From the IMG/VR virus record IMGVR_UViG_3300027974_000078, positions 1 to 36,265 of that record: a DNA stretch of 36,265 bases, one strand, 5' to 3'. Position 1 is the stretch's first letter; the number at the start of each line of letters is the position of its first letter. Shown here one piece after another: positions 1 to 36,265 of the stretch. The notes under the pieces were generated by a model. That model saw nothing but the letters and a program-made list of their open reading frames with translations. It was not told where the DNA came from and searched no databases. The translations under genes were made by a program, and so were the position numbers. This stretch comes from a virus.

Positions 1-86
1 GCGGATGGTTGCGGATGGTGGCGGATGGTGGCGGATGGTGGCGGATGGTGGCGGATGGTGGCGGATGGTGGCGGATGGTGGCGGAT
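1..86. repeat. 10-bp tandem repeat array, left end
   Basis: Eight complete copies of a 10-bp unit (GCGGATGGTG; the first copy ends in T) plus a partial copy. The same unit in the same orientation closes the right end. The G-rich strand has regularly spaced GG pairs and could form two-layer G-quadruplexes. A period near one helical turn would place every unit on the same DNA face. Role unknown: origin iterons, packaging site and protein-binding array are all possible. Confidence 0.97.
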
Positions 87-92
87 CGGGAA

Positions 93-355
93 TAGTCAAA
101 TAGTTATTTGGCAAAAAAAATGACTAGCGAAAAACGTAGCAAAATCAACGGGTTTGCCAAGATAGTCAAATAGTCATGAAAATGCGCGGGGAATTTTATA
201 TAAAAGAGTAGTATAGGTATATATCCCTATTTTCTTGCTTAGGCTTTATTAGTCTTTAAAAAATGACTATTTGACTATAAGCTATTCAACCTTTTGGAAT
301 CCCTACGTTTTTTCCTAGTCATCTGCTTGACTATCTCCGACTATTTTTTTGACTA
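93..355. promoter_or_regulatory. TAGTCA/TGACTA motif cluster
   Basis: Nine exact copies of TAGTCA or its complement TGACTA lie here: 93, 121, 163, 171, 264, 272, 316, 328 and 350. Near-copies occur at 101 (TAGTTA) and 338 (CGACTA). Two 14-bp doublets, TAGTCAAATAGTCA at 163-176 and its exact reverse complement at 264-277, face each other. The density is far above chance. The same hexamer recurs around the late promoter at 35323-35448, so a sequence-specific regulator or replication initiator is the likely ligand. Confidence 0.85.
163..277. other. AT-rich core between inverted 14-bp doublets; candidate origin or early promoter
   Basis: Two perfect inverted TAGTCA doublets enclose an 87-bp AT-rich stretch (177-263) with runs such as TTTTATATAAAAG and GGTATATAT. 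Repeats flanking an easily melted core are typical of iteron origins. A weak + strand promoter, TTTATA (195-200), 17-bp spacer, TATATA (218-223), can be drawn in the core, but AT-rich DNA gives such matches easily. A GANTC site (GAATC) lies just outside at 297-301. No gene is seen in 1-548. Confidence 0.45.
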
Positions 356-378
356 ACAGCCCCAAACTCTTGCCACAG

Positions 379-441
379 TCCCACGCAATAAGACGCAACT
401 GATATACCAGTTGATACCGATCCCACGCCGTGAGACGCACC
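379..441. repeat. 21-bp imperfect direct repeats around a dyad
   Basis: Two copies of TCCCACGC-N4-AGACGCA lie at 379-399 and 421-441. They are 42 bp apart, about four helical turns. Between them is a dyad CAACTG/CAGTTG (396-401 and 408-413). A related copy in inverse orientation sits at 36175-36194 on the far side of the terminal tandem array. They look like paired protein-binding sites in the control region. Confidence 0.7.
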
Positions 442-468
442 TAAGTAGTTTTACCTAAGTATTTTTAC
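440..468. repeat. 14-bp period direct repeat before the first gene
   Basis: CCTAAGTAGTTTTAC (440-454) is followed directly by CCTAAGTATTTTTAC (454-468). They match at 14 of 15 positions with a 14-bp period. The pair ends about 80 bp upstream of the first supported start codon. It may be an operator or part of the early promoter. No good sigma-70 hexamer pair is visible beside it. Confidence 0.6.
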
Positions 469-548
469 GCGCTATGCAACGCGCAACCCGTATGCAATTA
501 TCAAATCACGGTCAAGCGAGACCGCCACACGAGATAGGAGACGACACC

Positions 549-704
549 ATGACCAAGACACTTTATAGCGTGATTTGCCAATTTACAGGCGAGCTGATCG
601 ACCAACACGACGACCGCCGCGATGCAATCAAAGCCTGCGACGACTACAACGATTTTGCTGGCTATGATCAATATATCGTCGTCAAATCAACCCGCCGCGA
701 CTAA
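549..704 (+). CDS. hypothetical small early protein (51 aa)
   Basis: The protein is MTKTLYSVICQFTG..., with polar residues and no membrane segment or recognised motif. Start 549 is preferred over the longer in-frame 474 because ATAGGAG precedes it and the ACACCATGAC context matches neighbouring genes. It is the first gene of the rightward arm. The ORF is short and acidic-to-neutral; function cannot be inferred. Small proteins in this position in phages often modify the host, but nothing here shows that. Confidence 0.6.
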   Translation: MTKTLYSVICQFTGELIDQHDDRRDAIKACDDYNDFAGYDQYIVVKSTRRD

Positions 705-741
705 CCCACCACCACCACCAAACAGGACAGGACACAACACC

Positions 742-957
742 ATGACCGAACACGAAAAGACACTGCGCGCGATTTACGCCATGCTCAACCAGCCCGTGCA
801 ATTCACGCCAAACACCACGCCCGCCGTTCAAATTCTGCGCGGCGATTGTGCCGCAGTGCGCCGCCTGATTGAGCGCACATTAGACGACGACGCGGCGCTT
901 GACCGTGGTGCGCTTGAGCACGCCGCATGGTATGACACAAGCGCGGAATTAGCATAA
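742..957 (+). CDS. hypothetical early protein (71 aa)
   Basis: The start MTEHEKTLRAIYAML is chosen over the longer in-frame opening at 622 because 622 overlaps the previous gene and gives a low-complexity proline-rich lead. AGGACAGGA lies upstream of 742. The protein looks helical and acidic in the middle (RTLDDDAALDR). No domain is recognised. Its TAA stop overlaps the start of the next tiny gene by one base, which supports an operon. Confidence 0.6.
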   Translation: MTEHEKTLRAIYAMLNQPVQFTPNTTPAVQILRGDCAAVRRLIERTLDDDAALDRGALEHAAWYDTSAELA

Positions 958-1052
958 TGACACAAGACCAGCTCGCAGCTCTCGTTATATTCGGACCGTT
1001 TTTAATCGCTGCCGCCGTGCTTGGTGTCGCGCTTCACATTAAAGGGAATTGA
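957..1052 (+). CDS. putative single-span membrane peptide (31 aa)
   Basis: A 31-residue frame beginning MTQDQLAAL, with a continuous hydrophobic stretch from about residue 8 to 27 and a basic C-terminus (HIKGN). It overlaps the preceding stop codon by one base and ends 3 bp before the next start, so it fills the gap between two genes exactly. The ribosome site is weak (GCGGAATT). It may be an inner-membrane micro-protein. Function unknown; size alone limits confidence. Confidence 0.4.
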   Translation: MTQDQLAALVIFGPFLIAAAVLGVALHIKGN

Positions 1053-1055
1053 ACC

Positions 1056-1430
1056 ATGACACAAGATAATCTTTATCAGGCCGCCGCCGTGCAAGGCCGC
1101 TCGAGCTATATCATCACCAACAACAAAGGCCGCGTGGTGGCTAAGGTTGTGACGCAATACAACAAATCAAACACCTCGTGCACGGCCTATCTGTGGATCG
1201 AGGGCGCGGGTATCAGTAAAGGCCGCGTGACAGGCGGCGGATACGATAGGCAAAGCGCCGCAATAGCTAAGGCCGCAAAGGCGGCGCCACCAACCGACCT
1301 GACCTATGTTCTGCTTAACGGATATGCCGAGCGCCGCGATAATGTGGTGGCGGCGCTTGATCAGGACAATGGGCGCACTTGGCATGACAATCTTTACCAC
1401 GACAACCTAACCCCGATCTATGCACTGTAA
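1056..1430 (+). CDS. conserved-looking hypothetical protein (124 aa)
   Basis: Contains SSYIITNNKGRVVAKVVTQYN (approx. residues 16-36) and a glycine-rich GRVTGGGYDRQSAAIAKA segment. The pattern resembles small uncharacterised proteins I associate with phage and plasmid genomes, but I know of no function. AAAGGG lies upstream of the start. No membrane span or cysteine cluster is visible. It begins with the same first four residues (MTQD) as the 31-aa peptide upstream, a short coincidence or remnant of duplication. Confidence 0.7.
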   Translation: MTQDNLYQAAAVQGRSSYIITNNKGRVVAKVVTQYNKSNTSCTAYLWIEGAGISKGRVTGGGYDRQSAAIAKAAKAAPPTDLTYVLLNGYAERRDNVVAALDQDNGRTWHDNLYHDNLTPIYAL

Positions 1431-1444
1431 CGCTATTGCGACAC

Positions 1445-1500
1445 GGCGGCGCTTGCGGGCGCCGCCCAGTGGCAATATCGCCAATATGAGAGGAAAATAC
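1445..1500 (+). promoter_or_regulatory. hairpin leader before the clamp-like gene
   Basis: An 8-bp GC stem (GGCGGCGC 1445-1452 with GCGCCGCC 1459-1466) is followed by AATATGAGAGGAAAA (1483-1497), which carries the ribosome site. The second leader at 2163-2216 has the same plan and the same 15-base tail. The hairpin has no U-run, so it is more likely an mRNA stabiliser, processing site or translational operator than a terminator. Confidence 0.6.
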
Positions 1501-1501
1501 A

Positions 1502-2149
1502 ATGACTACAATTCTGATCAATATCCGCCTGCTTAAAGCCGTTGCTCTTGCTGCTAGCACCGAACAAACACGGTATTATCTTAACGGCGTGCACGTGCAG
1601 CTAGTTGATGAAAAGACCGTGCACTTTGCGGGCACCGACGGCAAAGGCGCAATTATGGCGCGGCAACACTTGGGCGACGCAATCACGCCGCGCGATAATG
1701 AGGCGCTGCGCGCGGGCGTTATTGTACCGCTCACATTGATTAATTCAATTAAGGTTAACCGGCACGTTGACCATGCCGAATTGACAATAGCGGGCGGCAC
1801 GGCGTCAATTCACTATAACGCAAGCACCACCACGGCGCCCTTGATTGACGCAACCTATCCAAATTATCGCGGCATAGTGCCGAAAGCCTTCGACGGCGTG
1901 CCCGCGCAATATGACCCTGAGCAATTAATGACATTTAAAAAGGCGCATAAATTGCTTGGGTTAGACGGCGTGCCAATGGTCACTTATAACGGGCAAGGCC
2001 CCGCGCACGTCGCGGTGGTGCCACCCTATCACTCAAAAGAATATGAGGTGTTCGGCGTCATTATGCCAATGCGCAAGCCCGACGCCGCTATGCCGTATTT
2101 TGAGTGGGTGTATGATTTACCCGTCACCTCGCAAAGCGCCGCCGCTTAA
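1502..2149 (+). CDS. shortened DNA polymerase III beta (sliding clamp) homologue
   Basis: Residues 24-53 (TRYYLNGV...GTDGKGAIMA) align with the start of domain II of E. coli DnaN (VRYYLNGM...ATDGHRLAV). LIDATYPNYRGIVPK (114-128) matches the DnaN LVDGRFPDYRRVLPK segment, and GVIMPMRKP near 185-193 matches the DnaN C-terminus (VVMPMRL). The protein has 215 residues against about 366. It lacks domain I and seems to retain only the later half of domain III. It probably acts as a processivity factor, or as a decoy for the host clamp. Start follows AGAGGAAAA. Homology is well supported; ring formation is inference. Confidence 0.8.
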   Translation: MTTILINIRLLKAVALAASTEQTRYYLNGVHVQLVDEKTVHFAGTDGKGAIMARQHLGDAITPRDNEALRAGVIVPLTLINSIKVNRHVDHAELTIAGGTASIHYNASTTTAPLIDATYPNYRGIVPKAFDGVPAQYDPEQLMTFKKAHKLLGLDGVPMVTYNGQGPAHVAVVPPYHSKEYEVFGVIMPMRKPDAAMPYFEWVYDLPVTSQSAAA

Positions 2150-2162
2150 CACAGTGCGAGCC

Positions 2163-2216
2163 GTGCCGCCGTCATTCGGCGGCACCACTGGCACAGTGCC
2201 AAATATGAGAGGAAAA
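2163..2216 (+). promoter_or_regulatory. second hairpin leader, copy of the 1445-1500 arrangement
   Basis: A 9-bp stem (GTGCCGCCG 2163-2171 with CGGCGGCAC 2177-2185, loop TCATT) is followed by a perfect palindrome TGGCACAGTGCCA (2189-2201) and AATATGAGAGGAAAA (2202-2216). The same 15-base tail precedes the clamp-like gene. Shared leaders suggest coordinated translation or RNA processing of the two cistrons. Confidence 0.6.
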
Positions 2217-2220
2217 AACC

Positions 2221-2553
2221 ATGCCGATTAAGGTCAGCGAATATTATAGCATCGCCACGCCGCAAAGCGTTGAAAGCGGCGATTATGCCGAAACGGGCAC
2301 GCTAGACACGGGCGCGCTTTACACGTTTAAAGAGCTTGTCGACTATATCGAGCGCATAGGATTTATACATGCGAGCATGTACCCAATACGCAACGCGGAT
2401 GACGCGGCGCTTGCATGGATCGAAACCGACGGCGACGAGTGTTATCACACCGGTGCGCGCACATATCGCACGCTGCACTTCGACCGTGACCAACCCGCGC
2501 ACTATGCCAAATATTGGCACAAAGCGCTTAAATTAGCGGGGGTGATAAAATGA
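2221..2553 (+). CDS. hypothetical protein (110 aa)
   Basis: Starts MPIKVSEYYSIATPQ, with strong AGAGGAAAA spacing from the duplicated leader. It is a tyrosine- and acidic-rich soluble protein; the C-terminal half (YRTLHFDRDQPAHYAKYWHK) is aromatic. No family recognised. Its TGA overlaps the next ATG (ATGA), coupling it to the GcrA-like gene. Confidence 0.7.
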   Translation: MPIKVSEYYSIATPQSVESGDYAETGTLDTGALYTFKELVDYIERIGFIHASMYPIRNADDAALAWIETDGDECYHTGARTYRTLHFDRDQPAHYAKYWHKALKLAGVIK

Positions 2554-3020
2554 GCTCGCCGCTTGTTAACCCATGGACTGATAAAGAGCACAAGCGCCTG
2601 ATTGAGCTTGTTAACACCGGCGCCACCGCGCGCGTCATAGCGGCCACAATGGGCAGGTCTAAAAGCGCAATCATTGGCCGGTGCCATAGGCACGGTATTA
2701 CGCTTAAAGTGCCAGTGCACAACACAAAGCGCCCGGACGCTGTGTATAAGCCCCGCAAGGCGCGCGTGGAGAAGGTCAGCACGATAGGCCTGCACCGTAT
2801 CAGCACAAGCACGCCTAAGCCGCCTGCGCCGCCGCCTGAGACGCGCCGCGCACCCGATATGACCATTGCAAGCACAACACTAAGCGCAAGCACCCTGCGC
2901 CAATGCAAAGCCGTTATGGGTGACGTAACACACGACAGCGCGCTATGCGGCGCGCCCGTGCACATGAAGAGCTTTTGCCAGTATCATCACGCGCGCTATT
3001 ATAGGAGGGATGAGAGATGA
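2550..3020 (+). CDS. GcrA-family cell-cycle regulator homologue
   Basis: The N-terminal residues 9-50 (WTDKEHKRLIEL...AATMGRSKSAIIGRCHRHG) match the GcrA helix-turn-helix signature (WTDE...A..LG.vTRNAVIGKVHRLG). The C-terminal residues 117-150 (LRQCKAVMGD...LCGAPVHMKSFCQYHHARYY) match the GcrA cysteine-rich end, with C119, C133, C143 and H146. In alphaproteobacteria GcrA binds sigma-70 holoenzyme and acts at CcrM-methylated GANTC promoters. Both ends are present, joined by a proline-rich linker, so this is not a fragment. It probably redirects or mimics host transcription; a role at phage promoters is inference. The start overlaps the previous stop. Confidence 0.85.
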   Translation: MSSPLVNPWTDKEHKRLIELVNTGATARVIAATMGRSKSAIIGRCHRHGITLKVPVHNTKRPDAVYKPRKARVEKVSTIGLHRISTSTPKPPAPPPETRRAPDMTIASTTLSASTLRQCKAVMGDVTHDSALCGAPVHMKSFCQYHHARYYRRDER

Positions 3021-3193
3021 CCGACGACGAGAAACGGAAAGAGATAATCGAGCATATTAAAACCGCATATGCGCACCCTGATCATGTATGGGAACAACGG
3101 TTTTTAATATTACAGGCGCAGCGCGCCACGCCGAAAGAGCTAACAACCATGCATCAAATCGCAAGGAGCAAAAAGAATGATACACAAAGATGA
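3017..3193 (+). CDS. hypothetical helical protein (58 aa)
   Basis: Frame MTDDEKRKEIIEHIKTAYAH..., ending DTQR. A very good ribosome site (AGGAGGG, 3002-3008) precedes the ATG, which overlaps the GcrA-like stop. Charged, mostly helical, no cysteines and no membrane span. Small enough to be skipped by automated callers. No family recognised. Confidence 0.6.
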   Translation: MTDDEKRKEIIEHIKTAYAHPDHVWEQRFLILQAQRATPKELTTMHQIARSKKNDTQR

Positions 3194-3353
3194 TCAACTA
3201 GCACTAATGCACATTATCCTGCTTTACGCGGCCATTGGCGCGCTGCTAATCTTGTTGCTAGGCGGGTGCACTGTTACCGTCAAACAAGGCGCCGCACCGC
3301 CCGTCGACCCGTTAACCCGTAAACACTATCCAACATTGGAGAACAGGACATGA
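3177..3353 (+). CDS. putative small lipoprotein (58 aa)
   Basis: Residues 1-30 form a signal sequence with hydrophobic core IILLYAAIGALLILLL and a lipobox-like LGGC at 28-31, so C31 would be the lipidated cysteine of a 28-residue mature peptide. AAGGAG lies just upstream; the gene overlaps the previous one by 17 bp and the next by 4 bp (ATGA). Phage lipoproteins of this size can block superinfection (for example T5 Llp), but this one is far from the lysis genes and shows no specific similarity. Function unknown. Confidence 0.6.
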   Translation: MIHKDDQLALMHIILLYAAIGALLILLLGGCTVTVKQGAAPPVDPLTRKHYPTLENRT

Positions 3354-3541
3354 AACGCTATATTGAGGTCGAGATCGAAGAAACAACCGTCAAAACATAC
3401 AAAATTAATATTGAAGGCAGCATTGGCGAAACGCTAGAATATATCGGCGCGCGTATTAATAGCCTAGCGCATGACCATAACCCCATAGGCGAGACAAGCG
3501 AAATCGGCCTGCTTGCTATTTGTTTGAGAGAGGACACCTAA
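3350..3541 (+). CDS. hypothetical protein (63 aa)
   Basis: Protein MKRYIEVEIEETTVKTYKIN... is acidic with alternating residues that suggest beta strands at the start and a helix at 28-40. ATG overlaps the lipoprotein stop (ATGA), and ACAGGA precedes it. No motif recognised. Confidence 0.6.
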   Translation: MKRYIEVEIEETTVKTYKINIEGSIGETLEYIGARINSLAHDHNPIGETSEIGLLAICLREDT

Positions 3542-3543
3542 CC

Positions 3544-3852
3544 ATGACCAAAAAAACACCCGCTTACACCCGTAAAGAGGGCAAGAACCCGAAAGGCGGC
3601 TTGAACGCCAAAGGGCGCGCGTCATATCACAATGAGACAGGCGGCACGCTAAAGGCACCCGTTAAAAGCGGCGACAACCCCCGCCGGGCATCGTTCCTTG
3701 CCCGTATGGGCGGCATGGACGGCCCGGAGCACAAGCCCAACGGCGAGCCGACGCGCCTGCTCAAATCACTAAAGGCGTGGGGCGCAAGCTCTAAAGCCGA
3801 CGCAAAAGCCAAAGCGAAAGCAATCAGCACCCGCAATAAGAAGGACAAGTGA
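3544..3852 (+). CDS. small basic phage protein, DUF6321-like
   Basis: 102 residues, lysine-rich. NPKGGLNAKGRASYHNETGG (residues 16-35) followed by LKAPV and RRASFLARMGGMDGP is the pattern I associate with the DUF6321 family of phage proteins of unknown function. The C-terminus is a low-complexity Ala/Lys tail. Start 3544 is taken instead of an in-frame start 24 bp upstream because it follows the preceding stop and has the common ACCATGAC context. A nucleic-acid or virion-associated role is plausible from charge only. Confidence 0.7.
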   Translation: MTKKTPAYTRKEGKNPKGGLNAKGRASYHNETGGTLKAPVKSGDNPRRASFLARMGGMDGPEHKPNGEPTRLLKSLKAWGASSKADAKAKAKAISTRNKKDK

Positions 3853-3854
3853 CC

Positions 3855-4199
3855 ATGACCACCGAACCGCCCATTGACGAGCGACACGAGACGCACGGGG
3901 ACTACACGAACACGGCGCAAGTATCGCAGCACCTTAAAACAACCATGCGCAACGCGCGCAACTGGAACCGGCTATCTTGCGATAAGAAGGAGAGCCTCGA
4001 CCTGATCATGACCAAGGTGGCGCGCATCATGAGCGGCGAGCCTAACGAACCCGACCATTGGCTAGATATAGAGGGTTACGCCAAGCTGGCGCGCGAGCGC
4101 CTGAGCGAGACTACCGCAGCGCGTGAAACGCGCATGACCGATGTGGGGCACCGAATCACTCCGACCGTGCTGGTAAGGCCATGGGAGCGCAAACCATGA
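3855..4199 (+). CDS. DUF6378-like phage protein (114 aa)
   Basis: Residues 9-87 (ETHGDYTNTAQVSQHLKTTM...LDLIMTKVARIMSGEPNEPDHWLDIEGYAKLA) fit the DUF6378 pattern: THGDF...A, then a DMI.KIARI..G....DHW.DI.GYA.L helix-rich core. The family is common in phages and has no assigned function; the arrangement recalls small all-alpha nucleotide-handling folds such as MazG-like proteins, which is inference. A GTG start 6 bp upstream is possible, but ATG is preferred. The gene overlaps the next by 4 bp. Confidence 0.75.
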   Translation: MTTEPPIDERHETHGDYTNTAQVSQHLKTTMRNARNWNRLSCDKKESLDLIMTKVARIMSGEPNEPDHWLDIEGYAKLARERLSETTAARETRMTDVGHRITPTVLVRPWERKP

Positions 4200-4465
4200 A
4201 AGACGCAATGGACACACTAACACCCGACCTGTTTGCGTCGGCACCGACGCCGGTACCTGAGTTCGAGGGCATCTCATATACCCTATACGCCGACCACGAA
4301 CACGAGGTGATCACCCTACTGGCGCACCGGGACAATTCGTTCTCGGTGTTCTATGACCAACAAGCCCGCGACTTTTGGCACGATTACATCGCCGAACTAA
4401 AGATCAACGGGTTCAACGCCGACGACGCGCTGGAGATGCTATGGAGGCAGAACGATGAACTATAA
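4196..4465 (+). CDS. hypothetical protein (89 aa)
   Basis: Starts MKDAMDTLTPDLFASAPTP. Overlap of ATGA with the previous stop and GGGAGCG upstream decide this start. The N-terminal LTPDLF loosely resembles a clamp-binding peptide (QLxLF type), notable because the phage carries a clamp homologue. The remainder (ISYTLYADHEHEVITLL, YDQQARDFWHDYI) suggests a mixed alpha/beta fold. No family recognised. Confidence 0.6.
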   Translation: MKDAMDTLTPDLFASAPTPVPEFEGISYTLYADHEHEVITLLAHRDNSFSVFYDQQARDFWHDYIAELKINGFNADDALEMLWRQNDEL

Positions 4466-4634
4466 GCAGCTATGTGACATTGCCGACCAGATGACCGAAA
4501 CCGCCGCACGCATGGCCGACCTTGCAACGCTCTTGCGCGCTGCTGTCAACGAGGGCGTGCAAGAGAAGATCGACTGGAAGAAGCTGGAGGCGCAAATTGC
4601 CGAAGAGCTGGCGCAACTGGAAGGTAAAGACTGA
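4455..4634 (+). CDS. hypothetical coiled-coil protein (59 aa)
   Basis: Frame MNYKQLCDIADQMTETAARM...LAQLEGKD. Almost entirely helical with heptad-like leucine/alanine spacing and an acidic end. GGAGG lies 8 bp upstream, inside the previous gene, which it overlaps by 11 bp. The same DNA has a + strand frame at 4522-4719, which lacks a site this good. Function unknown. Confidence 0.6.
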   Translation: MNYKQLCDIADQMTETAARMADLATLLRAAVNEGVQEKIDWKKLEAQIAEELAQLEGKD

Positions 4635-4699
4635 TGCACATGTTAATGATAGAGGCCGCTTGTTTGATTTTTGTTGCGGTGATGCTCGACATCATCTAA
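4634..4699 (+). CDS. possible 21-aa hydrophobic peptide
   Basis: MHMLMIEAACLIFVAVMLDII starts on the last base of the previous stop (TGATG), with an almost continuous hydrophobic stretch from residue 8. Coupled translation is plausible, but the length makes this weak. It ends 33 bp before the nuclease gene. Confidence 0.25.
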   Translation: MHMLMIEAACLIFVAVMLDII

Positions 4700-4732
4700 G
4701 GGTCGATCAGAAACAGTAAAGGACACCACCCA

Positions 4733-5863
4733 ATGCAGCACAGTAACATTGTCGGCGGATCGACCGCCAAGCGCGTCATCAACTGCCCCGCTAGTGTTAA
4801 CCTTGTAAACAAAGTGCCGCCGAAAGGCAGTTCTGATTATGCCAACGAAGGCACTATGCTGCACGCGGCTATTGCCGACTATTGGGAGAAGGGGTTCAAG
4901 CCCGAAACCTATATCGGGTTTGAGCACAGCGGCGTCACGCTCGACGAAGACTTATACGGGCGCAAGTTCTTGCCCGCGATTAAGGCCATTGACGAGCTGG
5001 ACCCGACCGACCGCATGGAATACGCCGTCGAGACGCTGGTATCGTTTAACGGCGAACCAGAGCTGGAGGGCGTGTTCGGGTCGACCGACTTCCTCGGGCG
5101 CATTGGTAACTGCGCCTATGTGATCGACTTCAAGTTCGGCGACGGCGTTTACGTCGAAGCGGAAGAGAACCCGCAACTTCTGTTCTACGCCGCCGCCGCC
5201 ATGCGCACGCCCAAGGTTGAATGGGTGTTCGAAGGCGTCACGCACATTATGATGGTGATCGTGCAACCGCGCTTTGGCGTCTCGACGTGGGAAACATCGC
5301 CCAAGCGGGTGCAACTGTTCGAGCGCGACCTGATCGCCGCCGTAAAGAAGGCCAAGCGGCCCGACGCCGAGTTTTGTCGGGGCGATTGGTGCAAGTGGTG
5401 CGCGGCCAAGCCCGTGTGCCCGCTAATGACCGGCGCAGCCGACCGCGCCATGAAGGCAAAGATTGACGCGCTGGACAAGGCGCAGATTGCGAAATACCTC
5501 GAGGACGCTGAATACCTCGATGGTTGGGTGAAGTCACTGCAAGAGCTTGCGGAGACGATCATCAAGAGCGGTGGCAACGTGGAAGGCTGGAAACTGGTCG
5601 AGAAGCGCGCCACCAAGAAATGGGCTGACGAGGCCGACGCTGAAGAGTATCTGTCTCGCCACCTTGAAGAAACCGAATACCTGACAACTAAGATTATTAC
5701 CCCGACGCAAGCCACCAAACTGTTAGAGAAACAGGGCGTTGCGCTTGCCGAAGAGTTCCTTAGTAAGAAGGAAGGCGGCCTAACCTTAGCCAAGGACAGC
5801 GACAAGCGGCCCTCGGTGATCACTGCACAAACACGGCTGGTAACAGCTCTTTCAAAACTGTAA
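4733..5863 (+). CDS. Cas4/RecB-like PD-(D/E)XK nuclease (DUF2800 family)
   Basis: 376 residues. EGTMLHA (39-45) is the RecB-type helix motif with H44. GSTDFLG supplies D119; IDFKFG gives D132 and K134; NPQLLFYA gives Q148: the PD-(D/E)XK active site in order. C18 together with C220, C223 and C229 (C215 is also present) is the layout of a Fe-S cluster, as in Cas4 and AddB. DUF2800 proteins are common beside phage replication genes. The likely role is end-processing or recombination exonuclease. AAAGGACACC lies upstream. It is followed 13 bp later by a candidate ssDNA-binding protein, as in exonuclease/annealing pairs. Confidence 0.85.
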   Translation: MQHSNIVGGSTAKRVINCPASVNLVNKVPPKGSSDYANEGTMLHAAIADYWEKGFKPETYIGFEHSGVTLDEDLYGRKFLPAIKAIDELDPTDRMEYAVETLVSFNGEPELEGVFGSTDFLGRIGNCAYVIDFKFGDGVYVEAEENPQLLFYAAAAMRTPKVEWVFEGVTHIMMVIVQPRFGVSTWETSPKRVQLFERDLIAAVKKAKRPDAEFCRGDWCKWCAAKPVCPLMTGAADRAMKAKIDALDKAQIAKYLEDAEYLDGWVKSLQELAETIIKSGGNVEGWKLVEKRATKKWADEADAEEYLSRHLEETEYLTTKIITPTQATKLLEKQGVALAEEFLSKKEGGLTLAKDSDKRPSVITAQTRLVTALSKL

Positions 5864-5876
5864 AGGACACTATCAA

Positions 5877-6518
5877 ATGACATCTCTCACTGTATTTGCC
5901 GACGCAAAACTGCCAACAGCTTCGACCATCCAAGGTCTGCGCTCATTGCAGACTAATTCGGTTGCGTCGGGCACGACGATCCTGAAGATGGACAAGACGG
6001 GATACTGGGTGTTCGGGGCTGACAGCACCGACATCGACCCCGAGACCGTCTGGGCGATCAACCCAAGCGAGTTCTTGCACGGCTACATCGCATGGGGCGA
6101 GGGCGTGGTGCTGGGCGAGAAGATGGTATCGGTATCGCAACCGCTGCCAGAGCTTGAGCCTGCCCCGTCGGGCGCGCGCAAAGGCTGGGAAACGCAGCTC
6201 GGCATGAGCTTGCAGGCTACCAGCGGCGAAGACGCCGGGCTGGCGGTGCGCTACACCGCAACCTCGGTGGGTGGGCGCAACGCGATCCAGAAGATCGCCA
6301 ACGCTATCGCCGACCAGCTCGAAGCCGACCCGTCAAAGCCCGTCGCCTTGGTGACATTGGGTAAAGAGACCTACCAGCACAAGCAGTACGGCAAAATCTT
6401 CACGCCGGTCATGACTGTGGTTGGTTGGGCTACCATGGACGGCACTACCGACGCGCCAGAGGCCGCGCCAGAGCCTGAAGAGACTAAGGCGCCAGCACGC
6501 CGCCGCAACCGCGGCTAA
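5877..6518 (+). CDS. phage replication-region protein, candidate ssDNA-binding protein
   Basis: 213 residues, beginning MTSLTVFADAKLPTAS. The body is beta-rich. The tail from about residue 190 is acidic/proline-rich (DAPEAAPEPEETKAP) and then basic (ARRRNRG). Position right after the DUF2800 nuclease is where phages often encode an ssDNA-binding or DUF2815-like protein, but the residues do not show a clear OB-fold signature. The assignment rests mainly on context. AAAGGA precedes the ATG. It is followed by an unusual structured intergenic region. Confidence 0.55.
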   Translation: MTSLTVFADAKLPTASTIQGLRSLQTNSVASGTTILKMDKTGYWVFGADSTDIDPETVWAINPSEFLHGYIAWGEGVVLGEKMVSVSQPLPELEPAPSGARKGWETQLGMSLQATSGEDAGLAVRYTATSVGGRNAIQKIANAIADQLEADPSKPVALVTLGKETYQHKQYGKIFTPVMTVVGWATMDGTTDAPEAAPEPEETKAPARRRNRG

Positions 6519-6524
6519 CAGCTA

Positions 6525-6624
6525 GGGGGCAGGGTGGTTAAACCACCGTTCGAGGATGCCGACGCAGGGGCTTTTGTGGTTTTCTACCCTGTTTAGTTGA
6601 AAGCCAAATCGACACCCTGCCCCC
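6525..6624. ncRNA. candidate structured RNA or cruciform element
   Basis: A perfect 12-bp inverted repeat (GGGGGCAGGGTG 6525-6536, CACCCTGCCCCC 6613-6624) encloses 76 nt. Inside are a 7-bp hairpin GGTGGTT-A-AACCACC (6533-6547), a GGCTTT/AAAGCC pair (6569-6574, 6600-6605), and AAACCAC (6540-6546), which can instead pair with GTGGTTT (6576-6582). Alternative pairings of this kind suit a pseudoknot or switching RNA. It could also be a replication-origin or recombination structure. The strand is not decided by the sequence. Confidence 0.45.
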
Positions 6625-6628
6625 GACT

Positions 6629-6681
6629 AACTGCTAGCCCGCTAGCAGTTACACCCAAAAATATCCATTAACGTATATAAT
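6629..6681 (+). promoter_or_regulatory. palindromic operator and -10 element before the polymerase operon
   Basis: AACTGCTAGC (6629-6638) and GCTAGCAGTT (6641-6650) form a perfect 10-bp inverted repeat with a 2-bp centre. A perfect TATAAT lies at 6676-6681 without a recognisable -35 box or TG extension. A palindrome ending 25 bp upstream of a lone -10 suits an activator-dependent or regulated promoter. The half-site AGCAGTTA recurs near 6685, between the -10 and the next gene. Confidence 0.55.
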
Positions 6682-6701
6682 AGTAGCAGTTAGGACATGA
6701 C

Positions 6702-6911
6702 ATGACAGACATTCTAGACACGCTTCGCCAGCGTTACCGGCTTGACCCTGTTATCCAAGACGCCGCCGACGAGATCGAACAGTTGCGTTTCGACGTAAAC
6801 TTGTTGTCGATGATAGTATCTGTATTAGAGGGCAAAGATGATAACCCAACTGACACCGACGATACCGATGGACACCCCAAAGGGTTCCGCGAAAGCGCAC
6901 TTTGTGATTGA
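6702..6911 (+). CDS. hypothetical small protein (69 aa)
   Basis: MTDILDTLRQRYRLDPVIQDAADEIEQL... has a helical, coiled-coil-like first half and an acidic low-complexity segment (DDNPTDTDDTD). TTAGGACATGAC precedes the start. First gene after the palindrome/TATAAT element. It overlaps the next frame by 74 bp. No family recognised. Confidence 0.55.
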   Translation: MTDILDTLRQRYRLDPVIQDAADEIEQLRFDVNLLSMIVSVLEGKDDNPTDTDDTDGHPKGFRESALCD

Positions 6912-7077
6912 CTACGGTCAAGAACACCATTTGCTATGGGTTTGTTTTCAGGACGACACTGGAGAGTGTTGGACTTGGCCTAACCCTAAAATAAAATTAC
7001 AGGCAAACGTATCCATGCAACAAAGGGTAAATAATGAGCATCCTCTATCTGGACTTCGAGACAAGAAGCCGCTGTGA
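6838..7077 (+). CDS. hypothetical phage protein (79 aa)
   Basis: Core AHFVIDYGQEHHLLWVCFQD followed by TGECWTWPNPKI resembles short uncharacterised phage/prophage proteins with an ID(Y)GPEH..LWV...TGECWT pattern. The start is uncertain: ATG 6838 has AGAGGGC upstream, and ATG 6868 is a later option. It overlaps both neighbours, the polymerase gene by 44 bp. The conserved-looking aromatic core is why it is kept. Confidence 0.5.
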   Translation: MITQLTPTIPMDTPKGSAKAHFVIDYGQEHHLLWVCFQDDTGECWTWPNPKIKLQANVSMQQRVNNEHPLSGLRDKKPL

Positions 7078-8977
7078 CCTTTTAGCCAAAGGCGCTTACA
7101 ATTACGCCCGTCATCCCAGCACCACCGTGCTTTGTATGTCCTACGCCTTTGATGACGAGGACGTCACCACATGGGACGGCGACGACAAGTTCCCTGCCCG
7201 CGTCCGCAACCACACAGGAATGATCTATGCGCATAATGCGGCGTTTGAGAGGCTTATTTGCCGCGATGTTCTCAAATTGGACTATCGTCTGGTCCAGTTC
7301 TACTGCACTGCGGTGCAAGCGGCGGCTAACTGCGCCCCGCGTTCGCTCGAAGATATTGGACGGTTCACTTCGTCCAACATGCGCAAAGACCACAAAGGCA
7401 AAGCCCTTATCAAGAAGCTCTGCGTGCCCCGCGCCGACGGAACATTTAACAACGACCCTGATCTACTGAAAGAGATGATCGCCTATTGCGAGCAGGACGT
7501 CTGGACCATGCGCGCAATCAGCAAGATGCTGCGCCCGTTGACCGCCGAGGAGCTGTTAGACTACCATGTCAACGAGCGCGTCAACGACCGCGGCGTGCTG
7601 CTGGACAAACCGCTGGCGGAAGCGGCGGTCAAATACGCCGAAGCCGAAGTGGTCGAGATACAGCAGATCGTCAAGGAAGTGACCAAAGGCGAGATCACCT
7701 CGGTGCGGTCGCCCAAGATGAAAGAATGGGTGCGCGTCCGCGTCGGACCAACCGCCCGAGGTTTTATGAAGGTGGCGGAAGATGGGGAAGAAAAGTTTTC
7801 GCTTGATAAAACCGTCCGGGCGAATCTCTTGGCGCTCGCGGACGAGAACGAGTCGGAAGTCCCACACGATGTCGCTGAAGTCATTCAATGCGCGGATGAT
7901 CTATGGTCGTCGTCAGTGGCAAAGTTTAATCGACTTGCAAGCCTTGCAGATGAGGACGATTGCAGGGTTAGAGGAGCTTTTGTATTCAATGGTGGTTCGG
8001 CAACTGGACGCGCATCGTCCTACGGAGCACAAGTTCATAATTTCCCCAGAAAATCCCACAACGATGCACTGAACGTGCGAGAGAGTATCATCCAAGGCGA
8101 GACCGTCGTGCCCAAATACGGCAAACGCGTCACCGACGTGCTTAAGCAGATGCTGCGCCCCGCCCTGATCCCGCACGCGGGTAAGAAGTTGGTTGTGGCT
8201 GACTGGTCGAGCATCGAAGCGCGCGTCACGCCGTGGATGACCGACACGCCGCACGGCGAAAAGAAGCTGGAGCTGTTTGCTAGCGGCGCCGATGTGTATA
8301 AACACAACGCCGCCGCTACTTTCGGGGTCCGCCCCGACGAAGTGAACGACCACCAGCGTCAAGTCGGGAAGGTGCAGGAGCTTGCCTGCGGGTTCGGGGG
8401 TGGTGTCGGTGCCTTTGCCAATATGGCAAGGGTATACAATTTGACCTTAACCGAGGCTGAAAGTCAACGGATGGTTGACGCTTGGCGGCGCGCCAACGTC
8501 TGGGGGCCGATCTATTGGTCGCTGCTCGAACAAGCGTACCACCGCGCGATGCGCAACAAGGGACGCGAGATTACGGCAGGACGGGTGACCTATCTTTTTG
8601 ATGGCGTCCATCTTTGGTATGCGTTACCATCTGGCCGTGTTTTGTGCTATCCCCACGCCCGCTTTGACAGCGAGGGCATCTCGTATGCCAAGGCGGCGTG
8701 GAAACCCGCACAAGACGCCCGCGAATGGCCCCGCGCCCGTCTTTGGAAGGGATTGGCCTGCGAAAATATCACACAAGCGGTGGCAAATGACTTATTGCGT
8801 CACACTCTTCGGCAAGTTGATGCTGTCCTCCATGTTCACGATGAAATCGTGCTTGAAGCATCCAACCCCGAGCAAGCCGCTGATCATTTGAAACGTATTA
8901 TGACAACGCCGCCAACGTGGGCAGTAGGGCTACCCCTTGCGGCTGAAGTCAAAATTATGGAGCGTTATGGCAAATGA
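7034..8977 (+). CDS. polA: family A DNA polymerase with 3'-5' exonuclease
   Basis: 647 residues. Exonuclease motifs: LDFET (D7, E9), NAAFE (68-72, with E where D is usual) and YCEQD (151-155). Polymerase motif A is DWSSIEAR (390-397). Motif B is RQVGKVQELACGFGG (from R442), with K446, and Leu450 at the position of E. coli Phe762. Motif C is HDE (602-604). There is no 5' nuclease domain. It replicates the phage genome. Start ATG 7034 follows AAAGGG; the end overlaps the primase gene (ATGA). The Leu762-type residue is a known variant in environmental phage polymerases and affects nucleotide selection. Confidence 0.95.
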   Translation: MSILYLDFETRSRCDLLAKGAYNYARHPSTTVLCMSYAFDDEDVTTWDGDDKFPARVRNHTGMIYAHNAAFERLICRDVLKLDYRLVQFYCTAVQAAANCAPRSLEDIGRFTSSNMRKDHKGKALIKKLCVPRADGTFNNDPDLLKEMIAYCEQDVWTMRAISKMLRPLTAEELLDYHVNERVNDRGVLLDKPLAEAAVKYAEAEVVEIQQIVKEVTKGEITSVRSPKMKEWVRVRVGPTARGFMKVAEDGEEKFSLDKTVRANLLALADENESEVPHDVAEVIQCADDLWSSSVAKFNRLASLADEDDCRVRGAFVFNGGSATGRASSYGAQVHNFPRKSHNDALNVRESIIQGETVVPKYGKRVTDVLKQMLRPALIPHAGKKLVVADWSSIEARVTPWMTDTPHGEKKLELFASGADVYKHNAAATFGVRPDEVNDHQRQVGKVQELACGFGGGVGAFANMARVYNLTLTEAESQRMVDAWRRANVWGPIYWSLLEQAYHRAMRNKGREITAGRVTYLFDGVHLWYALPSGRVLCYPHARFDSEGISYAKAAWKPAQDAREWPRARLWKGLACENITQAVANDLLRHTLRQVDAVLHVHDEIVLEASNPEQAADHLKRIMTTPPTWAVGLPLAAEVKIMERYGK

Positions 8978-11232
8978 CTAAATTTAATCAATATCTTGCA
9001 TCATTGGCGCCCGAAGGCGAAACCATGCTGTTTGTCGAACAGGTGGTTAAGGCCGACGGCAAGACCTTTTGGATGCCCTACTACCCGACCGAGGACAAGG
9101 CGGGCGCGCTGTACTGCAACACCGCCAGCTTCATCACCAACCGCTTCCCCAACCAGCGCAAGCCCAAGGCGCAGTCGGAGTTTGCCGACATGGTAGCAGT
9201 GTTGGTGCTTGACGACATTGGCACCAAGTCCAAGGCACCACCGCTGGAGCCGACGTGGAAGATGACCACCTCGGCGGGCAACCAGCAGTGGGGCTACACG
9301 TTCAACATCGACCACCAGCCAACCAAGAACGAGTTCTCCGCCGCCGTGAAGGCGATTGCGGAGGCGGGTTACACCGACGCAGGCATGACCAACCCCGTGC
9401 GCAACTTCCGTATTGAGGGGTCGGTCAACCTGAAAGAAGGCAAAGGCAATTACATCTCGCACGTCAGCGACTTCGACCCGACGCGCGAGTTCACGCTGGC
9501 CGAAATCTGCGAGGCGCTAGGGGTGGTGCCCGCGGAGGCTGACACGGCCTCCGCGGGCGGGATCAGGATCGCGGACGATGGCGGCGACATGGTGTTGCGG
9601 TGGCTGTCCGAGCACGATCAGGTGCTTGAGCCAACCAACGCCGACGGTTGGACGGGAGTGATTTGCCCCAACTATGAAGAGCACACCACCGGCATCGAGG
9701 GCGGGCGTTACAATTCGATCACCCGCGCCTTCTCGTGCTTCCACGGCCACTGCGCGCACATTACCAGCGAGGCCTACGCGCAGTACGTTGAGAACAACGG
9801 CGGCCCGCACTACGACCGCGGTTACCGCAGCGACCTTGTGTTCGGTCGCCTGAGCGCAAACCTTGCCAAGGCGGGGCTTACGCCGACCGAGGCCTACCCT
9901 AACCGCACCGAGGAGATCATCGCCGAAGTCGAGCGCAAAGAGCTGGGGCGCACCGCCAAGCAGAACTGGTTCACGCGGTTCGCTTATGTCCCCGGCGAGG
10001 ACGCTTACTTTGACCTTGAGGAGCGCAGGCTGTTGTCGCGTCGCGCGTTTGACGCCATGTTCCGCCACATTGAGTGCAAGTCGATCCACGGTGAGAAGAA
10101 GCCCAAGATCGACGCGTCGCGGTGCTACGACGAGAACAGGCAGGCGTTGGGCGCGCATACGCTGGACGGCTTGACGTTCGCTGCTGGCGACAGCGTGCTG
10201 GCGGTCGAAGAGGGCCGCGTCTACGGCAACCGCTGGATTGACAGCCGCCGCACAGGCGCGGATGCCGACGCAAGCATCTGGTTACAGCACGTCGAGCGTA
10301 TGGTGCCCGACGCTGACGTGCGGGCGCATGTGCTTGACACGATGGCGTTCAAGCTCCAGACGCCCAAGAAGAAGATCAACCACGCCATCCTGCACTACGG
10401 CGTGGAAGGCGCGGGCAAGGACGCGATGTGGTCGCCGTTTTTCCACGCTATCGGGATGCGCAACGTGGTGGTCAACGACGTGGACCAGATCAGCGGCGAC
10501 TGGGGCTATAGCCTTGAGAACGAGGTGATCGTGTTCAACGAGTTGAAAGAGGCGTCCGCCAATGAGCGGCGCGCTTTGGCTAACCGGCTGAAAGGGCTGA
10601 TCGCCGCGCCGCCGGACAAGTTGGAAGTGCGGCGCAAGGGCGAGCACCCCTACATGATCCCCAACAGGGCGTTCGTGATGGCGTTCACCAACCACCCCGC
10701 CGCTATTTCGCTGGCCGCCGCCGACCGCCGCTGGATGTGTATCCATTCGACAGCGCCGCGCATGGACGAGGCGGACGCCAAGGCGTTGTGGGGCTGGTAC
10801 GAGCGCGGCGGGGGCTACGACGCGGTGGCGGGCTATCTGTTGCGCCGCAACATAGCGCACTACAACCCGTCGGCGCCGCCAATGGCGACCGACTTTAAGG
10901 TCAATATGGTTGAGATGGGCCGGTCGGACGCTGAAGCGTATATGATCGACATGATGCGCAACTGCTCTGGCGAGTTTTCCAAAGGCGTTATTGGCGGCCC
11001 GTGGCATAAGTTGATCGACATGCTGCAAGGCGGCATCACCACGACCAAGCTCTATAAGGGTGTGCTGATGGAGGCGTTCAAAGAAGCGGGTTGGGTTGAC
11101 AAGGGGCTGATCATGTCCGCACAGCACACAACCAAACGTCATGTGTTCTGTCACCCCGACAGAACGCACATGTCAAACAGCGACTTGCGCCGGGCGATTG
11201 AAGAGCCTGTCGAATTGAAGGTGGTGAAGTGA
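8974..11232 (+). CDS. primase-helicase (AEP-like primase plus SF3-type helicase)
   Basis: 752 residues. VAVLVLDDIGTK (75-85) resembles the catalytic acidic strand of RepB/AEP-type phage primases. C231, H237, C255 and C260 form a possible zinc site. Helicase part: GVEGAGKD Walker A (476-483), VIVFNELKE Walker B-like (518-525, N522/E523), MAFTNH sensor strand (569-574) and a basic R585-R586. The plan fits phage primase-polymerase/helicases of the DUF5906 or NrS-1-like group. It would prime and unwind at the fork. It overlaps the polymerase stop by 4 bp and is followed at once by the VRR-NUC gene. Confidence 0.85.
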   Translation: MTKFNQYLASLAPEGETMLFVEQVVKADGKTFWMPYYPTEDKAGALYCNTASFITNRFPNQRKPKAQSEFADMVAVLVLDDIGTKSKAPPLEPTWKMTTSAGNQQWGYTFNIDHQPTKNEFSAAVKAIAEAGYTDAGMTNPVRNFRIEGSVNLKEGKGNYISHVSDFDPTREFTLAEICEALGVVPAEADTASAGGIRIADDGGDMVLRWLSEHDQVLEPTNADGWTGVICPNYEEHTTGIEGGRYNSITRAFSCFHGHCAHITSEAYAQYVENNGGPHYDRGYRSDLVFGRLSANLAKAGLTPTEAYPNRTEEIIAEVERKELGRTAKQNWFTRFAYVPGEDAYFDLEERRLLSRRAFDAMFRHIECKSIHGEKKPKIDASRCYDENRQALGAHTLDGLTFAAGDSVLAVEEGRVYGNRWIDSRRTGADADASIWLQHVERMVPDADVRAHVLDTMAFKLQTPKKKINHAILHYGVEGAGKDAMWSPFFHAIGMRNVVVNDVDQISGDWGYSLENEVIVFNELKEASANERRALANRLKGLIAAPPDKLEVRRKGEHPYMIPNRAFVMAFTNHPAAISLAAADRRWMCIHSTAPRMDEADAKALWGWYERGGGYDAVAGYLLRRNIAHYNPSAPPMATDFKVNMVEMGRSDAEAYMIDMMRNCSGEFSKGVIGGPWHKLIDMLQGGITTTKLYKGVLMEAFKEAGWVDKGLIMSAQHTTKRHVFCHPDRTHMSNSDLRRAIEEPVELKVVK

Positions 11233-11504
11233 TGCTTGAAAAGCAGATCGAAGCCTACCTTGTCAAGCGCGTCAAAGAGATCGGCGGCATACCGTACAAG
11301 TTCACGTCGCCGTCTAACCGCGGCGTGTCCGACCGGATCGTTGTGCTACCCAACGGCGTCGTTTGGTTCATTGAATTGAAACGCGCAGGCGGCAAACTGA
11401 CCCGCTTGCAAGTGATGTTCGCCGAGACAATGCACGTTATGGGGCAGCGTTACGTTTGCCTGTGGTCAAAAGAGGATGTGGACGGATGGATCAGCCAACT
11501 CTAA
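11232..11504 (+). CDS. VRR-NUC domain nuclease
   Basis: 90 residues, a stand-alone VRR-NUC. EKQIEAYLVKRVKEIGG, then KFTSPSNRGVSDRIVVLP (active-site D of the GxPDRI/GVSDRI motif) and VWFIELKRAGGKLT (ExK) show the PD-(D/E)XK core; LTRLQ...F supplies the last helix. ATG 11232 overlaps the primase stop (TGATG); a GTG one codon earlier is possible. Such proteins accompany SNF2-like helicases in phages, as here, and may cut branched DNA. Confidence 0.9.
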   Translation: MLEKQIEAYLVKRVKEIGGIPYKFTSPSNRGVSDRIVVLPNGVVWFIELKRAGGKLTRLQVMFAETMHVMGQRYVCLWSKEDVDGWISQL

Positions 11505-12820
11505 GGCCATACCAAGAGGACGCCGCCGACTTCTTGTACGAGCGTGACCGCGCGATGGTGCTGGCGCCTGTGGGGGCGGGCAAGACCGCGCTAACACTAA
11601 CCGCCATCCGCGACATGATCGCGGACGGCGTTGTCAAGCGCGTGCTGGTCATCGCGCCCCTGCGCGTCGCGTCCTCGGTCTGGCCTGCGGAGGCCAAGGT
11701 GTGGGCGCCCGAGCTGTCGGTTGGTGTCGCCTGCGGCGCGCCTGAAAAACGTACGCAAGTTCTGTATAATACGGACTTTCAAATCGTCACTACGAATTAT
11801 GATAACTTGGTATGGCTATCGGGGCACAAATTCGCGTTTGACATTATCGTGTTTGACGAATTGACCCGACTGAAGAACCCGTCAGGCGCCCGCTTCAAGG
11901 CGTTATCGAAGGTAATAGACCGCATACCGATACGCTGGGGTCTGACGGGTTCGTTCACCTCTAACGGGCTAGAGGACGTGTTCGGGCAATGCAAGATCAT
12001 TGACCAGAAGCTGCTGGGCCGGTCGAAAGGTGCATTTATGCAACAGTACTTCACTTTGATCAACAAAGAGTACAACCAGTGGGTGCCGCGCCCCGACGCG
12101 CTGCCACAGGTCATGCGCCGCATCAAGCCCGCAACCTATGTGCTAGCCAACAACATGTACACTCTGCCGCAGCTCTTGGTGGTTGAGGTGGCCGTGGCAA
12201 TGGCCGACCGCACGGCGTACGATAACATGAAGAAGCATTTCCTGCACGAGGACATCGTTGCGTTGACAGCGGCGACGGTAACACAAAAGCTCCAGCAACT
12301 GTCGTCGGGCTTTGCATATGACATCGACCAGACGGGGCGGTGGTACTCCACGCACAAGCTCGACCGGCTAGAGGAGCTGCTAAACGAGAACCAGAACGCC
12401 AACACGATCATCGTATACCAGTACAAGGAAGAGCTTGCAGAATTAAAGCGTCGGTTTAAGGTTGCAACGCTAGAGAACCAAGACAGCATCGACAAATGGA
12501 ACAAGGGCGAGACGCCGCTACTTGCCATTCACCCTGCTGGCGCCGGTCATGGCCTTAATCTGCAACACGGCGGTCATAATATTGTGTTCTTATCGCTGCC
12601 GTGGTCGCTTGAGTTGTTCGAACAGACAGTCGGGCGGCTGCACCGCAGCGGTCAAAAGTCGGACGTATGGTGCTATGTCATGCTGACAGAGAACAGCATT
12701 GACGAAAAGATTTGGATGTCGCTGCACAACAAGAAGTCTCTGGCGGAGATCGCCTTAGAGGAGCTTAAAAGCGATGCCATACAAGGACAACGCGACCCGT
12801 CGAGCGGCGTATCACGCTAA
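11486..12820 (+). CDS. SNF2-like superfamily 2 helicase
   Basis: 444 residues from ATG 11486 (LRPYQEDAADFL). The Q-motif-like RPYQ is followed by Walker A PVGAGKT (28-34), motif II DELT (124-127, instead of DEAH), motif III LTGS (153-156), a C-terminal RecA-like half, and motif VI GRLHRSGQ (383-390). It uses ATP to move on double-stranded DNA, probably in replication or recombination together with the VRR-NUC. It overlaps the VRR-NUC gene by 19 bp. A longer in-frame start at 11456 is less likely because it adds unrelated residues and lacks the GAGG site. Confidence 0.92.
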   Translation: MDQPTLRPYQEDAADFLYERDRAMVLAPVGAGKTALTLTAIRDMIADGVVKRVLVIAPLRVASSVWPAEAKVWAPELSVGVACGAPEKRTQVLYNTDFQIVTTNYDNLVWLSGHKFAFDIIVFDELTRLKNPSGARFKALSKVIDRIPIRWGLTGSFTSNGLEDVFGQCKIIDQKLLGRSKGAFMQQYFTLINKEYNQWVPRPDALPQVMRRIKPATYVLANNMYTLPQLLVVEVAVAMADRTAYDNMKKHFLHEDIVALTAATVTQKLQQLSSGFAYDIDQTGRWYSTHKLDRLEELLNENQNANTIIVYQYKEELAELKRRFKVATLENQDSIDKWNKGETPLLAIHPAGAGHGLNLQHGGHNIVFLSLPWSLELFEQTVGRLHRSGQKSDVWCYVMLTENSIDEKIWMSLHNKKSLAEIALEELKSDAIQGQRDPSSGVSR

Positions 12821-13139
12821 CCCCGCCCGACACATGCGCGCTAAAGACCGATACCGCTACGGCATAACGCGGGACGACATGATCGAGCTGCTAGGCAATG
12901 ACGACTGCACGATCTGCGGGCGCAACGGTGGGGCTAAACGCAACCCCATTGACCATTGCAGTGAAACCAAGACCGCACGCGGGTTCCTTTGCTCCGCGTG
13001 CAATACGGCTATCGGGCTGCTTAACCATTGCCCCCACCGCCTTCGGAAGGCAGCGGAATATATTGAGCGGCCTCCGCTGATTGCTCCGGAGCGTTATGCA
13101 CATCTTCTTCGTGCTGCACGGGATACGCAGACCACTTAA
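12774..13139 (+). CDS. recombination endonuclease VII
   Basis: 121 residues. C45, C48, D60-H61, R69-G70, C73 and C76-N77 (pattern CxxC...DH...RGFLCSACN) reproduce the endonuclease VII zinc and catalytic module. It resolves Holliday junctions and branched DNA before packaging. It begins inside the helicase gene (47-bp overlap) and its last 119 bp overlap the endolysin gene on the opposite strand. Last gene of the rightward arm. Confidence 0.9.
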   Translation: MPYKDNATRRAAYHANPARHMRAKDRYRYGITRDDMIELLGNDDCTICGRNGGAKRNPIDHCSETKTARGFLCSACNTAIGLLNHCPHRLRKAAEYIERPPLIAPERYAHLLRAARDTQTT

Positions 13140-13503
13140 GCTCATAGTGCACGCCGTCTTTGAGCGTCTTCCAGTCGCCACCCCATGTGATGGGGATGTT
13201 CAGCTCGGCAGCGGTCTTTTTGAAAATTTCCGCCAGATGGGCGTAGTATTTCCATTCCCACGTCAAAATGCCTTTTTCGTCTTTGGCCCCGATGTCAATG
13301 GCGTGGCCGGTCAGATGGCGGCTGTTCATTGTCTGGCTGGCGCCTTTGGCGAAGTTGGCCTTCTCTTGCTCCAGCGTGCGGACGCCTTCAAGCACAAAGA
13401 AGTCGGCGTCGGTGACTTCGTAGACGCGCTCAACCAGCTTCACAAGGTCAGGATGCACGCCCTGAAGGCGCGATTTTGATTTGATAGTTGGGGTAAACGT
13501 CAT
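13021..13503 (-). CDS. endolysin, M15 family peptidase
   Basis: 160 residues. SRHLTGHAID (61-70) gives the SxHxxGxAxD zinc motif (H63, D70); DGVHYEL supplies H119 with D116. This is the L-alanyl-D-glutamate/D-Ala-D-Ala peptidase pattern that cuts peptidoglycan cross-links or stems. There is no signal peptide, so a holin is needed for export; a holin gene overlaps the start by 4 bp. About 35 C-terminal residues (Pro/Gly/Ser-rich tail) extend past the catalytic domain and overlap endonuclease VII on the other strand. Confidence 0.92.
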   Translation of the reverse strand: MTFTPTIKSKSRLQGVHPDLVKLVERVYEVTDADFFVLEGVRTLEQEKANFAKGASQTMNSRHLTGHAIDIGAKDEKGILTWEWKYYAHLAEIFKKTAAELNIPITWGGDWKTLKDGVHYELKWSAYPVQHEEDVHNAPEQSAEAAQYIPLPSEGGGGNG

Positions 13504-13874
13504 TGTCGGGCGACTCCGATTTTTTTCTCGTAAGTTCGCAAACCTGCTAACCCCAACATTGCCATTACGAGTTCCATAAGGCTTCCATCAAGAGCAGGAT
13601 AAGTGCCGTAACCAGTAGCGGTGGCAAGGGGTCTGATAACATATTGGTAAGCAAGGCCGACTGCTCCTATCCATCCAATCATTGGCCGCCACCCCGACAC
13701 GAACAAGTTGGGGTTGGCGGCTTCTGCGGTGTTTGTTTCTGATTGCGCGGCGTCCCACTTCTGTAGGCTGTCGCGCAGCGCGGCTTCTGCACTGATCTTT
13801 GCGTTTGGGTCAGGAACAAATTTGTTGATGACCTGTAAGCCAGCCGCGATGGCGTCGTCAATCCCGAACGTCAT
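13500..13874 (-). CDS. holin, GTA-type 3-TM family
   Basis: 124 residues. The soluble N-terminal half (to ~57) is followed by GWRPMIGWIGAVGLAYQYVIRPL, the signature of 3-TM holins known from alphaproteobacterial gene transfer agents, and a second hydrophobic segment LMELVMAMLGLAGL. It forms the inner-membrane lesion that releases endolysin. It overlaps the endolysin start and the preceding gene by 4 bp each (ATGA). Confidence 0.85.
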   Translation of the reverse strand: MTFGIDDAIAAGLQVINKFVPDPNAKISAEAALRDSLQKWDAAQSETNTAEAANPNLFVSGWRPMIGWIGAVGLAYQYVIRPLATATGYGTYPALDGSLMELVMAMLGLAGLRTYEKKIGVARQ

Positions 13875-14107
13875 GATTTGTCCGCCTTGCTGTCAAGTTT
13901 ATCGTATATACGCTGGAACATATCTTCGATCCGCTCCATGCGCTTGTCCAGATCACTGCGCTTGACGTAGTTCTCAGGCAGATTGACTTCTAGCGTGTGC
14001 AGATCGGCACGCAATTCTTTCACCGCGTCCCACAACTGCCGCGCAAACCAACCAAGCACCGACAACGCCGCGCCGCCGAGAAGGTTGATGAAGTTCTGCA
14101 TTTCCAT
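13871..14107 (-). CDS. small membrane-anchored coiled-coil protein of the lysis cassette
   Basis: 78 residues: an N-terminal hydrophobic segment (INLLGGAALSVLGWFARQLW) followed by a charged coiled coil with heptads (LRADLHTLEVNLPENYVKR...RIEDMFQRIYDKL). Topology fits an inner-membrane spanin, or an accessory holin, and the location between ejection protein and holin genes agrees. No outer-membrane lipoprotein partner lies next to it. Moderate certainty only for function. Confidence 0.75.
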   Translation of the reverse strand: MEMQNFINLLGGAALSVLGWFARQLWDAVKELRADLHTLEVNLPENYVKRSDLDKRMERIEDMFQRIYDKLDSKADKS

Positions 14108-16542
14108 TATCGGCCTGCTAATGCGTTCTGGTTGACGGGGGAACCGGCTTGCACCGCGCCCAAGGCAAGGGCTGGTGCCGCGCGGCGGGCAAGAGCGTTT
14201 TGAGCCTGCCCCCGCGCCTGAAACGCCAAGGCTTTTTCAATAGTTGCCGCGCCCGCGGCAGGGTTTGACAACTCGCGCGCCAACTCCAACGCAAGTTTTG
14301 CGTCCATATGACCCATAAGTTTTTTTGCAACCGAGTTAAAAATAGTAATGCCTCGGTTTAGGAACGACGCGGTAGGGATACCGACTTGCGCCCCTGCTTC
14401 GGTCGCCAACCGCTCACTGCCTTCGGCGGCGGGACGACCAGCCGCAACAAGACGCTGATATTCTTCCGAGCGCGCCAGATCGCGGCGCACAGCGTCAACC
14501 GCTTGCAACTGGTCAGGCGTCATGCCTTTTGTCAAATCGTCAATACGCTTGCCGATAGCCAATGCGTTTGCCCCCGGCGGCAACGGCGGGGCTAATTTAT
14601 TGCCGCTAGCATCCGCAATGCGCTTGATCTCGGCCAAACGCGCTGCGTCGGCTTTGACGGTTTCAAACTTCTGCGCAAGCCCCATGCCTGCGGCGTCAAG
14701 TTCGGCAATCGGCGCGCGGTAGCTTTTCATAAACGCCGCGACCTTTTCAGGTGCGACGTCGCCTGCTTCGGTCAAGACCTTCTGGCGGAACAAATCCTCG
14801 ATGCCGGTGCTGGCGATCTTCATAGCGTCGGGGTTTTGACCGAACAGCGTTACAAACTGCTTGGCTTCCGACGCGCCGTTGGGGTTAAAATACTTTTGCA
14901 CCACATCTTCCGGGCGTACTTTGCCTTCGTTGATTGATGTCTGTTTGAACAAGTTGGCGTTTACGCCGGTCTTGAAACGCGGCACCATTTCGGTGCGGTA
15001 CAGGTTCACCGCCTGCGCGTAAGCGGTCTTAGCCGCTTCTGGCAGTGTGTCGCTTTTGCCGATAGCGTCGTCGATTGTTGCGTGCAGTTGCTCAAGCTGA
15101 CGCAACCGCGTGGCGGCCATAGGGTCTGACGACATTTTGGCGGCGGTAACGTCGGCGTTGATGTCTTTACGCAGCGCGTCAAGCTCACGCATGTTGGCGG
15201 TTGGTGCTTTGGGCGCGGTGGCTTCGGTCGTGTAACCAACGTTTTCTCCAAGCGAAACGTACTCGCCCGGCGTTGGGCCTTTCTTAAACGACATCAGCGC
15301 GCGCGCTGTCTGCGGTGCGCTGCGCGGGTCGATCTGCGCCAACGGCTGACCAAGAATGTCTTCGGCCTTCTTGACAACATCCGAAATGTCAACCTTGGCT
15401 TTACCCGCCAAATCAAACGCGCTTTCATAGGCGGGCGTAATGACGTTTTTTTGCAAGTTGTTTTTTTCAACTTTGGCCGCCGCGGTCAGCGCGCTGCCAA
15501 CTTCATACGGGTTGACTTCGGTCAGATTGGAGTCAATCTTGTTTGTAACGTCGTCAATCTGTTTTTGATATGTTGTCTGCACGCGGTTTTCTTGCGCCAG
15601 TCGCGCCTCATTGACCTGCGCGGCCTGCGTAGCTTTTTCTGTTTCAAAGCCGGGCGTGTTGCGCAATTTTTCTATGCCCGCCGAAAATCTAGCTGATCCT
15701 ATTGGCGCGGCAACTTCACCCATGTGCGGCGTTGCGCCGGGAACAATCATAGCTTCTGGCGACCGCGCGGCGGCAAGAATATCTTCGCCGCGACCCTCCA
15801 TCATTTTAAGAAGATCGGAGCTTTTAAGGTTAAACAAAGTGCGCCCGTATTGCGCAAGTTTGTTAACAATCGGAGCGGCGATGGTTGGCACGGCTGCACC
15901 AATAGCGGCGCCCGCTTCGGGGCTTTCGCCGGTGGCTTCAGCCGCCGCTGCGCCGGTAATGGCGCCGCCTGCGGCTTTAGTAGCGACGTTGGTCACGCCG
16001 GGCTGCAGCCCAGTTTGGAAGCCGCCGGTCTCAATAGACGTGGCTACTGGCGTCAAGAAGCGCAACAACGACGGGGCCATCTGCACTGCTTTTTTAATAG
16101 GGGCCGCGATTATGCCCCCGACGGGAAGCGTCCCCACAACCTGACCGCCGATGCGCCCTATATCGCCCGCAAGAAGATCGCCGTATTTTTTTTCATACTC
16201 GGCGCGCTGACGCGCTGCAATAGCGTCAATTTCTTCTTCGCGTGACGGCCCAGCGTCGCGCGGCGAGATAACGTCTATCCCCCGTGCTCCGTACTTGAGC
16301 ATGGTGTCGGTAACGTCCTGCGCGCCGCGTCGGACGCCCGCAAAAGGCGAAATGGCGGCGCGGGCGTAGTCGGCAACAACGTTGCGCTCAGACGGCATAC
16401 CATCGCTAACAGCGGGGGTCTGCGACGGAGGCGTGCCGCCGGGAACCAACCCCCTAGCGCGCGCTTCGCTTAACAGAGATTTTTTATCCTCTGGCAACAG
16501 CCCGCGACGTTCCGCTTCAAGCAACAGGTCAAGGTCAGCCAT
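14107..16542 (-). CDS. large internal virion/DNA ejection protein
   Basis: 811 residues. Starts MADLDLLLEAERRGLLPEDK, a helical repeat-like opening common in phage ejection proteins. There are Ala/Gly-rich hydrophobic stretches (IGAAVPTIAAPIV) and long amphipathic helices, and no cysteine-rich or lysozyme motif that I can see. By position (last structural gene before lysis, after two other ejection-type genes) it corresponds to P22 gp16 or the large core protein of other podoviruses. It would enter the envelope during DNA delivery. It overlaps its neighbours by one base each. Confidence 0.75.
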   Translation of the reverse strand: MADLDLLLEAERRGLLPEDKKSLLSEARARGLVPGGTPPSQTPAVSDGMPSERNVVADYARAAISPFAGVRRGAQDVTDTMLKYGARGIDVISPRDAGPSREEEIDAIAARQRAEYEKKYGDLLAGDIGRIGGQVVGTLPVGGIIAAPIKKAVQMAPSLLRFLTPVATSIETGGFQTGLQPGVTNVATKAAGGAITGAAAAEATGESPEAGAAIGAAVPTIAAPIVNKLAQYGRTLFNLKSSDLLKMMEGRGEDILAAARSPEAMIVPGATPHMGEVAAPIGSARFSAGIEKLRNTPGFETEKATQAAQVNEARLAQENRVQTTYQKQIDDVTNKIDSNLTEVNPYEVGSALTAAAKVEKNNLQKNVITPAYESAFDLAGKAKVDISDVVKKAEDILGQPLAQIDPRSAPQTARALMSFKKGPTPGEYVSLGENVGYTTEATAPKAPTANMRELDALRKDINADVTAAKMSSDPMAATRLRQLEQLHATIDDAIGKSDTLPEAAKTAYAQAVNLYRTEMVPRFKTGVNANLFKQTSINEGKVRPEDVVQKYFNPNGASEAKQFVTLFGQNPDAMKIASTGIEDLFRQKVLTEAGDVAPEKVAAFMKSYRAPIAELDAAGMGLAQKFETVKADAARLAEIKRIADASGNKLAPPLPPGANALAIGKRIDDLTKGMTPDQLQAVDAVRRDLARSEEYQRLVAAGRPAAEGSERLATEAGAQVGIPTASFLNRGITIFNSVAKKLMGHMDAKLALELARELSNPAAGAATIEKALAFQARGQAQNALARRAAPALALGAVQAGSPVNQNALAGR

Positions 16543-18077
16543 TAGTCTTTAATCCCCAAAGCCGCTTTGATTTCCGCGTCTGATTTAGAAGCATAAGGAT
16601 TGCCGCCCGCTGGGGCACGAGTGCCCGGCGCATACGGACCTAATTGCGGGGCTTGCCCCGAACCACTTTGGTTAGGTGAGTACAGCCCCGGCACTGCTTC
16701 TTCGTCCGAATACCCAAACTGCCCGCGCCGCGCTTCAGTAAGACGCAACAACGTTTTCGCCGCCGCGCGGCGAGTGGCAACAGGCAGTCTTTCGTTGGCC
16801 AAATCGGCTGCCGCCGTTTTGTAAGATACCACATCTTTATCAGACTGCGGGCCTTCAAAGCGAGGCACCATCTTCAAGAAACGATCAGCAATTGGCTTCA
16901 ACGCAGCGGCGGCTTGCGCGCCTTCTGTGGACTTACCAAAGAAAGCCATCGCGCTGTCCGCCAACGCCCCCGCCCCGCTAGCGGTTGATTTGTCCAAAAT
17001 GCTGCCCGGTTCAATAAGCGCTTTTAATTCGGGAATGGCTGCATCCATATCACGAATAGCATTTGCGCGCGATGCTTGTGCTTTGGCAAACGTGCCGCCT
17101 TGTTTGCCCGCGCCTTCAATAGTCGGGCCGATTTGTTCACCTGTTTCAAGGTTAAGTACGCGTATGTTCCCCCTATCGTCCGTAAAGGCTTGCGTTTTTG
17201 GGCTTGTGCTTGTCGATTTAGGTGTGCCTTCAGTGCCAGCAACGTTGGTCGCGGTTAATGTAACTGGGTCAATAGCTACAACGCCTGTTTCATTGCCGCG
17301 CGTAACTGTCTCATAATGCTGTTTTACGCTGTCCTGCGCTTTCAAAATCAAACTGCGTTTGAACTGGTCAAACGCTGCGGGGTCAGCGGGGGGCGTTTCA
17401 GGGAGAATTTGCTTCAGTCCGGGCAAATCCCTAACCGCATTTTCGCGCCACGCGCCCCAAGTTTCAGGCGTCACTGTTGGCAATGCGGAAGCGTGAAACT
17501 CAATAGCTTTTGCGCCGCGTTCAAGGTCAGCTTTGGCGAGTTCAATTTCACCTTTTTTATTTTTTAGTGTAGCCTCATCAACGCCAAGGTTGGACTTGGC
17601 GTAAACGTTCTGCGCTTCTTTCAACGCCATCAACTTGCGTACAACGGTTGGGTCAATTTTGCCCGATTGCAATGCGGCTGTAATAGCGTCGTCAAAGTTC
17701 TTAGGCTGTGCTGGCATTGCAAGACGGTTGACGGCGCCTTCGGTATAGCCTTGACCGCCGCCCAGCATCCCAACGTCGCTGGCCGCGCCCGGCTCCATAG
17801 AAGGCGAATACGCCTGATACCCCGGCGCGCCTGTCTGGCCGTAAAGTTTAAGCGCTTGCGCTTCAGCCGCTTTGTCGCGCGCAACCGCCGCCGCCGCCGC
17901 CGCACGCTGCTGGTTCTGATACTCCATATCGCGCTGGGCTTTCATCATATTGAACTGGCCCTGCTGCATCTGCATCTGCATCATCTGCGCCCGAAGCGCG
18001 TTCATGCGCCCTTCGTTCGGGTCACCGAAGTCAATGGGTTTGATGCCAAGCGCAATAGATGTGTCTAGACCAGCCAT
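16542..18077 (-). CDS. ejection-type protein (P22 gp20 position)
   Basis: 511 residues. Met/Gln/Ala-rich helix near the N-terminus (MNALRAQMMQMQMQQGQFN and QQRAAAAAAVARDKAAEAQ), with a proline/glycine-rich tail. Composition and place between the gp7-like and the largest ejection protein match DNA-transfer proteins of P22-like phages, which diverge so much that residue identity is not expected. No catalytic motif. Confidence 0.7.
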   Translation of the reverse strand: MAGLDTSIALGIKPIDFGDPNEGRMNALRAQMMQMQMQQGQFNMMKAQRDMEYQNQQRAAAAAAVARDKAAEAQALKLYGQTGAPGYQAYSPSMEPGAASDVGMLGGGQGYTEGAVNRLAMPAQPKNFDDAITAALQSGKIDPTVVRKLMALKEAQNVYAKSNLGVDEATLKNKKGEIELAKADLERGAKAIEFHASALPTVTPETWGAWRENAVRDLPGLKQILPETPPADPAAFDQFKRSLILKAQDSVKQHYETVTRGNETGVVAIDPVTLTATNVAGTEGTPKSTSTSPKTQAFTDDRGNIRVLNLETGEQIGPTIEGAGKQGGTFAKAQASRANAIRDMDAAIPELKALIEPGSILDKSTASGAGALADSAMAFFGKSTEGAQAAAALKPIADRFLKMVPRFEGPQSDKDVVSYKTAAADLANERLPVATRRAAAKTLLRLTEARRGQFGYSDEEAVPGLYSPNQSGSGQAPQLGPYAPGTRAPAGGNPYASKSDAEIKAALGIKD

Positions 18078-18092
18078 GATGTGAACCTCAAA

Positions 18093-18920
18093 TTACCCAA
18101 ACAAGGAAGGGTTGTAGCCACCGCCGCTAAAAACGCTAGTGTTTTGTAAGTCCGACATAGTGCCAGACCCTACGCCGCCGTATCCGTTATACCCACCACC
18201 ACCGCCATAAGTGCTAGAGTTGAAGGCTTTAGCGGCTCCGCCAAACGCGTTGTTCCAAGCGTTAGCCGAACCAATTGCGCCCGACGCTAGTGCGTTACCT
18301 GCGGCAAGCGCGTTGCTGCCTGCGGCTGCGCCGTATGTGCCAGCAGCGTTGCTGGTTGCATTAGTGGCGGTCTGCCCAACGCCCATCAAAGACTGCAACG
18401 GCTGCAACTGATTGGAGCGGTTGGTTTGGTAACGGTTGAAGGCGTTTGCGTATTCGTTTGACGCGTAGTCCTGACCGTAACGGTTGGCGGCCTTGAGCGC
18501 GGCACCAGAGATTAGACCTCCGCGCGCAGCGGCCTGCGCGTCAAGAGCCTTCATGCCTTCTTTCAAACGGAAGGCGTAGCCGGGGTCAGCCTGATAGTCG
18601 GACATGTTAAAGTCGCGGGCGTATTTGCCATAATCGGGCGAATTGGGGTCAATGTTCAAACCAGATGCGCCGTCGGTTGTTGTTGGAGTAAGCCCCAACA
18701 GCGTCATCAAACGGTTTTGCGCCGTCAGCCCGCCAGCGCGGAACGGGGCTTGCAGTTCAACTTGCCTGTCAAACATTTCACGCTGAAGCGCGGTGGCCTC
18801 CGCGGCGGCGTTAGCTTGCGTTTTAGCAGCTTTATCCGCAGCATTAGCCCCCATAACACCGCTAGCAATACTACCTACGGCGCTAATGCCAGCGCCAATA
18901 AGTGCGGTTTCAATACCCAT
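18093..18920 (-). CDS. ejection-type protein (P22 gp7 position), GS-rich tail
   Basis: 275 residues from MGIETALIGAG; this internal ATG has GGAGACAG upstream and is preferred over a start 42 bp earlier. A hydrophobic N-terminal helix (ALIGAGISAVGSIASGVMGANAA) is followed by Ala-rich helices and a Gly/Ser/Tyr-rich C-terminus (YGGGGGYNGYGGVG). The pattern is typical of membrane-active podovirus injection proteins. It overlaps the acetyltransferase-like gene by 11 bp. Confidence 0.75.
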   Translation of the reverse strand: MGIETALIGAGISAVGSIASGVMGANAADKAAKTQANAAAEATALQREMFDRQVELQAPFRAGGLTAQNRLMTLLGLTPTTTDGASGLNIDPNSPDYGKYARDFNMSDYQADPGYAFRLKEGMKALDAQAAARGGLISGAALKAANRYGQDYASNEYANAFNRYQTNRSNQLQPLQSLMGVGQTATNATSNAAGTYGAAAGSNALAAGNALASGAIGSANAWNNAFGGAAKAFNSSTYGGGGGYNGYGGVGSGTMSDLQNTSVFSGGGYNPSLFG

Positions 18921-19281
18921 CGTGCTGTCTCCGTACCAAAGCACCGTCGTCGCGGACGACAAACCCTAAACGCGCAAAAATGCCGTACATATATTCATGC
19001 CCCGCCATAATACGCGTAAACGCATTTTTATCAAGGAACAATTCGTTTAAGATGCCGCGAGTGGCCCAGCGTTTGCGCCATTGCGGTAGTACCGACACAT
19101 GCACTTCGCCGTCTTTGAAGTACGCCGCACCTATGCACGTCTCGTCTCGAACAATCGCCTTGACATCCCAATCAGCCAATTTGTTCTTGTAGTCATCAAA
19201 AGACACGGGCGTTGACCAATCGGTTGCGGCGTAACCGATCTCCAACGCCGTGTCCCGATCATCAACAAGCCGAGTGGCCAT
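18910..19281 (-). CDS. GNAT-fold-like phage protein
   Basis: 123 residues from MATRLVDDRD (AAGGG upstream; longer in-frame openings lack support). AIVRDETCIGAAYFKDGEVHVSVLPQWRKRW resembles the central beta strands and acetyl-CoA loop of N-acetyltransferases, followed by a FLDKNAFTRI helix and FARLGFVVRDD near the end, a common GNAT ending (LGF). In T7-like phages a GNAT-like virion protein (gp13) sits in the same kind of place. Enzymatic activity is uncertain. Confidence 0.65.
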   Translation of the reverse strand: MATRLVDDRDTALEIGYAATDWSTPVSFDDYKNKLADWDVKAIVRDETCIGAAYFKDGEVHVSVLPQWRKRWATRGILNELFLDKNAFTRIMAGHEYMYGIFARLGFVVRDDGALVRRQHDGY

Positions 19282-19289
19282 GTCAGCCC

Positions 19290-19703
19290 TTATGCTGGAT
19301 ACGGAACACAATTGTTGCCGTCGTAATAAAAACCGTTTGGCGTTACGTTTGTCGCGCAGGGAACCCAATACAACGGCGCGGGCACCGTAGACGCGATGGT
19401 CGAAACCGCCGCAATTCGGTAGCCAAGCGTCAATGGCGGCGTGTAATTGTTGTCGTACACTTTGTCATTGGGTGACACAAGCGCGTACTGCGCCGGAGGC
19501 GGCGGCGGAACGTACTGCGCCACCGGACCCCAATCACCCGCAACCAACTGATTGTAAAGCTCAACGCCGTATGCTTCAGGGTCATACGAAGTTGCGTTAA
19601 ACGGGACGTAATCAGTGCTGCCTTCAAACAGCACGTTGCAATTTATGGCGTCGCCAAAAGCGGTAATGTAAATAGGATTTTTTACGTCTTGAGCCATTGG
19701 CAT
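19290..19703 (-). CDS. hypothetical tail-region protein (137 aa)
   Basis: Beta-rich with a central ELYNQLVAGDWGPVAQYVPPP segment, a pattern seen in phage tail-fibre assembly or accessory proteins, then a proline-rich linker and TPNGFYYDGNNCVPYPA. AAAGGATAG lies upstream of the first ATG. Gap of 1 bp from the fibre gene. Role unproven. Confidence 0.6.
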   Translation of the reverse strand: MPMAQDVKNPIYITAFGDAINCNVLFEGSTDYVPFNATSYDPEAYGVELYNQLVAGDWGPVAQYVPPPPPAQYALVSPNDKVYDNNYTPPLTLGYRIAAVSTIASTVPAPLYWVPCATNVTPNGFYYDGNNCVPYPA

Positions 19704-19704
19704 G

Positions 19705-20487
19705 TTAAGCTATCCTTTGACAGAGGTGGTTGCGATTAGCAGCCTCTCCGGCCCCACAAAACAGATATGTACCGGGAGGGTTAGTATAGGATGCACTACC
19801 ACCTGTATAATAGCAAAAAATATCACTCCCGCTTACAGTTGAACCGGGGGGTTGCCCCGCTGCGCCCGCATACGCCCCTATAACATACGCCCCAACTGCC
19901 GCAAAAGTTCCTACCGGCGCAAGCGACGCCGATGATACCCAATTAGTGCCATTGCTGGTCATCACATTGCCCGCAGTGCCCGGTACTGGGGGAGTGACGG
20001 TAAGCGTGCCGGACGACGTGATCGGGCCGCCCGGAAGCGTAAAACCGTACACGCCAGCACCCGTGATGCTTGTTACCGCAGCGCCGGACGTTACCGACCC
20101 CGCCGTCGTGGCGTATGTAGCGGTCGTAGCGGTCGTAGCCAACGTTGCCGTTGCGGCATTTCCGGTGATACTAATTGGCCACGTGCCGGTGGCGTTAGAA
20201 CCGTCTGCGTTAGCGTAACCCTGCAACTGGTCTTGTGTCCAAATCTCAACGTCAGCGGCGGTCTTTAACACAAACTTGTATTTGGCCGAAGTAAGCCAAA
20301 CCGACGCTTCGCCGCGCGAGTCAAGGATAACTGGGTTGGTGTTAGCGATCAGTCCAGTGCTAGTAGTGTAAGTTGCCAACGGCGTTGTGGTGCCCGCAGC
20401 GTAAGTGTAAAGCTTACCGCCGACCAAAAACGACCCATCACTGGCAAAAAACTGTAGCCGAGGCTCAGGAGAAATAGTTGCAACCAT
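19705..20487 (-). CDS. tail fibre-like protein
   Basis: 260 residues. The N-terminal domain PEPRLQFFASDGSFLVGGKLYTYAAGTTTPLATYT...NPVILDSRGEASVWL (residues 7-65) is a widespread phage fibre/baseplate module that binds the particle. The rest is Thr/Ala/Gly-rich repeat-like sequence (TATLATTATTATYATTAG), typical of a trimeric fibre shaft. A recognition tip may lie in the last ~60 residues. Confidence 0.8.
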   Translation of the reverse strand: MVATISPEPRLQFFASDGSFLVGGKLYTYAAGTTTPLATYTTSTGLIANTNPVILDSRGEASVWLTSAKYKFVLKTAADVEIWTQDQLQGYANADGSNATGTWPISITGNAATATLATTATTATYATTAGSVTSGAAVTSITGAGVYGFTLPGGPITSSGTLTVTPPVPGTAGNVMTSNGTNWVSSASLAPVGTFAAVGAYVIGAYAGAAGQPPGSTVSGSDIFCYYTGGSASYTNPPGTYLFCGAGEAANRNHLCQRIA

Positions 20488-20517
20488 GTTGGACGCTCCA
20501 ATTTACCGCACCATACC

Positions 20518-21270
20518 TTATGATGCCGCACCTTTCAAGACTACAAAGTTAACCACGGGCGCATCGACAGCCGTGCCAGTCTGCGCCCAGAAGGTAATAT
20601 TGAAACTCCCCGCAGCTACCGCGCTGACATTGAAGCTGTAATTGTTGGTTGCGCCGGACTTGACTGACAGGACCACAACGTCGGTTGCGGCGATTGTGCT
20701 GTTTGTAACTGTGAACGTTGCGGGTGTTGGTGACCCCGCCGCCGAAAACAATGTGACGGCGCCGGTAGGGGTGTTACTTGTAACGCCGGTCGTGCGGCTG
20801 GTGCCTTGCGTGACCGTGCCGCCTGCGCCAGCCACATAGCCAAACGCCGTGGGCGTAGATGACCATGCAGGCGCACTGCTTGTCCCTTGTCCAACCAACA
20901 CTGCGCCTGCGGTTGGCCACGGCCCCGTGCCGCCGCGCGCTGTGCTAAGGACGCCCGACCACCCGGCGGTAATAGTTGTCGAAGCCAGCAATGCGGTGTT
21001 AGGGGAGCCGCTAAGGGTCAATGTAACGTTAGTATCGTTAGCACGCGTTAACGCCGAGCCGGTGATCGATATCTGAGGGTTTTGTCCATCAGTAATTACA
21101 AGCGGCGCGGTGGCCGTGATCGCAAGCGTGGGTTGTTGGACCCCGTTGCCGGTGATCGTAAACATATTAAGTAGGAACCGATACCATTGCCGCGAGATAA
21201 GGCCCGTGCTTTGGTCTATGAACGGAACGCGCGGCGGCGTGATGTTGGTGATGTTTGTTGGGCTAGCCAT
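20518..21270 (-). CDS. tail/virion protein with C-terminal beta domain
   Basis: 250 residues. The N-terminus has VPFIDQSTGLISRQWYRFLLNMF, common in podovirus tail proteins. The C-terminal ~100 residues (VTQGTSRTTGVTSNTPTGAVTLF...VVNFVVLKG) match the 135-aa virion protein at 32958-33365, so this beta domain occurs twice in the genome. It overlaps the gp10-like gene by 8 bp. Probably a surface or fibre protein. Confidence 0.7.
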   Translation of the reverse strand: MASPTNITNITPPRVPFIDQSTGLISRQWYRFLLNMFTITGNGVQQPTLAITATAPLVITDGQNPQISITGSALTRANDTNVTLTLSGSPNTALLASTTITAGWSGVLSTARGGTGPWPTAGAVLVGQGTSSAPAWSSTPTAFGYVAGAGGTVTQGTSRTTGVTSNTPTGAVTLFSAAGSPTPATFTVTNSTIAATDVVVLSVKSGATNNYSFNVSAVAAGSFNITFWAQTGTAVDAPVVNFVVLKGAAS

Positions 21271-22798
21271 TGGTGCCGCTCACGATCAACTCCGCGCCAA
21301 CAATGGCAATTTTGACAGGATCAGTACCAGACACTTCGTACACGCGGTCGCGCAGTTTGGTTGTCATGCCAAGACGCCGCCAGAACGTGCGGTAAGAGAA
21401 CCCACCGATCTTGCCCATTGATGTCCAATGCTCGTTGGACCAAGTGTGTCCACCATCGTCCGACCAGCGCAGCATCACTTGCGGGTTGTAGCCCGGCGCG
21501 GCAGCGTGTTGTGTTGTAACAATATATGACGGCGTTGCGCCGGTGAGGATCAGGCGGTTAGCGTTTTGCGCGGTAAGATTCTGGCCACCGGCGGACGCGT
21601 CAAACGCGTTTAGCCCCACGCCGGTCTCGGCGTCAAGCTGAAGGCTATGGTGCGCCGTACGTTTAAGGTTATTGGCGTTGGGCGGCAGCGCGCGCCACGA
21701 CCGCAACCACTTTTGAATAGCCCCGTTGTCGGCGTAAACATCAAGGTCGTAGATATACAGATTGCCGTTGGCATAATCGCCAAGGACCGTTTGGCTGTTA
21801 AATTCAGCCTGACAGTTGGGGCGGTAGCGTGTGAAGTCACCGTCGGACCAGCTCGCGCGTTCATGCCACGCCTGTGTCGCTACGTCGTAGACCCACGTCT
21901 TGCCTTCGCTGGGGAACGTCAAGATGTAGAACGAATGGCCATCTTGCTGGTATGTGTAGGCTACGGCGTCGGAGATATTGCCGTAATTTTGAATTTGCCA
22001 CTCGACAGCGTGCGTTGACACACGCACGCCGCTATAGCCATTGGCGCGGTAGACGATCCCGCGGCCGCGCGTATCGGCGCCCAGCCAGAACAGCGCGTTG
22101 TCGAGCTTGGCGACAGAGAAGGTGGCGGCGCAGCCCAGCTCGTTAAACGCGCCTTGAACGCGCGCTAAGGGGAAGTCAGCGGTGCCCGCGTCGTACCACA
22201 CTTCGACAGAGTTGGTGCCAAACACCCACAGTTCGCGGTGATCGACTATCGTTGACACGATGCCGTCAGGCGCGCCTTCGGCGCTAGCAAACGACAACGG
22301 GTCAATCTGCGTGCCGTCAAGGATTTCCGACACCCAGATAAGCTGCGAGTTTGGCTGGTTGAATACGAAGTAGCCATCCAAATAGCTAACCGTTGACGCG
22401 CCGGGAAAGTCTTCGTCAGTGATCTGGCTGAACGCGTTGGTCGTAAGATTGTAAATGTAACTTGGCCCGTTGCAGGCGATGAACATCTGCGTGCCGTTGT
22501 CGGCGATGGACACCTGACCAGTGCCCGACACGTTGCCAATCAGCACTGCGTTCCACGATGTGTCGATCTTGTAAACCTCGATGCCGCACACCGCAAACAG
22601 ATAGCCGCCGTAAGACCACAGCCCGCGCACGGGGTTAGGGCCAAGATAGGCAACTTTGGTCAGGCCCGGCGCGCGGTTAAGAAACCCAGATGTTTGCCCT
22701 TCGCCGGGAATGGTTTCCGGAAATAAATTGACCATGCGGCTGTCAGCAGCGTTAACGCTACGGGCAACATAGCTCTGGCCAAGGATTGGGGTTTTCAT
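21263..22798 (-). CDS. P22 gp10-like DNA stabilisation/tail hub protein
   Basis: 511 residues from MKTPILGQSYVARSVNAADSR. VNLFPETIPGEG and FLNRAPGLTKVA (residues ~25-50) are the hallmark opening of the P22 gp10 family, followed by a WD-like beta-propeller pattern (GLWSYGGYLFAVCG, ELWVFGTNSVEVWYD). gp10 closes the portal-tail channel after packaging. The ATG overlaps the preceding TGA (TGATG). Confidence 0.9.
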   Translation of the reverse strand: MKTPILGQSYVARSVNAADSRMVNLFPETIPGEGQTSGFLNRAPGLTKVAYLGPNPVRGLWSYGGYLFAVCGIEVYKIDTSWNAVLIGNVSGTGQVSIADNGTQMFIACNGPSYIYNLTTNAFSQITDEDFPGASTVSYLDGYFVFNQPNSQLIWVSEILDGTQIDPLSFASAEGAPDGIVSTIVDHRELWVFGTNSVEVWYDAGTADFPLARVQGAFNELGCAATFSVAKLDNALFWLGADTRGRGIVYRANGYSGVRVSTHAVEWQIQNYGNISDAVAYTYQQDGHSFYILTFPSEGKTWVYDVATQAWHERASWSDGDFTRYRPNCQAEFNSQTVLGDYANGNLYIYDLDVYADNGAIQKWLRSWRALPPNANNLKRTAHHSLQLDAETGVGLNAFDASAGGQNLTAQNANRLILTGATPSYIVTTQHAAAPGYNPQVMLRWSDDGGHTWSNEHWTSMGKIGGFSYRTFWRRLGMTTKLRDRVYEVSGTDPVKIAIVGAELIVSGTNG

Positions 22799-23352
22799 CA
22801 GTAGCTCGGATACCATTTGGTGGTTGTAGTGTCGTAAGTCATAGTCAAGGTTTTGTTAACTACCGCAACCGAAGCCAACGCGATATTGCCTGCGGTGGTT
22901 GTGGTAAACGCGCCGGTTGGAATAAGAGTGATTCGACCGCCGCCAGACGCGATAGGCGCAGGCGGTGTAATGGTGGCAATAACCGTTGTGCCGCTAACGA
23001 ACACAATCTGTTGCGTTGGCGCAATTGTGGTTGCGCTGGCAATTGTGGGGGCCGCAGCAGACGTGCCGTTGATACCCGACACGGTATAGCTAGCAAACGC
23101 CACGGTGCCGTTAATTGTTGGCGATACAAGCGTTGGCGACGTAGCGCGCACGGGAGCGCCGGTGCCGGTAGCAGTCGTCCACACGGGAAACGCCGAGGCA
23201 CCGCCACCCACAAGGATTTGCGTTGTCAGGCCGCCGTTGAACATCTGCGCAGCGGTTATCTGCGCGGTGACGGTGCCCTGCACAACAGGGAACACGTCGG
23301 TCGCGCTGATGGCCGACGCGGCAGGAAGCTGAAGGATGGTTACGTCGGCCAT
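22798..23352 (-). CDS. fibre-like protein, paralogous N-terminus to the 219-aa gene
   Basis: 184 residues. MADVTILQLPAASAISATDV followed by FPVVQGTVTAQIT is very close to the start of the 25320-25979 product (MANVAISALPAATAAASTDV, LPIVQG). The rest is Thr/Ala-rich beta sequence ending TYDTTTTKWYPSY, typical of phage surface proteins. Likely an attachment module with a variable outer part. Confidence 0.7.
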   Translation of the reverse strand: MADVTILQLPAASAISATDVFPVVQGTVTAQITAAQMFNGGLTTQILVGGGASAFPVWTTATGTGAPVRATSPTLVSPTINGTVAFASYTVSGINGTSAAAPTIASATTIAPTQQIVFVSGTTVIATITPPAPIASGGGRITLIPTGAFTTTTAGNIALASVAVVNKTLTMTYDTTTTKWYPSY

Positions 23353-23717
23353 TATGCTACCTCAACCCACTGTTGGGTTTCTTCATCCCAAGAATATAAT
23401 TTTTTATCTGTCGGATACGGAATAGGGGCTTGCCACTGACATGTCTCTGTGTTGAGCAGCCAGCTAGGGTATGGCTTTGGAGCAATAAACGCATCAAGCA
23501 CGGCATCATATGTGTAGCCTACGCCCGCAAAATTCTTACGAAACGAAGCATTATATGATGTCTGTTTCCAGTTTGTGTAGCCACCAGACCACTCGGTCAG
23601 AAATGCAACACCAACCGGTTCGCTTTCAGGAAACGGCAAATTGAAGATGGTGTCATTGTTAACAACGTTAACGTCAAGGACAACGTTTTGATCATCTAGC
23701 TTTGCAAAATGCGCCAT
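23352..23717 (-). CDS. virion-associated protein (121 aa)
   Basis: MAHFAKLDDQNVVLDVNVVNN, then WKQTSYNASFRKNFAGVGYTYD and FIAPKPYPSWLLN form a pattern common in aquatic phages (notably cyanophages) for a small structural or fibre-associated protein. Rich in aromatic residues and soluble. AAGGTGG precedes the ATG. The molecular role is not known. Confidence 0.75.
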   Translation of the reverse strand: MAHFAKLDDQNVVLDVNVVNNDTIFNLPFPESEPVGVAFLTEWSGGYTNWKQTSYNASFRKNFAGVGYTYDAVLDAFIAPKPYPSWLLNTETCQWQAPIPYPTDKKLYSWDEETQQWVEVA

Positions 23718-23725
23718 GTTCCACC

Positions 23726-24967
23726 TTACGCCGTGTATGTACCGTTACCGGTGAATTTAATAATTGTGTTGGAGCCGCTTGTAGTGATTGTCGGCGACCC
23801 TGTTGTAACCGCGCTATAAGAAACTGTTGGCACTGAAATAATAACTACCCCAGACCCACCAGCCCCACCAGCCCCACTAGTTACATAAACCGCACCGCCA
23901 CCACCACCACCACCCGTGTTAGCTGTTCCCGCGCCTCCCGTGCCATTATACGAGCCAAAACCGCCGCCGCCAGAACCACCTGCTGAGTTAGCATTACCTC
24001 CTCCGGCTGCATAAGCACCGCCACCACCGCCGCCAGCATAATATGTAGACGTTCCAGTAATGCTAGATTGCAGACCAATACCGCCAAGCCCACCATTCGG
24101 GGCGTTAGCTGACCCTGCACCGCCAACAGCCCCCGCACCGCCACCACCGCCGCCAACATAATATATACCATTTGTTGCGCCAGTGCCGCCGTTACTTCCT
24201 TGACCAGATACACCTGTGCCGCCGGGGGTTGTGGGGCCGGGATTGGGCGAGCCGCCACCACCACCGGACCCCCCATTACCGCCGCTTCCGGGCGGTGAAC
24301 TAGACTCTAGTTGACCGCCTATGCCACCACCGGAAGAGGTAATAGAACTAAATACAGAATTAGAACCAGCAGTTAACCCTGTAGAAGGACGAGCCGCAGT
24401 ACCTCCGGTTCCACCGCCGCCAACCGTAGCGGTATAAGTTACGCCGGGGGTAAGAGTTAAACTGCTAGTTAAATAGCCGCCCGCGCCCGCGCCGCCTCCC
24501 GTGTCGCCGCACCCGCCACCGCCGCCAGCAACAACAAGATATTGTGCACTATAGGGGGTCGGAACAGTTATTGGGTTTGAGTTTGCGCCGGGACCGTCGC
24601 CAACAGAGTTGGTTGCAAAAACATAAAATGTATACGTTGTGCTGGGGGTAAGACCCGTTACACTAATTGAAGCGGAAGGAGGAGACGCTGTAACAGTTCC
24701 AATTAAACCGCCGGGAATTGATATTGCGGTAATTTTAGTAATGGTAGAACCGCCATTATATCCAAGAGTATATGGAACCGTTGCGGTTGTTCCAGATACG
24801 GTAACAGTTCCAACCGCCGGAGCGCTTGGCACGACTGGCAATAGCCCATACCAATTTCGTGCGCCTATAGATTGTTGGGCTTCGTACAAATGCCACACGC
24901 CGCTCGATTGCGCTGATGTCGAGCGGTTTTGAGGCCCATAAATACCACCATTCGAGCGGGTTGACAT
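23726..24967 (-). CDS. adhesin-like tail protein: fibronectin III plus glycine-rich domain
   Basis: 413 residues. VPSAPAVGTVTVSGTTATVPYT...GLTPSTTYTFYVFATNSVGDGP (about 46-130) is a fibronectin type III domain. From ~148 (YLVVAGGGGGC) to ~370 the chain is extremely Gly-rich with repeated GGGG blocks, and it ends GSGVVIISV...IIKFTGNGTYTA, a frequent ending of phage Gly-rich adhesins. The glycine part may form a polyglycine-II-like bundle as in T-even gp38 adhesins. Likely host receptor binding; the region is repetitive and prone to recombination. Confidence 0.8.
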   Translation of the reverse strand: MSTRSNGGIYGPQNRSTSAQSSGVWHLYEAQQSIGARNWYGLLPVVPSAPAVGTVTVSGTTATVPYTLGYNGGSTITKITAISIPGGLIGTVTASPPSASISVTGLTPSTTYTFYVFATNSVGDGPGANSNPITVPTPYSAQYLVVAGGGGGCGDTGGGAGAGGYLTSSLTLTPGVTYTATVGGGGTGGTAARPSTGLTAGSNSVFSSITSSGGGIGGQLESSSPPGSGGNGGSGGGGGSPNPGPTTPGGTGVSGQGSNGGTGATNGIYYVGGGGGGAGAVGGAGSANAPNGGLGGIGLQSSITGTSTYYAGGGGGGAYAAGGGNANSAGGSGGGGFGSYNGTGGAGTANTGGGGGGGAVYVTSGAGGAGGSGVVIISVPTVSYSAVTTGSPTITTSGSNTIIKFTGNGTYTA

Positions 24968-25320
24968 TAGCTGATAACCTCATAAGACGCTACGGCTTCA
25001 AGTTTAGCGGCGGTGTCGGCAGTCAGCCGCAAACTGTCACCTTCTTCAAGGTTGATGTATTTAGAAATAACATCAAGCCCCGCGTTAGGCGGAATGATAA
25101 CCTGATACGCCATGCGATACGCTGTGGAAGAACGAAAAACATCAACCGTAATTTTGTAAGACGCGGTAGTGTCTACGTTACCCACATAAAGCGCGTTTAT
25201 TTTTACAAGAGTGTTAGACGCTGCGGTGTTTGACACAATAGCCGTTGCGCTAACGCCTACGGCTTGCACGGCAACTTTGCCTATAATAGATTTGGGGTTG
25301 GCTTGATTGGGCGCGGTCAT
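24967..25320 (-). CDS. small virion protein (117 aa)
   Basis: Beta-rich: GKVAVQAVGVSATAIVSNTAASNTLVKINALYVGNV followed by SYKITVDVFRS and YINLEEGDSLRLTADTAAKLE. Such proteins accompany fibre genes in marine and freshwater phages and may cap or decorate tail components. It is coupled on both sides by one-base overlaps. No enzymatic motif. Confidence 0.7.
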   Translation of the reverse strand: MTAPNQANPKSIIGKVAVQAVGVSATAIVSNTAASNTLVKINALYVGNVDTTASYKITVDVFRSSTAYRMAYQVIIPPNAGLDVISKYINLEEGDSLRLTADTAAKLEAVASYEVIS

Positions 25321-25979
25321 TAGAAACTACCTCCGAAAATCATCGCGGCGATGATGGGTTTAGCAAAAGACGCATTAGCAAATTGCGTGAACACAAGGCT
25401 ATCTGTGCCCACTACAATAGGCGCGGGGGTTGTTTGCACCCACAACGTGTTGGTTAAAGTAGACCCTAATTCAATATAAAAACCATCGCCTGCGTTCATC
25501 TCAGCCGACAGATCATAATCAGTAGCGCGGGTCAATACCCATGTAGTGCTTACCGACCCTGCGTTTGTAACCGTGTACACCCCATTTTGTGCGGCGTTGG
25601 CTTGATCTTTGACAAGGATACGCTGGGTAGCCGCTGGCGTGGCGCCATCAACGGTAAACACGCCGTTAGCCGAAGCCGTAAGCGTGGCACCCACGCCGGA
25701 AGAGCCGTTAGCGTAGGTAGCTGTCAACGCTACCGTGCTTCCATAATCGCACGGTATTTGAGCAACTAGCCCGTTAATCGCGGCGTCTACATACTGTTTG
25801 TTAACCAGCGAATATGCTGCGGTAGGCGTTGTAGCCGTTGTGCCGGTTACGATAGCGGGTGAGGTAAACAACAACGCGTTGGTAAGTTTTTTGGTTGTGC
25901 CGCCTTGCACAATAGGCAGCACGTCCGTTGACGCGGCGGCGGTAGCGGCAGGCAAAGCGGAAATTGCAACATTAGCCAT
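25320..25979 (-). CDS. fibre-like protein, N-terminal attachment module
   Basis: 219 residues from MANVAISALPAATAAASTDV; CAGGGAAC before this ATG supports it over one 18 bp upstream. Central RILVKDQANAAQNGVYTVT...WVLTRATDYD...AGDGFYIELG (residues ~120-190) is a common phage fibre repeat domain. Its opening is paralogous to the 184-aa gene product. Probably part of the receptor-binding apparatus. Confidence 0.75.
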   Translation of the reverse strand: MANVAISALPAATAAASTDVLPIVQGGTTKKLTNALLFTSPAIVTGTTATTPTAAYSLVNKQYVDAAINGLVAQIPCDYGSTVALTATYANGSSGVGATLTASANGVFTVDGATPAATQRILVKDQANAAQNGVYTVTNAGSVSTTWVLTRATDYDLSAEMNAGDGFYIELGSTLTNTLWVQTTPAPIVVGTDSLVFTQFANASFAKPIIAAMIFGGSF

Positions 25980-25980
25980 A

Positions 25981-26691
25981 TTAGAAGTTCCCTGCAAAAA
26001 TGTTGAACCGCTGGCGGGTGCTGACGATAGCGTATGGGATGCTCATAACATCGTCAGGGTTGTTGATGCGCTTCAAGTTGCGTTTGGCGGACATAGCAAT
26101 GCGTTTGACTTGCGGCGATGGCTCGACACCAAACTCGGCGGCAATTTCGCAAGCCAGATTGTACCTGAACGCCCGAAGATAGCCCGGTGGAAATGACAGC
26201 GTAGTTGTCAACGTCGCGGGCTGGGTTAGTTCCTCAACCGAAATGAAATGCCATTCAAGCACTTTGGTAGGCTTGGGGTAGACATACATGCTAATATTTG
26301 GGTACTCCATGTTGATCCAAATCACCTGTGGGTATGTGCTAGTCACGGTTTTAACCGCGATGCCATCATACTGCTGCTGGTTGATGATCTTGATGCCGTA
26401 GGAAATGCCCGAAGCAGGGTCGATAAAGTATGTAGCGTCGTCTATCAGAATTGGGCGGTTGCCCACAAAATCGCCGCTAGGGCCAAGCGTGCGGCTCAAC
26501 ACATTGGGCGGCCACGAGAACACTTGGTCTTGTGTAGAGAACACCGAAAGACGTTCGGTGTTCCACGAGTCAATCATTTGATTAAGGGCCGACAACGCGT
26601 CTTGGGATGTAGCAGCAGACGGCGTTTCGCCTTCGGCAAGTTGGCCGATTAAGCGTAGTGCACCGTTAATCTGCTCGCCAGCCGTTGTCAT
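25981..26691 (-). CDS. head-tail connector, P22 gp4-like tail accessory factor
   Basis: 236 residues. EQINGALRLIGQLAEGETPS...ALNQMIDSWNTERLSVFS (5-51) and PPGYLRAFRYNLACEIAAEFG with VKRIAMSAKRNLKRIN near the C-terminus are typical of the gp4 family, which assembles under the portal to form the neck. AAGGATTAG precedes the ATG and lies inside the end of the 59-aa gene region. Unlike P22, five fibre-like genes separate it from the gp10-like gene. Confidence 0.88.
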   Translation of the reverse strand: MTTAGEQINGALRLIGQLAEGETPSAATSQDALSALNQMIDSWNTERLSVFSTQDQVFSWPPNVLSRTLGPSGDFVGNRPILIDDATYFIDPASGISYGIKIINQQQYDGIAVKTVTSTYPQVIWINMEYPNISMYVYPKPTKVLEWHFISVEELTQPATLTTTLSFPPGYLRAFRYNLACEIAAEFGVEPSPQVKRIAMSAKRNLKRINNPDDVMSIPYAIVSTRQRFNIFAGNF

Positions 26692-26699
26692 GCTAATCC

Positions 26700-26879
26700 T
26701 TACGAAGATTGCTTGCGACGGCGGCGCGTCTCAAGGTCATTGGATGGCTGATTATCGTTGGGTTCATTGGGTTTGTCAACGTCAAAACGAAACCAACCGT
26801 TCTTCTCATCGTCATCTGCTTCAGCATCAGAGATAGCAACTTTAGTGCCGTGGTCTGGATGGCGAAGGTAAATGTGCAT
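26700..26879 (-). CDS. small acidic protein between coat and gp4-like genes (59 aa)
   Basis: MHIYLRHPDHGTKVAISDAEADDDEKNGWFRFDV... then an Asn/Pro/Asp linker and a basic end ETRRRRKQSS. The opening HIYLRHPxHGTKVAISxxEA is familiar from short uncharacterised genes at this point in other P22-like genomes. It begins just after a terminator hairpin, so it may need its own promoter or read-through. Function unknown. Confidence 0.65.
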   Translation of the reverse strand: MHIYLRHPDHGTKVAISDAEADDDEKNGWFRFDVDKPNEPNDNQPSNDLETRRRRKQSS

Positions 26880-26891
26880 TTAACACCTTTG

Positions 26892-26919
26892 AAAAATGCC
26901 CCGCACCGAAGCGCGGGGC
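26892..26919 (-). terminator. intrinsic terminator after the 136-aa virion gene
   Basis: On the minus strand GCCCCGC-(GCTTCGGT)-GCGGGGC forms a 7-bp GC stem, followed by ATTTTT. This is a standard rho-independent terminator 14 bp after the stop codon of the 26933-27343 gene. It would trim transcript between the abundant capsid genes and the connector/tail genes. Confidence 0.8.
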
Positions 26920-26932
26920 AAGTTGGGGAGGA

Positions 26933-27343
26933 TTAGCCGATACGGTAGAGAGACCAAGAACCGTCGCCGGTTTTAACAGCGCGGAAAATCTGTGCGGTGC
27001 CAGCGGTGGCAACGACAGTCATCAAGCCAACAAGGGTCCAGCCCGTGTTGGTAACCAGCGTAATGACACCAGAGCTAGAACCGTTAACGTTAAGAACCGA
27101 GAAGTCAAAGCAGCTATTAGTTTTAGCCGACGACACCAAAACTTCCAGATCAGCCACGGTGGGCAGAGTGTAGGAAGCAGCGGATGTGCCGGGGGAGCCA
27201 AGGATAAGACCGTTTGCCAACTGGGCAGCGGTCAGAGTAGCAGTCGCAGTAGCCGTTGCAGGGGTAGCCTGAGTGCGGATTTGCACTTCAGCTACGTTGC
27301 CGTCACCAAGCTGGTAACCGCCAGCGCCATTAGGAAGAGCCAT
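26933..27343 (-). CDS. capsid-associated (decoration-like) protein (136 aa)
   Basis: MALPNGAGGYQLGDGNVAEVQ, Thr/Ala-rich middle, and beta-rich end (VITLVTNTGWTLVGLMTVVATAGTAQIFRAVKTGDGSWSLYRIG). Directly downstream of the coat gene, with AGGAG before the ATG. Position and beta content suggest a capsid decoration protein. No direct motif proves this. Confidence 0.7.
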   Translation of the reverse strand: MALPNGAGGYQLGDGNVAEVQIRTQATPATATATATLTAAQLANGLILGSPGTSAASYTLPTVADLEVLVSSAKTNSCFDFSVLNVNGSSSGVITLVTNTGWTLVGLMTVVATAGTAQIFRAVKTGDGSWSLYRIG

Positions 27344-27375
27344 GATATTTACTCCTAGAAGAATTGAAAGGGTAA

Positions 27376-27397
27376 GGCGCGGGCATTACCCCGCGCC
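27376..27397 (-). terminator. hairpin after the coat gene (weak terminator or RNA processing site)
   Basis: GGCGCGGG and CCCGCGCC (27376-27383 and 27390-27397) form a perfect 8-bp stem 9 bp downstream of the coat stop. The minus-strand flank TTACCCTTTC is only weakly U-rich, so partial termination or protection of the coat mRNA 3' end is likely. Confidence 0.55.
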
Positions 27398-27406
27398 AGT
27401 TATGGA

Positions 27407-28621
27407 TTAGCCCCAAAGACGAACGGCCATTGGTGCGCGGATCACGGAGTAGCCGTACAGTACGTCAATACGGCAAGGCATACGGTCATTGTTGATGTCG
27501 TACTGGCGAACAATACGCATCGAAATGCCGTTATGGACCTGACGCGAAGCCATATCCACACCCTGTGGCAACAGAAGATCGGCGGTGCCGAGAGTGATAG
27601 CGTTCTTCTGATAGATCAGGTTCTGTGGGTACTGAGTGCTTGCTGCGCCGACCACGGTCACAACTGCACCCGAAGCTGGGAACGCGTTGATGGTGGCCAG
27701 AGCATTTGCTGGGGTGTACATGGCTGGGGAGACGTTGATCGAAGCCCAGTTGCCCGAAGAAGCCGCAACGGTCGAGGTTACAACGAACTGCTGCAACGAA
27801 CCGGTGGACTGACGGGTCTGTGGGTTGACAGCATAAACGCCGGCAACAGTGAACACATCACCCTGTGTAAAGGTAGCAGAACCCGTGTCGCCGTTAATGG
27901 CGATGGTGGACTGGCCTTCAGTGGTGATGGTCGTAGCAACGGTCAGCGAAGCCGAAGCCGAACGCGTACCAGTGGTGTGCTGTGCAATCGACTGCGACAT
28001 ATTGATTTCGTCGTAGCCAAGCACGCCCTGACCCATCATGCCGTTTTTGAACTGGCGGCTAATGGTATCAACTGGGTTGAACAGGCCTTTCATGCCTTCG
28101 ACCAAACCAGCGTTAGCGGCTGGGTTGACGGTAGCATAACGGTCGTTCATTGGAACGGCGTATTCGTTCAGCTTCTGCTGGCCCTGCAACAGAACCAAAG
28201 AAGTCGAAGGAACCGAACCGGGGGTGCCGACAGTAGAGTAGATGTTCTTGTAGGCGTTAGCAACGTCGGCGTCCACAGAGGATGCCAACTGGCTAACACG
28301 AGGCTTCAGAACACGTTCTGCAAAGTCATCCAACTGCATTGTCAATTCGGCGGAGGTGAAGTTAACGCCGATATGCTTTTGAGTGGCGACAGTCAAAGTG
28401 GTGAACTGTTCGTTGTCATCCTGCACCTGAAGGGCGGCGCCGTCGGTGACGAGAGCGCGGTCAGGCAAACGAATACGCAGGGTCGAACCGATTTTAGCAC
28501 CTTCAACAGCAAAGCTGTCGTCGTACTGACGGTTCACGTTACGGGAGAGCACCAGATTGTTCTCGAGGATTTCGAGAGCTTTCCGAGTGATCATGTCAAT
28601 AGTAAGAATTGAGTTAGCCAT
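27407..28621 (-). CDS. major capsid protein, P22 gp5 coat family
   Basis: 404 residues. MANSILTIDMITRKALEILE, then NLVLSRNVNRQYDDSF and GSTLRIRLPDRA are strong P22-type coat signatures; the rest shows the HK97-like pattern with an inserted beta domain (SASLTVATTITTEGQSTIAINGD...VYAVNPQTRQSTG, about 220-280) and a C-terminal MRIVRQYDINNDRMPCRIDVLYG. Forms the capsid lattice with the scaffold protein upstream. Length is close to the 430-residue P22 protein. Confidence 0.95.
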   Translation of the reverse strand: MANSILTIDMITRKALEILENNLVLSRNVNRQYDDSFAVEGAKIGSTLRIRLPDRALVTDGAALQVQDDNEQFTTLTVATQKHIGVNFTSAELTMQLDDFAERVLKPRVSQLASSVDADVANAYKNIYSTVGTPGSVPSTSLVLLQGQQKLNEYAVPMNDRYATVNPAANAGLVEGMKGLFNPVDTISRQFKNGMMGQGVLGYDEINMSQSIAQHTTGTRSASASLTVATTITTEGQSTIAINGDTGSATFTQGDVFTVAGVYAVNPQTRQSTGSLQQFVVTSTVAASSGNWASINVSPAMYTPANALATINAFPASGAVVTVVGAASTQYPQNLIYQKNAITLGTADLLLPQGVDMASRQVHNGISMRIVRQYDINNDRMPCRIDVLYGYSVIRAPMAVRLWG

Positions 28622-28647
28622 TTTGGGTCAACCTTCCAAGGTTTGTG

Positions 28648-29412
28648 TTAGCGGAATTTCGACGCCTCTAGCTTCTTAATCTGGCGCTGCCGTTCGGCTG
28701 CGATCCAATCTGACGTACTCATAGCTTTAACAGAGCGTGGATCAGTCGTATCGTAAGCGGAAGTTCCGCTGCCTCTTGCAGTAACCGGAGAAATCGGCGA
28801 AGGAGCACTCGAAGATTTTCTTACGGGTGGATCAGAAGCCAGTCTAGCTTCGATCTTTCCAATTTCTTTTGCCTGCAAGATAGGTGGCAAACGAGCAATG
28901 CGATCAGCTTCTTTTGGGTTGGAACCAAGGAAGTAAGCTACGTCCGGTCCAGCATCAGAAGTCTGAATTGTCTCTGCCATAACGTCCGTGATGCGGAGGT
29001 TCGGGTTATACGCGACTTGTTCAAAGTCGTCATACTTGTTCCGAGCATCTTCTTCACGGTCATGGTAGGCTTCGACAAATTCGGTGCGCTGTCTTTGCGC
29101 GTCCCTCTTTGCAAGCAGTTCTTCGGCTTTGCGGGTGGCTAATGCGTCTGCATAGTCATCCACAGAGTTAAACTGATCGGCAGAGGGCATTGCCGCAGAA
29201 GGTCGATTGGCTTCCGCCGCTCGGGCCGACTGTTCGCGTTCCCATTTACGTTGTTCTCTTGCAAGACGTTTGCCAATAGCGGCGTCCAACTCTTCCTGAG
29301 TAAAGGTCTTGGATGCCTCTGATGACTGTTCTTCCGGCGTTGTACCTTCGGGGGCTGGGGCTGCCGTAGCTTCCAGTTCCGGCGCGGGAGCGTCCGCTAA
29401 CACATCTTCCAT
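28648..29412 (-). CDS. scaffolding protein
   Basis: 254 residues, highly charged. Acidic N-terminus (PAPELEATAAPAPEGTTPEEQ), EELDAAIGKRLAREQRKWEREQ coiled coil, and a basic C-terminal end (RQRQIKKLEASKFR) that can bind coat. Location immediately upstream of the coat gene is the usual one. AAAGGG precedes the ATG. Scaffold guides procapsid assembly and leaves before packaging. Confidence 0.85.
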   Translation of the reverse strand: MEDVLADAPAPELEATAAPAPEGTTPEEQSSEASKTFTQEELDAAIGKRLAREQRKWEREQSARAAEANRPSAAMPSADQFNSVDDYADALATRKAEELLAKRDAQRQRTEFVEAYHDREEDARNKYDDFEQVAYNPNLRITDVMAETIQTSDAGPDVAYFLGSNPKEADRIARLPPILQAKEIGKIEARLASDPPVRKSSSAPSPISPVTARGSGTSAYDTTDPRSVKAMSTSDWIAAERQRQIKKLEASKFR

Positions 29413-29454
29413 TTTTTGACCCTTTCAAGTCCCTAGCTGTCCGCGCTAGTGCGG

Positions 29455-29628
29455 TTAGACGATTGGCTCCACCAACAGTTGATCACCACTTTCGGTAGCC
29501 AATATAACAAGACTTTCGGTTGCAAGGAATACGCCAATGATTGGCGTAGAAGCCGTTGCGCCCCCTAAAGTAGCTATGGTCCTAAGACCGATAGCCAATC
29601 CATTTCTAATCGAACCGCCGAAGCTCAT
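29455..29628 (-). CDS. small hypothetical protein (57 aa)
   Basis: MSFGGSIRNGLAIGLRTIATLGG...SLVILATESGDQLLVEPIV. Starts within the stop of the 100-aa gene (ATGA overlap), which supports coupled translation. Hydrophobic beta-like sequence with no charged clusters; possibly a minor virion protein. No family recognised. Confidence 0.55.
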   Translation of the reverse strand: MSFGGSIRNGLAIGLRTIATLGGATASTPIIGVFLATESLVILATESGDQLLVEPIV

Positions 29629-29927
29629 CGGATGTTCATTGGTTTGGCGTAAAGGGTGCCCCCAGCACTAATCTGGATGGCGCTGACGCGCCAAGCACCA
29701 CTTACGGTAAGTGGAACGGTGAATGGAACCGGCGTGTTGGCGGGCAGCGGGATAGACGCCGTAGTGGCGGTCGCGCCTTCGCCAATGGTTACATAGGCGT
29801 CGGAGGTGCACCAAATCAGCACGCCCTGCGGTCCAGCAGGCCATGTTCCCGTTGAACCGGCAGTGCCAGTGTAGGCCACTGTTCTAGCCGGAAATGAGGC
29901 GTCCGCGCATGTGTCTAAGAGTTCCAT
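29625..29927 (-). CDS. small virion-type hypothetical protein (100 aa)
   Basis: From MELLDTCADASFPARTVAYT; AAAAGG at a good distance decides this start over one 15 bp upstream. Beta-rich: GVLIWCTSDAYVTIGEGATATTASIPLPANTPVPFTV, ending in ISAGGTLYAKPMNIR. Resembles small beta-sandwich head proteins of phages. Lies between portal-linked genes and the scaffold. Confidence 0.65.
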   Translation of the reverse strand: MELLDTCADASFPARTVAYTGTAGSTGTWPAGPQGVLIWCTSDAYVTIGEGATATTASIPLPANTPVPFTVPLTVSGAWRVSAIQISAGGTLYAKPMNIR

Positions 29928-29954
29928 GTTAAGCCTTTTCATCTGAGGGCTGCA

Positions 29955-30323
29955 TTATGACAGAAAACGCAGCTTATACAAGGTCTGAAGATAGAGGGCT
30001 ACAATTTCGTCAATGATGTTCTGCAACGCGGTGTCTTTGGCGTCAACAACCTCGTCGCGGCACTCTTCAATTTCGGCCAACTGATCGGCCAAAAACTCGG
30101 TTACGTTGTTGGTTTTTTTAGCTGACTGCAACGAAATCCCGCCAATCAAACCGTGACGCCCTTGATAGGTTTCGGCAAAAGTATCGGCCAAATCAACAAT
30201 GCCCTCGTAGAATTTCTGGAGGGCTTTGTGTTTTGCATAGCTACGGGTGTTGAGATGCACCGAGTGCGTAACATCGCGGGCTAAAAACATCATGCCGACA
30301 AAATCTGCTGCATTCTTTGACAT
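29955..30323 (-). CDS. DUF5856-like phage protein (122 aa)
   Basis: Four-helix pattern: ADFVGMMFLARDVTHSVHLNTRSYAKHKALQKFYEGIVDLADTF (6-49) with EE...E and H residues, then GRHGLIGG and a second helix pair. This is the DUF5856 pattern, reminiscent of ferritin/Dps-like bundles (H21, H24, E40), but metal binding is not shown. Starts 2 bp after the portal stop. Role in virions or in the infected cell unknown. Confidence 0.75.
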   Translation of the reverse strand: MSKNAADFVGMMFLARDVTHSVHLNTRSYAKHKALQKFYEGIVDLADTFAETYQGRHGLIGGISLQSAKKTNNVTEFLADQLAEIEECRDEVVDAKDTALQNIIDEIVALYLQTLYKLRFLS

Positions 30324-30325
30324 TT

Positions 30326-32587
30326 TTAGCCTCTAATCGGTTCAGATGGATTGGCCTGATACGGCGACCAGCCGGGCACCAAGACCGACGGTGCGCCAAT
30401 TTGCGGTGCAATAGGTGGTGCGCCGGGCATACCGGGTGTGGGTGGTTGTTCTTCGCCCATAAGCTGTTGACTTGGCATTTCGCCCATCAAATCGCCGCTG
30501 GTAATCATGCCGTGGACAGTGCCCATAACAATGTCTTGAATTTGCTCTGGCGACATCGACGCTTGCAATGCTTGCATCCGTTTGGTCTCGGCATCGTACG
30601 CCTTGATAGCCGCTTCGAACTCTTTGCGCTCCAAATCCTGCACTTCGACCGATTTGTGGACAGATTGCAGCATGGAGTGCATTTTGTCCATCTCGGCTTG
30701 CATTGCCTGCATCTGCTGTTCGGCGGCCTGCAACTGTGGTGACTTGTCCTCGTCGGCGAGCAGCTTGGGGTCGATGGTTTTGGCAAACCGCTGCGCCATT
30801 TCTTCTGCGCCCGGCCAATCCATGTTCTTAATGAACAGATCGCCCGCCACAGCCCAAAGCTGCGGGTTGCCCTGCAAGAGTTGGGTCATGGCGTCAAGGG
30901 CTTCCTGACGCTTGGTCATGTAGCTTGGGCCGGTTGTGACGCAAACATCGTACTTGCCAACGCCGGGGTTGTAGATTTTGTCAATCACAACGTCCGGGTT
31001 GTTAGGGTCTCTCAGTTCACGCATTGGCATTGGCTGCGTCGGGTCGATCTTGACCATGTTGGTTTCGCCGTCCACGCCAATAATGCGCGCTACCCGCTGG
31101 GTATCGTAAATCTTGGGGATCATGTCAACGATCTGGCGTGTTGTATAGCGGATTGCACGGGCCAGATTGTCAACGTAGTGGTACGTCCCCACGTCGCTTT
31201 GGCGTTCGCGTGCCAAAATAGCACGACCGGAACGTTCATTGGACCTAGCTCCAAGACTAGAGTCATATTGGCCAGTGGTAGACTTAATGTCGTCGGAAGA
31301 ACCAGCTTTTGCTTGAATAATTCCTGATTGAACCAATGGTGGGGGCGCGCGCTGTGGAAGGGGCAAAACGCCGCCCTGACCGTCTGTGACATCGGGATTA
31401 ACTTCCAAATACGGCCAATTATTAACGTTTGCGGTCTTCCACTGCTGCTCATAACCTTCAAATTGCCCGCCATAGCCAATAAACGGGGCTTTTGGCGCAA
31501 GTGCCAGCATCTCGGTTTCAGCCGAAACCCAGTAATTGTACATCCGCTGGGCGTCTTTGGCGTTGCGAATCAAGCCGGACACAAACAAGCGGCCTTCAAC
31601 CTCGTATTCGTTGCCGACAACGCGGATAACCGGTATCCATTTGCCCGCCCACTCGTTTTCTTCGAGCATTTCGTAGCCGTTGGTCTTGCACCACATGACT
31701 TTGCGGCGTTGGACGTTACGGGTCTTGAGCGGCTTAAGGCCCATAGCCTTGAATTGCTTGTCTTCACGGCTGTTATTAAACGCCGTCATGTTGTCGGGGT
31801 ACAGGTTTAGCGTAGCCGGTTCGTAATCGACGTAAAAATACTCCGCGATGCGGACAACATCGTCGTTAAGCCACTGCGCCAGATTTTCATCGCCCACGCC
31901 TTCTTGTTGGATAGACGACATTGGGGCAGCGTCGGGAAACTGACGCTCATATTCATCTTTTGTAAGGTCTTCCGTAATGAAGCACCACTCCGCGTCAGAA
32001 CCGCATGGGTCTTGTATCGTAGGGTCCATATAAACGCTAAAAGAGTTTCGTATGCGTCCGATACGAATGTCTTGATCGAAGGTATTATCATCACAATACT
32101 CGGTTAGGACGCGAATATAGCCTTCGCCGTACGTCACTTGGTTTTCGCAGGCTGTATCGTACGCTACGTCAGCGTCGGAAATGTACTCGATATGGCGCAC
32201 CATACCTTCGTAAATTTCCGCAACCTTAACGTCGCCTTTGTCGTCGGCGGGAATCACTTTGCCGCTTGGCCGGTTCTGCCGTTGTTCGTTTGTCACCTGA
32301 TGGACGTGCTGCGGCAGCTTGTTGATGGTCAGGCAGGGGCGCGCGTTGATCGTCTGGCCTTGCACCGAGCCGCGGGTAGCCAGCACGTCGGCTGGCCACT
32401 GCCACTGGTTGTCGGGCGAGCCTGCGTAGAACCGCAGATCGTCCAGCTCGTCTTCACGACTTTCAGAATACGCGTCAATGGCCATAGTCAGGCGAGCGCG
32501 CATTGTCGCCAATACGTCGGCGGGGTCTTTTTTCTTACGACCGCCGGCTGAAACAACGCCTGCTGCAGCAACGCCTGAATAATCCAT
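30326..32587 (-). CDS. portal protein, P22 type
   Basis: 753 residues, close to the 725-residue P22 portal. DDLRFYAGSPDNQWQW near 45-60, RPCLTINKLPQHVHQVTNEQRQNRP (82-106) and YDTACENQVTYGEGYIRV are characteristic of P22-type portals. The C-terminal region (AAEQQMQAMQAEMDKMHSMLQ...) is a long helix that may form a barrel, and the tail is proline-rich (PPTPGMPGAPP). It is the dodecameric DNA channel at one capsid vertex. Confidence 0.95.
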   Translation of the reverse strand: MDYSGVAAAGVVSAGGRKKKDPADVLATMRARLTMAIDAYSESREDELDDLRFYAGSPDNQWQWPADVLATRGSVQGQTINARPCLTINKLPQHVHQVTNEQRQNRPSGKVIPADDKGDVKVAEIYEGMVRHIEYISDADVAYDTACENQVTYGEGYIRVLTEYCDDNTFDQDIRIGRIRNSFSVYMDPTIQDPCGSDAEWCFITEDLTKDEYERQFPDAAPMSSIQQEGVGDENLAQWLNDDVVRIAEYFYVDYEPATLNLYPDNMTAFNNSREDKQFKAMGLKPLKTRNVQRRKVMWCKTNGYEMLEENEWAGKWIPVIRVVGNEYEVEGRLFVSGLIRNAKDAQRMYNYWVSAETEMLALAPKAPFIGYGGQFEGYEQQWKTANVNNWPYLEVNPDVTDGQGGVLPLPQRAPPPLVQSGIIQAKAGSSDDIKSTTGQYDSSLGARSNERSGRAILARERQSDVGTYHYVDNLARAIRYTTRQIVDMIPKIYDTQRVARIIGVDGETNMVKIDPTQPMPMRELRDPNNPDVVIDKIYNPGVGKYDVCVTTGPSYMTKRQEALDAMTQLLQGNPQLWAVAGDLFIKNMDWPGAEEMAQRFAKTIDPKLLADEDKSPQLQAAEQQMQAMQAEMDKMHSMLQSVHKSVEVQDLERKEFEAAIKAYDAETKRMQALQASMSPEQIQDIVMGTVHGMITSGDLMGEMPSQQLMGEEQPPTPGMPGAPPIAPQIGAPSVLVPGWSPYQANPSEPIRG

Positions 32588-32740
32588 CTATTTCTTCTTT
32601 GCAGTTTTAGCGGACTGTTTGAACGCTTTAGCGGTTGGCGCGCCGGAAGCGCCCGGCTTTCTCATCTTTTCGCCGGACCCTCCCTTAATGCGCTCGCGCT
32701 TTGCATTAATGTTAGCGTACAACCCGGGTTTGGTAGCCAT
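32588..32740 (-). CDS. small basic protein beside the portal (50 aa)
   Basis: MATKPGLYANINAKRERIKGG followed by SGEKMRKPGASGAPTAKAFK and a lysine tail. Short and strongly basic; this YANI..K..RI..GSGEKMR.PG pattern recurs in many phage genomes next to head genes. It abuts the portal start with no spacer and has AAAGGCAAATAAC upstream. Function unknown. Confidence 0.75.
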   Translation of the reverse strand: MATKPGLYANINAKRERIKGGSGEKMRKPGASGAPTAKAFKQSAKTAKKK

Positions 32741-32741
32741 G

Positions 32742-32948
32742 TTATTTGCCTTTCAGAATTTTGTTGGCTTTGGCAACGATTTTGGCCTTGGACGACGGGC
32801 TAAGTTTGCCCGCGTTCACCATCTGCGTTGCGCGGGCTTTGGCATTGGCCGCATGGCTTTTGTCGGGCATGGGATACTTGCGCTCGGCAGGCATCCCAAA
32901 CTCCGACTTGGCCAGTGAATTGCGTGACTTTGAAGTCAGTTTGGCCAT
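32742..32948 (-). CDS. small basic protein, DUF6582-like (68 aa)
   Basis: MAKLTSKSRNSLAKSEFGMP, PMPDKSHAANAKARATQMVNAGKLSP and a lysine-rich end. The LPxxxK.P..DK.HA..A..R pattern is what I associate with DUF6582, a small phage/bacterial family without assigned function. Separated by 1 bp from the next small basic gene. Confidence 0.75.
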   Translation of the reverse strand: MAKLTSKSRNSLAKSEFGMPAERKYPMPDKSHAANAKARATQMVNAGKLSPSSKAKIVAKANKILKGK

Positions 32949-32957
32949 TTTGGCACC

Positions 32958-33365
32958 TTACTGATTGTGGATCAGGGCAAAGTTAATGGCAATGGCTTCA
33001 GCCAGCGCGCCGCCAGTGATGTTACGCACTGTGATGGTAGCCGCGCCCGCGCTCAACCCGCTAACCCACGCGTTGTACGAGCCGGATGTGCCGCCGTAAA
33101 CGTTAAGGATCAGCACGTCGTTAGGGCTGATCAGGCTGTTGTTCAGCGTAAACGTGACGTTGGTGGTTGCACCCAGCGAGGCGGCGTCCATTGTAATTTT
33201 GCCCGCCGACTTGTTCAGCGTTACAGCGGTTGCTTTGCTGGTGGCCTGAGTAACAGACCCTTGCGCGTTGGTGGTGTAACCGAGCTGTTCATCCGACAGA
33301 ATGTACTGCGAGCCGATGATGTCTTGGTCGGTATAGGCGACGCCGATTGGTTTGGTGTTTGACAT
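32958..33365 (-). CDS. virion beta-domain protein (135 aa)
   Basis: From MSNTKPIGVAYTDQDIIGSQ. The region VTQATSKATAVTLNKSAGKITM...VTFTLNNSLISPNDVLILNV...INFALI closely resembles the C-terminal domain of the 250-aa tail protein (20518-21270). Such domains are frequent on phage surfaces. Located between terminase and portal genes; a capsid-surface or fibre role is plausible. It overlaps no neighbour. Confidence 0.7.
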   Translation of the reverse strand: MSNTKPIGVAYTDQDIIGSQYILSDEQLGYTTNAQGSVTQATSKATAVTLNKSAGKITMDAASLGATTNVTFTLNNSLISPNDVLILNVYGGTSGSYNAWVSGLSAGAATITVRNITGGALAEAIAINFALIHNQ

Positions 33366-33367
33366 GG

Positions 33368-34897
33368 TTACGATCCCATCCATGAGTTGGTGACGTTTGA
33401 CGCAGAGCTAAACGAATAGCTGCGTGGTTTATCGACATATTCGCGGTGTGCGACAGGATAGGCAAAGGTCACGGCCAGCGCGTCTGCTGCGTCAGGTGAT
33501 GCCAGTCCTCTTGCCCGCATTTCCTTTTTCCCTTCAAGGAAAATGGTTCCAGATGAGTTTGGCTTCTTTGTCGGCCCCACAAGGTCCGCTTTCAGTTGCC
33601 TGTCTTGCGGGATGGCGGCTGTCTTAAGCCACTCCCGCATCGCGCCCCACATCTCAGCCCGTTTGTTACCCCACATAATGGAGTTCTTGGCTTTCCAGCC
33701 AAAATTAACACCTCGTACCTTATACCGCTGTTCGTTGAGTCGGTCAAGGACGCCGTAACCTAACCCGCCTTCGTCGATCACTGTCAGCGTTGGCCTGTAC
33801 TGCTCGATAGCCTCGATGACATGGCCAACGGTCGTCATGGTGTCGTCGCCGTTGTAGCGTTTGATTGCCACGATGTCGCGGCCTTGGCGCACCACAATGA
33901 CGGTCGAGTCCGCTCCGCCGCGCGCTGGGTCAACGCCAATCACAATAGGCGCCGTCATGTCTTTGTGCTTGTCGCGGCGCATGGCGTCGTCCACCATGTG
34001 CCCCGTGATGAACTGATCGTCGCCCGCTGACGGGAACTCGCCGTACACCTCAACCTTGGCCTGCGACGAGTCCTCGCCATACTCGGCAATGATCTGTGCG
34101 TAGACGTTCTTGTCGGTGTCCTCGACCGTGCGCGAGTCAACCGACATCGTATCCCAGAAGTCGCGCTTGGCGTTAAACGTCTCGAAGAAATACCCGTGGT
34201 TGCGGCGCGGGTTGGAGAACGCCAGCCAATAGCGGTGCAGCACGTTTTCCGTAAAGAAGCCCGCGCCTACTGACCAGATAGGGTCGGGGATACCGCTGGC
34301 CTCGTCAAAGATCAGCATCATGCCGTCGTGGTTATGCACCCCGGCGTAGCTATCCGGGTTCTCTTCCGACCACAGCTTGCCCTCAGCGGCCCAGTAGCGC
34401 GTCCCCTTCTTCAAGTCGCGCTCGACCAGCTCGCATACCCATTTGGCAGGCATCAGCTTGGTTGCGCTGATCTCCCACCAATGCCCGTTGACGATCATCG
34501 CCGCCCACTTGGTCAGCTCACCCCACGTCACCGAGCGCAACTGCGCCTCGGAGTTGGCCGACACGATGACGGTCGAGCCGATCTGCGTGGACAGCATCCA
34601 CAGCACCAACCAGCTTACCAGTGCCGACTTGCCGATCCCGCGCCCTGACGACACCGCCATGCGCAGCGTCTCCATGTTAACCTTGCCGTCATTGTCCTTG
34701 ATGTGCTTGGCAATGCGCCGCAGCACCGTGCGCTGCCATGTGCGCGGGCCTTTGAAGTTGGCTAGTGGCGTATTGGGCTGACCCCACGGGAACGCAAACA
34801 GAACGAACGCTTCAGGGTTGCGCGCTATCTCTGGGGACCAGATTTGCGTCATCAACTGTTGTTCGCCTGCTGGATCGTAGATCGGCATCTGCGCCAT
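33368..34897 (-). CDS. terL: terminase large subunit
   Basis: 509 residues. Walker A SSGRGIGKS (83-91), Walker B MLIFDEA (194-200, D198/E199), nuclease acidic residues at VDPARGG (D323), VIDEGG (D375) and SPDAADAL (D469, D472). ATPase motor plus headful-type nuclease. CAGGAAC precedes the ATG. The gene begins within the small-subunit gene (86-bp overlap). Confidence 0.96.
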   Translation of the reverse strand: MAQMPIYDPAGEQQLMTQIWSPEIARNPEAFVLFAFPWGQPNTPLANFKGPRTWQRTVLRRIAKHIKDNDGKVNMETLRMAVSSGRGIGKSALVSWLVLWMLSTQIGSTVIVSANSEAQLRSVTWGELTKWAAMIVNGHWWEISATKLMPAKWVCELVERDLKKGTRYWAAEGKLWSEENPDSYAGVHNHDGMMLIFDEASGIPDPIWSVGAGFFTENVLHRYWLAFSNPRRNHGYFFETFNAKRDFWDTMSVDSRTVEDTDKNVYAQIIAEYGEDSSQAKVEVYGEFPSAGDDQFITGHMVDDAMRRDKHKDMTAPIVIGVDPARGGADSTVIVVRQGRDIVAIKRYNGDDTMTTVGHVIEAIEQYRPTLTVIDEGGLGYGVLDRLNEQRYKVRGVNFGWKAKNSIMWGNKRAEMWGAMREWLKTAAIPQDRQLKADLVGPTKKPNSSGTIFLEGKKEMRARGLASPDAADALAVTFAYPVAHREYVDKPRSYSFSSASNVTNSWMGS

Positions 34898-35309
34898 AAG
34901 TCAGTTCCTGTAAAGGTTCATGTTCAATAGTCTTAACACGGGCGTGTGCGTCTGCCAACGCCTGCGTGATGGAGATGGACGTGTGGTTGTCCACCGTGAT
35001 GTGCTGCTTGGCCACCCAGTCAGCGCGGTGCTTGAGATAGTCAAGCGCCACTTTGGCGTCGCCCGCGTCGATAGCAGTCTGGATAGTGTTGGCGGCAGCG
35101 TACTCAGCGTCGGCGTAGCCCCAGCCTGCGGCTTCTTCCGCAACAGGGTCCATCTCGCACAAGCGTCGGTATTCAATAGGTGACAGTCCGGCAACGCGCG
35201 CCAGCGTGTCGCCTTTGAGTCCTTTGCGGGCTGCATTGTAGATGCGCCGCAGTACGTCTTCGCTGGCGCGGATGCTGCGGACGGACAGGGGTAGACTTTC
35301 AAAAGCCAT
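34812..35309 (-). CDS. terS: terminase small subunit
   Basis: 165 residues from MAFESLPLSVRSIRASEDVL (AGGACCG upstream; a start 36 bp earlier is less likely). Helical DNA-binding region with GLKGDTLARVAGLSPIEYRRLCEM (HTH-like, ~31-54), an alpha-helical oligomerisation part (EYAAANTIQTAIDAGDAKVALDYLKHR) and a low-complexity end. It should recognise the packaging site, possibly the terminal repeats. Confidence 0.85.
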   Translation of the reverse strand: MAFESLPLSVRSIRASEDVLRRIYNAARKGLKGDTLARVAGLSPIEYRRLCEMDPVAEEAAGWGYADAEYAAANTIQTAIDAGDAKVALDYLKHRADWVAKQHITVDNHTSISITQALADAHARVKTIEHEPLQELTYGADADLRSSRRTTVDDANLVPRDSAQP

Positions 35310-35322
35310 TTGCGGTCCTGTG

Positions 35323-35448
35323 TAGTCAAAATAGTCAATAGTCATTTTGATGCGGGTTGCATTATACGCGAGCCAATTTCTAAATCAATCCCTACGCTAT
35401 ACGCCAGCACTGCGCCGTTTTGCAAATGACTACCGCAACTATTGACTA
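35323..35448. promoter_or_regulatory. late control region: promoter flanked by TAGTCA motifs
   Basis: Three TAGTCA copies (35323, 35332, 35339) lie between the terminase start and a minus-strand promoter TTGATT (35383-35388), 16-bp spacer, TATAAT (35361-35366). Two opposite copies (TGACTA 35427 and 35443) lie on the far side, the last one inside the HNH gene's end. Initiation near 35354 would place three motifs just downstream of +1. The same hexamer dominates the early control region. Confidence 0.75.
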
Positions 35449-35909
35449 CCCGCGCGCAAAACGTCGTACCACGTTTTAGCTTCTTCTATAGTGTTAAACC
35501 GTTTTTTGCGCCGCACATTACCTTTTTGAAATGCCGCAAGGTACGGTTTTTTATTTTTAGGTGTAATTTCAGCATATCGAACGCCACGCACACCCAGCAC
35601 GCCTTTAGCGTATTCACTGTTGACGGCGTTGTCGCTGTATGAAACGCATCGAAGGTTAACCCACCGGTTATCATCTCGTACCCGGTTAATGTGGTCTATT
35701 ACGCCGTTTGGGTGTTCGCCGGTCATATATAGCCACGCTAACCGTGCAACGGGGTAAGTTCGTTTTTTAACGGTCAATTGCAAATAGCCTTGGCGCGCGC
35801 TTCCAAGCACAGTGCCCGCTGGGCGACGGCGATGCAATTTGACAAGCGTAAATACGCCGGTGTCAGGGTCGTAATGCAAATAATCTTTAAGTTCAGATTG
35901 CGTAAGCAT
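35439..35909 (-). CDS. HNH endonuclease with AP2-like tail
   Basis: 156 residues. YPVARLAWLYMTGEHPNGVIDHINRVRDDNRWVNLR (52-87) is the HNH_3-type core with D72-H73, N81 and N86. Residues 105-150 (GVRGVRYAEITPKNKKPYLAAFQ...FNTIEEAKTWYD) form an AP2-like DNA-binding domain. This is the layout of phage homing or packaging-associated endonucleases. A strong AAAAGGAG site precedes it. Position directly upstream of the terminase genes is typical of packaging HNH proteins, though homing cannot be excluded. The TAGTCA motif forms part of its last codons. Confidence 0.88.
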   Translation of the reverse strand: MLTQSELKDYLHYDPDTGVFTLVKLHRRRPAGTVLGSARQGYLQLTVKKRTYPVARLAWLYMTGEHPNGVIDHINRVRDDNRWVNLRCVSYSDNAVNSEYAKGVLGVRGVRYAEITPKNKKPYLAAFQKGNVRRKKRFNTIEEAKTWYDVLRAGSQ

Positions 35910-35927
35910 GGGCGTCTCCTTTTACGC

Positions 35928-35957
35928 ACAGTAGCAGGGTCCGTAATTTTTTGTCAA
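35928..35957 (-). promoter_or_regulatory. sigma-70-like promoter for the HNH gene
   Basis: A perfect TTGACA (plus-strand TGTCAA 35952-35957), 18-bp spacer, then TACTGT (35928-35933), a weak -10. The start would lie about 12 bp before the ATG at 35909. It opens the leftward arm from the control region and stands beside an A-rich stretch (35961-35972) that may serve as UP element. Confidence 0.5.
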
Positions 35958-36035
35958 ATTAAAAAAAAATAAATTCTTGTAGACCCTCCGCAAACTTGGC
36001 TGGCGGCCGCAGGGCCCTGTGGCCCCATGGTGCGG

Positions 36036-36053
36036 TGCAACAGAAATGGTGCA
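36036..36053. promoter_or_regulatory. possible NtrC-like enhancer site
   Basis: TGCAACAGAAATGGTGCA resembles the NtrC-type dyad TGCAC-N7-GTGCA: the right half (AAATGGTGCA) is very close, while the left half is imperfect and the element is one base longer. It lies about 10 bp upstream of the first sigma-54-like element, closer than normal enhancers. A second TGGTGC half-site is at 36028. Weak evidence on its own. Confidence 0.3.
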
Positions 36054-36061
36054 CTGCCACA

Positions 36062-36128
36062 TGGCACAGTCCTTGCCTGTGGGACTGGCACGGTTCTTGC
36101 TTGCCGCGCAACTGGCACAGTCCTTGCC
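36062..36128 (+). promoter_or_regulatory. three tandem sigma-54-like (-24/-12) elements
   Basis: TGGCACAGTCCTTGC (36062-36076), TGGCACGGTTCTTGC (36086-36100) and TGGCACAGTCCTTGC (36113-36127) all have the invariant GG-N10-GC of sigma-54 promoters, and the middle one matches TGGCACGNNNNTTGCW exactly. All read rightward, toward the joined end and the early genes. The outer two copies continue as the same 23 bases to 36084 and 36135, so they may be a repeated module. Confidence 0.55.
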
Positions 36129-36174
36129 TGTGGGATTGTGTCGCGCAATGCGGGATTGCGTTTTAGTTTTGGGA

Positions 36175-36194
36175 TTGCGTCTCGTGCGGTGGGA
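36175..36194. repeat. inverse partner of the 379-441 repeats
   Basis: TTGCGTCTCGTGCGGTGGGA is the reverse-complement type of the TCCCACGC-N4-AGACGCA repeats at 379-441 (15 of 20 identities to the first copy's complement). A shorter direct copy GGGATTGCGT lies at 36152. It stands just before the tandem array, so related sites flank the array in opposite orientation. Confidence 0.55.
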
Positions 36195-36265
36195 TGGTGG
36201 CGGATGGTGGCGGATGGTGGCGGATGGTGGCGGATGGTGGCGGATGGTGGCGGATGGTGGCGGAT
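36190..36265. repeat. 10-bp tandem repeat array, right end
   Basis: A degenerate unit TGGGATGGTG (36190-36199) leads into six exact GCGGATGGTG units (36200-36259) and a partial GCGGAT that stops the contig. It continues in phase with the left array if the terminal GCGGAT is shared, giving about 15 units in all. Confidence 0.97.

Follow-up and report, generated by a model that had tools for sequence, protein, structure and literature searches.

A TAGTCA iteron, probably read by a PrimPol-type primase-helicase, at a candidate phage replication origin and around a late promoter

Two clusters of one hexamer

Why does one hexamer, TAGTCA, gather at two control regions of a phage genome, and which protein reads it? 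We analysed the whole stretch of 36,265 bp (the window), which is a complete virus record. Exact copies of TAGTCA, or of its reverse complement TGACTA, number 23 against 7.8 expected; 100 dinucleotide shuffles gave a mean of 7.8 (sd 2.4, maximum 13), and none reached 23. Fourteen of the 23 copies lie in two clusters, nine at 93-355 (cluster 1) and five at 35323-35448 (cluster 2: 35323, 35332 and 35339 on the plus strand, 35427 and 35443 on the minus strand). The other nine are dispersed at about chance level, with no enrichment of the hexamer outside the clusters. The preliminary description had already reported the concentration in two regions and at least nine copies at 93-355, and both are borne out, with two one-mismatch copies besides in cluster 1 (TAGTTA at 101 and CGACTA at 338). 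It had also described close pairs 7-9 bp apart and inverted 14-mers; the spacing within pairs is in fact 7-10 bp, and the 14-mer TAGTCAAATAGTCA occurs exactly once on each strand, at 163-176 (+) and 264-277 (-).

An identical 10-bp tandem repeat is found at both ends of the window, so that 35323-36265 and 1-355 are probably contiguous, a single control region from which the late genes run leftward and the early genes rightward. The repeat unit is GCGGATGGTG (positions 1-85 and 36190-36265), and another unit, CCGGTCGAGCG, occupies this place in the relative G001. Rfam and tRNA searches gave no matches.

In our reading, TAGTCA is very probably the iteron of the phage replication origin, read by the phage's own PrimPol-type primase-helicase, with the same protein probably binding at cluster 2 as well.

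Cluster 1 looks like a replication origin

Cluster 1 is made up of the following parts.

93..176, plus strand: left iteron set, with TAGTCA at 93, 163 and 171 (+), TAGTTA at 101 and one TGACTA at 121 (-)
177..263: AT-rich core of 87 bp, candidate DNA unwinding element, 29% GC against 55% GC for the genome
264..355, minus strand: right iteron set, with TGACTA at 264, 272, 328 and 350, CGACTA at 338 and one TAGTCA at 316 (+)

Direct pairs, the AT-rich core and then inverted direct pairs follow the plan of an iteron origin, and the same plan is known from the origins of E. coli PICIs (PMC6092414). Judged by this anatomy, cluster 1 looks like a replication origin rather than an operator field. Alternatively, TAGTCA at the early and late promoters could be bound by a small regulator of phage or host origin (a GcrA-like protein or another early one), which would time transcription; cluster 1 does lie directly upstream of the early genes, and cluster 2 brackets a sigma-70-like promoter that is conserved in the relatives G001 and L087. 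However, inverted pairs around an AT-rich core are origin-like, and the comparison of relatives given below makes such an operator system improbable.

The GC skew has no clean switch at cluster 1 and gives no clear origin signal. In G001 one right-hand copy of cluster 1 is missing, and L087, a close relative, has irregular iteron spacing and a less AT-rich core. The layout also occurs in Bacteroidetes metagenome-assembled genomes (MAGs) as dispersed repeats adjoining housekeeping genes, with no such helicase detected nearby; thus, the layout alone is no proof of an origin. Given that these MAG copies have an identical layout, the iterons might be structural or mobile repeats without a binding protein, like the dispersed repeats of Bacteroidetes chromosomes. 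Against this stand their fixed genome position in the phage family, the turnover of the word with the layout kept, and the covariation of the word with one protein patch, and we regard this explanation as very improbable. As a separate observation, the TAGTCA modules L312-L330 are dispersed in the chromosomes of Bacteroidetes and other MAGs, some genomes having two or three copies.

A primase-helicase as the proposed initiator

The proposed reader of the iterons is encoded in the early direction.

8974..11232, plus strand: PrimPol-D5/SF3-type primase-helicase of 752 aa (DUF5906, Pfam PF19263), proposed initiator on the basis of an AlphaFold2 model, fold matches and covariation
10921..11208, plus strand: its C-terminal winged helix (residues 650-745), in which residues 713-719 (11110-11130) covary most with the word

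The AlphaFold2 model (mean pLDDT 81.7) comprises an AEP-like primase domain, an SF3-type helicase and a C-terminal winged helix. A sequence search against solved structures gave no relevant match, and the fold comparison alone succeeded. The model matched NrS-1 PrimPol with a Z score of 25.4 (VIA; residues 323-728) and SaPI5 Rep with a Z score of 17.5 (residues 317-745), followed by PriRep1 with dsDNA (12.9) and, over residues 1-189, the RepB' primase (12.5) and the fold of S-2L PrimPol. In Cch2 and SaPI Rep, iterons are bound by the C-terminal domain (PMC7581432).

By analogy, the initiator would use its C-terminal winged helix to bind the direct pairs that flank the AT-rich core (163-277), load as a ring, melt the core and start replication, in the manner of SaPI and SCCmec initiators. 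Additional iteron copies on each side may strengthen or regulate its loading.

The layout is kept in relatives while the word changes

We scanned relatives for modules in which two copies of any hexamer, spaced 6-11 bp, have two copies of its reverse complement after them within 200 bp. Such modules were found in many relatives, and only one of ~155 shuffled contigs matched. In most relatives the module lies between the gene for the terminase small subunit (TerS) and the early genes, each with its own word: TGTAGG in G006, ATTGTC in G007, TGTGGACAAT in G025, GTTAGTCAT in G028, and others. The preliminary description had named non-conserved motifs in relatives as a refutation; the outcome is split, for related phages keep the module while the motif itself changes and follows the primase-helicase. 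On the initiator tree the word changes about 14 times. As far as the compared sequences tell, the word tracks the primase-helicase across relatives while the module stays. A strict TNGNCA rule for all words was rejected, as it fits many words but not all. Three relatives with CGTAAC repeats (G013, G015 and G017) were left out, having a terminase in common with the window but not this primase; their repeats surround a core of ~53 bp. A second repeat family, GTTAGT-N4/8-ACTAAC in inverted pairs, was seen upstream of TerS in G022, G024, G025, G026 and G028, whose origin words differ.

Pattern scans for the TAGTCA module itself returned 33 viral stretches at period 8 and 62 at period 9; with the word scrambled, the period-8 pattern returned 2. 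These phages fall into several lineages and include some whose other genes show no homology to those of the window. Some have the window's terminase family; in others the terminase large subunit (TerL) is only ~30% identical and no TerS homologue is detectable, yet their replication genes, among them those for the primase and PolA, are the same. A lineage with an unrelated terminase has a VapE primase-helicase adjoining the module, and another has a DUF5906 helicase of 773-779 aa on the contig. DUF5906 or VapE domains were present in 17 of the 21 TAGTCA-module contigs of at least 16 kb versus 3 of 32 in a comparison set chosen with an arbitrary 15-mer; as contigs of one lineage are not independent, this is to be read as a contrast rather than a formal test. 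In the other four of the 21, such a helicase was not found. One contig (G037, 40,220 b) carries two VapE genes and two TAGTCA modules.

This distribution bears on the choice of protein. The preliminary description had suggested the GcrA-like protein or unassigned early proteins as binders. Neither suggestion is supported by distribution: the GcrA-like protein occurs at most in close relatives and is absent from other phages with the TAGTCA module, and the same holds for the early proteins encoded at 474-2553 and 4181-4634. Among the proteins checked, no regulator gene is common to the motif-bearing phages, and the words track the winged helix of the primase-helicase, both of which speak against an operator system. 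What survives of the earlier proposal is that a single phage protein most likely recognises the word in both control regions; the operator and repressor part is not supported. The early region also encodes a sliding-clamp-like protein (1502-2149; DNA_pol3_beta central domain).

The iterons could also be recognition sites for TerS in the packaging region. They do lie near TerS and near a conserved element that is a possible packaging site, but TAGTCA modules persist in lineages with a ~30%-identical TerL, no detectable TerS homologue and the same replication genes, and the initiator is favoured both by the AT-rich core between the iteron sets and by the covariation. We consider this explanation hardly credible, and TerS as the binder was rejected on account of the TAGTCA phages with another terminase.

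A short patch around residue 714 predicts the word

The initiators of L014 and L024 are 96% identical and their words differ. None of the 30 differences falls in residues 1-400, and 26 fall from residue 600 on; in sequence, this is a near-natural domain swap. In a first scan of alignment columns, TAGTCA-associated columns made up 5 of 100 in the winged helix versus 6 of 757 elsewhere, which 2 of 300 shuffles reached. In this first set, every TAGTCA initiator had M, T or S at residue 714, and no other initiator did.

A second set consisted of 79 newly fetched loci, for which words were called automatically and blind to residue 714. The residue paired with the word as K with TGGACA (11/12), H with TGGGCA (8/9), A with GGGTCA (11/12) and M with TAGTCA (1/1). 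In distance-matched pairs with different words (72 phages, both sets combined), the largest excess was found at columns 714, 719, 716 and 713, with 717 sixth. Residue 714 ranked first of 760 columns (z 8.2), a value that none of 500 label shuffles reached in any column, although such shuffles do not fully remove shared ancestry. Attention was first drawn to this position by visual inspection, some of the first 34 words were assigned manually, and a few phages do not fit the code. Residues 193-281, which mutual information had picked without distance matching, were discarded, the signal being largely gone after distance matching. From this covariation we infer that the initiator binds the iterons and drives replication from the origin.

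The second iteron set brackets a sigma-70-like promoter before the terminase genes

Cluster 2 and its neighbours are arranged as follows.

33368..34897, minus strand: terminase large subunit
34812..35309, minus strand: terminase small subunit (TerS), homologues matched, with a revised start at ATG 35309
35323..35344, plus strand: cluster 2 left set, three TAGTCA (35323, 35332 and 35339) in the 5' leader of TerS
35361..35388, minus strand: sigma-70-like late promoter TTGATT-N16-TATAAT, bracketed by cluster 2, its hexamers unchanged in G001 and L087
35427..35448, minus strand: cluster 2 right set, TGACTA at 35427 and 35443 and a decayed middle copy, CAACTA, at 35436, which is intact in G001 and L087
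35439..35909, minus strand: HNH endonuclease gene, absent here in G001 and L087
35957..36043, minus strand: element common to relatives just upstream of TerS, reading GGGCC...GGAGGGTC...and then an A/T-rich run

The preliminary description had placed five copies around TTGATT-N16-TATAAT before the terminase genes, and we find the same arrangement, the promoter reading from 35388 to 35361 on the minus strand. One consensus match of this grade was found against 1.3 expected by chance; therefore, the conservation in G001 and L087 is the better evidence for it. The promoter lies 50-80 bp before the likely TerS start. That start is most likely ATG 35309 (after AGGAC) and not 35345, and thus the three left copies lie in the 5' leader and not inside the gene. 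In G001 and L087, cluster 2 has 3+3 copies and the core is almost unchanged. In the window, the HNH gene is inserted at the right edge of cluster 2 with its stop codon within iteron DNA, and one of the six iterons is decayed. Farther upstream, the conserved change from G-rich to A/T-rich sequence at 35957-36043 is a possible packaging site.

Among relatives that use another word, several show a promoter-like sequence immediately ahead of TerS that is free of flanking iterons, and therefore the bracket seems particular to the clade of the window. Extra copies do occur on the TerS side in TAGTCA relatives. Independently, the unrelated lineage D has two full modules, the second of them immediately ahead of a short gene and the terminase genes and the other elsewhere on the contig.

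The initiator probably binds cluster 2 as well and so touches the late promoter. That it acts on late transcription at all is suggested by the bracketed promoter and by the second module before the terminase genes in lineage D; the sign of its effect is a guess. Bound at cluster 2, it might keep the late promoter shut or otherwise modify it until the supply of initiator runs out or the DNA has been replicated. We tentatively suggest, with rather less than even confidence, that the initiator is a late-gene switch coupling packaging-gene expression to replication, and that the code at residue 714 (M/T/S with TAGTCA, K with TGGACA, H with TGGGCA, A with GGGTCA or TTGNCA) permits a change of address by a few substitutions.

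Cluster 2 might instead be a second, weaker replication origin and not a promoter switch. The 3+3 inverted layout and 82-bp core in G001 fit the module pattern, and the phages of group D have two full modules per genome. However, the core of cluster 2 has 46% GC and holds the conserved promoter close to TerS, and in group D too the second module stands directly before packaging genes. We hold a second origin to be unlikely, if still worth serious weight.

Implications

Iteron origins read by D5/VapE-type initiators are already known from satellites and SCCmec, and the evolution of their specificity has been hard to study. This phage family offers ~14 word changes, the near-natural domain swap of L014 and L024 and a short protein patch predicting the word, so that a recognition code becomes testable by single substitutions. 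Such a code would allow origins to be predicted in uncultivated phages. The word and the enzyme patch changing together suggests how such initiators come to recognise new origins, and the word turnover suggests pressure for address change, perhaps from satellites or origin-targeting nucleases. With a further set of iterons placed at the late promoter, replication and late transcription may also be linked.

Comparison with known systems

The best reading is a SaPI/PICI-like rep-ori replicon, which works like a SaPI or PICI but is not one. As defined for these elements (PMC6092414), short iterons form two sets flanking an AT-rich region. Like SaPI5 Rep and EcCICFT073, the window's predicted initiator is a primase-helicase with a C-terminal DNA-binding domain, judging from the model and its fold matches; helicase initiators of SaPIs and PICIs are often primase-helicases of this build. 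In SaPIs and PICIs, however, the origin lies directly downstream of the rep gene; in the window the gene is at 8974-11232 and the origin at 93-355, a distance of ~9 kb, which is ~2-3 kb in several relatives, and the two are adjacent in group C. SaPIs and PICIs are integrated phage-inducible satellites, whereas the window belongs to a podovirus-type phage, its 36-kb contig including head, tail and terminase genes, and has a second iteron set at the late promoter.

The N-terminal AEP-type primase fold and SF3-type helicase of the model are those of a D5/NrS-1-type PrimPol-helicase. The NrS-1 phage PrimPol-helicase is the closest solved fold, with primase fused to helicase in both, but identity is at most 14%, and the comparison concerns the protein fold, not the origins. 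Cch2 of SCCmec is a D5-family initiator like the window's, and its C-terminal domain binds short direct repeats (PMC7581432); unlike in the window, its site is a single direct-repeat region with no more than three short iterons, and a separate protein serves as primase. RepA of the V. cholerae satellite PLE belongs to the RepA_N family, with ~30-bp semi-palindromic iterons, and is unrelated to the window's initiator. It nevertheless provides a precedent for iteron change under conflict, in which a phage nuclease mimics the specificity of the initiator (PMC8263062).
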